Positions 1-64,000 of a stretch of DNA of 64,000 bases are shown in pieces; position 1 is the stretch's first letter, and each line of letters starts with the position of its first letter. This DNA is from an uncultured Rhizobiaceae group bacterium (GTDB lineage Bacteria > Pseudomonadota > Alphaproteobacteria > Rhizobiales > Rhizobiaceae). The stretch is taken from assembly GCA_947501445.1 (NCBI GenBank), contig CANMVS010000004.1, positions 310,001 through 374,000 of the forward strand, given 5' to 3'. A program made the position numbers and the translations under genes. The notes beneath the pieces were generated by a model. That model was not told the origin of the DNA, did no database searches, and saw nothing but the letters and a program-made list of their open reading frames with translations.

Positions 1-2447
1 ATGAGTTGGGCCTGATCCGCAAACTCAAATATGCGCCCTATTTTTTGACGGTCTATGACATTGTGCGTTTTGCCCGCAGCCAGGAAATTCTGTGTCAGGG
101 GCGCGGATCAGCGGCAAATTCAGCGGTCTGCTATTGTCTGGGCATAACGGAAGTTAATCCGGAAAAAATTGATCTTCTGTTTGAACGTTTCATCTCTGAA
201 GAACGCAATGAGCCGCCGGATATTGATGTTGATTTTGAACATGAAAGACGCGAGGAGGTCATTCAATATATCTATGAAAAATACGGCCGGGAGCGGGCCG
301 GACTTGCCGCAACCGTGATTACCTATCGCGGGCGTTCTGCCCTGCGTGAAGTGGGCAAGGTCTTTGAACTGTCCGATGATACCATAACTGCCATTTCCGG
401 TACCCGGTGGGGTTCTTCTTCTTCGCGGCTGGATGAGGACGATGCCCGACGGGCGGGGCTCGATCCGCATGACAAACATCTGATGCAGATCCTCGACATG
501 GCGACGCAGATTATCGGTTTCCCGCGCCATCTTTCCCAGCATGTGGGCGGTTTTGTCATTACCCGCGATCGTCTGAGCTCTGTGGTGCCCATTGAAAATG
601 CCGCCATGGATGACCGGACAGTTGTCGAGTGGGACAAGGACGATCTGGAGTGTCTTGGTATCCTCAAGATTGATGTGCTGGCGCTCGGCATGCTCAGTTG
701 TATTCGCAAGGCGTTTGAAATGCTTGATCAGCATTACGACAGGCGTGAGACCCTGGCTTCATTGCCGGATGACGACACCCAGGTCTATGACATGATCTGC
801 CGCGCCGATACCATCGGTGTTTTCCAGATCGAAAGCCGGGCGCAAATGTCCATGCTGCCAAGGCTCAAGCCCAGAACCTATTATGATCTGGTCATTGAGG
901 TGGCCATTGTCAGGCCGGGGCCCATTCAGGGAGACATGGTGCATCCCTATTTGCGCCGAAGGCAGGGAAAGGAGCCTGTGTCCTATCCAAAGGAAGAACT
1001 CAGGAATGTGCTGGCCAAAACGCTTGGTGTGCCGCTCTTTCAGGAGCAGGCCATGAATATCGCCATTGTAGCCGCCAATTTTGAACCCGGTGAAGCAGAC
1101 AAATTGCGCCGTGCCATGGCAACATTCAGGCGGGTTGGCACGATCCATTCCTTCCGCATCAAGATGGTTGAAGGGATGGTTGCCAATGGCTATGAACGCG
1201 AATTTGCCGAACATTGCTTCAGCCAGATTGAGGGCTTTGGTGATTATGGGTTTCCGGAAAGCCACGCCGCCAGTTTTGCCCTGCTTGTCTATGTATCCTG
1301 CTGGCTCAAATGCCATTATCCGGATGTGTTCTGTGCTGCCATTTTGAATGCCCAGCCGATGGGGTTTTATGCACCGGCGCAACTGGTGCGTGACGCCCGC
1401 GAACATGGTGTGGAGGTGCGCGCTGTCGACGTCAATCATTCCGGTTGGCTGTCCAGCCTGGAAAGGTGCGATAAAAGGGCTGCAAGACCTGCCATTGCTG
1501 CACGTCATGACAGTATGAAATCAGTCATGAAAAATACCCATGCGGTGCGGCTGGGCCTGCATCGGATCAAGGGCTTTGGCGAGGCTGAAGCCGAAGCGCT
1601 GCTTGAATATCGGGCTGGCGGCTATGACAGTGTGCGGGATCTGTGGATGCGTTCGGGTCTTTCACGCCGGGCCATGGAGCGATTGGCTGATGCGGATGCA
1701 TTCGCTTCCATCGGCCTTAGCCGCCGTGATGCGCTTTGGGCCGTGCGGGCCCTTGATCCTTTGAGTGCCGCTGAACGTTTGCCACTCTTTGCTCTTGCCG
1801 GTAGCAGGAACCTGCAAAAGGAGGCGGCCATCGCCCTGCCGCCGATGCCGCTGGGCGAGCAGGTGATCAACGATTATCGCAGCCTGTCCTTTTCACTCAA
1901 GGCACATCCGGTATCCTTTGTGCGTCAGGCACTGCAGCGTGCCGGTTATCGACAAAATGCCGAATTGCCAGATATCCGTGCCGGCCGTTTTATCGCGGTG
2001 GCCGGGCTTGTGCTTGTGCGTCAGCGGCCCGGCTCCGCAAAGGGAGTGGTTTTTGAAACCATTGAAGATGAAAGCGGCGTCGCCAATATCATTGTCTGGC
2101 CGAAAGTCTTTGAGCGTTACAGGACCATTGTCCTTGGCAGCCGCTTTGTCGGCATTCGTGGTGCGTTGCAATCCCAGGATGGCGTCATCCATGTCGTTGC
2201 CAGACAGCTGGAAGATCTGACGCCCCTCATGGCTGACCTTTCGGATGCGGACGCGCCGATTGATGCACTTGCCCATGCCGATGAGGTCAAACGTGAACCG
2301 GTTGATCCCAGAGAACGGCAAGAAAAACCACGAAAAAACGGGCGGGGGCAATTGCAGCAGATGGTTGAGCAGGCACCACAAATGCGCAAGACTGCCCAAC
2401 ACGGAGCAACCCGTGGTGTCCTGCCGACAGGGCGCAATTTTCACTGA
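1..2447 (+). CDS. dnaE2: Error-prone DNA polymerase DnaE2 (ImuC), 5' end outside window
   Basis: Translesion DNA polymerase of the C family, active in SOS mutagenesis with ImuA/ImuB. The reading frame is open from the first bases, so the PHP domain and N-terminal palm lie upstream; about 815 residues are present. The palm motif PDIDVDF (about residue 71) carries two catalytic Asp and LKIDVLALG (about 222) the third. A helix-hairpin-helix region follows, then a C-terminal OB fold around [16 protein letters not shown]. The extreme C-terminus is Lys/Arg/Gln rich and looks disordered. The E-G-L-I-R-K start of the visible part and the R-G-S-A-A-N-S motif match DnaE2 rather than DnaE1. In many alphaproteobacteria imuA and imuB sit directly upstream, which cannot be checked here. 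Family identity is secure; gene length is unknown. Confidence 0.95.
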
Positions 2448-2500
2448 GGCGGAAATCGGATGTTCACAGGAACGCACCACTGCCCTGCATCCTGATACCC

Positions 2501-2887
2501 TCAATCGCCCGGCGGCAGAGGTCTGGTCAGAATGAAAAGGCTTACAGCAGACAGAACCACCAGCTGAATAATGATAATTCGCGTCGGTGCACCCAACAGG
2601 AAGCTCGCTGCAAAAACCGCAATAATGGCCCCGACAGCCATTTTCTTGGCGCGACTGGAAATGGCGCCATGGGCCTGCCAGTCACGGATCGGTGGCCCAA
2701 GCCGCGGATGGTTTACCAGCCAGTCGTGCAGTCGCTGCGATCCCCTGGCAAAACAATAGGCGGCCAGCAACAAAAAAGGGGTCGTTGGTAAAAGTGGCAG
2801 CACAATACCAATGATACCGGCACCAAGAGAGGCGATACCTGCAATCAGCCAAAACAATCTGACAAATTGGCTGTTGGATTGCTTCAA
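2501..2887 (-). CDS. DUF454 (YbaN-like) inner-membrane protein
   Basis: Small integral membrane protein of the DUF454/YbaN family, function unknown. The N-terminal part holds the family signature: a hydrophobic helix, then LPLLPTTPFLLLAAYCFARGS, with P-T-T-P-F and C-F-A-R-S/G as the diagnostic pieces. Two further hydrophobic segments lie near the C-terminus. The start is uncertain: a TTG at 2887 overlaps the TGA of the upstream decarboxylase gene as TTGA, while an in-frame TTG at 2908 would give 7 more residues and a 25-bp overlap; neither has a clear ribosome-binding site. It is almost certainly translationally coupled to the decarboxylase gene. Confidence 0.8.
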   Translation of the reverse strand: MKQSNSQFVRLFWLIAGIASLGAGIIGIVLPLLPTTPFLLLAAYCFARGSQRLHDWLVNHPRLGPPIRDWQAHGAISSRAKKMAVGAIIAVFAASFLLGAPTRIIIIQLVVLSAVSLFILTRPLPPGD

Positions 2888-4293
2888 AGGGCCCGCGCCA
2901 ATTCGCAAATCGTTTCAAAGGCTATGGTGATATCGTTCTCTTCCATTTCATAGGAACCGGCGGTAAATCGGATCACCTGCATGCCACCATGTAATGTCTG
3001 TGTCAGATATATGCGACCATCATCATTGATTGTGTTGACCAGTCGCCGATTGAGTTCGTCAAGATCACCTTCGTAGCCGGGCGGTGCGTAGCGAAAGGAA
3101 AACAGCGCCAGGACCGGTTGTGAGGTTACCTCAAAATCGCTTTCACCCTGTAGCTGTGTGGCCAGTTTCTGTGTCCAGTTCACATGATTGCGTATCATGG
3201 TGCGCAGGCCTTCAAGCCCATAGGCCCGCAGCAGGAACCAGATTTTTAGCGCCCTGAACCGGCGACCCAACTGTACAGACCACTCACTGAAATTGACAAG
3301 GCCCTCCTTGCCATAGGTCTTCAGATACTCCGGTTGAATGGCCAGCGTGCGCACCAGTGCTTCGGGTTCGCGCACAAAATGGGCGGAACATTCCATTGGC
3401 GCACCCAGCCATTTATGCGGGTTAAAGACAATGCTGTCGGCCATTTCCACGCCCTGCCACAAATGTCTGTACTCCGGGCAGATCATTGCTGACCCGGCCC
3501 AGGCAGCATCAACATGAATAAAAAGGTCCTCCCGGCGTCCCAAGGCGCAAAGGGCTTCAACGTTGTCAGTTGCACCAATGGATGTACCGCCAACACAAAC
3601 AACCAGCCCGGCAGGCAGATATCCGGCTTTGCGGTCGGCATCAATGGCTTCCTGCAGCAGGTCTGCGCGCATGGCGCCCTTTGCATCAATGGGGATATGC
3701 ACCAGATTGTCCTGCCCCAGGCCCGCTACCCACATCGCCTTGTCGATCGAGCTATGGGTGCCTTTGGATGCGTAAACCCGCAGGGTTTTTTGACCAGCAA
3801 GGCCGGTCTTGTTGCCGGTCCAGTTCAACGCACGCTCACGCATGGTTAAAATGGCACAAAGGGTGGAAGAGGATGCCGTGTCCTGAAATGTGCCTTTGAA
3901 TTCTTCGGGCAGATCAAGCGCCTGGCGCAGCCAATCCACCATTTTAACCTCGAGCTCAGTGGCAGCAGGGGATGTCTGCCAAAGCATGCACTGGGCGCCA
4001 ATTGTATTGGCGAGTTGCTCGGCAATCAGCGCAGCAGGCGCAGCATTGCTGGGAAAATAGGCAAAAAACCGCGGATGTTGCCAATGGGTCATGCCGCCCG
4101 GAATAATACGGTCAAAATCCGCAAAGATGGTTTCCATGTCCTGGGCCATCTCAGGGGGCACTTCTTCAATGAGCTTGCCGATCTCGCCCGGCTTGACCTG
4201 CGCGCGAACGGGCCGATCATCCAGCGTTTCCCTGTAGTCGGCAGACCAGTCACTGGCCTTGTGTGACCATTTACGAAATTCATTATTGTCCAT
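2884..4293 (-). CDS. Group II PLP-dependent amino acid decarboxylase (aromatic-type)
   Basis: Pyridoxal-phosphate enzyme of the DOPA/tyrosine/tryptophan decarboxylase family, cytoplasmic, expected to release CO2 from an aromatic L-amino acid to give the amine. The PLP-binding lysine is in NPHKWLG (about residue 296), the cofactor-clamping Asp in HVDAAWAGS, and the N-terminal WQHPRFFAYFPS and TSPAATELE blocks are typical of this family. Length (469 aa) matches. The start is taken at 4293 because AGGA lies 8 nt upstream; a longer frame begins at 4317 without such a site. It overlaps the DUF454 gene by the TTGA junction. Substrate cannot be read from sequence; tyrosine, DOPA, tryptophan or phenylalanine are all possible. 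Confidence 0.9.
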   Translation of the reverse strand: MDNNEFRKWSHKASDWSADYRETLDDRPVRAQVKPGEIGKLIEEVPPEMAQDMETIFADFDRIIPGGMTHWQHPRFFAYFPSNAAPAALIAEQLANTIGAQCMLWQTSPAATELEVKMVDWLRQALDLPEEFKGTFQDTASSSTLCAILTMRERALNWTGNKTGLAGQKTLRVYASKGTHSSIDKAMWVAGLGQDNLVHIPIDAKGAMRADLLQEAIDADRKAGYLPAGLVVCVGGTSIGATDNVEALCALGRREDLFIHVDAAWAGSAMICPEYRHLWQGVEMADSIVFNPHKWLGAPMECSAHFVREPEALVRTLAIQPEYLKTYGKEGLVNFSEWSVQLGRRFRALKIWFLLRAYGLEGLRTMIRNHVNWTQKLATQLQGESDFEVTSQPVLALFSFRYAPPGYEGDLDELNRRLVNTINDDGRIYLTQTLHGGMQVIRFTAGSYEMEENDITIAFETICELARAL

Positions 4294-4424
4294 CGGATGA
4301 TTCCTGTTTACCGCCAACTCAGACTAGACAAGCCGGGCGTCAGAATCCAGTTGGAGTGACCGATAAATAATTAACAGGTTCAGTATTTTGTTTGCGCCAG
4401 GTTTCAAGACTGCATCATGTGTGA

Positions 4425-4460
4425 TGTTTTGCCGATCCCGTCAAAACCTGAATTGCCCTA
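4425..4460. repeat. 99-bp MITE-like repeat, half copy
   Basis: Right half of the dispersed palindromic element (hairpin arms GTTTTG / CAAAACCTGAAT). It abuts the end of the autotransporter gene and contributes its TAG stop (complement strand 4460-4458). Confidence 0.75.
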
Positions 4461-6380
4461 ATTCAGTGCAAATGAAAGCCGGGCGCCGCCCCACAGACTG
4501 TCCACGCCATTCTCCCCAATGCGCAAACCGCCGTTAAAAGACAGATTGGCAGATTGAAAAACGGTCGTTTCCAAACCGCTGGAAAAGCTAAACCAATCTT
4601 CAAGCCCAGCATCAACAGGCATGGAAAACAGCATGCCCTCAGCCGCTGTGAGACCGCTGACAATGGAGCGGCTGCCTGCGTTAAAATCATGATTGTAGGC
4701 TGCATCGAACCACAGGTTGGCGTCGCGTCCATTGATATTTATCGTCGATGCAACCTGCGCTCCAACGGAACCGATCAGCGATTCCCGACTTTGATCTTCA
4801 AATGTAAAGGTGCTCCAGGCGTGTCCACTTTCGGTATATCCGTTGACATCGACATTCTGATACGTCAGCGCAATTGTGGGTGTTATACCAAATTGCCCAT
4901 GATTGAATGTGTATCCGGTTTCAACGGTTGCTGAAACATAATGTCCATCCGTACTACCGTTTTGTGTAATGCTTCCCTGATAAAGGGCATAACGGCGCTC
5001 AATCGAATCGTAGTTCAGCCAACCATAGGTACCCATGGCGCGAACAAACAGGTCTCCCATCGTTGCCCTGGCGTAGGCTGATGCTGAATAGAAATTCAGA
5101 TCAAATTGTCCGAAATCATTGGGAAAATCAAAATTTCCACCGCTATAGCCAGCCATGAGGCCTGCGAGGAAATTGGCCCCGTCGGCATATTCAATTCCGC
5201 CCAGTATGGTTCCCTGAGCACCCTTTGCGCCCTGTCCGGGCTCATTGCCATCAAGATCAATGTATCCAGCAAGACCATCTGCAAAGAACCGGAATCCTTC
5301 CTCTGTCTGACGGTTGCGGGTGGTCCTATTGTCAAAATGCTGGTCAATCTGTTGTCCAAGCACCAGGGGGACTTCGGCCAGATAGGCATATTGGCCAGGC
5401 GCTGATAGAATTGACTGAATGTATTGTCCAAGGGCTATATGCCCCGCGCCAGACGGATGCAGTCCGCCATCCCAAAGATATTGATTGGGATCAGCCCCGG
5501 CAACCAATGTGTCCGTGGTGCAGAAAATGGCGTCTGTAATTGATGCAAGACAGGCGGCCTGGGTTGTATTTGTAAAACCGTAGTTACCATCAGGTTTGCC
5601 AAGTTCAACGAAAAGGCCATGTATATCCAGATATATGAACTTGGTGCTGTTGTGGCTCTTGAGAGCGTCGAGCAATGTGCGATTATAAAGATCTACAGCG
5701 CCCGCCACAGTGACGCGATCAATAGGCGTAAATTGATCCCCGGCGGGGGTAGCACCCAGATTATTGGTGTTCAAAATCATGATCGAATTTGCACCGGAAT
5801 CACCCAGTGCCTTGGATAAATCCGATGTTGCTTCAGCAGATGCCGCAATAACAGCCAGTGCGGCTGCGAGTGTCTTATCACCATTTTGTGCGGCCCTCAG
5901 TTCCCGAATAATCGTATTGCCACCGCCTTCGACTGCAAACAGGGCATTGGGGTCCGCATTTCCGCCAGTACCCGCCAGATAGAGGCCTATCTGGTCTGCC
6001 ACTGAACGGGTATTATATTCATATTCACCTGATCCCGTCACCGCAGCGCCACCTTGCGCATAATTCGTGCCGCCATTGTTTTGTGTTGCCGGATCATTGA
6101 CATTGGAAGTTGTATCGACCACCAAATTTGCATCTATGTCAAAACCATAATTCCCGCCAATGTGCTGGTTCCAGACTTTCAGCGGGTTAATGGTCCAGCG
6201 CCGCTGATCGAATGTCTGTCCGTTGAATACATAAGATCCGTCCGCGTCGGGTACGAGGTAGGTGCCGGCATCGCTATAGCTGCCACCAAAAATGAAAAAA
6301 TTTGAGAATGCCCGGGCAGAGGATGGGATACATAATATTGAGATTACCAAACACGCCGCAATACTAATAAATTTGTTCAA
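4458..6380 (-). CDS. Autotransporter with GDSL/SGNH esterase passenger
   Basis: Outer-membrane esterase of the EstA/ApeE type. A signal peptide occupies about residues 1-24 (ends SARA). The passenger is an SGNH hydrolase: block I is FGGSYSDAG with Ser34 as nucleophile, an oxyanion-type GGGN occurs near residue 155, and block V is DGGLHPSGAGH (about 305) with Asp and His of the triad. Residues from about 365 to 640 form a 12-strand autotransporter barrel ending in an aromatic/hydrophobic pattern (RLSFALN). Block I has GGS where the family normally has GDS, so one oxyanion-region residue is altered. The gene is monocistronic, preceded by about 370 bp of AT-rich DNA, and its stop codon TAG is formed by the edge of a dispersed repeat. 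Substrate is probably a short-chain ester or lipid. Confidence 0.9.
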   Translation of the reverse strand: MNKFISIAACLVISILCIPSSARAFSNFFIFGGSYSDAGTYLVPDADGSYVFNGQTFDQRRWTINPLKVWNQHIGGNYGFDIDANLVVDTTSNVNDPATQNNGGTNYAQGGAAVTGSGEYEYNTRSVADQIGLYLAGTGGNADPNALFAVEGGGNTIIRELRAAQNGDKTLAAALAVIAASAEATSDLSKALGDSGANSIMILNTNNLGATPAGDQFTPIDRVTVAGAVDLYNRTLLDALKSHNSTKFIYLDIHGLFVELGKPDGNYGFTNTTQAACLASITDAIFCTTDTLVAGADPNQYLWDGGLHPSGAGHIALGQYIQSILSAPGQYAYLAEVPLVLGQQIDQHFDNRTTRNRQTEEGFRFFADGLAGYIDLDGNEPGQGAKGAQGTILGGIEYADGANFLAGLMAGYSGGNFDFPNDFGQFDLNFYSASAYARATMGDLFVRAMGTYGWLNYDSIERRYALYQGSITQNGSTDGHYVSATVETGYTFNHGQFGITPTIALTYQNVDVNGYTESGHAWSTFTFEDQSRESLIGSVGAQVASTININGRDANLWFDAAYNHDFNAGSRSIVSGLTAAEGMLFSMPVDAGLEDWFSFSSGLETTVFQSANLSFNGGLRIGENGVDSLWGGARLSFALN

Positions 6381-6640
6381 GGTAATACCTATATCATCAA
6401 ATAATTAAGTAATGCTGTAAGTAGTTATTGTAATTATAAATACTTTGCAACCTCAATTTAAGAGCGGTGATATGATATCTGACAGGGAATTTCTCGACGG
6501 TAATACAACTTGCCGGCGGCAATCCATGGTTTCATTCACGTGCAGCCATGCGAGCCAGAAATTACATTCCCAACCGGTTTGTCACTTTGTCTGTGAAGGT
6601 ACGATATACCTGCCAGGCTGACGGCCACAGCTAAGGCTGT
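6381..6640. other. Intergenic, AT-rich region upstream of autotransporter
   Basis: No gene is supported here. The part next to 6380 is strongly A+T rich and likely carries the autotransporter promoter; no clear -35/-10 pair could be singled out. Confidence 0.5.
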
Positions 6641-6739
6641 ATGCATTCATGGATCAGCATATTGGGTATAATGTCCAATGCATCAACAAAATCAAAGACC
6701 GACACCAATGTCCTGTCTCTGACAAAACGTGAGACGGTC
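6641..6739. repeat. 99-bp MITE-like repeat, degenerate copy
   Basis: The inner part (ATGCATCAACAAAATCAAAG and the ACAAAACGTGAGACGGTC end) matches the family consensus; the other hairpin is eroded. The span is still compatible with 99 bp. Located just beyond the stop of the aldo/keto reductase. Confidence 0.65.
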
Positions 6740-6750
6740 CAACCGGATGT

Positions 6751-7725
6751 CTATCCAATTGTTTCTTCGCGCCGGTCGGTGGCGGGTGCCGGTGTTCTGG
6801 ACAGTGCACAGATACGTTCGTGCAGTTCATTGCTCATTGCAATGTCGGCTGCACCAAGGCTGGGCATGAGTTGCTCGACATTGCGGGCACCGATGATCGG
6901 GCTTGTTATGGCCGGATGTGCGCCTGCCCAGGCGACGGCAAGGGATACCGGATGCAGCCCTTCGGAAACAGCCAGATCAGAAAAATCCCGTGCCGTGTCC
7001 ATCACCCAGTCTTCGCCATAACGCGAAGCATAGACAGTATTGTCGGTAATTCTGCCGGTGCCAGCTGCCCGGTCCGACGCATATTTTCCGCTTAACAACC
7101 CGCCGCCCAGCGGGCTGTAACTGATTACACCCAGGTTCTCTGCCTCGGCCATCGGTAATATTTCGATTTCCGCCTGACGTTTGACCAGGTTGTACATGGG
7201 TTGAATGACGTCAAAACGCGACCAGCCCATACGCTCGCTGATACCCAGTGCCTTTGACACCTGCCATGCCGCAAAGTTGGAAGCGCCGGTATAAAGAACC
7301 TTGCCGGCGCGCACCAGATCTTCCAATGCACGCAGGGACTCTTCCACCGGTGTATGTGCATCCCAGCGGTGCAGAAACAGCACATCAATTCTGTCGGTAT
7401 TCAACCGCTTCAGACTGTCTTCAACCGCACGGGCAATGTGGCGGCGGCTTGAGCCACGCGCATTCACATCATTGCCAACCGGAAAATAGCATTTTGAAGT
7501 CACCACCAGGTCATCGCGCTCATTGGCCATGAATTGACCAAGCATCTCTTCAGACAGGCCGCCATTGTAAACATTGGCGCAATCAAAAAAATTAATGCCC
7601 CTGTCGCGGCAGGCCCTGTAGACCGCCTGAGCGGTATCAAAATCAGCATCACCACCGAACGACATGGTGCCGAGGCACAGTTGGGACACCTGAACACCCG
7701 TGCGGCCTAGAGGTTTCGTTTTCAT
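6751..7725 (-). CDS. Aldo/keto reductase
   Basis: NADPH-dependent oxidoreductase of the AKR superfamily, cytoplasmic TIM barrel, 324 aa. The first strand MKTKPLGRTGVQVS is typical. The active site is visible as FFDCANVYNGG (Asp48, Tyr53), VVTSKCY (Lys near 78) and FLHRWD (His near 119). The NADP-binding C-terminal loop is represented by PIIGARNVEQL. The start ATG at 7725 has GGAG 6 nt upstream. The DMT-family exporter gene lies 35 bp upstream on the same strand, so the two may be cotranscribed. Sequence resembles the YajO/YhdN/aryl-alcohol dehydrogenase-like group; physiological substrate unknown. Confidence 0.92.
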   Translation of the reverse strand: MKTKPLGRTGVQVSQLCLGTMSFGGDADFDTAQAVYRACRDRGINFFDCANVYNGGLSEEMLGQFMANERDDLVVTSKCYFPVGNDVNARGSSRRHIARAVEDSLKRLNTDRIDVLFLHRWDAHTPVEESLRALEDLVRAGKVLYTGASNFAAWQVSKALGISERMGWSRFDVIQPMYNLVKRQAEIEILPMAEAENLGVISYSPLGGGLLSGKYASDRAAGTGRITDNTVYASRYGEDWVMDTARDFSDLAVSEGLHPVSLAVAWAGAHPAITSPIIGARNVEQLMPSLGAADIAMSNELHERICALSRTPAPATDRREETIG

Positions 7726-7760
7726 GGATGCTCCAATCGCGGATTTTCAAATGGCAGTAA

Positions 7761-8654
7761 TCAGGGCGTTGATACCGGGTACTGTTTCTTGGACGTTCCT
7801 GTTGCCGTTTTGAGATTCAACAGATTGCCGACCAGAATGAGTGTTGCTCCGGCTATCGTATATATATCGACCACTTCATTGTAGACAAGCCAGCCGGCAA
7901 GTGCCGTCAGGGGTACCCGCAGGAAATCCATTGGTACCACAACAGTGGCATCCGCATGGGTCATCGCCTTGGCCATGCAGAAGTGCGAGAATGTGCCGCA
8001 AATGGCGACGAGGACAATCCAGCCCCAAAGCTGGTTCGGCACCGGTTGCCAATAATACCAGGCCGGGACGAGGCCGATAATGGCCTGAATAATCAACATC
8101 CAGAATATGATTTGCACAACGCTGTCGGTGCGGGTCAATGTCTTGACCAGTATGACGGAAATGCTGAAACCAACCGCCGCGTAAAACGAGATCAGCTGAC
8201 CGACATCAATGTTTTGCGCATCCGGACGCACGATGATCCAAACCCCAATAAGACCCAGTACAACGGCAGCCACCTTCCAGCCATTCATCTTTTCGCCAAT
8301 GAACAGCACTGCCAGCAGTGCGGTCCAAATGGGCATGGTGAACTCGATGGATACAACCTGTGCCAGAGGAATCAGTGTGACAGCCACCAGCCAGGCATAT
8401 TGAGCGGTATAGTGAACGGCATTGCGCCAGATGTGCCGCCATGGGTGTTGTGATTTCATCGCCGAAAACCCGCCGGCAGACAGGACCAGCGGCATCAAAA
8501 GTATAAAGCCGATTATCGCGCGCAGTTCCATCACCTGAAATGCGCTCAACTGGCTTACGGTTTCACGTCCGGCGATCGCCATGGTTACCATGGCGGCGAG
8601 CCAGCCACCCATCCACATTGCCGCTTTTGAATTGGATTGTATCGGGACACTCAT
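7761..8654 (-). CDS. EamA/DMT-family transporter
   Basis: Inner-membrane permease of the drug/metabolite transporter superfamily, about 298 aa with ten hydrophobic segments arranged as two EamA repeats (roughly residues 10-140 and 150-285). The first repeat ends with GEKMNGWKVAAVVLGLIGV and the second with LVYNEVVDIYTIAGATLILVG, the repeated W-x-x-x-x-G-x-x-L-x-x-x-G pattern of the family. The start is uncertain: ATG at 8654 (MSVP) is used, a GTG at 8663 is in frame, neither has a strong ribosome site. It precedes the aldo/keto reductase gene by 35 bp. Likely exports or imports a small metabolite; no specificity can be assigned. Confidence 0.88.
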   Translation of the reverse strand: MSVPIQSNSKAAMWMGGWLAAMVTMAIAGRETVSQLSAFQVMELRAIIGFILLMPLVLSAGGFSAMKSQHPWRHIWRNAVHYTAQYAWLVAVTLIPLAQVVSIEFTMPIWTALLAVLFIGEKMNGWKVAAVVLGLIGVWIIVRPDAQNIDVGQLISFYAAVGFSISVILVKTLTRTDSVVQIIFWMLIIQAIIGLVPAWYYWQPVPNQLWGWIVLVAICGTFSHFCMAKAMTHADATVVVPMDFLRVPLTALAGWLVYNEVVDIYTIAGATLILVGNLLNLKTATGTSKKQYPVSTP

Positions 8655-8758
8655 GGCCGCCACTGATAGGCAATTCCATGCGCCATCGCAATTGGCATTT
8701 TGCCATAAAATGAGTGAGATAGTGTCAGCAATGCGTCTGCAATGGTGATTGTGTGGCC

Positions 8759-9457
8759 CTATTCGTCTTCAAAAACGGAGCGTATCTCATCCAGCGGTTT
8801 TTTGATTTTGGCTACCGCAGGGACCTCGGCATTGCTGGCCGGGTGACCCACCGCAAGGATCATCACCGGCTTTTCCGATGCGGGTCTGCCCACCAGATCG
8901 TTGAGAAAGCGCATCGGGTTCGGTGTGTGGGTGAGTGCCGACAGACCGGCATGATGCAGGGCTGCAATCAGAAACCCGGTCGCGATACCGACACTCTCCG
9001 GAACGTAGTAGTTTTTGTAGCGGCTTCCATCCTCAAAGGTTCCATAGCGCTGTGCGAAGACCAGGATCAGCCAGGGCGCAATTTCAAGATGCGGTTTCGA
9101 GCCATCTGTGCCAATGGGTTCAAGCGCCTTCAACCACTCATCACCGGCGCCGCCAGCATAGAATTTTTTCTCCTCGACCTCCGCCTCACGGCGGATTGCG
9201 CTTTTGAGACGCGGCGCGTTTATGGCAGCAAAATGCCAGGGCTGGTGGTTGGCACCACTGGGCGCGGTCCCCGCTGTAAGGATGCATTTGTCGATGATAC
9301 CACGGGGCACCGGTCTGTTGGAAAACTGCCTGACCGTATGGCGCTGACGCATCTTTTCGTAAAAGGTGTCGGCGGCGGCCTGCATCTGGGTGTCTGTCAG
9401 CTCCTGCCGGTCCGGCAGTGCCATGGGTGAATAGGACATGTGCTGTTTTGCAAACAT
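8759..9457 (-). CDS. Nitroreductase-family FMN oxidoreductase
   Basis: FMN-dependent NAD(P)H oxidoreductase of the nitroreductase family (about 232 aa). The FMN-binding N-terminal motif MRQRHTVRQFSNRPV, the APSGANHQPWHF phosphate/flavin segment and the C-terminal PASEKPVMILAVGHPA block are clear. The start is placed at 9457 because AGGAGG stands 4 nt upstream; a longer frame to 9511 adds residues without family similarity. The length and sequence fit the BluB/iodotyrosine-deiodinase-like branch of the superfamily better than the NfsB branch, but this is inference. It is divergent from the GMC oxidoreductase gene with about 270 bp between. Confidence 0.88.
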   Translation of the reverse strand: MFAKQHMSYSPMALPDRQELTDTQMQAAADTFYEKMRQRHTVRQFSNRPVPRGIIDKCILTAGTAPSGANHQPWHFAAINAPRLKSAIRREAEVEEKKFYAGGAGDEWLKALEPIGTDGSKPHLEIAPWLILVFAQRYGTFEDGSRYKNYYVPESVGIATGFLIAALHHAGLSALTHTPNPMRFLNDLVGRPASEKPVMILAVGHPASNAEVPAVAKIKKPLDEIRSVFEDE

Positions 9458-9729
9458 GTCGCCTCCTTGTTTTGTGTGGCTCCTTCGTACCCATGCGCGG
9501 GCCTTTGTCAAACCCGCATGTTATTATCGAGGGGTATATTATGTCGATGCCGGTTGGTCATCCATCGGTTAATTTGTGCAGGAGTAAACCAGCCGCTGAC
9601 CATTTCATGTTTTGTGCAGGATTTAACCTTCGACCAATTCACCATTGCTGTATCGGGCGGGAAAAGGATATGAGCAATGGCAGGGGAGATGCGCCGCGCG
9701 GGCGCAATGCAAAACGGGGTGCGAGAACG

Positions 9730-11334
9730 ATGGAATTGCTTGCGGGGAATTATGATTATGTGATCGTTGGCGCCGGTACGGCTGGCTGTGTACTTGCCAA
9801 TCGCCTTTCGGCTGACCCCAGGGTCAATGTGTTGTTGCTGGAGGCCGGTGGCAGTGACAATTACCACTGGGTTCATATCCCCGTTGGTTACCTCTATTGC
9901 ATGGGCAATCCGCGCACCGACTGGATGATGAAGACGGCGCCGGAACCGGGTCTCAACGGACGCTCGCTCGCCTACCCCCGTGGTAAGGTCATGGGAGGGT
10001 GCTCGTCCATCAATGGAATGATCTACATGCGCGGTCAGGCTGCCGATTATGATGGCTGGCGGCAGATGGGCAATGTCGGCTGGGGCTGGGATGATGTTCT
10101 TCCCTATTTCAGGAAATCTGAAGATCATCATGATGGTTCATCAGATCTGCATGGGCAGGGTGGTGAATGGAAAGTATCGAAACAACGCCTGTCCTGGGAA
10201 ATTCTGGAGGCATTTCAGCGGGCCGCCGATGAATTTGGTATTCCGCGCAGCGATGATTTCAACGCCGGAACCAATGAGGGGCACGGCTATTTTGAAGTGA
10301 ACCAGAACAAGGGTGTCCGCTGGAACGCGGTCAAGGCGTTTTTGCGTCCGGTCCTCAACCGCCCGAACCTGCAGATCATCAAGAATGCGCATGTTGAGCG
10401 AATTGTTCTGGAGGGCAAGCGGGCCGTTGGTATTGAATATCTGCAGCGCGGCAACCGCCACCAGGCGCGCGCCGCGCGCGAGGTCCTGTTGTGCGCAGGT
10501 GCAATCAATTCGCCCAAATTACTGGAACACAGCGGCATTGGTCGACCGGATTTATTGTCGGATCTCGGCATAGAAGTGGCGCATGAAAGTCCCGGTGTTG
10601 GCGAAAATCTGCAGGATCATCTGCAGATCCGGACGGTCTTTCGGGTTGCCAATACCGTCACGCTCAATCAGAAAGCCAACAGTCTGTTGAGCAAGGTCGC
10701 GATGGGGCTGGAATATGCGCTGCGCCAAAGCGGGCCGCTATCCATGGCACCAAGTCAGCTGGGCATGTTTACCAAAAGTGAATCATGGCTCGAAACACCG
10801 GATCTGGAATATCATGTTCAGCCCCTGAGCACCGACAAGCTGGGCGATCCGCTGCATCCTTTTCCGGCAATCACGGTTTCTGTGTGCAATCTGCGACCGG
10901 AAAGTGTCGGCAATTGCCATGTTTCAAGCCGCGATACCCACAAACAGCCCGAAATCCGACTGAATTACCTGTCTGCAGAAAAGGACAAACTGGTGGCGAT
11001 CAAATCCGTGCGACAGGCACGCGACATCATGAAGGCTCGTGCTTTGGAAAAATACAGTCCGGAAGAAATTCTGCCGGGCCCGCATATAGCGTCGGACGAG
11101 GCGTTGTTGCGTGAAGCAGGCAATATCGCAACGACGATTTTTCACCCGGTTGGAACCTGCAAAATGGGCCATGACCAAAGGGCCGTCGTGGGGTCTGACC
11201 TTTGTGTTCATGGGCTGGACAATCTGCGTGTTGTTGACGCATCCATCATGCCAAAGATTGTATCGGGCAATACAGCTTCGCCTGTTGTGATGATCGCTGA
11301 AAAGGCTGCCGACATGATCCTGCAACGGCGTTGA
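9730..11334 (+). CDS. GMC-family FAD oxidoreductase (choline dehydrogenase-like)
   Basis: Flavin-dependent alcohol dehydrogenase of the glucose-methanol-choline family, 534 aa. The N-terminal ADP-binding motif is YVIVGAGTAGCVLANRLS; GMC signature 1 is at GGCSSINGMIYMRG, signature 2 at GAINSPKLLEHSGIG, and the C-terminal catalytic block is HPVGTCKMG with the final SIMPKIVSGNTASPV. The start at 9730 is preferred because FAD binding begins within ten residues; an ATG at 9670 preceded by AAAAGGA is in frame and would add 20 basic residues. Likely oxidises an alcohol such as choline or an alkanol, passing electrons to the respiratory chain. No betaine aldehyde dehydrogenase or BetI regulator is adjacent, so choline is not assured. 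Confidence 0.9.
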   Translation: MELLAGNYDYVIVGAGTAGCVLANRLSADPRVNVLLLEAGGSDNYHWVHIPVGYLYCMGNPRTDWMMKTAPEPGLNGRSLAYPRGKVMGGCSSINGMIYMRGQAADYDGWRQMGNVGWGWDDVLPYFRKSEDHHDGSSDLHGQGGEWKVSKQRLSWEILEAFQRAADEFGIPRSDDFNAGTNEGHGYFEVNQNKGVRWNAVKAFLRPVLNRPNLQIIKNAHVERIVLEGKRAVGIEYLQRGNRHQARAAREVLLCAGAINSPKLLEHSGIGRPDLLSDLGIEVAHESPGVGENLQDHLQIRTVFRVANTVTLNQKANSLLSKVAMGLEYALRQSGPLSMAPSQLGMFTKSESWLETPDLEYHVQPLSTDKLGDPLHPFPAITVSVCNLRPESVGNCHVSSRDTHKQPEIRLNYLSAEKDKLVAIKSVRQARDIMKARALEKYSPEEILPGPHIASDEALLREAGNIATTIFHPVGTCKMGHDQRAVVGSDLCVHGLDNLRVVDASIMPKIVSGNTASPVVMIAEKAADMILQRR

Positions 11335-11484
11335 GCGCCCGGAGCCTTTCCCGGGTGTGGGCCTGGCGTTTGGTGGCTTATCTCACAGACCTGGGCGGAC
11401 CGGCTGATATGATCTGATCCAACCTGAATTGAGGCTTTTTCGGTTTTCCCAAATCTGGAAAAGCAGGTTTTGGAGGATATGAAC

Positions 11485-13032
11485 ATGGCCAATCTGGTGG
11501 TTTGTTGTGATGGAACCTGGAAAACGGCTGAAGACGAGGACGGGGGAATTCCAACGCCGAGCAATGTTGTCAAGTTTTTTGGTGCGATCAATGGCAAAGA
11601 CAGCAACAGGGTCGAGCAGAAAAAATACTACCATCCCGGTGTCGGTACCGAGGGCGGTGCGGTCAGCCGCATGGTTGGCGGCGGGATTGGCGCCGGACTG
11701 AACGCCAACATCAAAAGCGCTTATAAGTGGCTGTGCTGCAATTACCGGCCGGAGGACCGTATTTTTGTGATCGGCTTTAGTCGTGGTGCCTATACGGTCC
11801 GCAGTCTTGCGGGCATGATTGCATCGCAGGGTCTGCTGAATCTGACTGACGATGCGCTGGCCAGTGAATTGGCATGGTCACGGGTTGAGACCGTTTTTTC
11901 AAACTACAGAAATCGTGAGGTGAGTATCGGTTCCGCGGATCTGCGGTTTAACAACGCCCAGGCCGGTGAAAGCGGTGCCGGACGGGTTCCCATTCATTTT
12001 GTCGGTGTGTGGGATACCGTAGGTGCACTTGGCATTCCGGATCATCTGGGTCTGTTGAATATACTTGATGATCCGGGAGATCATGCTTTTCACGACACGT
12101 CATTAAGTCCGCTGGTAACCCATGCCAGACATGCGGTGGCGATTGATGAGATGCGTGCCAGTTTTACCCCGACACTTTGGACAGACTATTCCAATGATGC
12201 AGATGTTGTTCAAAAGTGGTTTGTGGGTGTGCATTCGGATGTTGGTGGTGGCTATGTGGAAAAGGAGCTATCCGATATTACATTGGACTGGATGGTTCGC
12301 GAGGCAGAGGGCTGCGGGTTGCTCTTCCGTGATGGGGCCATTGCCCAGATTGGAAAGAATGATCCACACGGGGTGCTGCATGATTCCCTCACCGGCGTAT
12401 TCAACGCACTGGAAACGCGGCCGAGATGTGTGCCACGTGTCACCGATAATACCAGGATGAGTGCCATTCACAGTTCGGCTTTCGAGCGACAGGAAAATCC
12501 ACCACTGGCCCAGCCGGATTATTGGGTAACGCGAACGCTTGATGTCGGTGAAACGGCGGAATACGATATCTATGCCGCTGAAAAATGGAATGCGACCGGT
12601 CTGTTTGTCAGAACAGGTGAACGCTATGAACTGGCCGCCAGCGGGCAATGGCTGGACAGTTCCATATCCTGTGGTCCCGGCGGAACGGCTGATGGCCATT
12701 TTCAACTGGGCGAAGTCGCTCATGTTGTTGCATCCGGGCTTGGGATGGTCGAAAACCTGTTCAAACGGGTCACAGGCAATCAGGTTGCGGACTTCTGGAT
12801 GACACGCCGTGATGAGAGCATGGCCTGGTTTTCTCTGGTCGGCGTCATTGCCGATGGCAAAGGTGTTATGGAAGGCGGGCGAGTTAAACCGCACAGCCAG
12901 TTTTGCATCGGCGATGGCATGAGATTATCCCCACAAGATGAGGGTTACCTCTACTGCTTTTCCAATGATGCCTGGCAGGCCTACGGCAACAACAAGGGCA
13001 GCGTGCGTCTCAAGATCCGCCGACTGGCATAG
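11485..13032 (+). CDS. DUF2235 alpha/beta hydrolase (Tle1-like phospholipase fold)
   Basis: Predicted lipase/esterase of the DUF2235 family, 515 aa. The N-terminus NLVVCCDGTWKTAED is the family opening; the nucleophile elbow is GFSRGAYTVRSLAG (Ser near residue 98) and the acid/His region includes FVGVHSDVGGGY (about 249). Residues beyond about 350 form an extra beta-rich region (WNATGLFVRTGERYELAASG) that looks like a carbohydrate- or ligand-binding sandwich and is not usual for short DUF2235 proteins. The start at 11485 has GGAGG 8 nt upstream; the upstream ATG at 11479 is too close. DUF2235 members include type VI secretion phospholipase effectors (Tle1), but no VgrG, PAAR or immunity gene is nearby, so a secreted-toxin role is not supported. 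Confidence 0.85.
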   Translation: MANLVVCCDGTWKTAEDEDGGIPTPSNVVKFFGAINGKDSNRVEQKKYYHPGVGTEGGAVSRMVGGGIGAGLNANIKSAYKWLCCNYRPEDRIFVIGFSRGAYTVRSLAGMIASQGLLNLTDDALASELAWSRVETVFSNYRNREVSIGSADLRFNNAQAGESGAGRVPIHFVGVWDTVGALGIPDHLGLLNILDDPGDHAFHDTSLSPLVTHARHAVAIDEMRASFTPTLWTDYSNDADVVQKWFVGVHSDVGGGYVEKELSDITLDWMVREAEGCGLLFRDGAIAQIGKNDPHGVLHDSLTGVFNALETRPRCVPRVTDNTRMSAIHSSAFERQENPPLAQPDYWVTRTLDVGETAEYDIYAAEKWNATGLFVRTGERYELAASGQWLDSSISCGPGGTADGHFQLGEVAHVVASGLGMVENLFKRVTGNQVADFWMTRRDESMAWFSLVGVIADGKGVMEGGRVKPHSQFCIGDGMRLSPQDEGYLYCFSNDAWQAYGNNKGSVRLKIRRLA

Positions 13033-13034
13033 CG

Positions 13035-13655
13035 CTATTCTTCCGCTGATGTCACGGATCGACGATAGGTGACCTTCATCACGATCATCAGTGCAATGGG
13101 AACAGCAACAAAGGCGGCAAACCGCAAAGGTGTGAAACTGTAGCTGTCCAGCGGATAAAACCGTTCAGCAACGAGAAACGGGAACAGGGCCTGTGGCATG
13201 CCGATCAACCAATACCAGGCAAGGCGCAGGCCACGCAGCGGTTCAATGTCCCCTTCTGTCAGCACATGCCAATAGGATATTTCACCCCAAACGCTGCGCA
13301 TCAGCCAGACAAATGCCGCCAGACGGGCGAAATCCGGTACGCTACCACTTCTGGCCATAACAATAAATCCAATGACGATGAGCGCTTCCATCGCCAGAAC
13401 AATTGTTCCATTGCCCACCGCCAGAGCATGATTCCATGCCGGTATACGTTCTAAAGGTCCATTCACTGGCGCCGTTGAGCGCATGTTAGGGTCGCCTTTG
13501 GCGTGAATAAGATAAAATAGCCTGTCCAGCGGGTTTGCACCGCCGGGTGTAATGCGCCTGCCGGTAATGAGACCGGCACCCCAGTTCAGCAGAAGGTCTG
13601 AACCGACAGCGGTATAAAGAACACCAGCCAAAAGAAACCAATCGTAATAGGTCAT
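13035..13655 (-). CDS. Polytopic membrane protein, unknown function
   Basis: Not recognised. A 206-aa protein with about five hydrophobic segments (near residues 5-30, 75-100, 108-125, 145-165, 180-198), rich in Trp and Tyr. No metal-binding or catalytic motif is visible. The start ATG has AAGGGA 7 nt upstream. It lies 20 bp downstream of the P-type ATPase gene on the same strand and is probably cotranscribed with it, so a role in ion homeostasis or ATPase assembly is possible but only by context. It converges on the DUF2235 gene, with 2 bp between the stops. Confidence 0.75.
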   Translation of the reverse strand: MTYYDWFLLAGVLYTAVGSDLLLNWGAGLITGRRITPGGANPLDRLFYLIHAKGDPNMRSTAPVNGPLERIPAWNHALAVGNGTIVLAMEALIVIGFIVMARSGSVPDFARLAAFVWLMRSVWGEISYWHVLTEGDIEPLRGLRLAWYWLIGMPQALFPFLVAERFYPLDSYSFTPLRFAAFVAVPIALMIVMKVTYRRSVTSAEE

Positions 13656-13675
13656 CCGGTTATCCCTTCGTGTCC

Positions 13676-16252
13676 TCAGTTGGCATGATGGTGCAGTCGT
13701 GTGTTCAGGATTTCAATGGCCCGGCTGCGTCGGCCTGACCGGTTCTCCATCAGCCTTTCCGTCACAATACGCACGGCACCCAGCACAAACAGCCATAGGA
13801 TAACATAGGCCCATACCCAACCGATCAGAGACCAGGAAATTTTTGGCACAATCCAGCCAAATCCGCACATCAGCACGGCCAGTGCCTGTGTCAGCACGAT
13901 GGCAATGAGCAATGGCAATGCCGGATAGGGCGGTTTGAAAAACCAGTCGCGGGTGCGTGTGACCAGCAACAACAGGTGGCCACCGGCTACCAGCTGCAAA
14001 AACATCGCAGATTGAAGGTGCGCCTGATCGTGCAGATTGAACAGCTCGCGCAGCGATAGATGGTTGATCACAGCCATGCCGATGAGCAACAGGCCAAAGG
14101 ACTGAACAATGGATGCGAAACCAAGCACTGCGGAAACGCACAACAACTGCGGCATGCGCCAGCGAATGGGCAGGGGTGCGACGGCTGTCCTGTCATAGGC
14201 AATGGTCATAATCGGGACATCATCAAGCAGGGACATGATGACGATCATGATCGCAGTCAACGGCTGGAACCCCAAAAAGAGTGTCGACAGGACAACCAGG
14301 AACATGATGTCCATGGTAAGGGCAACACGGTAAATCGTATAGCTTGTGATACGTCCAAAAATACGCCGTGCCTCATCAATTGCCTTGTCGATGACAGACA
14401 GGCCAGGTGCTGTCAGGATGAGTGCTGCCGCACTGCGTGCCGCATCGGTAGCGCCCGAGACAGCTGTGCCACAATCGGCTTGTTTGAGCGCCGGTGCGTC
14501 ATTGACACCATCCCCTGTCATGGCAACCAGATGACCGCGCTGCTGCAGGGATTTGACGATGGCATATTTGTGCTGCGGGAAAACGCGCGCAAATCCGTCG
14601 ACCTGCTCAATCGCATCAGCAATTTTTGCAGGCACATGATCGGGATCCATGTCCTTTGGAAAAAGGTCAGCAGCGGTGATGATATTGGTACCCAGACCCA
14701 GCTGCCGGGATGTTTCCCTGGCAATGGCTGTATCGTCTCCGGTCACCATTTTTACCGAGACACCTTTAGCCCGAACCAGTTCGATCGTTGCTTTGGAATC
14801 ATCCCGCGGAGGATCGGACATGGGCAAAATTCCCAGATAATCCCATGTTTTTCCGTCATCCGCAGAGTGCGCAACACCAAGAGCGCGATAGCCGCGCTTG
14901 CCCAGTTCGGCAACCTTTGCATCAACCTGCGTTGCTATATCGGATGAGGGGGCAGCCAGCTCAACAATCGCCTGGGGTGCACCCTTGGCGACGTGCATTA
15001 CCTTCCCATCGGCATTTGTCACAATGGCACGGGACAATTTGGAAACCGGATCAAAGGGTGTGAACTGATTGACTGTCCAGGATTCCAAGGCTTTTGTGTC
15101 GTTTAGTGCCTGCAGAACGGCGGCGTCAATGACATCACTGTTTTTGGGCTCGCTCGCCAGCGCTGCTGCCAGCACAATATCACCGGGGTCGTCTGATTGA
15201 AGCGGTATCGGCGCGTCCAGGGTTAGCTGATTTTTGGTCAAGGTCCCGGTCTTGTCGGAACACAGGATATCAACGCCTGCCATTTCTTCGATGGATGCGA
15301 GGCGGGATACAATTGCTTTTTCCTTGGATAGTTCCAGTGCACCCAAAGCCATTGTTATGGAAAAGACCGCAGGCATTGCCACCGGTATGGAGGCAACAAG
15401 CAGAATCAGCACAAATTGCAGAATGTCCAATGCGTCGGCCAATCCCCAATTGCCGGTTATGACGATGTCGCGATAGACCTGCCCCGCGACCATTATCAGA
15501 GCCAGAACAATTGCAACGACTATGAGAAAATTTCCGATTTGAAACATCGCTCTTTGCGCGTGGCTGACGGCGCCGGCACTGGCGACCAGTTTGGCTGTGC
15601 GACCAAAAAATGTATTGGTGCCGGTAGCAATAACCAAACCGGTCATGGTGCCCTGTCGCACGACACTGCCTGAATAGGCCGCATCGCCAATCTTTTTCTC
15701 AACCGGCAAGGATTCTCCTGTCAATGCAGCCTGGTCGATCGAGGCGGAATTGCCTGAGGCAAGACGCAGATCTGCCGGGACAATCTCACCAAGGCGAATC
15801 GTCACGATGTCACCGGGCACCAGCATAGCCGCATCAATAGTCTGAAATTGTCCATCCCGAAGGGCCGTTGCATGGGGTGCCAGACTTGCTTTAAGGGCTG
15901 CGAGCGCGTTCGAGGCCTTCAAATCCTGCCACAGTTCAAGGCAGGCATTAAAAACAAGCAGACCAAAGATGATGGCGAAATCATCCCAGCGGCCAAGGAT
16001 TGCAGAGACCAAAGCTGCTGCCTCGATCATGAAAGCAATGGGGCCGATAAAGTAATGAAATATGCGTGAGGCAAGCCCAACCTTTTCTTCCGGTAGGGCA
16101 TTTGGGCCGTATTGTATGCGCCGTTGGTCTGCCTCACTGGTGCTGAGGCCCTTGTCTTCTTCAACGGCGAGCTGCTGCATGGCTTGGGCAAGGGAAACTG
16201 TCTCAAGGTCCCTGGGTTCAGAAGGATCCGGTGTCGTCGCGCTTTCAGTCAT
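13676..16252 (-). CDS. P3-type (plasma-membrane proton-efflux type) ATPase
   Basis: Cation-pumping P-type ATPase of the proton-ATPase (P3A) family, about 858 aa. N-terminal cytosolic region, then two membrane helices, the actuator motif TGES, the phosphorylation site DKTGTLTKNQL (near residue 335), the nucleotide-binding region, MTGDGVNDAPALKQAD hinge motif, and six C-terminal membrane helices. ADLRLASGNSASIDQAALTGES is split by the usual spacing. Heavy-metal-binding domains and the CPC motif of metal pumps are absent, in favour of H+ (or Mg2+/K+-like) transport. Start chosen at 16252 (MTESATT) with GGAG 10 nt upstream; 16270 is also in frame. A broken, diverged copy of its 5' end and leader occurs at 24278-24456. 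Confidence 0.93.
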   Translation of the reverse strand: MTESATTPDPSEPRDLETVSLAQAMQQLAVEEDKGLSTSEADQRRIQYGPNALPEEKVGLASRIFHYFIGPIAFMIEAAALVSAILGRWDDFAIIFGLLVFNACLELWQDLKASNALAALKASLAPHATALRDGQFQTIDAAMLVPGDIVTIRLGEIVPADLRLASGNSASIDQAALTGESLPVEKKIGDAAYSGSVVRQGTMTGLVIATGTNTFFGRTAKLVASAGAVSHAQRAMFQIGNFLIVVAIVLALIMVAGQVYRDIVITGNWGLADALDILQFVLILLVASIPVAMPAVFSITMALGALELSKEKAIVSRLASIEEMAGVDILCSDKTGTLTKNQLTLDAPIPLQSDDPGDIVLAAALASEPKNSDVIDAAVLQALNDTKALESWTVNQFTPFDPVSKLSRAIVTNADGKVMHVAKGAPQAIVELAAPSSDIATQVDAKVAELGKRGYRALGVAHSADDGKTWDYLGILPMSDPPRDDSKATIELVRAKGVSVKMVTGDDTAIARETSRQLGLGTNIITAADLFPKDMDPDHVPAKIADAIEQVDGFARVFPQHKYAIVKSLQQRGHLVAMTGDGVNDAPALKQADCGTAVSGATDAARSAAALILTAPGLSVIDKAIDEARRIFGRITSYTIYRVALTMDIMFLVVLSTLFLGFQPLTAIMIVIMSLLDDVPIMTIAYDRTAVAPLPIRWRMPQLLCVSAVLGFASIVQSFGLLLIGMAVINHLSLRELFNLHDQAHLQSAMFLQLVAGGHLLLLVTRTRDWFFKPPYPALPLLIAIVLTQALAVLMCGFGWIVPKISWSLIGWVWAYVILWLFVLGAVRIVTERLMENRSGRRSRAIEILNTRLHHHAN

Positions 16253-16418
16253 AATCTGTCGGCTCCTCATAGCAGGATGTACCGTAACTATGGCTAATGT
16301 TTGTAAGTATTAAAACCCGTTAGGCCTTAATAGATGCATGGAATACTCATTGATGAGCCTGCCATTGTCAGCTGTACAACAACATTCGTTTCACTGTTGT
16401 ACGTCACATCGACCTATA

Positions 16419-16517
16419 GACCGTTTCACGTTTTGTCAGAAATGGGATAACGGTGTCGGCCTTTGATTTTGTTGATGCATTCAGGTATTACCGATTCCGT
16501 CAAAACCCGAATTGCTC
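16419..16517. repeat. 99-bp MITE-like repeat, full length
   Basis: Runs from GACCGTTTCACG to GAATTGCTC and is preceded by TATA. The second hairpin has a mismatched arm. Lies between the ATPase leader and the 3' end of the ABC permease gene. Confidence 0.85.
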
Positions 16518-16519
16518 TT

Positions 16520-16626
16520 GCGCGCCACCACTTTGATGCAAGCCGCCGCCGCTCGGCACAATCGCACCGATTTCACCGTTGCCGCCTTTCCGGCGGATCG
16601 AACAACCGGATCATGAAAATGGTGGT
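16520..16626 (-). other. 3' flank of ABC operon with a small GC hairpin
   Basis: No gene. A short stem CCGCC-TTTCC-GGCGG (16582-16596) lies just past the permease stop but lacks a T-tract, so it is only a weak candidate terminator. The rest is unremarkable. Confidence 0.4.
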
Positions 16627-17454
16627 TCAAAGAAGGCCAGATTTGCCCTCACGCCTGCTGGCGAGTGCCGAGAATGCCGATTTTGCAACGGCTGTGATCG
16701 CCACGATAACGATCAGGATGACGGAAATCGCCGCGATTGCCGGGTCAATATTGTCGCGTAGCCCCATCCACATCAAACGTGGGAGGGTAACCGCGTCCAC
16801 TGAAGTGATGAAGATCGTCACGGCGATTTCTTCCCAGGACAGCACGAATGTCAAAAAAAACGAGGTAATCAGACCAAAGCGGATATTGGGCAGGATGACG
16901 CGGAAGATCCGGGTCGTCAGGCCAGCGCCCATCGACCGCGCTGCGAGATCGATCCTTCGGTCGACCTGCGCTAGCGAGACAGCAATCAGGACGACCGCAA
17001 ATGGTGCAATCATAACCGCATGTGTCAGTGCAACCCCGGCCAACGTGTCATAGGCAACCAGGTCGTTGAACTGGCTCAGGCTGATCAGAAAGAAATAAAG
17101 CGCCAGAGCCGACACCACCGGCGGGGCGACCATGGGCAGCAGCGCGATGCTCATCCACAGGCCGGCAAAACGCGGTCGCAGCATCCAGATGCCCAGGCTG
17201 AAGAACAACCCCATGGACGTCGCCAAAACGGCGCTGATCAACCCGATACGGACAGACAGCCAGATGCCGTTGATCCATGCCGGGTTTTCAATCAACGCCC
17301 AATAGTGACGCAGCGACCATTCATCAGTCGGAATAGACAAAAACCGCTTTGGCGTGAAGGAAACCGGTACCACCGCCAAAAGTGGCATCATCAGGAACAC
17401 GGCAACCACAATGGCAAGAGCTGTCGCCACAATGCCGGGGCGTAGTATTTTCAT
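16627..17454 (-). CDS. ABC transporter permease (spermidine/putrescine PotC type)
   Basis: Second inner-membrane permease of a polyamine/opine-type ABC importer, 275 aa with six hydrophobic segments. The EAA loop that contacts the ATPase is DLAARSMGAGLTTRIFRVILP. The start is at 17454: its ATG overlaps the TGA of the upstream permease gene as ATGA, which fits translational coupling; the open frame extends to 17550 but those residues lack similarity. It is the last gene of the transcription unit ATPase - binding protein - PotB-like - PotC-like. Function with its partners is import of a cationic or amide-bearing nitrogen compound; true substrate unknown. Confidence 0.92.
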   Translation of the reverse strand: MKILRPGIVATALAIVVAVFLMMPLLAVVPVSFTPKRFLSIPTDEWSLRHYWALIENPAWINGIWLSVRIGLISAVLATSMGLFFSLGIWMLRPRFAGLWMSIALLPMVAPPVVSALALYFFLISLSQFNDLVAYDTLAGVALTHAVMIAPFAVVLIAVSLAQVDRRIDLAARSMGAGLTTRIFRVILPNIRFGLITSFFLTFVLSWEEIAVTIFITSVDAVTLPRLMWMGLRDNIDPAIAAISVILIVIVAITAVAKSAFSALASRREGKSGLL

Positions 17455-18272
17455 CTTGCACTTCCCGGCTGAAGCTGGCGCATGAGAAGCGCAAGAAGGG
17501 CGGCGACCGAAACCATGAGAATGACGCTGATTGCTGCTGCCAAACCCCAATCCGGGCTTTGGAAGATACGCAGATAGATAAGTTCAGCCGCCATGACGCT
17601 GCGACCACCACCCAGGATTGCCGGTGTTATGAAGAACCCGATGGAAAAGACAAAGACCAGCAGTGCCGCTCCAATAATGCCTGCAGCTGTCATTGGAACA
17701 AAAATCTGCCAGAAAATCCGCAAACGGCCGGCAGCCATGCCGCGCGCTGCCGTCAGCACACGCTCATCCACGTTGCGCATGGCTGATGCTATCGGGAATA
17801 CGGCAAAGGGGATGAGGAAATGGGTCATGCCGATGACCACGCCAAATTCGTTGCGAACCATCGTAAGCGGATCATCCAGCAATCCTGCCGATTGCAGCCA
17901 GCCGTTGATCATCCCCTTGTTGGACAGGAGTGCCAACCAGCCGAAGGCACGGGTGAGAACAGATATCCAGAACGGGATGATGATGCAAAGCTCGCTCACA
18001 AGTCGCGCCAACGGCCCGCCCCGGACCCAGAGCAAAGCGATCGCGTAGGCCGCCGCGACGCTGAGTACTGTGACCATTGCGCAAACGCGCAGGGTTCGCC
18101 AGAACACCGACAGGATCAGCGGATCATTCAGCGCGGTCTTGTATTGTTCCAGTCCCGGCTCGGGCAGCGTGATGCTCCAGCGGATTACACCCAGAAGGGG
18201 CAGCACGTAGGCCAGTCCCAGAAACAGCAGCATGGGACCAAGCAGAAGGACGGATTTGGGAATGCTTCGCAT
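17451..18272 (-). CDS. ABC transporter permease (PotB type)
   Basis: First permease of the polyamine-type ABC importer, 273 aa, six membrane segments. The cytoplasmic coupling loop is VLTAARGMAAGRLRIFWQIFVP (EAA-like). The N-terminal helix LLLGPMLLFLGLAYVLPLLG is typical of PotB/PotH. It follows the substrate-binding protein gene after 55 bp containing a terminator-like hairpin, so its expression may be lower than that of the binding protein, and it is coupled to the next permease by an ATGA overlap. No strong ribosome-binding site is visible upstream of 18272. Confidence 0.92.
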   Translation of the reverse strand: MRSIPKSVLLLGPMLLFLGLAYVLPLLGVIRWSITLPEPGLEQYKTALNDPLILSVFWRTLRVCAMVTVLSVAAAYAIALLWVRGGPLARLVSELCIIIPFWISVLTRAFGWLALLSNKGMINGWLQSAGLLDDPLTMVRNEFGVVIGMTHFLIPFAVFPIASAMRNVDERVLTAARGMAAGRLRIFWQIFVPMTAAGIIGAALLVFVFSIGFFITPAILGGGRSVMAAELIYLRIFQSPDWGLAAAISVILMVSVAALLALLMRQLQPGSAR

Positions 18273-18282
18273 GCAGATCTTT

Positions 18283-18319
18283 CAAAAAAGCACCGCCTTC
18301 CGGAAGGGAGGGGCGGTGC
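18283..18319 (-). terminator. Intra-operon terminator/attenuator-like hairpin
   Basis: Reading the minus strand: GCACCGCC (18319-18312 complement), a 14-nt loop, GGCGGTGC (18297-18290), then six T. It sits between the binding-protein stop and the PotB-like start, so partial termination would give excess binding protein over permease. Confidence 0.75.
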
Positions 18320-18327
18320 GATACGGG

Positions 18328-19443
18328 TCACGCAGAGATGATCTTCAAATATTCATCCAGGCCAGCACCGTAGTTTTCCTCGTACCAGGTCATGTCCAAC
18401 GGCACCTGAAGAGCAAAATTGGCCGGATCGACCGGGTTGAAACGCCTCGTGTCGGCAGGAATCAAAGCATCAGCCTGTGGGTTGGCGGGACCGTTGGCCA
18501 GCATCTCAAACAACACCAGCTGGCGCGCCGGATCCTGGGCGGATGCGATGAACTTCATTGCGTTCTGCGCGCCGCCGGGGTTGTCTTTGATTACCGCCAT
18601 GGCGCCCGGCGCAACCAGGCCCTGATCCCAGATAAATTTGATTTCGCCGTCAGAATCCTGCTCCATCAGCTTTGCCCGTGTCGACCAGACCAGAGCCATG
18701 GACGCATCGCCGTTGAGCAGAAGCGATTGACTTTCAGCTCCCCCACCCCAGAACGAGACGACATGCTCCTTGAAAGCTGAAAGTTTTGCATGTGCCCGTG
18801 TCAGATCGAGCGGATAAAGATCTGCGGGCGCCACGCCGTCTCCCATCAAAAGCGCCTCCCACATGGCTGTGCCCCATTTGTACATTGCGCGCTTGCCGGG
18901 GAATTTGCCGACGTCAAAGAAATCCGCCATGCCTGTTGGTGGATTATCGCCGTATTTTTTGGCGTCATAAGCAATGACATAGGAATAGAAATAGGAAGAG
19001 GCGGCGTGATCCCAGCCAAAACCCTCACGCATTTTCGCGCGATCCACAATACTATAGTCAATCGGCTCGATCATGCCTTTCTTACCCAGCGTTTCGGCTG
19101 AGAACGGGTCAGCATCACAAATGTCCCAGGTGGGTTTTCCACTTTCGAACTGCGCCTGGATCGCGCCTTCGGTCGGCCCTGAACCGTCCTGTTTCACGAC
19201 GATACCGGTGTCCGCCTGAAAGGGCTCGCCAAAAGCCTTGTTGTAGGCTGAAGTTGCATCGCCACCCCAGTTGACGAATACAAGCCGTCCCGAATCGGCC
19301 AGCGCCGGTACAGCTTTCAAGCCAAGAGCTGTTGTGCCCAGAAGGGCTGTCGCTATCTGTGTGAAGCGTCGGCGCGAAATTTCTCCCCGCCGTGCTCGGA
19401 TTGCCAGGATCTCCAGACAATCCTGTTGAAACTTGTCGTTCAT
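18328..19443 (-). CDS. ABC transporter substrate-binding protein (PotD-like, Tat-exported)
   Basis: Periplasmic binding protein of the spermidine/putrescine family, 371 aa. The N-terminal 50 residues hold a twin-arginine signal: ISRRRFTQIATALLGTTAL, cleavage probably after VPALA. The mature part begins RLVFVNWGGDAT, the usual PotD-type first strand, and contains the EPIDYSIVD and KWGTAMWEALLMG regions of this family. Start at 19443 has GGAGTGGAG just upstream; longer in-frame starts are not needed. It is encoded between the ATPase gene and the two permease genes. Twin-Arg export suggests folding, perhaps with a ligand, before translocation. Confidence 0.92.
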   Translation of the reverse strand: MNDKFQQDCLEILAIRARRGEISRRRFTQIATALLGTTALGLKAVPALADSGRLVFVNWGGDATSAYNKAFGEPFQADTGIVVKQDGSGPTEGAIQAQFESGKPTWDICDADPFSAETLGKKGMIEPIDYSIVDRAKMREGFGWDHAASSYFYSYVIAYDAKKYGDNPPTGMADFFDVGKFPGKRAMYKWGTAMWEALLMGDGVAPADLYPLDLTRAHAKLSAFKEHVVSFWGGGAESQSLLLNGDASMALVWSTRAKLMEQDSDGEIKFIWDQGLVAPGAMAVIKDNPGGAQNAMKFIASAQDPARQLVLFEMLANGPANPQADALIPADTRRFNPVDPANFALQVPLDMTWYEENYGAGLDEYLKIISA

Positions 19444-19501
19444 GGTCTCCACTCCCCATTTGTTTGTGTTTTTGGTCGCACTGCGGACCACGCCGCAGAG
19501 A

Positions 19502-20578
19502 TCATTCAAGAAAAAACCCTTTCTCTTCGGGCCAGCCTGTCCAGACCTCAATCCCTTGCGCCACACCATCCGGCAGTGCGGTTGTTGCCAGCGAAAGTGT
19601 GAGGGACGTACCCTGGTGTGATTTGAGATCCAGCCGCGTTTCGGCGCCGAGATATGTCAGATCCACGACGGTCGCCGGTACAGCATTGCCGCTTTTTGGT
19701 TCAAGTGTGGTAAGGCGCATGTATTCCGGGCGGACAGCAAGCATGTCTCCCGGGCCCCGGTTTCCACAGGACGCGCGTAGCGTCCGGCCTTCGAAAGAGC
19801 CTTCAGACACTGCGCCACCATTGGTGACGGATGTCAGCGGCAGGATGTTGATATCACCCAGAAATTCCGCAACAAAACGGTTGTCCGGTTTTTCATAGAC
19901 ATCACGCGGAGGGCCGATTTGTTGCAGCCTTCCTTTATCGAAGATCGCGACGCGGCTCGATAACGCAAGCGCTTCCGATTGATCATGCGTGACGAAGACA
20001 AAGGTTGTGCCGGTTTGTCTATGCAGGTGGCGCACTTCGTCCTGCATCTGAGCACGCAGGTTCCTGTCGAGCGCCGAAAAGGGCTCATCAAGCAACAGAA
20101 CGGATGGTTCACATGCAAGCGCGCGGGCCAGCGCAACGCGTTGCTGCTGCCCACCGGACAGGGCGGCGGGTCGTTTGTGTCCATGGCCTCCCAGGCCAAC
20201 CATTTCGATCATTTCGGCCACGCGCTTTCGTGTTTGCGCACCGCCGCGGCGCTGTACCTTCAAGGGGAAGGCGATATTCTGTTCGACCGACATGTGGGGA
20301 AAGAGTGCATAGCCCTGAAACACCATACCGAAAGAGCGCTCTTCCGCCGGCACATCGGTGACATCGCGTCCATCCAGGGTCAGCTGCCCGCGCGTCGGGT
20401 TCTCGAAACCGGCCAGCACCATCAGGAAAGTTGTCTTGCCCGATCCGGACGGACCAAGAAGTGTCAAAAACTCTCCGCGCCCGATTGTGAGCGAGATGTC
20501 GTCAAGTGCGACGAACGCGCCGAAGTTCTTTGCGATACCGTGGGCGCCGATCTCGGCTGCATGCATTGTTGCTGCCAT
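19502..20578 (-). CDS. ABC transporter ATP-binding protein (PotA-like)
   Basis: ATPase of the polyamine-type importer, 358 aa. Walker A GPSGSGKTT (about residue 40), Q-loop VFQGYALFPHMSV, signature LSGGQQQRVALARAL (about 138), Walker B LLLDEPFSALD and the switch His in VFVTHDQ. A TOBE domain fills the C-terminal third (from about 265). The start at 20578 has GGAGG 5 nt upstream; 20596 is also in frame. It is the first gene of the minus-strand transport operon and is separated from the LysR gene by about 110 bp. Confidence 0.94.
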   Translation of the reverse strand: MAATMHAAEIGAHGIAKNFGAFVALDDISLTIGRGEFLTLLGPSGSGKTTFLMVLAGFENPTRGQLTLDGRDVTDVPAEERSFGMVFQGYALFPHMSVEQNIAFPLKVQRRGGAQTRKRVAEMIEMVGLGGHGHKRPAALSGGQQQRVALARALACEPSVLLLDEPFSALDRNLRAQMQDEVRHLHRQTGTTFVFVTHDQSEALALSSRVAIFDKGRLQQIGPPRDVYEKPDNRFVAEFLGDINILPLTSVTNGGAVSEGSFEGRTLRASCGNRGPGDMLAVRPEYMRLTTLEPKSGNAVPATVVDLTYLGAETRLDLKSHQGTSLTLSLATTALPDGVAQGIEVWTGWPEEKGFFLE

Positions 20579-20688
20579 GTATACCTCCACCATCATTCAA
20601 CGTACGGGTCTGTGCTGTACGGTGACAAACGAAATGTTTTCCCCTTAATGACAAATGAAATTTGACAATGAGGTAGATGGCAAAAGTA

Positions 20689-21570
20689 TTATCCGGGCAG
20701 CTCATCGAGAATCCACCGACGGAAAGCGCAGACTGTGGCGATATCGGCCTTTTCCGGCGGGATTGCCAGATAGTATGATTTTGGCGACTTTATTGTCAGA
20801 TCGAATGGCCGGATCAAGTGGCCCGATTCCATCGCCTCGTGACAGATAAACTCATCGCCCATGGCGATGCCCTGCGCATTCATCGCGGCGGCATAGACCA
20901 GATTCATATCGGCAAAAACAATGCCGGAATTTGCCGTGTCTTCCGGCAGGCCAGCAAGCAGAATCCAGTCCAACCAGTCATCGCGGCTGGCCAGATGCAG
21001 CAAATCGGCCCGCAACACATCTGCAGGTTCCTGCAGGCCGCCCAGCCGGTTCAGCAGGATTGGACTGATCAGCGGTGTAAATTCCACTTCCTGCAACAAC
21101 TCAACCTCAACGTCCGGCATATTCCCCTCGCCGAACGCAATAAACAGGTCGACGCCGGGATTGGAGACATCATCAAGGCGCCGGGGGGTGACGATGGTTA
21201 GCGCCACATCAGGGCAGGTTGTACGAAATCGCTGGATCTTCGTGCAAAGCCAGGTGGCGGCAAAGCCAGGGGTACAGCTTATCGTCAGGCCACCCGACAA
21301 TCCGTGTCCGGCATTGCGTGCAGCCGAACCTGCAATGACCGACAGGGCCCTGCGCACATCGATGGCATAGGCGCGACCCCGAATGGTCAATTCAATCCGT
21401 GTACCAACCCGGTTGAACAGCGGAAACCCCAAATCCCTTTCAAGCATCCGCAATTGGTGGCTGACGGCACTGCGGGTCAGGTTCAATTCATCGGCAGCGG
21501 CCCAGACCGTACCATGGCGGGAAAAACATTCCAGCGCACGCAGCGCCTGTGTTGAGGGTATTCGGGGCAT
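20689..21570 (-). CDS. LysR-family transcriptional regulator (GcvA-like)
   Basis: DNA-binding regulator, 293 aa. The N-terminal winged helix-turn-helix is AADELNLTRSAVSHQLRMLERDLGFPLF (residues about 20-47), followed by a two-subdomain co-inducer binding region. The N-terminal wording (PSTQALRALECFSRHGT) resembles the GcvA/AmpR branch. A ribosome site AGGAAG precedes the ATG. It stands between the ABC transport operon (same strand, downstream) and the divergent M20/amidinohydrolase pair, the classic position of a LysR controlling a divergent catabolic operon. The effector is probably the imported compound or a breakdown product; this is inference. Confidence 0.92.
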   Translation of the reverse strand: MPRIPSTQALRALECFSRHGTVWAAADELNLTRSAVSHQLRMLERDLGFPLFNRVGTRIELTIRGRAYAIDVRRALSVIAGSAARNAGHGLSGGLTISCTPGFAATWLCTKIQRFRTTCPDVALTIVTPRRLDDVSNPGVDLFIAFGEGNMPDVEVELLQEVEFTPLISPILLNRLGGLQEPADVLRADLLHLASRDDWLDWILLAGLPEDTANSGIVFADMNLVYAAAMNAQGIAMGDEFICHEAMESGHLIRPFDLTIKSPKSYYLAIPPEKADIATVCAFRRWILDELPG

Positions 21571-21718
21571 ATCGCTTCCTGTTCACTTGGCACGAGTGTA
21601 GAGCCGGTCAAATACAATAATCCACCCATTCGGTGAGAAATATTTGTCAAAGGTGGAAAAAGGTTTCACTTGGCTCGTTGGCTGATGCAGGGCTAGCTAT
21701 CGGGAAAGGGAGATATCA

Positions 21719-23302
21719 ATGCCACGCACGAATGCCCAATCCGATGCCCTTGCCACCGTCGATGCACGGATGGCTGAGCTGTCTGACTGGTGCGCGACGA
21801 TCTTTGATTTCGGTGAAACCGCATGGCGCGAATATCGCTCTGCGGCATGGTATGTGGCGCGGCTGCGGGCCGAGGGTTTTACGGTCGAGGAAGCCTCGGG
21901 CGGCATGCCAACCGCCTTTTGCGCTGAATGGTCGAACGGCAATGGGCCTGTTATCGGAATGTATGCCGAATATGATGCCGTGCCTGGAAACTGTCAGGCT
22001 GCAGGCACATGTCGGGGTCCACGCAACGGGTTGGGTTATCAGGCGGGCGGCCATACCGATCCACATTCGGGTCTGGGTGTGGGGGCGCTCGGCGGGTTGC
22101 TTGCCACCAAGGCGGCGATGGAACGGCACGCGATCAAAGGCGGGCTGCGATTTACCGGCGAACCGGCTGAGAAAGTACGGGGCTCCAAACCTATCCACGC
22201 CGCAAAGGGCTACTATGACGGGCTGGCCGCGATGCTCTCGTTCCACCCATTCTATATGCTGCCCATGTGCAACACGGTGCGATGGGACACACATTGTGGT
22301 GCCGCTTATGCGATGATCTATCGTTTCCTGTGCGACGCACCCGAGCGCTGGGGACCGCATGATGGAGCCCCTATTCCACAATCCCATTCCGCGGTGCGGG
22401 CGCCAGGTGCAAATGACGCGCTGATGACCATGTACCAGTCTTCCAGGGCATTGCGCGAGGCGATGCTGCCGCATCAGGGTGGTTGGTCGATTTCCGAGGC
22501 GATCCTGACCGCAGGTCAAGCCACTGCGGACGATCTGCCGGCCGGGTTGGCCGAACTGCAATATATGATCCGTGTACCGACGATCGCAATGGCTGAGCAG
22601 GTCACCGCCGCGTTGGACCGCAATGCCACCGCAGCCGCGGCCATGACCGGTTGCCGCTGGGAGCGTCACTGGGTCAGCAAGTCGCGTCCGGGTATCGCCA
22701 ATCACACGATGGCGAATGTCGTGTGGGAGGCGCTGCAGGATGTGGGGCCTCCCGAATGGGATGAAGCAGCGTATGAGATAGCCCGTGAGATTCAGACCAA
22801 TCTGGGAATAGAGCCAATGGATTTGCCGTTTATTGATGAGATAACGCGGCTGCTGGCGCCCGAAAAAGCCGAGGCGATCCTGCGCCATGACTTGCCGCCA
22901 AGCCAGCACAATTCAACATCGGACGACTATACGGATATGACCTGGCACGCGCCGACGGCGCGCTTTTACATCGCCCGACCGGCGCTACGATCGCCGAAGG
23001 CGGGCTGGACGTATCCACCATGGGTGATGAACGCGCTTGGCGGTATCCCGGCGACCATTGACCCGATGGTTCGCACGGCGGCGAAGGTTCTTGCGGCAAG
23101 CGCGCTGCACCTGCTTGAGAATGCCGCAGTGCGTGATGCGGCGATGGAAGAATTTCGTGTCCGCACAGGTGGTCTCGGCGCAAGCGAATGGACGCCGCCG
23201 CTTTGTGACTACGACCCACCGATCCATTTCCGTTGGCCGGAGTATGTAACGACCCCACGCGGGCAGGATTGGTGGATCCCGGCAACCTTACCCGATGCAT
23301 GA
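21719..23302 (+). CDS. M20-family amidohydrolase/peptidase (AbgB-like)
   Basis: Metal-dependent amidohydrolase of the M20 clan, 527 aa, closest in wording to the AbgB/amidohydrolase (M20D) branch that hydrolyses acyl-amino acids such as p-aminobenzoyl-glutamate. The first metal block is YAEYDAVPG (near residue 83) and the general-base block is GEPAEKVRGSKP (about 147). The second metal block, usually H-x-C-G-H, here reads GHTDPHSGLG (about 110): both His are kept but the Cys-Gly is replaced. An inserted loop with GTCRGPRNGLGYQ precedes it. The start at 21719 has AAAGGGAG 6 nt upstream. The next gene starts 19 bp after the stop, so the two form an operon. Confidence 0.88.
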   Translation: MPRTNAQSDALATVDARMAELSDWCATIFDFGETAWREYRSAAWYVARLRAEGFTVEEASGGMPTAFCAEWSNGNGPVIGMYAEYDAVPGNCQAAGTCRGPRNGLGYQAGGHTDPHSGLGVGALGGLLATKAAMERHAIKGGLRFTGEPAEKVRGSKPIHAAKGYYDGLAAMLSFHPFYMLPMCNTVRWDTHCGAAYAMIYRFLCDAPERWGPHDGAPIPQSHSAVRAPGANDALMTMYQSSRALREAMLPHQGGWSISEAILTAGQATADDLPAGLAELQYMIRVPTIAMAEQVTAALDRNATAAAAMTGCRWERHWVSKSRPGIANHTMANVVWEALQDVGPPEWDEAAYEIAREIQTNLGIEPMDLPFIDEITRLLAPEKAEAILRHDLPPSQHNSTSDDYTDMTWHAPTARFYIARPALRSPKAGWTYPPWVMNALGGIPATIDPMVRTAAKVLAASALHLLENAAVRDAAMEEFRVRTGGLGASEWTPPLCDYDPPIHFRWPEYVTTPRGQDWWIPATLPDA

Positions 23303-23321
23303 CTGACCAGGAGATTTGACA

Positions 23322-24251
23322 ATGACCCTCCACAACACCGCTGAATCCTTCAGCCTCCAGCGCCGTCTCGTCGGTGGGGGGACGCCACCGCTGACAAAGT
23401 GGGGGTTTCGCAATGAAACGGATACGCTGACCGATGTACTGCTCGGATCACCGGCACATTTGAGGCATCTGGCGACCTCAAGCCTGTCACGCAAACATCT
23501 GCGGGAGGCACCCTGCAATGTGCAGGTGGCGCAGGCGCAGCATGCAGAGCTTGTGGCTGCCTATCAGCATTTCGGCGTCAACATCCACATGCACACGCCG
23601 TCACCCGAACTGCCGATGCAGGTCTATTCACGCGATTCCAGCGTCATGACGCCCTATGGTGCAATTATCACTGCCATGGCGCAATGGTGGCGTCGCGGCG
23701 AGAACTACGCCGCAATCCGTACCTATGAAAAACTGGGCATCCCGATCTATGACATGGTGACTGCAGGGACATTCGAGGGGGGTGATTTCAATGTAATCGA
23801 AGAAGGCTGTGTACTCATCGGCTGTGGCGGTGCACGCACGCAGGAGGAAGGTGCCCGTCAGGTTGCCGATTGGTTTGAATCCGAGGGCTGGGAAGTCCGT
23901 CTTGCCTTCATTGATGAATATTATGTCCATATCGATCTGATGGTTGTGCCGATAGCAGATAAATTTACTGCGGTATGCGAGGCCTGCACGGACCCTTCAA
24001 TTGTTACGTGGTTAAAATCGAAGGGGCACAAGATAATCGATGTGCCCTTTCGGGACACAATGGCGCTTGGCTGTAACCTGATGTCGCTGGGCCGCGACCG
24101 GGTCATTGTGCCAAACTCATCCAGGGCGCTGGCCGACGGCCTTCGCGCCCACGGGTTCGAAGTGGCCACCGTTGAAACCGGGGAGATATCCAAAACCGGT
24201 GGTGGCATTCATTGCATGGCTCAGGCGCTAAAGCGCGATGGCGCAGTTTGA
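23322..24251 (+). CDS. Amidinohydrolase/amidinotransferase-family enzyme (pentein fold)
   Basis: Guanidine-modifying enzyme of the arginine deiminase/dimethylargininase superfamily, 309 aa. The catalytic elements are present in order: RDSSV, TFEGGDFN (about residue 150, Asp/Glu that hold the guanidinium), HIDLM (about 202, catalytic His) and GGGIHCMAQ (about 297, nucleophilic Cys). This is the layout of hydrolases such as DDAH and of amidinotransferases. AGGAG lies 8 nt before the ATG at 23322. Operonic with the M20 enzyme and divergent from LysR and a polyamine-type transporter, it probably hydrolyses a guanidino or N-carbamoyl compound brought in by that transporter; the exact substrate is unknown. 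Confidence 0.9.
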   Translation: MTLHNTAESFSLQRRLVGGGTPPLTKWGFRNETDTLTDVLLGSPAHLRHLATSSLSRKHLREAPCNVQVAQAQHAELVAAYQHFGVNIHMHTPSPELPMQVYSRDSSVMTPYGAIITAMAQWWRRGENYAAIRTYEKLGIPIYDMVTAGTFEGGDFNVIEEGCVLIGCGGARTQEEGARQVADWFESEGWEVRLAFIDEYYVHIDLMVVPIADKFTAVCEACTDPSIVTWLKSKGHKIIDVPFRDTMALGCNLMSLGRDRVIVPNSSRALADGLRAHGFEVATVETGEISKTGGGIHCMAQALKRDGAV

Positions 24252-24277
24252 AAACAGGTCGCCTGGCTGTTGCCGAA

Positions 24278-24456
24278 GATCAGCCGTGGGCGGGATTGCA
24301 GAGACCAAAGCTGCTGCATGACTTGGGCAAGAGAAATCGTCTCAAGATCGCTGGGCATTGAAGTATCCGGTGTTGCTGTGATTTCAGGCATGATCTGTCG
24401 GCTCCCCTGGCAGGATGTACCGCAACTATGGTCAATATTTGCAAGTGTTAAAATCC
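24278..24456 (-). pseudogene. Relic of the 5' end of a P-type ATPase gene plus its leader
   Basis: Reading the minus strand, 24456-24392 matches the leader of the ATPase gene at 16252 (roughly four-fifths identical by eye), the ATG is at 24391-24389, and about 25 codons follow (MPEITATPD..., SLAQVMQQL against SLAQAMQQL). Sequence then jumps 157 bp relative to the intact gene, exactly between two copies of AGCTGCTGC (16013-16021 and 16170-16178 in the intact gene), and continues in the part encoding ALVSAILG. The deletion shifts the frame; beyond 24278 similarity fades. Same orientation as the intact gene. Confidence 0.85.
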
Positions 24457-24606
24457 ATCAATGTGCAGACGATCCGATTCCGGCGGATACGAAATGTATC
24501 CATTCCCGGAACCATGGGCATAACCCATAGGTTGCGCTGGACTTGCCGGTCAGAATCCTACTTAACTGCGCCAGGTTGAATTTCAGGTGACGGCTGCAGG
24601 GACGAA

Positions 24607-26295
24607 ATGAAGAAACGATATTTGGTTCCACTCGTATTTGTGACATGTATTACAGGTTTATATTTATTCTACGCGGAGCCGCCCTCACTGCCGGAACGCT
24701 ATGTTCTTACAGCCGACGAGATCGTTACGGTTGATCGATCAAATCCCGCGGTAGAGGCTATTCTGGTTGAAAATGGTGTGATCAGAGCAGTTGGTGCGGT
24801 TGATATGCTGACGCAGCAATCAAATGCGAAACTCATCGAACTGGATGGCACGCTAACACCGGGATTGATCGAACCACATACACATCCCATAGCCGCGGCA
24901 CTTTTGGGTGCAACGGTGGATATCAGCGGTTTCAAATATTCCAACCGCAAAGACATAATGGCGGCGCTGAAAGAGGCTGTTGATGCAAGCGCCATCACCC
25001 CATGGCTGATTGCCTATGGTTGGGACCCTGTTGCATTGCCCGACCTGACCACGCCAACCCGTGAGGAGCTGGATGCCATAGCGCCGGACAGACCATTGTT
25101 GATCCTCACACAAATGTTGCATGATGCCTATGTCAATACGGCAGCTGTGGAGGCAGCTGGTATTACACTGGATGGTAGTCTGCTGCATGAAACAGACGCG
25201 GTGGAAAGTGTTGTGGCCATGATCCCGCCAGCCTCCGATGCGGTGTCAGAATTACTGGTGCGCAGGCAATATGCCCGTTATGCGTCCGCAGGTTTCACGA
25301 CGATTGGTGTCGCCGGCGCTGTCGGGCGGCATCGTGATCCAATCGGGTTGCTGAGAAAACTCGGCGTTGATGACAATAGCGCAGTGCGCTCCTTCGTCTA
25401 TCTGCTGCCAAGGCATCTGGACGCACATACAATTGGTGGCGATCACAATTTCAGCATCAAAGGCGCAAAGTTCTGGATGGATGGTTCGCCTTTTACCGGC
25501 GGTGCTGCCACAGCCGAACCCTATGCCGAGAACACCTTTGTCAACGATCATCTTGGCCTTGAGGCCGGGTTGGTTCAACCCGTTATGCAACCAGCTGACA
25601 TCCTGATCGGGCGCATCGAAAATCTGCACAGGCAGGGTTACCAGATTGCGCTGCATGTGCAGGGCGAGAGAGCCGTCGATGCGGCACTCGATACAATCGC
25701 GTTTGTCCAGAGCGCACATCCGATGCCCGGATTGCATCACCGGCTGGAACACAATGCGTTGATCACCAAAGCACAAATGGAACGTGCTGCCGGTCTTGGG
25801 GTCACATTGGGGTTCTTTGTTGATCACATATATTATTACGGCCATGTGCTGCCGCTGCTGTTTGGGCAGGAACGCACTGCACGCTATATGCCGGTCAAAT
25901 CAGCCCTGGATATGGGCGCGGTGGTGACGCTGCATGGCGATCATCCTGCCACGCCGATAAATCCGCTGCAAACAATGCAAACCGCAATCAAACGCACCGC
26001 GCGTATCACAGGCGATGTAATCGCCCCAAGCCAGGCCATTACGCCACTGCAGGCGCTGGAAACCATGACAATCAATGCGGCTGTCCAACTCGGGCAGCAA
26101 GATGTACTTGGATCAATTTCCGTCGGTAAACAGGCTGATTTCACCTTGTTTTCAGGCAATCCACTAACCTCGAACCACAGCGATATCAGAGCGCTCGGAA
26201 CCTTGAAATCCGGTCAACCTGTTGATAGCCGTACAGTCAGCTGGCTGAAGCCCGGGCTTGTGTGGGGAACCTTGTGGTCTGTCATGTCCCAATAG
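24607..26295 (+). CDS. YtcJ-like metal-dependent amidohydrolase, membrane anchored
   Basis: Amidohydrolase family 3 protein, 562 aa. An N-terminal signal-anchor (KKRYLVPLVFVTCITGLYLFY) suggests a periplasmic, membrane-tethered enzyme. The composite-domain strand VLTADEIVTVD and the metal-binding GLIEPHTHP (H-x-H near residue 88) are clear, as are HVQGERAVDAALD, HRLEHN and LHGDHPAT later on, which supply the remaining metal ligands. The C-terminal GKQADFTLFSGNPL closes the composite domain. AGGGA precedes the ATG. The stop codon TAG (26293-26295) is formed by the edge of a dispersed repeat. Substrate unknown; YtcJ-type enzymes act on amide or N-substituted compounds. Confidence 0.9.
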   Translation: MKKRYLVPLVFVTCITGLYLFYAEPPSLPERYVLTADEIVTVDRSNPAVEAILVENGVIRAVGAVDMLTQQSNAKLIELDGTLTPGLIEPHTHPIAAALLGATVDISGFKYSNRKDIMAALKEAVDASAITPWLIAYGWDPVALPDLTTPTREELDAIAPDRPLLILTQMLHDAYVNTAAVEAAGITLDGSLLHETDAVESVVAMIPPASDAVSELLVRRQYARYASAGFTTIGVAGAVGRHRDPIGLLRKLGVDDNSAVRSFVYLLPRHLDAHTIGGDHNFSIKGAKFWMDGSPFTGGAATAEPYAENTFVNDHLGLEAGLVQPVMQPADILIGRIENLHRQGYQIALHVQGERAVDAALDTIAFVQSAHPMPGLHHRLEHNALITKAQMERAAGLGVTLGFFVDHIYYYGHVLPLLFGQERTARYMPVKSALDMGAVVTLHGDHPATPINPLQTMQTAIKRTARITGDVIAPSQAITPLQALETMTINAAVQLGQQDVLGSISVGKQADFTLFSGNPLTSNHSDIRALGTLKSGQPVDSRTVSWLKPGLVWGTLWSVMSQ

Positions 26296-26393
26296 ACCGT
26301 TTCAGGTTTTGTCAGAAACGGGACAAGGGTGTCGGCCGTTGATTTTGTTGATGCATTCAGGTTTTGCTGATTCCGTCAAAACCTGAATTGCTC
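26295..26393. repeat. 99-bp MITE-like repeat, full length
   Basis: Perfect example: TA at 26293-26294 and 26394-26395, body GACCGTTTCAGG to GAATTGCTC, with a 12-bp hairpin arm pair ATTCAGGTTTTG / CAAAACCTGAAT (one loop). It lies between two convergent genes and may act as a bidirectional terminator. Confidence 0.9.
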
Positions 26394-26414
26394 TAAAATC
26401 TGTTTTTGCCATAA

Positions 26415-27878
26415 TCAACGCTCGCCCATTGGCAGCATATAGCGAACCGGCTGCATCATGCCGACTGCCAGGTGCCAGATATTGTGACAATGGTATGCCC
26501 AGGTACCCGGGTTATTCGCCAGAAACTCAATTTCGACAGTCTCTCCTGCGCCCACTGATATCGTGTCCTTAAAGGGTGCGAACCGATTATCACGCTGTCT
26601 GACGCGCCGAAATACATGTCCGTGAAGGTGCATGGGGTGGGCCATCATTGTTTTGTTTATCATCCGAAGTCTTACAACGGACCCTTCCTGGACGCTCAGG
26701 AATGTTTCCTTTGCACCGGGACCTGCGAATGGTTCCGGCCAGAAATTGCCGTTTATTGTCCACTCAAAAGCCTTCATATTGCCGCCCAGGACAACATCGT
26801 GGACGATATCGACTTTGCCCAGATCAGATGGCTCAACGGCGCGCAGATCGTTCTGGCGGAGGCTTTTGCCGGAAAACCTGGCGCGGCTGCTGTCAGCCTT
26901 GGGCGTTATATCATTGGTATGGATGATCCCGACAGCCTGCCCCGATACGCCCAACGCCGCTGCATGAAGCGTATGATTTCCGCTGGCAGGTACCGTGACA
27001 ATAACATCGTAACGCTCGGCTGTTGCAATGACCAGATCGTCTACAAGGACAGGCTCGACCGGTTTCCCGTCTGTCGCTATGACAGACATCTGGAGGTCAT
27101 CCAATTTGACGCGGAAATAACTGCTGCCGGAAGAATTGATCAGGCGCAAACGAATACGATCACCGGAGCGAACCCTCAAAGTCCATGGGTCATCATTTGA
27201 ATGGCCGTTGATTGTATAGCCCGGATAAGCAACATCTGTGTCAAATTCCTTGCTGCCATCGGGCAAATAGGGCACGGCGCTATCAGGTTTCATTTTCCCC
27301 GAGCGCAAATCTGATATGGTTTGTTTTGCATCGGAACCTGGTATGTCACACAGCATGACGGTCTGATCGTGGTCATAGTGATGGGGCTCATCCGGGTCCT
27401 CCAATATCAGCGGGCCAAGCAGGCCGTATTGCTCCTGTGTTTCAAAGTGAGAGTGATAATAGTAGGTGCCGGATTGAAGGATTGGAAACTCATAATAATC
27501 CACTGCGCCAGCGGCAATCGGCAATTGACTTATGCCTGGCACCCCGTCCATCAGGGCCGGTAGAAGGAGACCGTGCCAGTGAACACATGTCGGCCCATTG
27601 AGGTGATTTTGCACCATAACCCGGAAGGTATCGCCCTTGCGGTAGCGAATTTCTGCTCCAGGCCATGTCCCTTCAGCAACAATGGCATTAAAACTTGAGC
27701 CGTAGCGCTCATAGGGAATCTGGGTGACATTGAGCCTGTAATCGGGTGCAAATGCGGTGCGATCAGCCGTCAGGTTTTTCTCATCTGTAGATCCGGCATT
27801 GACCATTTGAGGCATGGCACTGGCGAGTACTCCCTGAGTTGCGCCTACCTTTAGAACATCGCGTCTGGTGATTTTCAT
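26415..27878 (-). CDS. Multicopper oxidase (Tat-exported)
   Basis: Periplasmic laccase-like oxidase, 487 aa. A twin-arginine signal (MKITRRDVLKVGATQG) is at the N-terminus. All four copper motifs are intact: HWHG (about residue 100), HSHFE (about 144), HPMHLHGH and HCHNIWHLAVGMM; the residue after the last His group is Met, giving an axial Met at the type 1 site. Three cupredoxin domains are implied by the length. It could oxidise Cu(I), Fe(II) or phenolic compounds; the Met-rich insert of CueO is absent, so cuprous oxidase activity is not favoured. GAGGAATT precedes the ATG. It converges on the amidohydrolase gene. Confidence 0.93.
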   Translation of the reverse strand: MKITRRDVLKVGATQGVLASAMPQMVNAGSTDEKNLTADRTAFAPDYRLNVTQIPYERYGSSFNAIVAEGTWPGAEIRYRKGDTFRVMVQNHLNGPTCVHWHGLLLPALMDGVPGISQLPIAAGAVDYYEFPILQSGTYYYHSHFETQEQYGLLGPLILEDPDEPHHYDHDQTVMLCDIPGSDAKQTISDLRSGKMKPDSAVPYLPDGSKEFDTDVAYPGYTINGHSNDDPWTLRVRSGDRIRLRLINSSGSSYFRVKLDDLQMSVIATDGKPVEPVLVDDLVIATAERYDVIVTVPASGNHTLHAAALGVSGQAVGIIHTNDITPKADSSRARFSGKSLRQNDLRAVEPSDLGKVDIVHDVVLGGNMKAFEWTINGNFWPEPFAGPGAKETFLSVQEGSVVRLRMINKTMMAHPMHLHGHVFRRVRQRDNRFAPFKDTISVGAGETVEIEFLANNPGTWAYHCHNIWHLAVGMMQPVRYMLPMGER

Positions 27879-28135
27879 GCTCAGAATTCCTCAGCAGTTC
27901 AGTCGTGCTACTGCGTTATCCGACTCCAATGAACCCCGGGACCATATGCCCGTTCTTCAACATGGCTCGATAAGTCATGATTAATGATCGTAAGAGTCAA
28001 ATTGTACTCTGAGGAATTTCCTCTTTCAATTGCATTCGATAAATAATCATCAAGTAAATATTTCCTAAAATCAATTTACAGTTGTCGTACATATCAATGT
28101 AACGTATGTATAAGCAGTAATATATTTATGGATAA
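27879..28135. other. AT-rich leader of the multicopper oxidase gene
   Basis: No gene seen. Two 10-bp inverted repeats, AATTCCTCAG (27885-27894) and CTGAGGAATT (28009-28018), stand about 115 bp apart; the first overlaps the oxidase ribosome-binding site. Meaning unknown. Confidence 0.4.
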
Positions 28136-28489
28136 AATATTGCTCAAGTTAATTTCATATTCAGCGATTTTGCTGCGGCCATCCAACCGTCGATTGAGGT
28201 AGGCCGACCGGTCAGTCTGGTCAATTATCACGGGCGACACTATTTTCGGATCGGTGCAACCGGTTTCGTAACTGACAATGAGATGACGGTGAATAAACAA
28301 TTTCAGGGTGCAACCTCACAGCCCTGGCTGGAACTGACAAATAGTTCGGATCGGCTTTATCTGGATATTGATGCCGGCCTGGACCTTGCCCGGGATGAAA
28401 ACTTTTCATTCTCTCTCAATCTCGGCGGCAGTTTTTCAGAAAACAGCAGTGCTGTTGAAGGGAGTGCAAAGTTTCGGCTTCGCTTCTAG
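28136..28489 (+). pseudogene. Autotransporter beta-barrel C-terminal relic
   Basis: An open frame begins after a stop at 28133-28135 without a convincing start and encodes about 117 residues with alternating hydrophobic/aromatic pattern: GRPVSLVNYHGRHYFRIGATG, LDIDAGLDLARDENFSFSLN and the terminal GSAKFRLRF, whose final Phe is the outer-membrane barrel signature. It reads as the last strands of an autotransporter barrel whose 5' part is lost. It is not simply a copy of the 3' end of the 4458-6380 gene. The stop TAG is again the edge of a dispersed repeat. Confidence 0.65.
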
Positions 28490-28587
28490 AGCAATTCATG
28501 TTTTGACGGAATTGGCAAAACATGAATGCATCAACAAAATCAAAGGCCGGCGCCGTTGTCCCGTTTCTGACAAAACGTGAAACGGTC
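28489..28587. repeat. 99-bp MITE-like repeat, full length
   Basis: TA at 28487-28488 and 28588-28589; body GAGCAATTCATG to GAAACGGTC. Hairpin arms ATTCATGTTTTG / CAAAACATGAAT show a compensatory change from the common ATTCAGGTTTTG / CAAAACCTGAAT. Confidence 0.92.
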
Positions 28588-28671
28588 TAGAACAATGAAA
28601 ATACGGCCAGACGCGCATGCCAGCAGGAAACTGCCGAAGGCACAGGTTCCTGTTCACAAATTATGCGCCGG

Positions 28672-29589
28672 TTACCTGTCGCCCGATTGCCGTGTATAGC
28701 CATCCATTTGAGTATTCCCGGCAACGATACGCACCATGGCCTGAAATGCGTGAGCGGCGGGTGAGAGCAGCGTGTGTGTACGGCGCAGTATATCGATGTG
28801 CCTGCGTGCATGCGGGTCCGAGACCGGCAGAAAACGCACATTGCCCTCGGTACGACCAACAACCACCCTTGGCAGCACGGTAATGCCAACATCAGCGCGA
28901 ACCAGTGCCAGCAGGGATGTGGTGTTACGAACCATCAATTTGGAATTTTCAATAATATTCTGCAAAGTCCCATTGTTGATTTGGGCGCATAGTCCATTGG
29001 CGATTACCGGCCAGGCTGCAAGGTCCTCCCAGCTTAACGGGCTGTCTCTTAGCGTCAGCGGATGCTCGGCATGGCAGACAATGCCAAATGCATCAGAAAA
29101 CAATTCCTCGCAGACAATTTGCGTGTTCGAACCCGCACCCGATGCAATGCCAAGATCAACCCTTTCACGTTCAATCTCGCGTATAACAGCAGCAGAATCC
29201 ATGTCGCGAATATCGATATGAACCTGAGGATGATCTTTCAGGAACATTTGCACCACATTCGGCAAAATCGTTTCGGCTACCGACGGTACAACAGCGATAC
29301 GGACAAACCCTGATTTGGCCCGGGCATAATTCTCGATGGCAGAAATTGTCCGCTCAAAATGGTCAAGCTCGCGCAGGGCTTCATCCAGCGTATAAACACC
29401 CAGGGTGGTGAGTTTGCTTTTGCGTTCCGATTCAAACAGCGGTGCACCAAGGTGATCCTCGAGCTGTTTGAGCATCATCGATACGGCAGACGGTGTGCGC
29501 CCGAGTTTGTCCGCTGCGTCGGCCAAATTACCGCTTCGTGCCACCGTGGCGAAACAGCGGAGCATTTCGGTTTTGATAGCCAATTTCAA
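28672..29589 (-). CDS. LysR-family transcriptional regulator
   Basis: 305-aa regulator. The helix-turn-helix is LADAADKLGRTPSAVSMMLKQLEDHLGAPLF (residues about 22-52); the ligand domain starts FVRIAVVPSVAETILP. The start shown is TTG at 29589 with AAGGA close upstream; a TTG two codons on or ATG at 29565 are alternatives. It is divergent from the BCCT transporter gene with about 255 bp between and is the likely regulator of that gene. The adjacent 99-bp repeat lies downstream of its stop. Confidence 0.9.
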   Translation of the reverse strand: MKLAIKTEMLRCFATVARSGNLADAADKLGRTPSAVSMMLKQLEDHLGAPLFESERKSKLTTLGVYTLDEALRELDHFERTISAIENYARAKSGFVRIAVVPSVAETILPNVVQMFLKDHPQVHIDIRDMDSAAVIREIERERVDLGIASGAGSNTQIVCEELFSDAFGIVCHAEHPLTLRDSPLSWEDLAAWPVIANGLCAQINNGTLQNIIENSKLMVRNTTSLLALVRADVGITVLPRVVVGRTEGNVRFLPVSDPHARRHIDILRRTHTLLSPAAHAFQAMVRIVAGNTQMDGYTRQSGDR

Positions 29590-29620
29590 GTTTCCTTAAA
29601 TTACTTTAAGAAGTTTGATT

Positions 29621-29650
29621 TTGACTGAAATACAAGGCCGGGTCCATAAT
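29621..29650 (+). promoter_or_regulatory. Candidate promoter for the BCCT transporter gene
   Basis: TTGACT (29621-29626), 18-nt spacer, CATAAT (29645-29650). It overlaps a direct repeat AATAAAYGTGG at 29648-29658 and 29669-29679, a 21-bp (two helical turns) spacing that could bind the divergent LysR protein. Confidence 0.55.
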
Positions 29651-29843
29651 AAATGTGGCTGCGTTTACAATAAACGTGGTTATCATGCGTTGGGAGGCGG
29701 ATTGTTGGCACGCAGTGTGGTTTCAATTCCAAATAGTCGTGAACCGCGCGGTTTTTGATCGTCGCATACGGATCACATCAAACCGGCTCATTGAATGAAG
29801 CCGGATGCACGAAATAGCCAGTGCAATTTCCGAGGAGGAACAA

Positions 29844-31694
29844 ATGGCGATTAAACCACCATTCACCGATATGGAGATCAAAAAATCTCCGGCGGGTTTT
29901 TATGAAGGTTACAGTATTCCGATTGCGCTCATCAGCAAGCTGACCATGGTTCTGCTTGTTATCTGGGCGCTGTTCTGGCCCACGCATGCCAATGGCATTC
30001 TGGGTAGTGTTAACGGACGTCTTCTGGAGGGTTTCAACGGATTTTACATCATTAGCGTTGGGTTCTTCGCGCTCCTTCTTGTTGTCCTAGCGGTTCTGCC
30101 GCAAACCGGACGCAGGCTGATGGGTACACCGGGCGAAGCACCGGAGTTTTCCAATTTTTCCTGGTTCTCCATGATGTTTGGTGCCGGTCTTGGTGTGGGT
30201 CTGATGGTCTTTGCCACGGCCGAACCGCTCGGTTTGTGGGGATCGAACCCGGAAGTTCTTGCCGGTAATGTTGAAGGCAATACCGCGGAAGGTGTTGAAG
30301 CCGCTTACCGCTATACATTCCTGCACTATGGTTTTCATGCCTGGGCAATCTATGTGGTGACCGGCCTGTCACTTGCCTATTACGCCTATACACGTGATAT
30401 GCCACTGACAATCCGCTCCGCCCTGACGCCGCTGTTTGGCAAATACCTCAATGGATTTCTTGGTCATCTTGTTGATGTTCTCGGCGTGGTCGCAACCATT
30501 TTGGGCGTATCGGTAACCATCGGATTTGGCGTCAGCCAGCTCGTTGATGGTGTTTATGCGATTACCGGTGCCGAATGGATGATGGATATGACCGGCGATG
30601 CACCCAAGCCTGGAACAGTTGGTCTTGTTGCCGCACTGGTTGTGATCATGGGCATGTCGATAATTTCGGCGGTGTCCGGTGTTGGTCGCGGGGTGAAATA
30701 CCTGTCCAATCTTAATCTGGTGCTGTCATTGATCCTGTTGCTGACATTTGTGATCTTTGGCTCCTTCCTGTTTGCCATGACCACCTATGCAACTGCATTG
30801 GCTGATTACCTGATGCACTTCCTGTCCCTGTCATTTGGGGCTTACGGACCTGAAACCGAGGCGGCGTTTGCAGCTTCACTGCCTGCTGAGGCCGCTCCAT
30901 TGGCCAGTGAGCTCTATGCTGGTGCAACCAATTCCTGGGGTTCATTTGCCGGGTTTCAAAGCGGATTGACCGGCGCTGCAGCCGCACTGTCGCCCGATGT
31001 TCAGGCCGCTGTCTATGCAGCGGGTGAAAAGGGACGTCAGTTTGGCTGGCAGGCAGGATGGACCACATTCTACTGGGCCTGGTGGATTGCGTTCTCACCT
31101 TTCGTCGGCCTGTTTCTGGCACGTATTTCCAAGGGGCGCACAGTGCGTGAATTCATCCTTGGGTGTGTGATCGCGCCAGCGCTGGTCTGTTTTGCCTGGA
31201 TGACGATCCTGGGTGGCACTGCCATTGATCTTGAGTTGAGTGGTACTGCCGAAGGTGCGATCATCGGAGCATCCAATACGGCCAAGCTGTTTGTCACACT
31301 GGGTCAGATGCTTTCAGGTGAGTTCCTGTCGGCAATTACCATCATGTGCGTGGTACTCATCATGACCTTCCTGGTGACTTCGGCTGACTCCGGCATTCTT
31401 GTGATGAATACCATCATGTCCGGTGGTGAGCAGGAAACAGGTGTCAAACACCGCATTGTCTGGGGTGTCATCCTGACGCTGGTCATTGGTACCTTGCTGA
31501 TTGCCGGTAAAACCAATGGTGGGGCTGATCCGATGGAAGCGCTCAAAAGTGCCATGATCATCGGTGCATTGCCCTTTACCATGGTGATGGTGCTGATGTG
31601 CCTCTCGCTTATCAAGGCCCTCTATCGTGATGGTCTGCGCGACAAACACGCCAGCAGCGTCGCAGCACAGGGATCAGAGGCGGCGGCTGAATAG
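29844..31694 (+). CDS. BCCT-family betaine/carnitine/choline transporter
   Basis: Sodium- or proton-coupled transporter of the betaine-choline-carnitine family, about 616 aa with twelve membrane segments. The family signature is WTTFYWAWWIAFSPFVGLF followed by ARISKGRTVREF; YTFLHYGFHAWAIY is the helix-3/4 hallmark and the N-terminal FGAGLGVGLMVFATAEP is the glycine-rich helix. The start at 29844 has GAGGAGGAA just upstream; the frame runs open from 29805. Extended acidic/basic C-terminal osmosensing tails are short here, so substrate uptake rather than osmotic sensing is more likely. Divergent LysR regulation and a clear terminator bracket it as a single-gene unit. Confidence 0.95.
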   Translation: MAIKPPFTDMEIKKSPAGFYEGYSIPIALISKLTMVLLVIWALFWPTHANGILGSVNGRLLEGFNGFYIISVGFFALLLVVLAVLPQTGRRLMGTPGEAPEFSNFSWFSMMFGAGLGVGLMVFATAEPLGLWGSNPEVLAGNVEGNTAEGVEAAYRYTFLHYGFHAWAIYVVTGLSLAYYAYTRDMPLTIRSALTPLFGKYLNGFLGHLVDVLGVVATILGVSVTIGFGVSQLVDGVYAITGAEWMMDMTGDAPKPGTVGLVAALVVIMGMSIISAVSGVGRGVKYLSNLNLVLSLILLLTFVIFGSFLFAMTTYATALADYLMHFLSLSFGAYGPETEAAFAASLPAEAAPLASELYAGATNSWGSFAGFQSGLTGAAAALSPDVQAAVYAAGEKGRQFGWQAGWTTFYWAWWIAFSPFVGLFLARISKGRTVREFILGCVIAPALVCFAWMTILGGTAIDLELSGTAEGAIIGASNTAKLFVTLGQMLSGEFLSAITIMCVVLIMTFLVTSADSGILVMNTIMSGGEQETGVKHRIVWGVILTLVIGTLLIAGKTNGGADPMEALKSAMIIGALPFTMVMVLMCLSLIKALYRDGLRDKHASSVAAQGSEAAAE

Positions 31695-31723
31695 CCCAAA
31701 ACCTCAATACCCAATAAATAAAT

Positions 31724-31757
31724 CACCCCGGTGTGGCGACGCATCGGGGTGTTTTTG
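31724..31757 (+). terminator. Rho-independent terminator of BCCT gene
   Basis: Stem CACCCCG (31724-31730) / CGGGGTG (31745-31751) with a 14-nt loop followed by TTTTT. Thirty bases past the BCCT stop. Confidence 0.88.
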
Positions 31758-31769
31758 TGAAACTTGTGA

Positions 31770-31970
31770 CTATTGCACCCGGCGTTGCCACAATGCATAT
31801 CCCGCCACAATCATGAAAATGGCGAGCGCCGGTAACAGGAAAATGTCCAGATAGGCAATAATCGCCGTAAGCCCGAATATCGGCAGCACCCAAACCAATA
31901 GCGGGGTAAAGCAACACAGCGCGGTAATGATGGTACCGATGATGCCGATTGAGAGAAGTTTGTTTTTCAT
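31770..31970 (-). CDS. merF: MerF-like small membrane protein
   Basis: 66-aa protein with two membrane helices. The sequence IGIIGTIITALCCFTPLLVWVLP followed by YLDIFLLPALAIFM is the MerF pattern: a Cys-Cys pair in the first helix then the LLPALAIF second helix. Known MerF proteins carry Hg(II) across the inner membrane with two vicinal Cys pairs; here the C-terminus ends WQRRVQ with no second pair. There is no merR, merA or merT/P nearby, so this is an orphan and possibly not a working mercury importer. Start at 31970 (MKNKLL); the open frame reaches 32009. Its 5' flank is a 99-bp repeat only 16 bp from the ATG. Confidence 0.75.
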   Translation of the reverse strand: MKNKLLSIGIIGTIITALCCFTPLLVWVLPIFGLTAIIAYLDIFLLPALAIFMIVAGYALWQRRVQ

Positions 31971-31986
31971 CAGTTTGCGCCTGTAT

Positions 31987-32084
31987 GAGCACTTCGGGTT
32001 TTGACGCAAACGGCAAGCCCGAATGCGTCAACAAAATCAAAGGCCGACACCGTTGTCCCGTTTCTGACAAAACGTGAAACGGTC
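31987..32084. repeat. 99-bp MITE-like repeat, 98-bp copy
   Basis: Body GAGCACTTCGGG to GAAACGGTC, with arms TTCGGG / CCCGAA (changed on both sides relative to TTCAGG / CCTGAA). Lies directly upstream of the MerF-like gene. Confidence 0.88.
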
Positions 32085-32244
32085 TTGGTGACAGATATTG
32101 GCTCCGTGGACTATGCATCCTGTAGCCACTACAGGGTCAAATACAAATTGGGCAAAACCCATTGCGCTGTGCAGCATGCTGCAAAGAGCAATGGGTTGGA
32201 ACAACCCGACATACGGTCCAAATGATTGGTTTTTGGGAGAAAAT

Positions 32245-32319
32245 TGGAGCGGGCGATGAGATTCGAACTCACGACCCTAACCTTGGCAAGGTTATGCTCT
32301 ACCCCTGAGCTACGCCCGC
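32245..32319 (-). tRNA. tRNA-Gly (GCC)
   Basis: On the minus strand: acceptor GCGGGCG/CGCCCGC, D arm GCTC-AGGGGTA-GAGC, anticodon arm TAACC-TTGCCAA-GGTTA with anticodon GCC, variable GGGTC, T arm GTGAG-TTCGAAT-CTCAT, discriminator T and encoded CCA. All stems pair perfectly; 75 nt including CCA. Confidence 0.97.
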
Positions 32320-32645
32320 TCGGCATTGCTGAAGATCTTTGACAATCAACAGCGGGGATATACGCAAGGGTTAAACCCTGCGTCCGGCGCTATATGGCGC
32401 AACCGCGCGGCAAATGCAACAGGAAAATGAAAGGAAATGTGCGGTTGCTTTACCATTGCGATTTTACGGCGCGCGGCCTATCACAATCAACACATTATGA
32501 CGCTTTGTTTTTAGCCTGTTGCGTAGTCTGGAAACATTACATCAACACAATGGCCGGTCTCCTGGCATTTTCGTGCCGGGTGATTTGAGGAAAACCGGAA
32601 AGAGCCTTGCGGGCGCCAGGCACACGATAACGACAGGGTATGCCA
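32320..32645. other. Intergenic region between tRNA-Gly and YbaK-domain gene
   Basis: About 325 bp without a supported gene; it must hold the tRNA-Gly promoter (minus strand) and the promoter of the deacylase gene (plus strand). No convincing consensus pair was chosen. Confidence 0.5.
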
Positions 32646-33194
32646 ATGAGTGACGAATCCATTGAAAACACCGCCGAGGGCGTCGCAAAAACAGATCAGG
32701 CCCTGTTTGAACACCTGGATGCCCTGGGCATTGTATACAGCACCAAAAACCACCCGGCGGTTTTCACGGTTACCGAATCACAATCCTTGAGGGATGAAAT
32801 TCCCGGCGGCCATACAAAGAACCTGTTTTTGAAAGACAAGAAAGATAATTTCTTTCTTGTCACGGTGGAAGAGGATGCGCAGGTTGACCTGAAATCCATC
32901 CATACGATCATTGGTGCCAGGGGCCGTGTGTCATTCGGCAAACCGGATCGGTTGATGGCCTATCTGGGGGTCGTGCCCGGTTCAGTGACAGCCTTTGGTG
33001 CGATCAATGATACGGACGGCCGTGTGAAGGTGGTCCTGGATGCAGCGCTGATGAAACATGATATTATCAATGCGCACCCGCTGCGCAATGATGCAACTAC
33101 CTCGATCCGGCGGGATGACCTGTTGCGATTTCTGGAATCGACAGGTCACGAACCATTAATCGTGACTGTTTCGACAAAAGAGCTTGAATCTTAG
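32646..33194 (+). CDS. YbaK/ProX-type prolyl-tRNA(Ala) deacylase
   Basis: Trans-editing domain protein of the PrdX/ProXp-ala group, 182 aa, which clears Ala mischarged on tRNA-Pro. The motif NHPAVFTVTESQSLRDEIPGGHTKNLFLKDKK is the family N-terminal stretch (shown by its NHPAVFTV and KNLFLKDKK ends), with the later FGKPDRLMAYLGVVPGSVTAFG strand-turn and the VKVVLDAALM region. Start at 32646 has AGGG at a 7-nt distance; 32640 is too close. It begins a housekeeping cluster with the thioredoxin-TPR gene 118 bp downstream. Confidence 0.92.
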   Translation: MSDESIENTAEGVAKTDQALFEHLDALGIVYSTKNHPAVFTVTESQSLRDEIPGGHTKNLFLKDKKDNFFLVTVEEDAQVDLKSIHTIIGARGRVSFGKPDRLMAYLGVVPGSVTAFGAINDTDGRVKVVLDAALMKHDIINAHPLRNDATTSIRRDDLLRFLESTGHEPLIVTVSTKELES

Positions 33195-33312
33195 GCCAAC
33201 AGCACCGATTTTGCGATAAAGATGCGATAATAAGCCATGGTGACCTGGAAAACGGGTTTGAGTGGCACAATTGTTAAGCGACCGGTTGAGCGGTCAGAAG
33301 GCGGAGATACAC

Positions 33313-34332
33313 ATGCAGGACAGCGACAACCCCTATGGCGGCGCGTTTGGCAATCAGATGGGCGGCACTGTCAATTATAGCGGTGGCCAGCCCGCTGCTG
33401 CGGCACCGCAACCGGCAGCTGGCGCTGCTGCAACCGGTCTTGGAAATGCACCGATTGGCGGCGCACTGATCAAGGATACGACCACGGCGGATTTCAGCAA
33501 TGATGTCATTGCGGAATCGCAAAATCAGCCGGTTCTTGTTGATTTCTGGGCGCCCTGGTGCGGACCATGCAAGCAGCTTGGGCCCAGCATTGAAAAAGTG
33601 GTTACGGAAGAAAAAGGCCGGGTCAAACTGGTCAAATTGAACATTGATGATCACCCGGCGATACCGGGGCAAATGGGCATTCAGTCGATTCCGGCTGTCA
33701 TCGCCTTTTCCGGTGGCAAACCGGTTGACGCATTCATGGGTGCGGTGCCTGAAAGCCAGATCCGTGAATTTATTCAAAAGCAGATCAATGAGAATGGGGC
33801 TGCACCCGATATTGATAGCATTCTTGCGGAAGGGCGTGCTGCTCTTGACGCGGAAGATATCAATGGTGCTGCACAGATTTTCAGCAGTGTTTTGCAGGCT
33901 GAGCCGGACAATGCCAAGGCAATGGCCGGTATGGCGGAATGTATGATTGCCGCCGGGCAGAGCGAACGCGCCCGCGAGTTGATTGCTGATCTCAGTGATG
34001 AGCAAAAGGCGCTGCCGGAAGTCGCCAGTCTGTTAACACGCTTCGCGCTGGAGGATGAGGTTGCCAGTCTCGGGGATCCGCAGGCACTTGCCGCCCGGCT
34101 TGAAGCCAACGCCGATGATTACGAAGCGCGCTTTGATATGGCCAAGATACTCAATGCCAAAGGTGAGCGTACCGAGGCCGCAGACGCGCTGTTGTATATC
34201 ATGAAGGCAGATCGCGAATGGAATGATGATGGTGCCCGCAAGCAGCTGTTGACGTTTTTTGAAGCATGGGGCCCGACGGATGCGGCCACATTGAGCTCGC
34301 GCCGCAAACTGTCTGCCATCATGTTTTCCTGA
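33313..34332 (+). CDS. Thioredoxin-TPR protein (YbbN/CnoX-like)
   Basis: Chaperedoxin-type protein, 339 aa. An Ala/Gly/Pro-rich N-terminal tail of about 45 residues is followed by a thioredoxin domain with the active site WAPWCGPC (about residue 80-87), then TPR-like helices from about 175 (AEGRAALDAEDINGAAQIF, AEPDNAKAMAGMAECMI). E. coli CnoX (YbbN) has an altered active site, whereas here both Cys are kept, so a redox role is possible besides holdase activity. The start at 33313 has GGAG 8 nt upstream. It belongs to the deacylase-thioredoxin-LON-Trm112 cluster, interrupted here after this gene. Confidence 0.92.
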   Translation: MQDSDNPYGGAFGNQMGGTVNYSGGQPAAAAPQPAAGAAATGLGNAPIGGALIKDTTTADFSNDVIAESQNQPVLVDFWAPWCGPCKQLGPSIEKVVTEEKGRVKLVKLNIDDHPAIPGQMGIQSIPAVIAFSGGKPVDAFMGAVPESQIREFIQKQINENGAAPDIDSILAEGRAALDAEDINGAAQIFSSVLQAEPDNAKAMAGMAECMIAAGQSERARELIADLSDEQKALPEVASLLTRFALEDEVASLGDPQALAARLEANADDYEARFDMAKILNAKGERTEAADALLYIMKADREWNDDGARKQLLTFFEAWGPTDAATLSSRRKLSAIMFS

Positions 34333-34357
34333 ACGGCCATCGGTCCCGTCGTCCTCC

Positions 34358-35248
34358 GTGGCTGGAAGAAAACCACCAACAAACCATACCAGGGCGCGGC
34401 TTGAACGTGCCCTGATCTTTATCGACAAGGCCAAAACCGAGCGGCTGACAATCGAACGTATCGCCGGTGAGGCCAGTCTTTCACCGTTTCATTTTCAACG
34501 GCTGTTTGTTGCTCATATGGGTGAAACAGTCGGCGGCTATGTTGCCAGCAGGCGGCTGGATGAGGCCGTGCGGCTGATGCTTGCAGAGCCGAACTGTAAA
34601 ATTATTGATGTGGCGTTGCACTGCGGGTTTGAGACCCATAGCGCCTTCTCGAGGGCATTTCGTCAGCAGTTTGACTGCGCGCCATCGCGGTTTCGCCGCC
34701 AACCGCAGGCTTTTATGCACCGCGCCACGCCTTCACGCAAAAAGCTGCTGCCGCAGGGGCGTGACGGCGATATTGCACAACCGCAAATAAAAGCCCTGCC
34801 ACAATCAAACGCCCTGTTTCGTCAATTTCGCGGAACCCGGGATGGCAGTTTCTTCGGCGGATCACGGGCGGTCAGTCAGACGGAATTTGATCAGCTGATG
34901 GATGAGGCTGGTGCCCGATTACGAGCGGTAATAGGCGGCTTTCCGCAAGCACCCGATCAACTTAATGATCCCACCGTATGTGGTTATTTTGGCGGTCTGA
35001 TGGAAGCGGAATACGCAAGCAGCTGGAGCGATATCTGGTTGCGTGTTGATGCGGGGCGCTGGGCGATATTTCCGCACTTTGGTTCCTATAAATACCTTTA
35101 TCAAAGCTGGAACCGGATCTATCGCAGCCGGGTCGTCACCGCCGATCTCGCGTTGCGTGACGCCTGGCCCTATGAGGCCTATGTCAATGATCCGGATGTG
35201 GTGGACCGCGACATGCCCACAGCTCTCATTCATATTCCGATCATTTAG
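34358..35248 (+). CDS. AraC-family regulator with GyrI-like ligand domain
   Basis: 296-aa transcription factor in which the DNA-binding part is N-terminal: two helix-turn-helix units in residues about 15-115 (ERIAGEASLSPFHFQRLFVAHMG and DVALHCGFETHSAFSRAFRQQF). After a linker, residues about 150-296 form a GyrI-like (SOUL/effector-binding) domain ending LIHIPII. This is the Rob/MarA-with-GyrI arrangement and suggests a drug or small-molecule response. The start is a GTG with no clear ribosome site. The gene lies 25 bp after the thioredoxin-TPR gene. Its stop TAG is the edge of a 99-bp repeat half copy. Confidence 0.9.
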   Translation: MAGRKPPTNHTRARLERALIFIDKAKTERLTIERIAGEASLSPFHFQRLFVAHMGETVGGYVASRRLDEAVRLMLAEPNCKIIDVALHCGFETHSAFSRAFRQQFDCAPSRFRRQPQAFMHRATPSRKKLLPQGRDGDIAQPQIKALPQSNALFRQFRGTRDGSFFGGSRAVSQTEFDQLMDEAGARLRAVIGGFPQAPDQLNDPTVCGYFGGLMEAEYASSWSDIWLRVDAGRWAIFPHFGSYKYLYQSWNRIYRSRVVTADLALRDAWPYEAYVNDPDVVDRDMPTALIHIPII

Positions 35249-35325
35249 ACCGTTTTACGTTTTATCGGACACGGAACAGTGGTGTCGACCTTTGATTTTG
35301 TCGATCCATTCAGGCGCTGATTGCA
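35248..35325. repeat. 99-bp MITE-like repeat, left ~78 bp
   Basis: Begins GACCGTTTTACG with TA at 35246-35247, keeps the central TTTGATTTTGTCGATCCATTCAGG, then diverges; the right hairpin arm is lost. Confidence 0.8.
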
Positions 35326-35420
35326 CAGATGATGCCAATTGATGAAAAGCGCATGATCGGAACAGAATGGCCGTGGCAGCCGTGACAATGTTTTCCGCAA
35401 TATAACCGGAGAATAATTGA

Positions 35421-36836
35421 ATGATTGACAACGCAGTTGAGACGGTCGCGACGCTGAAAGCGGGCAGGGTTTCCCATGGGGCGCTGATAGAGGAACTTGC
35501 ACAGCGTCGACACACCTTTGATGGCCTGCTTCACGCTTTCATCCACACGCAGGGCAAGGTCACTGATCCCGGGCAGGCTTTGCCGCTTGCCGGGTTGCCC
35601 ATCAGCATCAAGGATCAAATCCACGTTGCCGGCATGCCCTGCAGCTTTGGTCTTGCGGCGAAAAGACCTTTTATGCCCCTGGCGACAGCAGCCCCGGTTC
35701 AAAGTCTCATCAGGGCCGGGGCGTCGATCATTGGCAAAACAAGTCTGCCGCCACTGGCGATGGATTTTCAAACCAGCAATGATCTGGTCGGCATCACATG
35801 TAATCCGTGGAACCGCAAATATACCGCCGGTGGCAGCAGCGGTGGCGGGGCGGCAGCCGTTGCCAGTGGCATGAGCTTTATCGACATTGGCGCAGATCTT
35901 GCGGGATCACTGCGTATCCCGGCGGCCTATTGTGGTGTTTGCTCTCTGGTGCCGACGCAAGGCGCGCTACCGGGCGAACATATGTTGATGGGGGGAGATG
36001 GGGCGCTCGATCATTTTGCCCGAATGGGGCCGATAGCACGCACTATCGATGATCTCGCCCTTGCCTGGAAACATATGCAGCCGTCGCCAGAACAGGATGT
36101 TACCATGGGTCCGACAAGCAGTATCCGCCTTGCCGTGAGCACCGGCCAGGGGATATTGCCGGTGGATAGTCGGATCACCGAGGTTTTTGAACGCGCAATT
36201 GGTGTTTTCCGCCTACAAGAGATCAGCATTGAAGACGTGCTGCCGCCAGTACTTTTGTCATCAAAATCCTGGCATGCCTACGGTATGATCATGGGGTATG
36301 AGACCAGCGCATTAATGCGACCGATTGAACGCTTCATGGCGCGGAAATTTGGTGCTGGTACTGCCCGGCAATCACCACGGTTTCTTGCGCCCGTGCATGC
36401 CGGATACAGGCGGGATAAAGGCGCTTATGCGGCAGCGCTGGATGTGCGCCGTGACCTGAAATTACACTTTGATGGCTTTATGGACGATTATGACGCGCTT
36501 TTATTGCCGGTCAGCTGCGTTGCGGCTTTCCCACACCGCACACCGTCAAGCCGGCACGGGCCGGTGCGCAATTATAACGAGCCGTTTGTGATTGGCGCAA
36601 AAGCGGTCAATTACCTTGACGCTATGACAGGTTTCACAACACCTGTTTCGCTGATCGGCAATCCGGTTGTGACCATTCCGCTGGGATTGGATCATCTCGG
36701 CCTGCCCGTGGGTGCCCAATTGATCGGAAAATCCGGGTGTGAAGGTCAATTATTGGCACTCGCGCGACGGTTGTTGTCGCAATTACCGGTGATTGAACAT
36801 ACTGTTGGTGGCAGAGAATGTTTTTCAAACACTTGA
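35421..36836 (+). CDS. Amidase (amidase-signature family)
   Basis: Amidase-signature hydrolase, 471 aa, cytoplasmic. The Ser-cisSer-Lys triad is visible: Lys in LPISIKD (about residue 63), the cis-Ser in AGGSSGGGAAAVASG (about 138), and the nucleophilic Ser in DLAGSLRIPA (about 163), where the common GSDxGGS reads GADLAGS. The sequence resembles generic amidases and GatA paralogues; no GatB/GatC is nearby, so it is not the aminoacyl-tRNA amidotransferase. Start ATG with GGAG 9 nt upstream. It and the AraC regulator interrupt the thioredoxin-LON-Trm112 order and may have been inserted as a unit. Confidence 0.92.
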   Translation: MIDNAVETVATLKAGRVSHGALIEELAQRRHTFDGLLHAFIHTQGKVTDPGQALPLAGLPISIKDQIHVAGMPCSFGLAAKRPFMPLATAAPVQSLIRAGASIIGKTSLPPLAMDFQTSNDLVGITCNPWNRKYTAGGSSGGGAAAVASGMSFIDIGADLAGSLRIPAAYCGVCSLVPTQGALPGEHMLMGGDGALDHFARMGPIARTIDDLALAWKHMQPSPEQDVTMGPTSSIRLAVSTGQGILPVDSRITEVFERAIGVFRLQEISIEDVLPPVLLSSKSWHAYGMIMGYETSALMRPIERFMARKFGAGTARQSPRFLAPVHAGYRRDKGAYAAALDVRRDLKLHFDGFMDDYDALLLPVSCVAAFPHRTPSSRHGPVRNYNEPFVIGAKAVNYLDAMTGFTTPVSLIGNPVVTIPLGLDHLGLPVGAQLIGKSGCEGQLLALARRLLSQLPVIEHTVGGRECFSNT

Positions 36837-36890
36837 GAATTGCGTAACAGACACCAAATCTTCTAAAGTAGCGTGTAACAAGTGAGGCGT

Positions 36891-37574
36891 ATGGCATTGC
36901 AAGCAGGAAACATACATTACCGGACCGAGAAGGACATTCCGGCAAGTGTTCCTTTATTCCCCCTGTCGGGCGCATTGTTGCTTCCCGGCGGGCAGATGCC
37001 GCTGAACATATTCGAGCCACGCTATCTGGCCATGATTGATGATGTGATTGCAACAAATCGCATTGTTGCAATCATCCAGCCGCAATTTAACCCGGAGGGC
37101 GGCGTTGAAAACGGCGATTGTCCCAAACTGTGTTCAGTTGGCACGATTGGCCGCATAACATCGCTGTCTGAAACCGGAGACGGGCGTTATATTCTATCGC
37201 TGGTCGGCATTTGCCGGTTCAGGCTGCTGGAGGAAACGACCTCCAAAAAAAGTTACAGACAGGCACGTATAGCGCCATTTCTGCATGATCTGGCCTCTGA
37301 TGATAATGAGGACAGCGTTGATCGCGAGGGACTGCTGTCCAGTTTCAAGGCCTATCTTGAGGCCAATCAGCTGGAGGCGGACTGGGAAAGTGTCGAGCAG
37401 GCCAGCAACGTAACGCTGGTCAATACAATGTCGATGATGGCACCCTATGGCCCGGCCGAAAAACAGGCCCTGCTGGAAGCACCCGATTTGAAAACCCGCG
37501 CTGATACGCTGGTGGCCATTACTGAAATAGCCCTGGCTCGGGACAATGATGACTATGACACGGTGCTTCAATAG
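36891..37574 (+). CDS. LON N-terminal (PUA-like) domain protein
   Basis: 227-aa stand-alone protein with the substrate-binding domain of Lon proteases and no ATPase or protease domain. The characteristic opening is VPLFPLSGALLLPGGQMPLNIFEPRY, with the E-P-R-Y-x-x-M core and the following VGTIGRITSLSETGDGRY strand. Start at 36891 (ATG); a GTG at 36882 is in frame. Cytoplasmic, probably a substrate- or protein-binding adaptor. It is followed by the Trm112 gene after 33 bp, a pairing widespread in alphaproteobacteria. Confidence 0.9.
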   Translation: MALQAGNIHYRTEKDIPASVPLFPLSGALLLPGGQMPLNIFEPRYLAMIDDVIATNRIVAIIQPQFNPEGGVENGDCPKLCSVGTIGRITSLSETGDGRYILSLVGICRFRLLEETTSKKSYRQARIAPFLHDLASDDNEDSVDREGLLSSFKAYLEANQLEADWESVEQASNVTLVNTMSMMAPYGPAEKQALLEAPDLKTRADTLVAITEIALARDNDDYDTVLQ

Positions 37575-37607
37575 GAAGACCTGAAACCAACTGACCGGAT
37601 CACGCTC

Positions 37608-37808
37608 ATGTCCTCACCGCGCCGCACAGCCACAATAGACAGCAAACTGCTGGAACTTCTTGTGTGTCCACTGACCAAAAGTCCCCTGAAGCTGGATGAG
37701 GCAAAAAATGAGCTGGTCTCGACGGCCGCCGGGCTGGCCTATCCCATCCGTGATGGGATTCCGATAATGCTTCCTTCGGAGGCACGACAAATTGATGACG
37801 CGGGCTGA
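37608..37808 (+). CDS. Trm112-family protein
   Basis: 66-aa zinc-ribbon-like protein of the Trm112/YcaR family. The core [14 protein letters not shown] and the closing [12 protein letters not shown] are diagnostic. In this bacterial form only one Cys (in LVCPL) is visible, so it is not a zinc finger of the eukaryotic type. It partners methyltransferases or lipid-biosynthesis enzymes in some bacteria; partner unknown here. It lies 33 bp after the LON-domain gene and 27 bp before a TetR gene. Confidence 0.92.
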
Positions 37809-37835
37809 CCGAATTTACTGCGGGAGGTGGCAGGC

Positions 37836-38408
37836 GTGAGCAAGCGCGGAGAATTGCGGCGCAGTCAATTGCTGGCCGCAGCGGCAAACCGGTTCTGGCA
37901 ATTTGGTTATGGCAGTACCAGCCTGGCCGATATAGCCAAGGATGCGGATGTGCCGATCGGCAATGTCTATTACTATTTTCGCACCAAACAGGAGATAGCC
38001 TGCGGTGTCGCTGATATTTTCGTGGATGAAACCCAGCTTATGCTGGAGGAAATCTGTGAAGTGGAGGCTGATCCACGACGGCGCATTATTGCCCTGTTGA
38101 GACGGTTGTCACAATCAAGCCGCAGCCGTGTCGAAAGGGGCTGTCCCATCGCTCTGTCGGTACGGGATTTTCGCACCGAGGCACCAGCCGCCTCTGCACG
38201 GGCCGCCGAATCCTTTGAACTTCTGACCGGATTTATCGGGCGTGAACTGCAACGCACCGGCTCACGGCCATCCATTGCACTGTCAAAAGCCCGCGAGATT
38301 ATTGTCGAATGGCAGGGGGGCATATCGCTGGCTCACGCGCTCGGTGATGCGACCATTCTGGCCGAGAGTTTTCGCCGGGCCGAACAACGGCTGGTTCAGA
38401 CCGGTTGA
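37836..38408 (+). CDS. TetR-family transcriptional regulator
   Basis: 190-aa repressor-type protein. The helix-turn-helix is STSLADIAKDADVPIGNVYYYFRTKQEI (residues about 28-55). The start chosen is GTG at 37836 with GGGAGG about 8 nt upstream; GTG at 37827 is too near the ribosome site. It follows the Trm112 gene by 27 bp and may be cotranscribed. The C-terminal dimer/ligand domain is of the TetR_C YxaF/LmrA-like kind by wording (RGCPIALSVRDFR), target unknown. Confidence 0.9.
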   Translation: MSKRGELRRSQLLAAAANRFWQFGYGSTSLADIAKDADVPIGNVYYYFRTKQEIACGVADIFVDETQLMLEEICEVEADPRRRIIALLRRLSQSSRSRVERGCPIALSVRDFRTEAPAASARAAESFELLTGFIGRELQRTGSRPSIALSKAREIIVEWQGGISLAHALGDATILAESFRRAEQRLVQTG

Positions 38409-38435
38409 AGCAGACAGGTTAACTGGCTGACGAGC

Positions 38436-38769
38436 CGCCGAGCGGCAGGTCGTGCCCCATCGAGAGGACACGGTTACCCGCGCAGCGGGCAAGCGCGAAC
38501 GCGCGTCGGGCCTGATGGCCCGCCCCGTCTGGAGCCAGCGCCGTAGGGCGCGATACGGCGTCAGACATTTATACAAAGCTATCAGTGATCGGGGTGCAGC
38601 GCAGAAGAGACGTCCTGTGAACACGTGGGTTTGGCGGGCGGGGTTGATTTGTTTTCTATTCACGGCGCACCGGCGCTTGCGCGCCTGCCTCCATAGGGGG
38701 CGGCCAAATTATTGGCCGGGCCACAGTCGTGGCCTGTTTGAGTGCCATGCAGGATGGCACCGGGTGCGG
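38436..38769. repeat. Hairpin-array element, copy 1
   Basis: About 330 bp made of consecutive short hairpins: CCCGC/GCGGG, GCGC/GCGC, CGGGCC/GGCCCG (38507-38512 / 38517-38522), GCGCC/GGCGC, GGCGC/GCGCC, GCCTCC/GGGGGC, GGCCAA/TTGGCC, GGCCAC/GTGGCC (38719-38724 / 38729-38734), GTGCCAT/ATGGCAC. No ribosome-bound ORF is supported inside. It repeats with an exact 358-bp offset in copy 2. Could be a structured RNA or a mobile repeat; unknown. Confidence 0.85.
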
Positions 38770-38793
38770 CGAACTGTGGACGTTGGTTAGATT

Positions 38794-39127
38794 TACCGAG
38801 CGGCACACTGTGCCCTGACGAGAGGACACGGTTACCCGCGCAGCGGGCAAGCGCGAACGCGCGTCGGGGCTTATGCCCCGCCCCGTCTGGAGCCAGCGCC
38901 GAAAGGCGCGATACGGCGCGAAGACATTTATACAAAGCTATCAGTGATCGGGGTGCAGCGCAGAAGAGACGTCCTGTGAACACATGGGTTTGGCAGGCGG
39001 GGTTGGTTGTTTTCTGCTCACGGCGCACCGGCGCTTACGCGCCTGCCTCCATAGGGGGCGGCCAAATTATTGGCCGGGCCGCAGTCGCGGCCTGACTGAG
39101 TGCCATGCAGGATGGCACCGGGTGCCG
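38794..39127. repeat. Hairpin-array element, copy 2
   Basis: Tandem partner of copy 1. Hairpin order is the same, but several stems differ by paired changes: CGGGGC/GCCCCG (38865-38870 / 38875-38880) and GGCCGC/GCGGCC (39077-39082 / 39087-39092). Loops differ too: GTAG to GAAA, TTGC to TTAC, TGAT to TTAT. Lies between two tetR genes. Confidence 0.85.
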
Positions 39128-39158
39128 ACGCTCTATCGGTTATCGTTTCGACCGGTTG

Positions 39159-39187
39159 TTGAACGATTGGTATAAACTCACTATTGT
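39159..39187 (+). promoter_or_regulatory. tetR promoter with shared operator module
   Basis: TTGAAC (39159-39164), 17 nt, TATTGT (39182-39187). The spacer GATTGGTATAAACTCAC matches the one before the AhpD-like gene; likely the operator of the downstream TetR. Confidence 0.75.
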
Positions 39188-39251
39188 TTGTAAGACGGTC
39201 TCCAACAATCGAAAAAATCACGCTGCTGCGACTGCGTGAGAGGTTAACCAA

Positions 39252-39836
39252 ATGCCCTGGGAAAAGGATTTTGATGTAGAACATGCGGTTGATGATGCGA
39301 TGAGGGTTTTCTGGATGAAAGGCTATGAAGCCACGTCAATCAGTGATCTTGTCAAAGCGATGAACATCAACAAGGGCAGTCTTTACAATGCATTCGGCAA
39401 CAAGAAAGCGTTGTTTATCAAGGCATTGCTGAAATATGACCGGCAAAACCGCCAGGCGCTGCTGCGTCGGCTTGAGGCCATGGATGATCCGCTTGCCGCC
39501 ATCCAGGCATTGTTTGATGCGATGATAAAAGAGAGTCTTGGTGACCGCGAGTACAAGGGCTGCATGCTGGTCAATACGGCAATTGAATTACCGCACCATG
39601 CCAGTGATGTTCAGGAAATTGTGTCGTCAGCAATGGGTGATTTTGAAGGATTCTTCGCGCGTATGGTTCGCCGGGCGCAGGAAAGCGGGCAGGTTCGCGA
39701 TGCGCTGGACGCCGACACAATTGCAAAATCGCTGCTGTCACAGGTCGTTGGCCTGCGCGTCCTGTCGCGCGGCGTCTTTGATACCAGGAGCCTCGAAGCC
39801 ATACGTGCGCAGGCTTTGTCTTTCACAAAAGCATAG
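39252..39836 (+). CDS. TetR-family regulator of the AhpD-like gene
   Basis: 194-aa regulator. Helix-turn-helix TSISDLVKAMNINKGSLYNAFGNKKALF (residues about 28-56); the C-terminal half has VNTAIELPHHASDVQEIV, a pattern of the TetR_C_16/AcnR-like group. GAGAGG lies 8 nt before the ATG. Its own promoter and that of the next gene contain the same 34-bp block, so it probably represses itself and the AhpD-like gene. It starts 125 bp after the hairpin array. The inducer is unknown; reactive electrophiles or quinones are guesses from the target gene's family. Confidence 0.9.
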   Translation: MPWEKDFDVEHAVDDAMRVFWMKGYEATSISDLVKAMNINKGSLYNAFGNKKALFIKALLKYDRQNRQALLRRLEAMDDPLAAIQALFDAMIKESLGDREYKGCMLVNTAIELPHHASDVQEIVSSAMGDFEGFFARMVRRAQESGQVRDALDADTIAKSLLSQVVGLRVLSRGVFDTRSLEAIRAQALSFTKA

Positions 39837-39896
39837 ATTCCAAACAGGCTGAGGCACGCTGATCAACCATCAGGCCTATTTAATTGCGCTCATGTC

Positions 39897-39925
39897 TTGA
39901 ACGGTCGGTTTAGACTAACTATTAT
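39897..39925 (+). promoter_or_regulatory. AhpD-like gene promoter with operator dyad
   Basis: TTGAAC (39897-39902), 17 nt, TATTAT (39920-39925). A second operator-like palindrome TTTATACC-GATT-GGTTTAAA overlaps just downstream (39926-39945), of the TA-ACC-N4-GGT-TA type known for TetR-family sites. Confidence 0.78.
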
Positions 39926-39970
39926 TTATACCGATTGGTTTAAACAAACAGCGAAAACAGGATTTTTCCC

Positions 39971-40537
39971 ATGTCTGAATTCACAACCCATACAATTGAA
40001 ACGGCACCGGATGCCGCGAAACCCTATTTGCAGAAGGCAAGCGATGCCTATTCCTTCGTGCCAAATCTACTGGCGAATATGGCGGAATCGCCAGCGCTAG
40101 TTGAAGGCTACATGACGCTTTCGGGCATTTTCAACAAGAGCGATCTTTCGGAAACTGAAAGACAGATCATCCTGATGACCAACAACCGGCTGAATGGCTG
40201 TGAATATTGCATGGCTGCCCATACCACTATTGCCCAGGGAGCCCGTGTGCCAGCCGACATTATCGATGCACTGCGCAATGGATCAGCAATTGGTGATGCA
40301 AAACTGGAGGCATTGCGTGTATTCTCCATCGCCATCAATCAGACGCGCGGCTGGCCGACGCAAGAGCAGCTTGAGGCATTTCTGGCAGCTGGCTATACGC
40401 AGCAGACAGTATTTGAGGTCATCCTCGGTACCAGCCTGAAGGTCATGTCGAATTATACAAACCACATTGCACAAACACCTGTCGACAAGCCATTTGAACA
40501 AAATGTCTGGTCTAATCCACAGGCGCAGGCGGCCTGA
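39971..40537 (+). CDS. Carboxymuconolactone decarboxylase/AhpD-like protein
   Basis: 188-aa helical protein of the AhpD/CMD superfamily. The redox motif is CEYCMAAHTTIAQG (Cys-x-x-Cys with the following His, near residue 76), which marks alkylhydroperoxidase activity, so the decarboxylase name is only a family label. The N-terminal PNLLANMAESPALVEGYM is typical of the peroxidase-related subgroup. AGGA precedes the ATG by 8 nt. Transcribed from a promoter sharing its operator with the upstream tetR gene. It ends convergent with the LysE gene. Confidence 0.92.
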   Translation: MSEFTTHTIETAPDAAKPYLQKASDAYSFVPNLLANMAESPALVEGYMTLSGIFNKSDLSETERQIILMTNNRLNGCEYCMAAHTTIAQGARVPADIIDALRNGSAIGDAKLEALRVFSIAINQTRGWPTQEQLEAFLAAGYTQQTVFEVILGTSLKVMSNYTNHIAQTPVDKPFEQNVWSNPQAQAA

Positions 40538-40562
40538 ATACTACCTTGAGACAACGCAATGG

Positions 40563-40588
40563 TGGATCCGTGCAGGTGTACGGATCCA
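40563..40588. terminator. Bidirectional hairpin between convergent genes
   Basis: Perfect 9-bp arms TGGATCCGT / ACGGATCCA with an 8-nt loop, between the stops of the AhpD-like and LysE genes. No long T-tract, so its efficiency is uncertain. Confidence 0.6.
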
Positions 40589-40596
40589 TGGCCTGC

Positions 40597-41265
40597 TCAT
40601 TGTGATTTGCGGTATAGGGCCAGTGCACCGCCCATCATAATCAAGGCACCGCCACCAATGGCCTCTAGCCAGTCAACAAGCCTTTGTTTCATCAGTCGTG
40701 CGCTCCTGGCGGAGGCGATGCTATAGATGATCAGGATTGGCATTTCCAGCAGTATGGAAACGGTGCCGAGAATCGCCATTTGTGCAACAATATTGTCACC
40801 GGGGGTGATGAACTGGGGCAGGATAGCAACAAAAAACATGATGTTTTTCGGATTTGACGCCTGCAGGACGAAGCCACGCAGAAATGATGACGATACGGCG
40901 TCGTTTTTGCCCATACCCATTGCCACAGCTGTATTCAGATCAAGCGCGGAGGAAGCCTTGCCCTTCAACGCAGAGCCCTGCAACAGCGGTCGGAGCATCT
41001 GGATGCCGAGATAAATCAGATAAGCAGCACCTGCCCATTTAATCATCGTAAAGAGCGTTGCAGAGGCAATAATTGCAGCACCAATACCCAGCGCAGAAAG
41101 GGTAAAATAGAGCGCGTTGACCAGCACAATGCCCAAGGTGGCTGCAAAACCAATCCTGAAACCTTTGCGTATGGATAGGCCAACCACCAGCAAAACCGCC
41201 GGACCGGGCGTCAGTGACAAAAGAGCTTCGGTCAGGGCAAATAGCCCTATAGCTTCAATATCCAT
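40597..41265 (-). CDS. LysE-family amino acid/small-molecule exporter
   Basis: 222-aa inner-membrane exporter with about six hydrophobic segments. The N-terminal LTPGPAVLLVVGLSIRKGFRIGFAATLGI is the LysE/RhtB signature. The start at 41265 has AAAGGGG 5 nt upstream; the open frame reaches 41334 but is not needed. It probably exports an amino acid or homoserine-lactone-like molecule; RhtB-type proteins have both. Divergent from the LuxR-family gene, with about 210 bp between, so joint regulation is possible. Confidence 0.9.
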   Translation of the reverse strand: MDIEAIGLFALTEALLSLTPGPAVLLVVGLSIRKGFRIGFAATLGIVLVNALYFTLSALGIGAAIIASATLFTMIKWAGAAYLIYLGIQMLRPLLQGSALKGKASSALDLNTAVAMGMGKNDAVSSSFLRGFVLQASNPKNIMFFVAILPQFITPGDNIVAQMAILGTVSILLEMPILIIYSIASARSARLMKQRLVDWLEAIGGGALIMMGGALALYRKSQ

Positions 41266-41476
41266 TCTGGCCCCTTTCAGTTGCGTCAAACAATTTAACA
41301 GGATCATCAGTTCGAAAAGCAAAAATTGTGCCAAAATTTAATGTGCCTCTGAAGCTGAGTTCTATGTGAAGTGAGTACCAAAGCAGACCGGATGCCGATT
41401 TAGTGGTATTGTGATCAGCGTTGAACAACTCAGGTCGCATGGGCGACGGCTTTCTCTCAGGCAAATCGAGGCTTAA

Positions 41477-42214
41477 ATGGGATTGCGTTTCGACACATTT
41501 GCTGACCAACTGACCCATCTGACGGATGAGGCTGATATCTGGAGGCATACTGCTGCTTACGGCCGGAACATGGGATTTAGCGGCTGCCATCTGACCATGG
41601 TCAAGCGGACAGAAGCCGGATTGATGAATGACCGGTTGCTGACCGATTTCCCCGGCGACTTTGAAAGCGCCTATCGGCACAGGGGGCTTGTCGATATCGA
41701 TCCATTTTTGCTGTTTGGTTGTGAAACCCTGTCTGCCAAAAAAATTGTGACACGTGATCTTTCCAGTTTTCCGAAAGGCTCGCGCAAACACAGAGAATTT
41801 CTTGATCATGCCTCCAGCGCGGGCGCTGTGGGTGGCATTGGCGTTCCCATCCATTCTTCAAGAAACAAACTGTTTGGTGGTTGGATGTTTTCGGCCAGAG
41901 AAAGCGAGCAACGCTTTGATCTGCTGTGCAATGATTACCAACACGAACTTCACCTGGCAGCGGTGGTCGCCTATGAGCATATGTATACCAACGCCGTGCA
42001 GGTGGTCTGCAGATCGGGTTTGCTGAGCCCGCGTGAGCGCGAATGTCTTCGTTGGTTATGCGCTGGTATCCGCGTATCGATGATTGCCGACAAGCTGTTG
42101 ATCAGCGAATCTGCCGTTAATCTTTATGTTTCAAATGCCAAGCGCAAACTGAATGCAAAAACACGTGAGCAGGCGGTTGCCAAAGCGTTGCTGCTGGGAG
42201 AAATCCACCTGTAG
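41477..42214 (+). CDS. LuxR-family regulator with autoinducer-binding domain (solo)
   Basis: 245-aa regulator: autoinducer-binding domain in residues about 15-165 and a LuxR C-terminal helix-turn-helix LSPRERECLRWLCAGIRVSMIAD (about 182-240). In TraR numbering the ligand-pocket residues Tyr61, Asp70 and Pro71 are kept (YRHRGLVDIDP) but the Trp57 position reads Phe (FESAY) and the Trp85 position is not Trp. No luxI gene occurs in the window. It is therefore a LuxR solo that may detect a non-standard lactone or another ligand. The divergent neighbour is a LysE/RhtB exporter, which could move a signal or amino acid. Confidence 0.88.
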   Translation: MGLRFDTFADQLTHLTDEADIWRHTAAYGRNMGFSGCHLTMVKRTEAGLMNDRLLTDFPGDFESAYRHRGLVDIDPFLLFGCETLSAKKIVTRDLSSFPKGSRKHREFLDHASSAGAVGGIGVPIHSSRNKLFGGWMFSARESEQRFDLLCNDYQHELHLAAVVAYEHMYTNAVQVVCRSGLLSPRERECLRWLCAGIRVSMIADKLLISESAVNLYVSNAKRKLNAKTREQAVAKALLLGEIHL

Positions 42215-42229
42215 TGTCAGCCACAAATA

Positions 42230-43645
42230 TCAGGGTTTTTCTCCAAACAATGTGCTGGTTTCCGGAAAGCCGTGGGTAATAACGAAATCACCATTTTTCA
42301 ACTTGATGTCGGCAATAAGTTCCAGACTGAAGCTGTTCAATATCCGGTCGCGGATTGTTGTCGCCAGCCTTTCCTGAATACCCTTGCTGTTGACGGCGCT
42401 GACCAGCGTTTCGGATAGTGCCTGTTTCAGCTTTTGCCGATAACCGGTAATAAAATCGCAAAGATCCACTGGAAGTGCGCTGCAGATACCACCCACATTG
42501 GGGGTGCCGCCAATGACAATTTTGGGGTCCGTCAGATAGACCTTGCCGTCTTTGGCCTTCGGTTTGAGCTGCAGTTCGACAGACAGATTATTCCATTGAA
42601 CATCAGGCGCTGCCTTGTCGTTGCCAACGATACAGACAACTGCATTGTGAAAACAGCGTCCCGGAATTTCTGTGCCGCCGCTTTCAAAATCAATGCGCAT
42701 GGTAATGCGATCTTTTTTTGTTGCAAAGCGTACGCCGGTCGAATCAATATCGTTGATGTAATAGTAAAAGGCGCCCTTGTTGACTTCCGGAATGGTGAAT
42801 ACGTAGTCCTTGCCCTCTTTGCCGTCAAAGAGCTGTTTTGGAAGGGTCAGGCGTGAATAGTTGGATTGGTGATGATCACCATCGTAATTGTCCAGGCGCA
42901 GCTTCGTACCGTCGAATGATGTGTTGAGCAGTCCGGTGATGAAATCGGCCTCAATATTGACCGTATTGATTGATGGCTCATAGCGTTTCTTATCAAGTAT
43001 CCCCTTCCAGCCCTTCAGGGACTTGGGATAACCCTTGTCCAGTTTGGTGTCTGTCAGGCGAACATATTTTTTGTCCTTGAAAAAATAATTCTTCTTGTAT
43101 TGTTGGCTGTTCAGTGCCGCGTCGAGGCCGTTTCTGAAACCCTTGGGCAATCCCCAGCCGCCCGGCAGTTTTTTCGGATATCCCTTGTCCATTTTGGCAT
43201 TGGTCAGTCGGGCGTATTCATTGCCCTTGAACAGATAGGCATGGCCTTTGCGATAGATGGCGGCATCCAGATTGCTGTGGAAGCGTTTTGGAAGGCCTTT
43301 CCACCATTTGGCAATGGGAGCGGGATAGCCACCCTCGACTTTCGTCCCGGAAATACGCACATATTGCGATCCCTTGAAGAAATAGAGTTTCTTGTTTTTT
43401 GGATTGAAAAGGGCCGCGTCAATGCCGGCCAGAAAAGCATCGGGCAGCCCCTTCCAATTGCGCATCAATTTTGGGTAGCCCTTCTCAACGATACCGTTTT
43501 TCAATCTGTAGTAGCCGATCGTCGAAAAGAAGTAGGTTCGATCATTGGTATAGACCGCAGCATCTATGATGGGCTTTGCCGCCAGCGTCGTTGGGGATAG
43601 GCAACAAAACAGAAGCAGACAGAGTTTCAATGCAAATCGGGCCAT
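42230..43645 (-). CDS. Secreted protein with four hemopexin-like repeats
   Basis: 471-aa exported protein. The signal peptide covers about residues 1-23 (ALKLCLLLFCCLSPTTLA). Four hemopexin blades follow, each with a D-A-A-x-Y/F start and a Y-x-x-x-x-x-Y-x-R/K-L ending: IDAAVYTNDRTYFF, IDAALFNPKNKKLYFF, LDAAIYRKGHAYLF, LDAALNSQQYKKNYFF (residues about 25-220). The remaining half is a unique region with two Cys pairs and no recognised domain. Repeats of this kind act as binding propellers in eukaryotes and some bacterial secreted proteins; haem binding is not assured. Start at 43645 has GGAG 9 nt upstream; the frame runs to 43687. Confidence 0.85.
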   Translation of the reverse strand: MARFALKLCLLLFCCLSPTTLAAKPIIDAAVYTNDRTYFFSTIGYYRLKNGIVEKGYPKLMRNWKGLPDAFLAGIDAALFNPKNKKLYFFKGSQYVRISGTKVEGGYPAPIAKWWKGLPKRFHSNLDAAIYRKGHAYLFKGNEYARLTNAKMDKGYPKKLPGGWGLPKGFRNGLDAALNSQQYKKNYFFKDKKYVRLTDTKLDKGYPKSLKGWKGILDKKRYEPSINTVNIEADFITGLLNTSFDGTKLRLDNYDGDHHQSNYSRLTLPKQLFDGKEGKDYVFTIPEVNKGAFYYYINDIDSTGVRFATKKDRITMRIDFESGGTEIPGRCFHNAVVCIVGNDKAAPDVQWNNLSVELQLKPKAKDGKVYLTDPKIVIGGTPNVGGICSALPVDLCDFITGYRQKLKQALSETLVSAVNSKGIQERLATTIRDRILNSFSLELIADIKLKNGDFVITHGFPETSTLFGEKP

Positions 43646-43700
43646 TTGTTTGTGTCTCCAATGACAATCGGGGCAGCATTCACGCATGTTCGCCGGACTG

Positions 43701-43799
43701 GACCGTTTCGCGTTTTGTCCGAAACGGGACTTCGGTGGAGGGCTTCGATTTTGCTGATGCGTTCAGGTTTTGTCGTTTGCGTCAAAACCTGAATTGCTC
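43701..43799. repeat. 99-bp MITE-like repeat, full length
   Basis: Body GACCGTTTCGCG to GAATTGCTC with a perfect TTCAGGTTTTG / CAAAACCTGAA arm pair. The centre differs more than in most copies. Same orientation as the copy 277 bp away. Confidence 0.9.
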
Positions 43800-43977
43800 C
43801 ATTTGCCGCAACATGAAGGCTCGTTTTCCGGTTCAATTACCCCGGTGCAATTGAAGACCAACAAAGCGGGAAACAGCAATATGGCAAAACTGCCATAGAT
43901 CCGGATGGTGAATTTCAAACGCTGGTCATCGGACCAAACGCCTGGTCGGATGTTTGTTTGAGCACCGTTTCAAACCT
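43800..43977. other. Segment between two 99-bp repeats
   Basis: No gene is assured. On the minus strand a 51-codon frame (43918-43763) with a hydrophobic, Lys/Arg-led N-terminus reads into the left repeat and ends there; it has only TTG starts and no ribosome site. Possibly a relic. Confidence 0.35.
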
Positions 43978-44076
43978 GACCGTTTCACGTTTTGTCAGAA
44001 ACGGGACAACGGTGTCGGCCTTTGATTTTGTTGATGCATTCGGGTTTTGCCGATCCCGTCAAAACATGAATTGCTC
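43978..44076. repeat. 99-bp MITE-like repeat, full length
   Basis: Body GACCGTTTCACG to GAATTGCTC, TA at 44077-44078. Arms ATTCGGGTTTTG / CAAAACATGAAT are partly mismatched. On the minus strand an in-frame TAG ends a short frame (LYMAITGLFLSFSR) here, possibly a gene relic. Confidence 0.9.
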
Positions 44077-44207
44077 TACCTGCTGAACGACAGAAATAGC
44101 CCGGTGATGGCCATATAAAGTCTGTTGTTACGAAACAACTTAGGCGGTGTGACCTGTCAAAAAACCCAGACCCGCCGTCCTGATGTTTCGCTGACCAGAG
44201 GTTTGAT

Positions 44208-44384
44208 CTATTCAGGCCCCAAATTTGGATTAACGGTCCAGCTTTGCGGCCAGTACCCCAGTTGTTGGATCAACCAGACCACCAGGCAAATGGCAAAGAA
44301 GGCTGCAAAAAACAAAATGGCCTGGCGCAATGTGGGTGGTTTCTTGAGGAGACGCCGGTACGTTATCAGCCGCTTGTCTTGCAT
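44208..44384 (-). CDS. Small single-span membrane protein
   Basis: 58 aa. After a basic N-terminus (QDKRLITYRRLLKKPPTLRQ) a single hydrophobic helix AILFFAAFFAICLVVWLIQQ is followed by a short periplasmic tail. GAGG stands 6 nt before the ATG at 44384, which supports a genuine gene. Not recognised as a named family. It is flanked by no partner within 200 bp on either side; the nearest neighbour on this strand is the DHFR-like gene upstream. Confidence 0.65.
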   Translation of the reverse strand: MQDKRLITYRRLLKKPPTLRQAILFFAAFFAICLVVWLIQQLGYWPQSWTVNPNLGPE

Positions 44385-44594
44385 AATTGTCCTCTTTTCA
44401 AAGCAATCGCTTTTAATAACCATGCGCGTCAAAGGCGCATGCTGACAATATCGACCGCATTCTGGCCGCTTCCTGCTACAAAATTATGGCAAAACCTGCA
44501 AATACGATCATTGCGGCAACCTGATAGTCTATCCGGACAGCAATTACCACCGGCGTCATGCACGATCTGGGTATCCTCCGGACTGATGCCATGG

Positions 44595-45158
44595 TTACGT
44601 GTTGCGCCTGTATAGGCCCATTATGACACCATTGTGCGTATGGTCGGTCTTTTGAAGCTGGAATTTTTCGGGGTGTGTCCCGTTCGCGAAAAGACGCTTG
44701 CCTGAGCCCAGCAATACCGGGAATATCCACAATCGTAATTCGTCGGCCAAATCGTGTTCAAGCAGCAACTGGATCAGTGCATGGCTGCCATGAACCTGCA
44801 GCAGGGGGCCTTTTTGCTGCTTCAGACGGGCAATTTCTAATGCGATATCGCCTGTGATGGCTGTTGAATTGTTCCAGTTCATCGTATCGGGATTTGAGGT
44901 AACAACATATTTTTTGAAATGATGCATCGGATGATCTTCACGTGCGTGCGCGCTGAATGTGTCATAGGTATTGCGTCCAAATAAAACATCGTAAGGTGCA
45001 GACATAGCCTCCCTGCCCACCAGCTGCATGACCTCATCCCAATAGGGATCAGCCCAGCCCCCGCCGGTGAACCCGCCGGAGCGGTCTTCTTCCGGCATCT
45101 TGGGTGCCTGCATGACGCCGTCCAGGGTCATGAATGTCAAAATTGCAAGTTTTCTCAC
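44595..45158 (-). CDS. Dihydrofolate reductase/RibD C-terminal family protein
   Basis: 187-aa NADPH-binding reductase-fold protein of the YyaP/YwjB type. The opening RKLAILTFMTLDGVMQAP is diagnostic, followed by DVLFGRNTYDTF, LLQVHGSHALIQLLLEHDLADEL and VLLGSGKRLF. It is not folA. The start is GTG at 45158 with GAGAGGT 6 nt upstream. It is divergent from an ArsR regulator gene with about 68 bp between; the genes are probably coregulated. The reaction catalysed is unknown. Confidence 0.9.
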   Translation of the reverse strand: MRKLAILTFMTLDGVMQAPKMPEEDRSGGFTGGGWADPYWDEVMQLVGREAMSAPYDVLFGRNTYDTFSAHAREDHPMHHFKKYVVTSNPDTMNWNNSTAITGDIALEIARLKQQKGPLLQVHGSHALIQLLLEHDLADELRLWIFPVLLGSGKRLFANGTHPEKFQLQKTDHTHNGVIMGLYRRNT

Positions 45159-45190
45159 GATAAAACCTCTCAGTTTTCCCTGGCGGACAA

Positions 45191-45235
45191 TTGACCGGCC
45201 GCCTTGCGGGGCTTATATATAGACACATGGCTATA
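45191..45235 (+). promoter_or_regulatory. ArsR promoter with overlapping dyad; predicted leaderless start
   Basis: TTGACC (45191-45196), 17 nt, TATATA (45214-45219). The first transcribed base would fall at about 45226, right at the ATG (45227). An inverted repeat TATAG (45218-45222) / CTATA (45231-45235) covers the -10 and start codon and is a likely autorepression site. Confidence 0.65.
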
Positions 45236-45577
45236 CAATATCAACAACCGCTCGACCGCATATTTCACGCTTTGGGTGATGGGACACGGCGGCAAATGCT
45301 GTCGATCTTGTCAACAAGGGGCCGCCAGAGCGCCAATGATCTGCATGCACCCTTTGATGTGACCCAGCCGACGATTTCCAAACATCTCAAGGTTCTTGAG
45401 CAGGCGGGGCTTGTGCGCCGTGAGGTTGAGGGCCGCACACATCTGTTTGAGCTGGATGTTGCTGCCATGAATGATGCACAGGATTGGATTGCCAGACATA
45501 AGGCGTTCTGGGAGGGCACCCTTCAAAATCTTGATATCTATGTAATGGAACAGAACCGGGAGGAGGATGAGACATGA
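45227..45577 (+). CDS. ArsR-family transcriptional regulator
   Basis: 116-aa winged-helix repressor. The DNA-binding region is PFDVTQPTISKHLKVLEQAGLVRREVEGR (residues about 40-70), after the usual HALGDGTRRQMLSIL helix. Metal-binding Cys motifs of ArsR/SmtB (ELCVC) are absent, so it belongs to the non-metal group that is often paired with SRPBCC proteins. It ends ATGA-overlapped with the next gene. The start at 45227 fits the promoter; an in-frame TTG at 45191 lies inside the promoter. Confidence 0.93.
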   Translation: MAIQYQQPLDRIFHALGDGTRRQMLSILSTRGRQSANDLHAPFDVTQPTISKHLKVLEQAGLVRREVEGRTHLFELDVAAMNDAQDWIARHKAFWEGTLQNLDIYVMEQNREEDET

Positions 45578-46026
45578 GCAAGCGATCAGTGCCACTGGTT
45601 GTTGAACGACGCATTCAGTCCTCAAGGAACCATGTATTCGGCGCTTTCAGCCGCGCTGAAGCACTGGCGCAATGGTTCACACCTGATCGTGAAATCAGGG
45701 TCGAGGTGCTCAATTTTGATTTTGTTGAAGGGGGCCGGTTCAGATTTCGCTATACGATGACCGATGGTCGATGTCCGGTGGTTGGCGGATGCTATGAAAC
45801 ACTGGAAAAGCCTTCCCGTATCACCATGAGCTGGATATGGGAAAAACCTGACCCGCTGGCCGGTATCCCCATGCGGGTCACATTCGATTTTATCGATGTT
45901 GCCCATGAAACCCAGGTAATCGTGACCCACGAGGGCATTCCATCAGATCAGGCCTGCACGATCCATGAAAGCGGGTGGCAGGGTTCTTTGGATCGGTTGG
46001 AGCATTTTTTACAGGCAGCACAATGA
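45574..46026 (+). CDS. SRPBCC/AHSA1-domain protein
   Basis: 150-aa hydrophobic-cavity protein of the activator of Hsp90 ATPase-like (AHSA1) family. The start RRIQSSRNHVFGAFSRAEALAQWFTPD and the end TIHESGWQGSLDRLEHFL are diagnostic. Translation is coupled to the ArsR gene by an ATGA overlap, an arrangement common in proteobacteria. It probably binds or alters a small hydrophobic ligand; the ArsR partner may respond to the same. A 99-bp repeat follows after 54 bp. Confidence 0.93.
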   Translation: MSKRSVPLVVERRIQSSRNHVFGAFSRAEALAQWFTPDREIRVEVLNFDFVEGGRFRFRYTMTDGRCPVVGGCYETLEKPSRITMSWIWEKPDPLAGIPMRVTFDFIDVAHETQVIVTHEGIPSDQACTIHESGWQGSLDRLEHFLQAAQ

Positions 46027-46080
46027 AACGGGGCAGAGATAGCGGCATTGCCGGCCAAGTCTTCTGCCCCGGAAGTACTG

Positions 46081-46178
46081 GAGCAATTCAGGTTTTGACG
46101 GAACCGGCAAATCCTGAATGCATCAACAAAACAGAGGTCAACACCGTTGACCCCTGTCTGACAAAACGTGAAACGGTC
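46081..46178. repeat. 99-bp MITE-like repeat, 98-bp copy
   Basis: Body GAGCAATTCAGG to GAAACGGTC, between the convergent SRPBCC and gltD genes, so it may serve as a bidirectional terminator. The centre carries AACAGAGGTCAACACC rather than the usual AATCAAAGGCCGACACC. Confidence 0.9.
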
Positions 46179-46195
46179 AGATTAATGTCTGCCCA

Positions 46196-47617
46196 TCATC
46201 GCGGTAGTGCGGACGTGCCCATCAGGAATTTGTCAATTGCGTGGGCGGCCTGACGGCCTTCGCGAATGGCCCATACGACAAGGGACTGGCCTCGGCGCAT
46301 GTCGCCGGCACTGAACACTTTTTCCCGTGACGTCTGATATTGAACCGTATTGGCCAGAACATTGCCACGTTGATCAAGCTCCAGACCAAGGTCTGCCAGC
46401 AGGCCCTCTGCAACCGGATGAACAAAGCCCATCGCCAGCAGAACAAGCTCGGCCTTCAGTTCAAAAGCACTGCCTTCAACCGGTTGGAATTTGTCGTCCA
46501 CCTTTTGGCAATTGATGTGGGTGACGTGACCGTTGCGTCCGGCGATACTGGTTGTTGTGACAGAAAAATCCCGCTCTGCGCCTTCTGCCTGACTGGAAGA
46601 CGTGCGCATTTTGAGCGGCCAGTGAGGCCATGTCAGGCCCTTGTTTTCCTTTTCAGGCGGCTGCGGCATGATTTCAAGCTGGGTCACGGACAGGGCGCCC
46701 TGGCGAATGGATGTGCCGATACAGTCAGAGCCGGTATCACCACCGCCAATGACAACCACATGTTTTCCCGATGCCATGATTGGTTCAACATCACCGGCTG
46801 CATTGGAATGGGCAACGCGGCGGTTTTGCTGTGGCAGAAAATCCATCGCAAAATGAACACCATTCAGCTCACGGCCCTCAACGGGCAGGTCACGGGGCAT
46901 TTCTGAACCACCAGTCAGCAAAACGGCATCATGGCCTTCTTCCAATTCGCTGGCTGTCATGTCGACACCCACATGAACGCCGCAGTGAAGGGTCGTCCCT
47001 TCGGCAATGATCTGATCCATACGGCGATCAATCAGGCGTTTTTCCATCTTGAAATCGGGAATCCCAAATCGCAGCAAACCGCCCGGCGCTTCATTTTTTT
47101 CATAAAGATGCACGTCATGGCCGGCACGCGCCAATTGCTGGGCTGCTGCCATGCCGGCGGGACCGGAACCGACGACGGCTATTTTCTTGCCGGTTTTAAC
47201 CGTGGGAATTTGTGGTTCAATCCAACCATTTTCCCAGGCCTTGTCGACAATTGCACACTCGATTGTCTTGATGGTTACAGGTGCTTCATCAATATTCAAT
47301 GTACAGGCCGCCTCGCATGGAGCGGGGCAAACGCGCCCGGTAAATTCCGGGAAATTATTCGTCGAATGCAGATTGTCTGATGCGGCTTCCCAATCGGCGT
47401 TATAGACCAGATCATTCCAGTCGGGGATCTGATTGTTGACCGGGCAGCCGTTGTGGCAAAAGGGTATGCCACAATCCATACAGCGTGCGGCCTGACGTTC
47501 CACGTCCCGCTGTTCCAGAGGAATGACAAATTCCCTGAAATTGCGAATCCGGTCGCCTGCAGGCTTATATGTGCGATCAACCCGTCCGATTTCGATAAAT
47601 CCAGTAACCTTACCCAT
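46196..47617 (-). CDS. gltD: Glutamate synthase (NADPH) small subunit
   Basis: FAD/NADPH-binding beta subunit of glutamate synthase, 473 aa; passes electrons from NADPH to the large subunit. The N-terminal Cys-rich segment [20 protein letters not shown] binds the two 4Fe-4S clusters with later Cys; the FAD Rossmann motif is [19 protein letters not shown] and the NADPH one [14 protein letters not shown]. The closing [24 protein letters not shown] is conserved. Its start codon shares one base with the gltB stop (TAATG) and follows GGAGGGG, so translation is coupled. Confidence 0.97.
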
Positions 47618-50600
47618 TAGCCCCTCCTGATACCGATGTTCATTTCGCCGGTCTGTTCGACCTGCATTTCCTGCAATGCGCGTCGGTATTCCACGGGCAT
47701 GACTTTGACGAATTTTGGCAGATAGATGTCCCAGTCATCGAGAATCCGCTGGGCATGCGTTGAATTTGTATAGTGTGCATGGTTTTGAATCAGTTGCCGC
47801 AGACGTTCCGCATCATGGCGTGTCATATCGGATTGCACGTCGACCAGACCGTGCGCTTCAATATCAGAGCGATGCAGTTTTTCCATTTCCTGCTCTTCAT
47901 CTTCAACCGGCTCCAGATCAACCATTGAAAGGTTGCAGCGTTTGGCAAAATCACCAGTCTCATCCAACACATAGGCAATGCCGCCAGACATGCCGGCAGC
48001 GAAATTGCGGCCGGTTTCACCAAGCACAACAACAATACCGCCTGTCATATATTCGCACCCGTGATCACCGGTGCCCTCGACAACAGCGATCGCACCGGAA
48101 TTGCGAACCGCAAAGCGTTCCCCGGCTATGCCGCGGAAGTAACACTCACCGGAAATGGCACCATAGAGTACGGTATTTCCAACAATCATGCTTTCATCCG
48201 GCTTGATGCCGCTAGCAGGATCAGGACGAACGATCAGCTTGCCACCCGAAAGCCCCTTGCCGACGTAGTCATTGGCCTCACCGACGAGTTCCAGCGTAAT
48301 GCCCTTTGCCACCCAGGCGCCAAAACTCTGTCCGGCTATACCCTTGAGGTTCAACCAGATTGTATCATCGGCAAGTCCGGCGTGGCCGAATTTACGGGCC
48401 AGTTCACCCGAAAGCATCGTACCGGCTGAGCGATCGGTATTGCGGATCGGAAAACTCGCCTGAACACTCTGGCCATCATCGAAAGCGGGTTTGACCACGT
48501 CGATGAATTTGCGATCCAGAATATCCTTGATCGGGTGATCCTGTTCACCGGTATGGTGGGTATCAACGTCATCGGCATTTTGTGGCCGATGGAACAGCTT
48601 GCCGAAATCAAGGCCCTTGTGTTTCCAGTGGTCAATGGCCGCCTTTGTATCCAGGGCCTGTGTCTGACCAATCATGTCATCCAGGTTCCTGTAACCCATT
48701 TCAGCCATCAGTTCGCGCGCTTCCTCTGCCACATAGAAGAAGAAATTCACCACATGTTCCGGCGCGCCTGTGAATTTCTTGCGAAGCTGCGGATCCTGTG
48801 TTGCGACACCGACCGGGCAGGTGTTGAGATGACACTTGCGCATCATGATGCAGCCGGAGGCAACAAGTGGTGCGGTGGCAAAGCCAAATTCGTCAGCGCC
48901 AAGCAAAGCGCCAACAATAACGTCCCTGCCGGTACGCAAACCACCGTCGACCTGAACGGCAATACGACCGCGCAGATTATTCATGACAAGCGTCTGCTGG
49001 GTTTCGGCCAGGCCGATTTCCCAGGGTGAACCGGTGTGTTTGATGGACGTCAAGGGAGAGGCACCCGTGCCTCCTTCAAATCCGGAAATCGTTACATGGT
49101 CGGCCCGGGCCTTGGATACACCGGCAGCAACCGTACCAACACCAATTTCGGAAACCAGTTTGACACTGATATCGGCCTGTGAATTGACGTTCTTGAGGTC
49201 GAAAATCAATTGTGCCAGATCTTCAATGGAGTAGATGTCATGATGCGGCGGTGGGGATATGAGTCCAACACCGGGCGTTGAGTGACGCACCTTTGCAATA
49301 ACGGCATCCACCTTGTGCCCCGGCAGCTGACCACCTTCGCCCGGCTTGGCGCCCTGTGCCATCTTGATCTGGATCATATCGGAATTCACCAGATATTCGG
49401 CGGTTACGCCAAATCGGCCAGACGCGACCTGTTTGATCGCCGAGCGCATGGAATCGCCATTTTTCATGGGTGTGTAGCGGTCCGATTCCTCACCACCTTC
49501 ACCGGTATTGGACTTGCCGCCGATGCGGTTCATGGCAATGGCAAGATTGGTGTGCGCTTCGCGGCTGATGGAACCATAGGACATGGCGCCGGTTGCAAAG
49601 CGTTTGACAATTTCAGAGGCTGATTCGACCTCCTCCAGCGGTACCGGCTTTCGGCCAGTTTCCTCGGCTGATTTCAGTCGGAAGAGACCACGCAGGGTCA
49701 TCAGCTGTTCGCTCTGATCGTTGATAGCAGAGGCGTAGGCCCGGTATTTTTCCGGCAGGGCGCCACGTACGGCGTGCTGCAGGTCAGCCACTGAATCCGG
49801 TGTCCACATGTGTTTTTCGCCGCGAATACGAAAGGCATATTCACCGCCAACGTCCAGCGATTTGGCATAGATCGGATTATTACCGAAAGCATCCGCGTGG
49901 CGCGCCATGGTTTCTTCAGCAATTTCAATCAGCCCAACACCTTCGACCGCCGTATGGGTCCCGGTGAAGTATTTTTCGACAAAGGAGGAATGGAGGCCAA
50001 CGGCATCAAATATCTGCGCACCGCAATAGGACTGATAGGTCGATATGCCCATTTTGGACATGACCTTCAGCAGTCCCTTGTTCACAGCTTTGATATAACG
50101 TTTGTTGATATCCTTGCGGCTGTTGTCCTCATCAATTTTGTCACGCATGTCTTCGAGCGTCTCGAAGGCAAGCCATGGATTGATGGCCTCTGCACCGAAA
50201 CCGGCCAATGTGGCAAAATGGTGCACCTCGCGTGCATCACCGGTTTCCACCACAAGTCCGACAGAAGTGCGCAGACCTTTGCGGATCAGGTGATGGTGAA
50301 CGGCAGATGTTGCCAGCAATGAAGGAATGGCGACCCGGTCCGCGCTGATCAGACGATCCGAAAGGATGATGATATTATAGCCGTGACCGACGCTGGTTTC
50401 GGCGCGATCACACAGGCTCTCAATCGCCTGTTCCATGCCTTCGGCACCGCGATGCGTTCCAAAGGTAATGTCCAGTGTCGTTGTCAGGAACTGATTGTCG
50501 GCGATATCACCGATGGCACGTATCTTTTCCAGACCCTTGTTGGAGATAATCGGCTGTTTGACCTCCAGACGCTTGAGCGTCGAGGTGCCTTCCAGATCCA

Positions 50601-52329
50601 GCAGATTGGGGCGTGGCCCGATGAAGGTCACCAAAGACATGACGATTTCTTCGCGGATCGGGTCAATTGGCGGATTGGTGACCTGCGCAAAAAGCTGCTT
50701 GAAATAGGAGGCGAGCGGCTTGGATTTTGATGACAGCGCCGATAACGGCGTGTCGGTTCCCATGGCACCGATTGCCTCCTGGCCGGTGCGTGCCATTGGC
50801 AGAACAAGGAACTTGATATCTTCTTCCGAATAGCCAAATGCCTGTTGACGTTTTAACAAAGGCACGGAAGAGCCTGGCTGGGCGCGGCCGACTTCCGGCA
50901 GATCCTGCAGGCGAATCTGGGTGCGCGCAAGCCATTCCTTATAGGGATGGCCGGTGGCAAGCTCCGATTTCAGATCTTCATCTGAAATGATCCTGCCCTG
51001 CTCCATGTCAATCAGCAGCATTTTACCGGGCTGCAGGCGCCACTTGCGGACGATTTTTTCTTCAGGGATATCCAGAACGCCCATTTCCGATGCCAGCAGG
51101 ACGTAGCCGTCGCTGGTTTCGAGATAGCGTGCCGGGCGTAATCCATTACGGTCAAGCGTTGCCCCAATCACCTTGCCATCGGTAAAGGCAATGGCGGCCG
51201 GACCGTCCCAGGGTTCCATCAAGGCAGCATTATATTCATAGAACGCCCGCGATGTTTCATCCATAAGCGGATTGCCGGCCCAGGCTTCCGGGATCAGCAT
51301 CATCATCGCATGGGGCAGGGAATACCCGCCCTGATAGAGCAGCTCCAGCGCATTGTCGAAACAGGCTGAATCCGATTGACCCTCATAGGAGATGGGCCAT
51401 AATTTTTGCATATCATCACCAAATGTAGGTGAAGACATGGTTGCCTGACGGGCTGCCATCCAGTTGGCATTGCCACGCAGCGTATTGATTTCGCCATTGT
51501 GGCAAACCATGCGATAGGGATGCGCCAGCGGCCAGGATGGGAATGTATTGGTGGAGAACCGCTGGTGGACCAGCGCCAGCGCGGAAATGACCCGCTCGTC
51601 CTGCAGGTCCTTGTAGTATTTTGCCACGCCGTCGGCCAGAACCAGGCCCTTGTAGACAATGGTGCGTGACGAGCATGATACCGGGTAATAATCCTCAACG
51701 ACGCCCGGATGGGTCTCGCGCACATTGTTGGAGGCAACTTTACGTGCAACGTAAAGCTTGCGTTCAAATGTATCATCATCGGCAATATCATCACCGCGCG
51801 CGATAAAGACCTGTCGCTGAACCGGTTCGGTTGATTTGACGCTCTCGCCAAGGATGGTTGAATCAACCGGCACGTCACGCCAGCCAATGACTTTCAGGCC
51901 TTCCTGAATTGCCGCCGCTTCATAGGCAGCCTCAATGGCGCTGCGATACTCATCGTTGCGCGGCATGAACAAATGGGCGACGCCATAGTGGTTGGGTTTG
52001 GGCAGTGTGAATCCGAGCAATTGCGCTTCGGCAGCAAAGAACTCATGCGGTAACTGAATGAGAATACCGGCACCATCACCGGCCTTGGGATCGGCACCCA
52101 CCGCACCACGGTGTTCCAGATTGCAAAGAATCTGCAGACCATCTTCGACTATTTTGCGCGTGCGTATGCCTTTGATCGAGCAGATCATGCCAATGCCGCA
52201 GGCATCATGTTCGTATGCGGGATTATACAGCCCCTGCGCCGATTGGCGTCCGTTGTAAAGCACCGGTTTGGACGTTGCCGCCTGCGCAATACCATCAGAA
52301 TTGTGGTGGTTAGAGCTGTTTTGCGCCAT
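47617..52329 (-). CDS. gltB: Glutamate synthase (NADPH) large subunit
   Basis: Alpha subunit of glutamate synthase, about 1570 aa: glutamine + 2-oxoglutarate to two glutamates. The N-terminal amidotransferase begins at the catalytic Cys44 ([12 protein letters not shown]), so a 43-residue propeptide must be removed. The central domain and FMN-binding barrel follow ([26 protein letters not shown]), with the 3Fe-4S cysteines in [15 protein letters not shown] (about residue 1160), then the C-terminal beta-helix rich in G-x-x-x-G. The start at 52329 has GAGGAG 9 nt upstream; 52386 is in frame. Operon order is gltB-gltD. Confidence 0.97.
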
Positions 52330-52446
52330 AGTCGGCTTCTCCTCGTTGTTTCCTAAAGCCGAATGGCGTCCCGCGGTTCTTTGCAAATTCAGATACCCCT
52401 CGAAAAGGTTGGCTCAAATACACAATTGTTGTGTCTGGATTATTAT

Positions 52447-52743
52447 TCAGCCGACAAGCTCTGTCGTCGTGTTGATGTCAGGCTCGGCAGGGTTTGCGAC
52501 TATATACCCGCAGGTTCGCCAGGTCGCAAATCCCGGAAGTGGAAAAATGAATTTCAGGCCTTGTCGGGCCATGAATGCGATAGTCAATACAACACATGAA
52601 GCGCAGATAAAAGCACTTAACAGGCGAGAGCCCGGCTGGGCTTCGACCGCTGATTGCCAAAAAGCGCTCAGATATATCCTTTGCGATCCCGCAAACCCGG
52701 AAAGCCCGATATTGTCTGGTTGTGAGCGTGTTGATACTGACAT
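52447..52743 (-). CDS. Possible small membrane protein upstream of gltB
   Basis: 98-aa frame starting at 52743 with GAAGGG 4-5 nt upstream, and containing one clear hydrophobic helix (LLSAFICASCVVLTIAFMA) with basic and Trp residues after it. No family is recognised. It would be the first gene before gltB on the same strand, separated by about 117 bp. The frame continues upstream to 52962 but those codons have no support. May be a real gene or chance. Confidence 0.4.
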   Translation of the reverse strand: MSVSTRSQPDNIGLSGFAGSQRIYLSAFWQSAVEAQPGSRLLSAFICASCVVLTIAFMARQGLKFIFPLPGFATWRTCGYIVANPAEPDINTTTELVG

Positions 52744-52863
52744 TGTTCCCTTCGATAGTCCAAAATGGTGTCTGCCAAAATCCCGGCAGCGGGGGTTCTT
52801 AGCATAGCAATTGGTCTTCTCACAAAAAAAGATGCGCGCAACCCCTATCCCTGGGGATAAATA

Positions 52864-52888
52864 ATACATATATACAGAATATATGTAT
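52864..52888. promoter_or_regulatory. 25-bp palindrome, likely NsrR-type operator of the haemoglobin gene
   Basis: ATACATATAT-ACAGA-ATATATGTAT: perfect 10-bp arms, AT-rich, of the kind bound by NsrR. It overlaps an in-frame ATG at 52883, which argues that translation starts further down. Confidence 0.65.
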
Positions 52889-52960
52889 AGTCGATCCGGT
52901 GCCCTGCAGGGCCATTTTGATGCCTGGCTGCAACATCGGATGAAGACAGTTGGAAAACAC

Positions 52961-53368
52961 ATGCAGCGTTTTGATATAACAACGGAAGAGATCGATCGGC
53001 TTGTGCGGGTGTTTTATGAGCACATTCGTGTGCATGAGGTGTTGGGACCGATTTTTAACCGGGCTATTGGAACCGATGAACTTGCCTGGCAACACCATGA
53101 GAACAAGATTGCCTCCTTCTGGCGTAACGTTGCAGGTATAGACAGAGCCTATCAGGGCACACCAATGGTTACGCATATGCAAAACACGGAGATTCAACCG
53201 GAGCATTTCCAGATCTGGCTGGCCCTGTTCCATGAGGTTGCGGATGAGGTCCTGCCGCCGGACCGTGCCCATATCATGCGTTCCTATGCGGATCGTATCG
53301 GCAAGGGTCTGGCTAATGGCGTGGCGATTGGCAGACGCAAGAAGGGCGCGCCACCGGTATTTGTCTGA
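52961..53368 (+). CDS. Group III truncated haemoglobin
   Basis: Small haem protein, 135 aa, of the group III (P) truncated globins, thought to bind or detoxify NO/O2 or peroxide in the cytoplasm. The opening ITTEEIDRLVRVFYEHIRVHEVLGPIF and the FWRNVAGIDRAYQGTPMVTHMQ stretch with the proximal His in HFQIWLALFHE are typical. The start at 52961 follows GGAAAAC; 52940 and 52883 are in frame but lie in or near the operator. The convergent neighbour is an NsrR-like regulator, which supports NO-linked control. Confidence 0.92.
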   Translation: MQRFDITTEEIDRLVRVFYEHIRVHEVLGPIFNRAIGTDELAWQHHENKIASFWRNVAGIDRAYQGTPMVTHMQNTEIQPEHFQIWLALFHEVADEVLPPDRAHIMRSYADRIGKGLANGVAIGRRKKGAPPVFV

Positions 53369-53398
53369 GATGGCTTTAGCTGACCCCGTCGGCAGGTA

Positions 53399-53830
53399 TC
53401 AGGCCTGATTTGCATTGCCCAAAAACGCCTGTGGATTGAGTGCAATATCAGCAAGGGTGTATTTTGCAAGCACCGCATGAAAAGCCGTCATCGCTTCTGA
53501 CAAGGGGCCGGGAAGTTTGCAACGGCCGCATAAAATACAGGCATTGTCTGCCCGCATACATTCGACAAGGCGAAAGTCGGGTTCGGTTTTGTTGAGCAAT
53601 TCGCCGAGATTGATCTCTTCTGCTTTTTTCTTCAGCCTCAAGCCACCGGAACGTCCTCTGATGGCTTCGAGATAGCCTTCACGGGTCATCAGATTGACCA
53701 CCTTCATCAGGTGCGCACGGGATATCGAATAGGCGTTGGCCAATTGTTCAATGGTGAATAATTCGTTTTGATGTGCTTCTGCATAAAGAAGCACGCGCAG
53801 GGAATAATCGGTGAAACTTGTCAAGCGCAA
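53399..53830 (-). CDS. nsrR: Rrf2-family regulator (NsrR-like)
   Basis: 143-aa winged-helix iron-sulfur regulator. The opening LRLTSFTDYSLRVLLYA matches NsrR nearly word for word; the helix-turn-helix is TIEQLANAYSISRAHLMKVVNLM. Cys residues CMRADNACILCGRC lie near residue 92-105 and provide the cluster ligands (four Cys visible, where NsrR uses three). Start is a TTG at 53830, with GGAGAAAGG upstream; another TTG at 53851 overlaps that ribosome site. Likely represses the adjacent haemoglobin and itself until NO damages the cluster; the target palindromes are inferred. Confidence 0.9.
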   Translation of the reverse strand: MRLTSFTDYSLRVLLYAEAHQNELFTIEQLANAYSISRAHLMKVVNLMTREGYLEAIRGRSGGLRLKKKAEEINLGELLNKTEPDFRLVECMRADNACILCGRCKLPGPLSEAMTAFHAVLAKYTLADIALNPQAFLGNANQA

Positions 53831-53934
53831 TGGAATGCGACCTTTCTCCAATCAATGCAGGTACCACAGCTGATTGAGAGTGATTTGCAAATTGTCGGCG
53901 TGGCAGATGGATGTTGCCTGAATATGTCTCTATA

Positions 53935-53960
53935 AGAACTATATAGCATATATGTTATAA
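53935..53960. promoter_or_regulatory. Second AT-rich dyad upstream of nsrR
   Basis: AACTATATAGCATATATGTTAT is an imperfect dyad related in style to the operator at 52864-52888, about 105 bp before the nsrR start; candidate autoregulatory site. Confidence 0.4.
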
Positions 53961-54029
53961 GTGTCGCGGTCCATTGCCGCGTCAGCACTTTTTTACAGAC
54001 ATGCCTGCCATATGATTTACGTGCGTATG

Positions 54030-54077
54030 GAGCAATTCAGGTTTTGACGGAATCGGCAAAACCTGAATGCATCAACA
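54030..54077. repeat. 99-bp MITE-like repeat, half copy
   Basis: GAGCAATTCAGGTTTTGACG with the complete first hairpin (ATTCAGGTTTTG / CAAAACCTGAAT) and the start of the centre (GCATCAACA), then truncated at 54077 against the 3' end of the next gene. Confidence 0.85.
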
Positions 54078-54081
54078 GACC

Positions 54082-54300
54082 CTAATCGGCGGCAGGATTT
54101 TTCTTGTCTGCGACGGCTTCAAATTCGGCATCAAGGCGTTTTTCCAGCTCCACCAGATCGTCGGGCAAAGGCTGTCCTGTCGCCCGCAGCTGATTGAGTT
54201 CCATGTGAATTTGCTGGCGCAACTGATGGGCGTCCTCGGGCTGGTTCTCCATTTCGACAAAAAGCATATTGATCCGGGTTATCAAGTCATCAAAAACCAT
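54082..54300 (-). CDS. Short conserved acidic protein, unknown function
   Basis: 72-aa hydrophilic, helical protein (LITRINMLFVEMENQPEDAHQLR and LPDDLVELEKRLDAEF). I believe similar small proteins occur in other Rhizobiales, but no function or domain is known to me. The start at 54300 has AAGGA 7 nt upstream; the open frame reaches 54417 without support. The stop lies just past a truncated 99-bp repeat. The segment is likely a coiled-coil or dimer-forming adaptor. Confidence 0.7.
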   Translation of the reverse strand: MVFDDLITRINMLFVEMENQPEDAHQLRQQIHMELNQLRATGQPLPDDLVELEKRLDAEFEAVADKKNPAAD

Positions 54301-54584
54301 TTGCCAATCCTTCGTGTGTTTGTTCCGGCGGAACACTATACGATGACCTTCGACAAGATTGTGACCCATGTCAAATGCGAACGCTTTTAATGTCAAAACA
54401 GACCATGCGTCTATCATGGTCTCGCAAGGGAGAGTTTTCCGGGTGTCCGCAAGGCAAAGTCATCGATAAAACCGGCGGCATCCAAGGCTAGCCGTTAGCT
54501 TTAGTACAGCTAAACTTAAATTGCTAATTTCTGGTTTTTGACAGCACATGATCCGTGACAATGTCCGGGCATGGATAATTGTGC

Positions 54585-55814
54585 ATGAACATCAATAAAC
54601 CCCTGCAAACAGGACAAAGCTGGGCGGTTGTCACCTTTGGATTTCTGGCCCTGTCGCTGGCCTTTTCCGCCCGTGCGGCGCTTGGATTGGTGATGCCCGT
54701 ATGGCAGGCGGAATTTGGCTGGTCGAGCAGTTACATATCAAGTGTCGGCGCTGCAACCCTGGTCGTCATGGCTGTTGTTGCACCCATAGCCGGGCGGCTG
54801 GTCGACAGCCATGGGCCCAGGTTCGTTCTCAACTTCGGTCTTGGTCTGGTGGGCATTGGCTGCGGGCTGGTTGCCATTATGGATGGAAAAATCCTGTTTA
54901 CGGTCGGATTTGCCGGATTTGCGGCCATCGGTTTTGGTTTCGTTGCCAATCATGTCGTCGCCACGGCTGTGGCAAAATCTGTTGAGGCCCGGTCCGGACT
55001 TGCAACCGGTATCGCCACATCCGGTTCAACCGGTGGCCAGTTTCTGGTCGTGCCAATGATTGCTGCCCTTTTGGCAATCAACAGCTGGCGCTGGAGTTTT
55101 GCGGCTCTTTCCCTTGCCAGTTTTCTGCTTGTGCCCTGCATCATGGCATTGCTGCATAATTCCGCCCGCCGAACCCAACAGGCATCCCAAAACAGCACCG
55201 GGGTTTCCCGATTGGGTGCCGACTTGAAATGTGTCGTTGGACGCCCGGCCTTTCATGCATTGTTCTGGAGTTTCGCACTTTGTGGATTTACCACCACGGG
55301 GGTGATTGAAACCCATCTTCTGCCCTTTGCCTCATTCTGTGGATTTCCGCCGCTTCCAAGCGCAACCGCCTACGGTCTTTTGTCTGCGGTGAACCTGGTT
55401 GGTATGGTTGGTGCCGGCTGGTTAACCGATCGGATCAATCGTCCCGTTCTGCTGGCAATGATCTATCTTCTGCGCGGACTGTCGTTCTGGTATCTGGCAA
55501 GTCTGCCTGGCAGTTCCATAGAGACGCTTTTTCTTTTTGCGGTTTTTTTTGGCGCTGTTGATTATTCCACAGTGCCGGTTACAGCGAGCCTTGTTGCAAG
55601 CCACGTGGGGCTGCGCGTGATGGGGCTTGCCATGGGTCTGATCTCTGCGGGTCACGCCATTGGCGGTGCCGCCGGTGCCTTCCTGGGGGGCTATTTGTTC
55701 GACTATGCCGGCGATTATGATCTTTTGTGGCTGGGTTCCTTGTGGTTGGCGTTGGTGGCCGGATTGATCGTGCTTTTCCTGCGTGAAAATCCATCGCGCC
55801 TTGCGCCTGCATGA
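54585..55814 (+). CDS. MFS transporter
   Basis: Major facilitator superfamily permease, 409 aa with twelve membrane segments. The helix 2-3 loop is GRLVDSHGPRFVLNFG (the G-x-x-x-D-x-x-G-x-x pattern) and the equivalent in the second half GWLTDRINRPVLLAMIYLLRG. The layout resembles the oxalate/monocarboxylate (MCT-like) group, with FARAALGLVMPVWQAEFGWS near the start. ATG at 54585 is used; a TTG-led ORF start at 54579 is also open. Substrate unknown. It is not obviously in an operon; the prkA gene follows after 335 bp. Confidence 0.9.
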   Translation: MNINKPLQTGQSWAVVTFGFLALSLAFSARAALGLVMPVWQAEFGWSSSYISSVGAATLVVMAVVAPIAGRLVDSHGPRFVLNFGLGLVGIGCGLVAIMDGKILFTVGFAGFAAIGFGFVANHVVATAVAKSVEARSGLATGIATSGSTGGQFLVVPMIAALLAINSWRWSFAALSLASFLLVPCIMALLHNSARRTQQASQNSTGVSRLGADLKCVVGRPAFHALFWSFALCGFTTTGVIETHLLPFASFCGFPPLPSATAYGLLSAVNLVGMVGAGWLTDRINRPVLLAMIYLLRGLSFWYLASLPGSSIETLFLFAVFFGAVDYSTVPVTASLVASHVGLRVMGLAMGLISAGHAIGGAAGAFLGGYLFDYAGDYDLLWLGSLWLALVAGLIVLFLRENPSRLAPA

Positions 55815-56149
55815 ACCTGATGTGATCAGGAAGAACGAAGAAATCATTTTCATTTTTCCCAAATCCCGCCATCATTTAAGGGTAAAATCTTCGTGCGGCA
55901 GGTTGACTTTGCCAAGGTCTGCGAGCACCCTTGAACAACGGGGCCACACAATTCATCAAGATGAATTGATTCGCAAAGCGACGGTGAAGCGCCATTTAAA
56001 TTTAAGACAAGAAAACAAGTGGGTGGGAGAAATCTGGACCGCTGCATCAAGCGCCGATGAGGGCGTTTGGGAGGCGTTACGTAATCGTGAGTCGGCACAT
56101 CATTGCGATGCTGGTTTAGGCGATCATGTGCCGGGAAAGGACCATTGAA
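55815..56149. promoter_or_regulatory. Leader of the prkA operon with a 20-bp palindrome
   Basis: No gene seen. CAATTCATC-AA-GATGAATTG at 55949-55968 has perfect 9-bp arms and is a candidate operator for the prkA-yeaH-spoVR operon. No clear ECF-sigma (GGAAC/CGTT) pair was found. Confidence 0.45.
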
Positions 56150-58084
56150 ATGGACGTGTTTTCTCTGCAATCTGAGGTTTATGACCGAACCAAGGTAGAA
56201 GAGATTACCTTACAGGACTACCTGCTCGCCTGCCGTGATGATTCCGGCATGAGAGCCACCGCAGCCGAGCGTATGATCACGGCAATCGGTGAGCCGGAAC
56301 TGGTTGATACCAGTCAGGATCAGCGGTTGAGCCGGATGTTCCTGAACCGGACCATCAAACGCTATCCGGCCTTCTCCAAACTATACGGAATGGAGGAAAC
56401 AATTGAACGCATTGTCGGGTTTTTCCGCCATGCCTCGCAGGGTCTGGAAGAGCGCAAGCAGATCCTCTATCTGCTGGGACCCGTCGGTGGCGGGAAGTCA
56501 TCGGTTGCAGAAATTCTCAAACGTCTCGTCGAGCATGAGCCAATCTATGTGCTGAAAGCCGGAGAACAGATCAGTCCGGTATTTGAATCACCCATCGGTC
56601 TCTTCAACCCGGAACGGATGGGAGACCTGCTGGAAGACAAATATAATATTCCCCGTCGTCTGCTGACCGGATTGGTATCACCATGGGCGGTAAAACGGCT
56701 GGACGAATTTGACGGTGACATTTCCAAATTTTCAATCGTTAAACTCTACCCATCCAGACTGCGCCAGATAGGTGTAGCCAAGACAGAGCCCGGTGATGAA
56801 AATAATCAGGATGTTTCGGCTCTTGTCGGCAAGCTCGATATTCGCAAGCTTGAACATTTGAGCCAGAATGACCCGGATGCCTATAGTTATTCAGGTGGTC
56901 TCAACCGCACGACCCAGGGCATGTTGGAATTCGTGGAAATGTTCAAGGCTCCGATCAAGGTGCTGCACCCCCTGTTGACGGCCACACAGGAAGGTTCCTA
57001 CGTCGGTACGGAAAATATCGGCGCCTTTCCCTATCAGGGTACCATTGTTGCCCACTCCAATGAGGCCGAATGGCTTCAATTCAAGAACAACAAGAATAAT
57101 GAGGCATTTCTGGACCGCATCAGCGTGGTCAAGGTGCCCTATTGTCTGAGTGCCACCGAGGAAGGGCAGATATATGCCAAATTGCTCAGTGACAGTGCAT
57201 TGGGTGATGCCAAATGTGCGCCCCAGACACTGGACATGATGGCCAGGTTCAGCGTCCTGACACGGTTGCATGAGCACGAAAACTCCACGCTTCATTCCAA
57301 GTTGCGTGTCTATGATGGCGAAACGCTCAAGGATACGGACCCAAAGGCCAAGTCACTGCAGGAATACCGTGATGTTGCCGGTGTTGACGAAGGAATGAAT
57401 GGCACATCCACCAGGTTTGCCTTCAAGGTGCTTTCGGAAACCTTCAACCATGACACCGAGGAGATTGCTGCTGACCCTGTGCATCTCATGTATGTGCTGG
57501 AACAGGCCATCAAGCGCGAACAGTTCAGTGATGATGTTGAAGGCCGCTATCTTGAATTTCTCAAAGCCGAACTGACACCACGCTACGCGGAGTTCATCGG
57601 TCATGAAATTCAAAAGGCCTATCTGGAGTCCTATTCGGACTACGGACAAAACCTGTTCGACCGTTATATTGCCTATGCGGATGCATGGATCGAAGAGCAT
57701 GATTACAAGGACCCCGACACCGGGCAGATGTTCGACAGGGACGTTCTTGATCAGGAGCTTGAGAAAATTGAAAAGCCTGCGGGCATCGCCAATGCCAAGG
57801 ACTTTCGTAATGAAGTGGTCAAATTCGTGCTGCGTGCCCGCGCCGAAAATAACGGAAAAAACCCCGATTGGCGCAAATACAAGAAACTGCGCCGGGTCAT
57901 AGAAAAGCGCATGTTCGGGCAGGTGGAAGACCTGCTGCCGGTGATCAGTTTTGGCGCCAAGCGAGACAAGGATGCTGATGCGAAGCATCACGAATTTGTC
58001 GAGCGCATGATTGAGCGTGGTTACACCAAACGACAGGTTCGCCGGCTGGTTGAATGGTACATGCGCGTCAACAAGGCCGGGTAG
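56150..58084 (+). CDS. prkA: PrkA-type serine protein kinase (YeaG)
   Basis: 644-aa AAA+-like protein kinase of the PrkA/YeaG family, linked to stationary-phase and nitrogen/stress adaptation. Walker A is GPVGGGKSSVAEIL (about residue 110) and the PrkA N-terminal AAA domain spans about 60-440; the C-terminal kinase-like part ends RRLVEWYMRVNKAG. AAAGGA is 8 nt before the ATG; the frame opens at 56126. It forms an operon with the YeaH-like VWA gene (15 bp downstream) and SpoVR. These three gene products are known to act together in many proteobacteria, mechanism not settled. Confidence 0.96.
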   Translation: MDVFSLQSEVYDRTKVEEITLQDYLLACRDDSGMRATAAERMITAIGEPELVDTSQDQRLSRMFLNRTIKRYPAFSKLYGMEETIERIVGFFRHASQGLEERKQILYLLGPVGGGKSSVAEILKRLVEHEPIYVLKAGEQISPVFESPIGLFNPERMGDLLEDKYNIPRRLLTGLVSPWAVKRLDEFDGDISKFSIVKLYPSRLRQIGVAKTEPGDENNQDVSALVGKLDIRKLEHLSQNDPDAYSYSGGLNRTTQGMLEFVEMFKAPIKVLHPLLTATQEGSYVGTENIGAFPYQGTIVAHSNEAEWLQFKNNKNNEAFLDRISVVKVPYCLSATEEGQIYAKLLSDSALGDAKCAPQTLDMMARFSVLTRLHEHENSTLHSKLRVYDGETLKDTDPKAKSLQEYRDVAGVDEGMNGTSTRFAFKVLSETFNHDTEEIAADPVHLMYVLEQAIKREQFSDDVEGRYLEFLKAELTPRYAEFIGHEIQKAYLESYSDYGQNLFDRYIAYADAWIEEHDYKDPDTGQMFDRDVLDQELEKIEKPAGIANAKDFRNEVVKFVLRARAENNGKNPDWRKYKKLRRVIEKRMFGQVEDLLPVISFGAKRDKDADAKHHEFVERMIERGYTKRQVRRLVEWYMRVNKAG

Positions 58085-58099
58085 AGGGGTCCAGCTCCA

Positions 58100-59419
58100 A
58101 TGGGTCATTTTGTCGACAGGCGCCTGAACCCGAAGGACAAGAGCCTTGGGAACAGGCGCCGATTCATCAAGCGCGTGCGCCATCACGTTAAAAAGGCGGT
58201 TGATGAGGCCGTGCGTGGGCGTGGTATTGCCGATGCGGACCGCGGTGAAAAAATCATTGTACCCTCAGGCAGTATCAATGAGCCGACCTTCAGGCATGCG
58301 CGCGATGCCGGCCAGCGGGAATATGTCTCCAGTGGCAACAAATCATTTCGCACCGGAGATCGTATCAAGCGGCAACCCAAAGGGTCTGGCGGCGGCGGCA
58401 AGGCCGGTGCAGATCAGGGTGAAGGTGAGGATGATTTCAGATTTGTGCTGTCGCGCGACGAGTTTCTCGATCTGTTTTTCGAGGACATGGAGTTACCCAA
58501 TCTGGTCAAGCGGGATCTGAAACAGATTGAAATGGATCGGCCGCACAGGGCCGGTTATTCAATCACCGGATCACCAGCAAACATCAATGTTGCACGCACC
58601 ATGCGCAACGCGCTCGGCAGGCGCCTGGCGCTCAAACGCCCCAAGGATCTGGCGGTTCGAGCCTTGCGCGAAGAGATATTTGCGCTGGAGGCCAATTCGA
58701 CACCAACGCAAAAACAGCGGACGCAACTGTCAAAGCTGCATGAGCAACTTGCCGACCTGCTGCGCAGGCAGCGTGTCATTGCCTATATCGACCCGCTGGA
58801 TGTGCGTTACAATTATTTTGTTCAGCAGCCGGAACCACGTGAACGCGCCGTGATGTTCTGTCTCATGGATGTTTCTGCTTCGATGGGCGAGCGGGAGAAG
58901 GATTTGGCAAAGCGCTTTTTCATTCTGCTGCATCTGTTTTTGAGCCGTCGCTACGATGCTGTCGATCTCGTATTTATCCGCCATACCCATCATGCGGAGG
59001 AAGTGGATGAGGACACCTTTTTCAATGCAAGGGAGACCGGTGGTACCGTTGTCAGTACAGCTCTGAACGAAGCAATTCGACTGATTGAGGAACGCTATTC
59101 ACCCGCCCAGTGGAATATTTATATGGCGCAGGCCTCCGATGGTGAAAACTTTTCCGGCGACTCGGCAAGATGTGTCACGCTTTTGAACCAGGAACTAATG
59201 AAACACTGCCAGTATTTTGCCTACGTCGAGATTGTCGATGAAGCGGAATCCGATTTTCTGAACAGCGAAGACAATGGTGTCGAATTGTGGCGTGCCTATC
59301 GCGCGGTCGCACAGATATGGGAAAACTTTGCGATGAAGCGCATTTCACAGCCCGCCGATATCTATCCGGTTTTTCGCGAGTTGTTTGCAAAAAAAACATC
59401 GGAGCGCAGCAATGGTTAA
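58100..59419 (+). CDS. yeaH: YeaH/YhbH-family (DUF444) VWA protein
   Basis: 439-aa protein of the DUF444 family. N-terminal basic region (RRLNPKDKSLGNRRRFIKRVR), a glycine-rich linker near residue 93-107, then a von Willebrand factor A-like domain with MIDAS CLMDVSASMGEREKDLAKRF (Asp-x-Ser-x-Ser near residue 256) and the later TGGTVVSTAL (metal-coordinating Thr). Length and order match E. coli YeaH. It sits between prkA and spoVR; its 3' end overlaps the SpoVR start by 8 bp. Probably an adaptor for PrkA. Confidence 0.96.
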   Translation: MGHFVDRRLNPKDKSLGNRRRFIKRVRHHVKKAVDEAVRGRGIADADRGEKIIVPSGSINEPTFRHARDAGQREYVSSGNKSFRTGDRIKRQPKGSGGGGKAGADQGEGEDDFRFVLSRDEFLDLFFEDMELPNLVKRDLKQIEMDRPHRAGYSITGSPANINVARTMRNALGRRLALKRPKDLAVRALREEIFALEANSTPTQKQRTQLSKLHEQLADLLRRQRVIAYIDPLDVRYNYFVQQPEPRERAVMFCLMDVSASMGEREKDLAKRFFILLHLFLSRRYDAVDLVFIRHTHHAEEVDEDTFFNARETGGTVVSTALNEAIRLIEERYSPAQWNIYMAQASDGENFSGDSARCVTLLNQELMKHCQYFAYVEIVDEAESDFLNSEDNGVELWRAYRAVAQIWENFAMKRISQPADIYPVFRELFAKKTSERSNG

Positions 59420-60905
59420 GGCCAAAAGTCGCGGTAAGCCACTGTTTGAAGGTGCGGAATGGACCTTTGACACGTTGCGCGCGGTTCATGATGCCATAGA
59501 GATTATCGCCAGGGACGATCTGGGTTTGAACCTTTACCCAAACCAGATTGAGATCATCTCATCGGAACAGATGCTGGATGCCTATTCATCTATTGGAATG
59601 CCACTGATGTACCGGCATTGGTCATTCGGCAAACATTTTGTGCGTGACGAGCTGCATTACCGCAAGGGTGCGATGGGGCTCGCCTATGAAATTGTTATCA
59701 ATTCCGACCCCTGTATCAGCTATTGCATGGAAGAAAACACCATGGCAATGCAGACGCTGGTGATGGCGCATGCGGGCTTTGGTCACAATCATTTTTTCAA
59801 GAATAACCACCTGTTCCGTCAGTGGACAGATGCTGAAGGTATTCTTGATTATCTGGAATATGCCCGCGGCTTCATTGCAACGTGCGAGGAACGCCACGGC
59901 GTTGATACGGTGGAACAATTGCTTGATGCAGGCCATGCGCTCATGCCCAATGGCGTCTTTCGCTATCGGCGCCAGCGTCAGCCATCATTTCGCCGCGAAC
60001 AGGAGCGTCGGGAAGAACAGCGGGCGGAGGAAGAGCGCAGCGTCAATTACCTGTGGCGTACATTGCCCGGTGCCAATGTCTCCGCCAATAGTGACAGCGA
60101 AGCTCTGGAGCGCAAAAAAACACTGCATCTGCCGGAGGAAAATCTGCTGTTTTTTCTGGAACGTTACAGTCCGGTTCTGGCCTCATGGCAACGCGAGATC
60201 CTGCGTATCATTCGCAATATTGCCCAATATTTCTACCCGCAAAAACAAACACAACTGATGAATGAGGGGTGTGCCTGTTTCGTCCATTTTCACATCGTCA
60301 ATGCGTTGTACGCCAAGAACCTGATTGATGATGGTGCAATGTTCGAAATCCTTCACAGCCACACAAATGTGCTGTTCCAGCCGGATTTTGATGATCCGCG
60401 TTTCAACGGTATCAACCCTTATGCGCTGGGGTTTGCCATGATGCAGGATATCAAGCGTATCTGCGTCGCACCCAGCGACGAAGACAGGGAGTGGTTTCCC
60501 GATTTTGCCGGTAGCGGGGATTGGAAATCAGTTTTGAAGGAAGCCTGGGCCAACTACCGCGATGAATCCTTCATCCAGCAATTCCTAAGCCCAACGGTTA
60601 TCCGACAGTTTCGCCTGTTTTCATTGTCAGACGATACGGACAAACCGCATTATCTGGTTTCCGGCATTCATGATGAGCGCGGTTTTCACCATATCCGCGA
60701 TGTACTGGCGCAAAACCACGATGTGGCAACGCGTGAACCCCATATCCAGGTGGTGGATGTTGATCTGCTCGGAGACCGGCAACTGAAACTGCAATATACC
60801 AAACACAAGGGCGTGCCGCTGGACGCAGGGCAGCGCGATGCAACACTTGCCCACCTCGAACACCTTTGGGGGTATGACGTTCGCCTGGAAGAGACAGCGA
60901 ATTAG
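59412..60905 (+). CDS. SpoVR-family protein
   Basis: 497-aa SpoVR (YcgB-like) protein of unknown biochemistry. Typical wording includes MPLMYRHWSFGKHF, GLAYEIVINSDPCISYCMEENTM, HAGFGHNHFFKNN and INPYALGFAMMQDIKRI. The start at 59412 (MVKAKSRG) has GGAG 7 nt upstream and overlaps the yeaH stop, so it is translationally coupled. Third member of the prkA-yeaH-spoVR operon. Its stop codon TAG (60903-60905) is formed by the edge of a half copy of the 99-bp repeat. Confidence 0.96.
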   Translation: MVKAKSRGKPLFEGAEWTFDTLRAVHDAIEIIARDDLGLNLYPNQIEIISSEQMLDAYSSIGMPLMYRHWSFGKHFVRDELHYRKGAMGLAYEIVINSDPCISYCMEENTMAMQTLVMAHAGFGHNHFFKNNHLFRQWTDAEGILDYLEYARGFIATCEERHGVDTVEQLLDAGHALMPNGVFRYRRQRQPSFRREQERREEQRAEEERSVNYLWRTLPGANVSANSDSEALERKKTLHLPEENLLFFLERYSPVLASWQREILRIIRNIAQYFYPQKQTQLMNEGCACFVHFHIVNALYAKNLIDDGAMFEILHSHTNVLFQPDFDDPRFNGINPYALGFAMMQDIKRICVAPSDEDREWFPDFAGSGDWKSVLKEAWANYRDESFIQQFLSPTVIRQFRLFSLSDDTDKPHYLVSGIHDERGFHHIRDVLAQNHDVATREPHIQVVDVDLLGDRQLKLQYTKHKGVPLDAGQRDATLAHLEHLWGYDVRLEETAN

Positions 60906-60932
60906 ACTGTTTCACGTTTTGTCAGAATCGGG
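60905..60932. repeat. 99-bp MITE-like repeat, terminal fragment
   Basis: GACTGTTTCACGTTTTGTCAGAATCGGGA; TA at 60903-60904. Only one terminal repeat survives, downstream of spoVR. Confidence 0.75.
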
Positions 60933-61032
60933 AATGCTCTGGGACGGTTGATCAGCCCGCTCTTCCAAATAACCAGTTGAACGTTGTTTCGAGATCGGTC
61001 GCTGGCACCTTTGCCCAACAGCCCTCAAATCG

Positions 61033-61737
61033 CTATGAAAATGACCGAAGCAGGTCAGCAAGCCAGGCTGGCTCGGTCAACATGGGACAATGTTCGCAAT
61101 CGTATATCGAGGCATGCCAATCGGTGGCATCGACCAGCTCATTATACGTCTGATCATAATAGGGTGCAGCGAACCGGCTCGTCCGCATGTAGTGTTTTGC
61201 GGGAATATTCTGCCATTTGCCGGTCAGACGAATGGGTTGGGTAATTGTAGCGTAGGGATGCGGCGTCAATCGCCTGTCCACACTTTCTGCAAGCTTTCCG
61301 GTCAGCCCGAATACCTGTGCTGACAAAGGTGCAACCGCGCCATTGAGTGGCTCAGGCAAGGGGTGAAGATCTTGTGCACCGGTATAGGAGCTGCGGATAG
61401 AATGAGCGGATTGCCCGTTGCCGGGAACATAGGCATCCAGAAAAACAATAGTTTGGATGCACTTGGCGCGCCGGTCAGCTGCTGCCATTGCTGGCATGCC
61501 ACCATAGGAATGCCCGACAAGAATAATGTTGTTGTCCTTTGCATCGTCAATTGCAGCTACGACATCGTTTGTGTGGCAATCGAGGTCAACGTCCTGCGAC
61601 AATAGATGTGCTCGCTCAGCCAATCCGGTTAAAGTCGGGGCGATCGCAGTGTTTTTGTCATCGCGCAGTAAATCTGCGACGCCATCCCAGCACCAACTTC
61701 CAAAAAAAGCGCCGTGAACGAGAACAAATGTTGGCAT
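61033..61737 (-). CDS. Alpha/beta hydrolase
   Basis: 234-aa serine hydrolase of the alpha/beta fold. The oxyanion segment FVLVHGAFFGSWCW, the nucleophile elbow VGHSYGGM (Ser near residue 97) and a C-terminal His in DCEHCPML are present. Wording resembles esterases of the salicylate-methyl-esterase/EstC type. Start ATG is preceded by GAGAG at 8 nt. Not in an obvious operon. Substrate unknown. Confidence 0.88.
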   Translation of the reverse strand: MPTFVLVHGAFFGSWCWDGVADLLRDDKNTAIAPTLTGLAERAHLLSQDVDLDCHTNDVVAAIDDAKDNNIILVGHSYGGMPAMAAADRRAKCIQTIVFLDAYVPGNGQSAHSIRSSYTGAQDLHPLPEPLNGAVAPLSAQVFGLTGKLAESVDRRLTPHPYATITQPIRLTGKWQNIPAKHYMRTSRFAAPYYDQTYNELVDATDWHASIYDCEHCPMLTEPAWLADLLRSFS

Positions 61738-61890
61738 TTACTCGACTCTCAGATGTTATTTGCTTTGCACAGCGCAGACGCGTCAATGCAATCCGAACTG
61801 TATGCAGCGGCTTCGCAACGGTGGATGTTGTATTCAGCGGATCAAACCTGCCTGCGCTTCGACTGAAGGCAGGCAGGGCTTGGGAGGTCG

Positions 61891-62916
61891 TTAATTCAGG
61901 CTGTTTCGGTCCTGATAGTAATCGTAATCTTCAGAAAACGCCCGGTAGCTTTCCATAACTTTTTTGAACAATGGATCTTTGGCTGATTCCTCCGCATAGA
62001 CCTCATGGGCTGCGGTTTCGATTGCGGCGAGCGTTTCCGGAGAAAATTGCCTGATTTCCACACCTGCGGCCTCAAATTTCTTCATGGCGGCGGCCTGCCT
62101 TGTGGAGTGTCGGCTGTAAAACTCCAAAATGGTCGCCTTACACGCCATGTCGATTACATTGCGTTGATCGTCAGTCCAGCCATCCCAGACATCCTTGTTG
62201 ATTGTCAATTCAACAAACCCGGCCCTTTGGTGCCATCCGGGGAAGTAATAATATTTCGCAATTTTCTCAAATCCCAGCAGTGCGTCGATTTCCGGAAAGG
62301 AGTATTCTGACGCATCGAGGCGGCCGGTTTCCATTGAAGTATAAATTTCTGATCCCGGTATTGCCTGTGAGCTGACGCCCAGTTTTGCGAGGATTTTGCC
62401 ACCAATACCGGAAAACCGCATTTTCAGACCCTTGAAATCCTCAGGCGAATCTATCGGCTTGTTATACCAGCCACCCGATTCTGCGAGCGTAACGGTGCAG
62501 GGCATTGGTACGACGTTGAGCGGCGCATAAGCCTCTCGCCAGAGTTCCAGTCCGCCACCTCCATAAATCCAGGCCAGATATTTTGGCGCATCCGGCCCAT
62601 AGGGGATGGAGGCAAACAGGTTGGCAACCGGCACCTTGGCTGCTGAAAAAGCCCCGTATGACCAGCCGGCATCAATAGCGCCGCTTCCCACATTGTCCAC
62701 TATTTCGGTTGGCGGAGACAATTCGCCCTGACCATAGTGGCGAAATTCGATTTCACCATTGGTGCCCGATTTTACCAGATCAGAAAAATAGTCGGCTGAT
62801 GGCCCAACCAGCAGCAAGGTCTTTGGAAACGCATTTTGCAGTGACAGTTCCTTGGCATGGACGGCCCCGCCCAATGCTATCGCCATCGTGGCTGTCAATA
62901 AAATTGACCTGTTCAT
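61891..62916 (-). CDS. TRAP transporter solute-binding protein (DctP family)
   Basis: 341-aa periplasmic protein with a Sec signal (NRSILLTATMAIALGGAVHA). The DctP domain covers about 25-320; typical pieces are WSYGAFSAAKVPVANLFASIPYG, GLKMRFSGIGGKILAKLGV (with the Arg that binds the solute carboxylate) and YFPGWHQRAGFVELTINKDVW. AAGGGAG lies 7 nt before the ATG. The large permease gene lies upstream in transcription, with a 99-bp repeat between. Carries a carboxylate or related organic acid. Confidence 0.93.
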   Translation of the reverse strand: MNRSILLTATMAIALGGAVHAKELSLQNAFPKTLLLVGPSADYFSDLVKSGTNGEIEFRHYGQGELSPPTEIVDNVGSGAIDAGWSYGAFSAAKVPVANLFASIPYGPDAPKYLAWIYGGGGLELWREAYAPLNVVPMPCTVTLAESGGWYNKPIDSPEDFKGLKMRFSGIGGKILAKLGVSSQAIPGSEIYTSMETGRLDASEYSFPEIDALLGFEKIAKYYYFPGWHQRAGFVELTINKDVWDGWTDDQRNVIDMACKATILEFYSRHSTRQAAAMKKFEAAGVEIRQFSPETLAAIETAAHEVYAEESAKDPLFKKVMESYRAFSEDYDYYQDRNSLN

Positions 62917-62942
62917 CGGATTTCTCCCTTTGGTTGTTTCTG

Positions 62943-63041
62943 GGCCGTTTCACGTTTTGTCAGAAACGGGATAACGGTGTCGGCGTTAGATTTTGTTGAT
63001 GCATTCAGGTTTTGCCGAATCCGCCAAAACCCGAATTGCTT
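62943..63041. repeat. 99-bp MITE-like repeat, full length
   Basis: Body GGCCGTTTCACG to GAATTGCTT with TA at 63042-63043. It lies between dctM and dctP of the same transport operon and supplies the dctM stop TAA (63043-63041 complement). Confidence 0.9.
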
Positions 63042-64000
63042 TAGTTTGGTATCAAGCCGGTAATGATCACTGGAAACAGAAACACCAGGACCAGCGTTAT
63101 CAGCTGGATCGCGACAAAGGGCGCGACGCCCCGGTAGATTTCCGTTGCTCTGATTTGTTTGCCCATGACGCCCTGCAGATAAAAAAGAGCAAAGCCGAAC
63201 GGCGGGGTTAAGAATGATGTTTGCAGATTGATTGCGACCAATACGCCGAACCAAACCACCAACTCGGTACCCACCAATCCGTTTCCAAAATCGAGTGTTG
63301 CTATGAGGGGTGCAAAAATCGGCAGTATGATCAGGGTGATTTCCAGCCAATCGAGGAAAAACCCCAGGATGAAAATCCCGCCCATGACCACAAACATGAT
63401 GGTCCAGGGTCCATCGCCAAAAAAAGAAGCTGCTGACAGGATCAGTTCGTCGCCACCAACCCGGCGAAACACGGCCGAAAAACAAACCGCGCCAACAAGA
63501 ACAGCAAAAACCATGCAAGAGGTCCGAACCGTTTCGCGTGCGGACTCCATCAACTTTGCAATAGAAAAGCGCCGGTAGATCATCGCGATGAAAATTGCAC
63601 CAAGTGCACCCAACCCGCTGGCCTCGGTTGGTGTAGCGAGACCGTTGATAATCGATCCCAGTACACAGATAACCAGCAAAATGAGCGGTCCAACGTCAAT
63701 GAGCGTGCGCCAGGCTGGTGGTGAAACATGACCGGCCATTTTTGGTAAACCAATCGTTCGATAACCCGCGTAAAGACCGTAAAGTATGAACATCAGCAAG
63801 CCAGGTCCGATTGCACCTGCAAACATGTCACCGACAGGCACCTGGAGCTGGTCACCAAGAATAATCAGCATAACCGATGGCGGTATCAGGATGGCAAGTG
63901 TGCCGGATGATGCAACCAGACCGGCAGCTGTTTGCCTGTCCAACCCGGCATCAACGAGCCTTGGCATTGCAATAAGTGCAAGCAGCACCACAGAGGCCCC
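63041..64000 (-). CDS. TRAP transporter large permease (DctM), 5' end outside window
   Basis: C-terminal 319 residues of the large TRAP permease subunit. Hydrophobic segments dominate; recognisable pieces are GTLAILIPPSVMLIILGDQLQVPVGDMF, GFFLDWLEITLIILPIF and TPPFGFALFYLQGV near the C-terminus, all hallmarks of DctM. The frame is open to the window edge, so the start and any DctQ gene lie beyond. The stop codon falls in a 99-bp repeat. Its product would work with the downstream DctP-type protein. Confidence 0.93.
   Translation of the reverse strand, partial: GASVVLLALIAMPRLVDAGLDRQTAAGLVASSGTLAILIPPSVMLIILGDQLQVPVGDMFAGAIGPGLLMFILYGLYAGYRTIGLPKMAGHVSPPAWRTLIDVGPLILLVICVLGSIINGLATPTEASGLGALGAIFIAMIYRRFSIAKLMESARETVRTSCMVFAVLVGAVCFSAVFRRVGGDELILSAASFFGDGPWTIMFVVMGGIFILGFFLDWLEITLIILPIFAPLIATLDFGNGLVGTELVVWFGVLVAINLQTSFLTPPFGFALFYLQGVMGKQIRATEIYRGVAPFVAIQLITLVLVFLFPVIITGLIPN

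Follow-up and report, generated by a model that had tools for sequence, protein, structure and literature searches.

The tandem array at positions 38436-39127 of the window, the whole 64,000-nucleotide stretch of DNA analysed here, is built from a single folded module of about 75-100 nt that occurs twice in each repeat of about 358 bp, in opposite orientations (A forward, B reverse). The module core and its closing helix covary, the repeats are dispersed over at least 43 arrays in the source genome, clusters are rare in gaps between divergent genes, and the module is present in several alphaproteobacterial orders. We lean toward the reading that this is a dispersed repeat of the REP/BIME kind, which spread in trans, was amplified in tandem in this genome and is constrained as a folded single strand.

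Two direct copies, at 38438-38767 and 38796-39125, align in three blocks with an offset of 358 (359 for the middle block), with 306 of 333 columns identical, 25 substitutions and two gap columns. The unit alignment and genome matches delimit repeat unit 1 at 38436-38793 (+) and unit 2, which is truncated at the right end of the array, at 38796-39127 (+). The initial annotation had described tandem units of about 330 bp holding a series of hairpins, with two paired changes (C38511/G38518 to G38869/C38876 and A38723/T38730 to G39081/C39088) and three altered tetraloops (GTAG/GAAA, TTGC/TTAC and TGAT/TTAT). The units are there, these changes are exact and the hairpins are present in each unit; the true structural unit, however, is smaller, one module used twice in inverted orientation, which had been overlooked. 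Two paired changes between two copies are thin evidence alone, and it is the wider alignment that carries the structural claim.

The array is flanked by two TetR family regulator genes, at 37827-38408 (+; Pfam PF00440, E 7e-12) and 39252-39836 (+; PF00440, E 4e-13). Protein coding was rejected for the array itself: neither of the two ORFs across it (38452-38790 and 38742-39095) has a Pfam match at E ≤ 0.001, in agreement with the initial annotation, and full copies differ by short indels. Its reading that no known RNA family is involved also survives comparison with Rfam, as the sole match in the window at gathering score is a tRNA elsewhere and a permissive scan of the array region returned only two matches (E 6 and 8). 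In 16 further loci no family lies over the modules except LSU rRNA around an inserted pair in locus L131. No coding family was found for the module, and outside rRNA it overlaps no Rfam family.

The elementary unit has the arrangement H0-H1-H2-[H5[H3[H4]]], in which the closing helix H5 encloses H3 and H4 with a GGA/GNGA internal loop. In module A of unit 1 (38489-38564, +), placed by a match to our model R1 (E 1.7e-18; this copy is in the R1 seed), by RNA folding and by the family test of H5 described below, the parts are GCAA, H1 (38493-38504), H2 (38507-38522), H5 (38527-38530 with 38563-38566), GGA (38531-38533), H3 (38534-38536 with 38557-38559) and H4 (38538-38551); sequence and fold place hairpin H0 immediately upstream (38477-38489, +). 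Module A of unit 2 (38847-38922, +), also a seed copy, matches R1 at E 1.2e-19, with a fold z of -0.55 that is no better than shuffles. The reversed modules B of unit 1 (38659-38733, - strand) and unit 2 (39017-39091, - strand) match at E 2e-7 and 2.3e-8 and have fold z of -3.8 and -2.7, and sequence and fold place an H0-like hairpin upstream of the former (38742-38760, - strand).

The inverted pairing is evident from the R1 matches in the window, where both A modules are found forward and both B modules on the other strand, and where the matches ranking below these four (E 0.1 and 0.26) are at chance level. R1 was built from a MAFFT alignment of 13 modules, none of them a B module of the source genome. 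These seeds were picked for good alignment: seven of the 16 modules in a first alignment were dropped, with one hairpin misaligned, and four were added; all seven dropped modules were later recovered by R1. In relatives, the repeat falls apart into one module found in both orientations. Facing 5' ends of modules are mostly 70-73 or 106-114 nt apart and facing 3' ends 92-95 nt. H1 consists of four base pairs and H2 of six, their outer pairs being G-C or C-G in 120/122 and 119/122 modules of the wide set, and unpaired GCAA, GGA and GNGA are conserved across taxa. The module ends in GTGAG or GTGAA at its 3' side in 11 of 13 seeds, with GTCAG and GCGAA in the two window copies.

The earlier claim of selection on structure is strongly supported. 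A hand-written structure placed on the 13 seeds, in an alignment not fitted to structure, pairs 97.9% of 238 cells, and nine of its 19 pairs change on both sides. None of 500 shuffles reached the paired percentage, pair count, cell count or covariation score; the number of further pair types was reached by 13/500, and slid registers paired only 29-53%. In the wide set of 124 matches (122 distinct), whose alignment is fitted to the model, 95.5% of cells pair, 16 of 18 pairs have changed on both sides, and 0/500 shuffles reach any of five measures. Among 131 matches of the source genome (117 distinct) 99.3% of cells pair; no shuffle out of 500 reached three of the measures, and those counting pairs and pair types were reached by 63/500 and 36/500, respectively. 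When column pairs were ranked by a corrected G statistic, the top 11 (of 2585, wide set) and the top 7 (of 2728, source-genome set) were all modelled pairs. Of the 18 modelled pairs, three ranked below 150th in the wide set and eight did so in the source-genome set, as would be expected of pairs with hardly any variation.

Helix H5, which is absent from the model, joins the four bases preceding GGA with the four following GNGA, and covaries too. Each of its four positions pairs in 125-127 of the 128 parsed modules of the source genome (3 of 131 could not be parsed), against shuffle means of 60-122 and maxima of 76-125, and in relatives 25-27 of 27 pair (29 of 56 unparsed). In the wide set, where 57 of 124 modules parse, pairs one to three hold in 53, 56 and 48 of the 57, above every shuffle; the fourth pair, holding in 10/57, is not above every shuffle, and H5 therefore has about three pairs there. 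Under a looser parse, covering 267 of 311 modules, pairing over the three in-register pairs is 91%; shifted registers stay at or below 64%, apart from one that amounts to the same helix extended and gives 81%.

A blastn search of the source genome (6.8 Mb in 110 contigs) matches the unit 96 times. Within the places fetched (L039-L071 and the window), 96 nhmmer matches make up 43 arrays; each contains between one and five units, full or partial, and the period is about 354-358. This number is a lower bound: nine of the 43 arrays are flagged at a contig end, and R1 finds further places, some of them on contigs C26 and C47. R1 has at least 122 matches at E ≤ 0.001 in this genome, a count obtained by scoring 150 of 3628 first-look candidates. 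We aligned 42 nearly full copies; the one at L066 2773 appears by eye to be homologous only over about its first third. Array ends lie outside module cores in 34/43 cases on the left and 27/43 on the right, with about 58% expected from length. Among the remaining ends, three left and six right ones are contig ends, and five right ones are cut by one IS-like sequence. MITEs are marked by terminal inverted repeats and target duplications at their ends; by eye, the array ends are ragged and no target duplications were seen at them.

One IS-like end was found in eight copies, all at contig ends. Seven of them (L202, L203 and L205-L209, on contigs C4, C16, C20, C43, C28, C3 and C30) cut the repeat at the identical point, just after TTTTCTATT in the tail of module B, and the eighth (L204) follows CTATT at another place. 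Insertion of IS elements into REPs is known.

Beyond the source genome, searching alphaproteobacterial genomes with the model, a check that the initial annotation had proposed, showed that the module recurs in several orders, with strong covariation in the wider alignment. In the genus, seven of eight genomes match R1 at E ≤ 1e-4, with 117 matches in the source genome, 2-11 in six others and none in G002. Including the source genome each time, 30 of 150 genomes of an order sample match R1 at E ≤ 1e-5, three of 142 in a class sample match R1, and three of 41 in the class match at E ≤ 1e-4 with R2, a broader model derived from the wide alignment. These counts are low because filters were strict and about 32 to 119 candidates were scored per genome. 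An exact 23-nt word retrieved 74 stretches of named genomes, whose titles are largely those of Sphingomonadales, Maricaulis, Neomegalonema, Hyphomicrobiales and Rhodospirillaceae, and four of a viral collection; 69 of the 78 match R1 at E ≤ 0.001, with the word itself supplying part of the score. We discounted matches outside Alphaproteobacteria (Verrucomicrobia, Actinophytocola, Polyangium and Cupriavidus), which contain the word by construction and may be chance. A plasmid or phage origin of the window repeat was likewise rejected, with no match in the plasmid or phage collection. A related module pair from congener G007 does match six plasmid records of Hyphomicrobiales, showing that large replicons can carry the module.

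Left-flank orthologues in seven congeners were searched for the module at E ≤ 0.1, and only G003 gave a match, a weak one (E 0.015) about 780 nt downstream; the window array therefore looks lineage-specific. For two other arrays, the adjoining gene is shared by three species with an ORF identity of 80-87%, and by eye encodes a ubiquinone-type monooxygenase in one case and septation protein A in the other; movement is therefore not frequent. Congeners are about 74% alike, and no empty site was found at base resolution. Whole units are 87% alike among five picked from the source genome and 66% alike when this genome is compared with G004 (two units), whereas module cores are 92.7% alike within, 89.0% between and 84-93% at orthologous places. 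As the core differs far less than whole units, the spacers are genome-specific in their evolution and the core is conserved; homogenisation of units within a genome is possible.

Clusters favour convergent gaps outside the source genome and are rare in divergent gaps. Convergent, codirectional and divergent gaps number 30, 32 and 7 at the wide loci (control 27, 88 and 52), 13, 7 and 1 in relatives (control 2, 20 and 9) and 5, 16 and 1 in the source genome (control 5, 27 and 11). The corresponding Fisher p values are 2e-5, 2e-5 and 0.29 for convergent gaps and 5e-4, 0.04 and 0.05 for divergent gaps. The wide and relatives sets overlap, some of their loci being identical places (e.g., L131, L135, L160, L171 and L180). 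Genes in this test are long ORFs, and the one divergent array among 22 in the source genome becomes four of 23 under another gene-calling scheme.

A dedicated autonomous element was considered and rejected, the genes between arrays looking ordinary and metabolic from their translations. By eye, no transposase was found among representatives of the eight largest clusters into which the 526 neighbouring ORFs of 121 loci fall. At E ≤ 0.001 the source genome has a single Y1 transposase match (L092, contig C12); it contains an internal TGA, and no module was detected on its contig.

RNA folding of the window modules gives z of -2.1 (A1), -0.6 (A2), -3.8 (B1) and -2.7 (B2). For the antisense strands that were folded z is -2.2 and -2.8, and DNA folding gives -1.4 to -3.8. 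Folding energy is therefore uninformative on which strand or molecule is involved, and it is covariation that supports the structure. Within stems of copies retrieved by sequence alone, G-T exceeds A-C by 36 to 15 when read in the sense of the module (A 11:5, B 25:10, with H0 and H3 excluded from the B counts) and stands at 21 to 30 in the sense of the array; the associated p of about 0.005 assumes independent cells, which these are not, being few and from related copies. An earlier count of 55 to 24 over three sets was set aside because its matches were structure-selected. The bias is a hint that constraint acts on each module as a single folded strand, and it speaks against one transcript of the whole array being the only functional form.

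The suggestion of the initial annotation that the structure is most likely RNA is not borne out. Modules at gene ends could be transcribed and their fold could serve as a 3'-UTR stabiliser, RNase III substrate or attenuator, and we regard such an element acting at the RNA level as rather unlikely. It would account for the covarying helices with their conserved purine internal loop (GGA/GNGA), the rarity in divergent gaps, and the copies within rRNA transcription units and beside 6S RNA. However, single modules in codirectional gaps have no sense preference (14 antisense and six in the same sense), A and B lie in opposite orientations within one array with the slight G-T excess following each module's own strand, and antisense strands fold about equally well. 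The data are explained equally well by the folding of a single strand of DNA.

Less probable still is a chromosomal element acting as DNA, in which the arrays would be binding sites for gyrase, a nucleoid protein or a factor linked to methylation, in the manner of BIMEs, whose protein partners are IHF, gyrase and Pol I. The alternating inverted arrays resemble the BIME-2 of E. coli, and GANTC occurs within 80 nt 5' of 62/131 source-genome modules, in the spacer between B and the next A. Inside modules, however, the site is nearly absent (1/56 in relatives, 1/131 in the source genome and 0/124 in the wide set; 2/311 together), its excess in other taxa is at most weak (28/180 in 80-nt windows on the 5' side and 39/180 on the 3' side, with about 20 expected from the background rate), and double-stranded binding leaves covarying stems with varying loops unexplained. 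Quasipalindrome correction, the templated repair of imperfect hairpins that copies one arm onto the other, would yield compensatory changes in GC-rich hairpins without any function or selection. We consider it very improbable, given that the arms of H3 and H5 covary though other hairpins lie between them, that the unpaired GCAA, GGA and GNGA are conserved, and that the strand bias follows the module sense.

The other option raised by the initial annotation, a mobile structured repeat, appears to fit best, judging from the dozens of copies, their inverted modules and the patchy distribution. If the module is indeed a REP/BIME-like dispersed repeat, an enzyme acting in trans would have copied modules to new sites, recognising one strand in its folded form, in the way proposed for RAYT transposases and REPINs. 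Recombination or slippage could then have multiplied a placed inverted pair into A>-<B-A>-<B arrays, and the fold would be kept if only foldable copies spread or are tolerated. Insertion beside promoters may be selected against, so that copies would remain at gene ends, where they may be transcribed. More tentatively, the module could represent a hitherto undescribed structured nucleic-acid domain of several alphaproteobacterial orders, whose single-stranded H1-H5/GGA/GNGA fold is recognised by a protein; the inverted tandem arrays of the source genome (up to five full or partial units) might then be a product of selfish amplification or a multi-site protein platform.

Several known repeat systems share features with the module. 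REPINs, which go with RAYT transposases, are likewise inverted pairs of hairpin units and non-autonomous; here, in contrast, there is no GTAG tag, and no RAYT was found beside modules in the neighbour clusters read. The BIME and REP clusters of enterobacteria also consist of small palindromic units, extragenic, in tandem and alternating in orientation (PMC3733652). Our arrays fit the definition of BIMEs as extragenic clusters of palindromic units alternating in orientation, but their modules are multi-helix units of about 75-100 nt without the GTAG tag, as compared with single hairpins of 20-40 nt. Closer in taxonomy are the CGTC-tagged REPs, which belong to the same class, form inverted dimers, have hairpins in some spacers and lack a dedicated transposase, according to the accessible passages of PMC3733652. 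These describe one stem of 8-9 bp, almost always with A-T pairs at its first two positions, a loop of 4-5 nt and a CCA tail (PMC3733652), whereas the module has several shorter helices beginning with G-C pairs and falls outside that definition.

CIR repeats (Chen and Shapiro 2003) are intergenic, about 110 bp long with two arms and a linker, are found in Alphaproteobacteria including Caulobacter and Brucella, and carry GANTC at the terminal loop, as given in the accessible part of PMC2229807. Compared by description only, modules differ in lacking this hallmark inside them, and identity with CIR through GANTC was rejected on that ground. RIME and Bru-RS, also compared by description only, are similarly palindromic repeats lying between genes, in Rhizobium and Brucella. 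R1 finds nothing on pSymB of S. meliloti 1021, in a search that had no positive control and says little. In the accessible literature (titles, the starts of abstracts and passages, most subscription papers lying outside it) we found no description of the module, including in the accessible parts of PMC3733652, PMC5082802, PMC2267715, PMC2573895, PMC12306157, PMC2743711, PMC2245857, PMC2873474, PMC1273637, PMC5896051 and PMC2229807.

The present analysis provides a concrete, searchable model for a structured repeat common to Hyphomicrobiales, Sphingomonadales, Maricaulis-like and Rhodospirillaceae genomes, and the 43 inverted arrays of one strain form a natural set. Two questions thereby become testable, namely what spreads the transposase-less palindromic repeats of Alphaproteobacteria and in which form, RNA or single-stranded DNA, the fold is read.

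Some copies lie in or beside genes for stable RNAs. In Flavimaribacter, the intervening sequence in helix 9 of 23S rRNA is one inverted pair of modules (L131 3422-3641, with identical letters at L083 2823-3042). A general origin of helix-9 intervening sequences from the module was rejected, as it fits Flavimaribacter only: a 23S search matched 16 of 81 genomes, and 18 loci of the 15 genomes other than the source genome contain no module at E ≤ 1, some of these matches being short. In the rRNA operon of the source genome, the module is found only in the 16S-23S spacer (L212 635-706), by eye directly after a tRNA-Ala-like sequence, and the helix-9 insert is a plain hairpin. Sneathiella chungangensis has an inverted module pair between its 23S and 5S rRNA genes (L142 186-254 and 324-393), and in L138 (3037-3283) a module lies 15 bases after a 6S RNA gene, in antisense.

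In Sphingomonadales, modules occur near phage-type head genes (L120, L121, L134, L187, L188 and L189, and also L163), recognised by Pfam as portal and terminase in L120 and by similarity in the other loci; these clusters probably represent a gene transfer agent or prophage. At three places (L140 522-603, L154 148-361 and L091 2964-3048), H4 is replaced by another palindrome, which we take to resemble a REP unit, as if one repeat had entered another.
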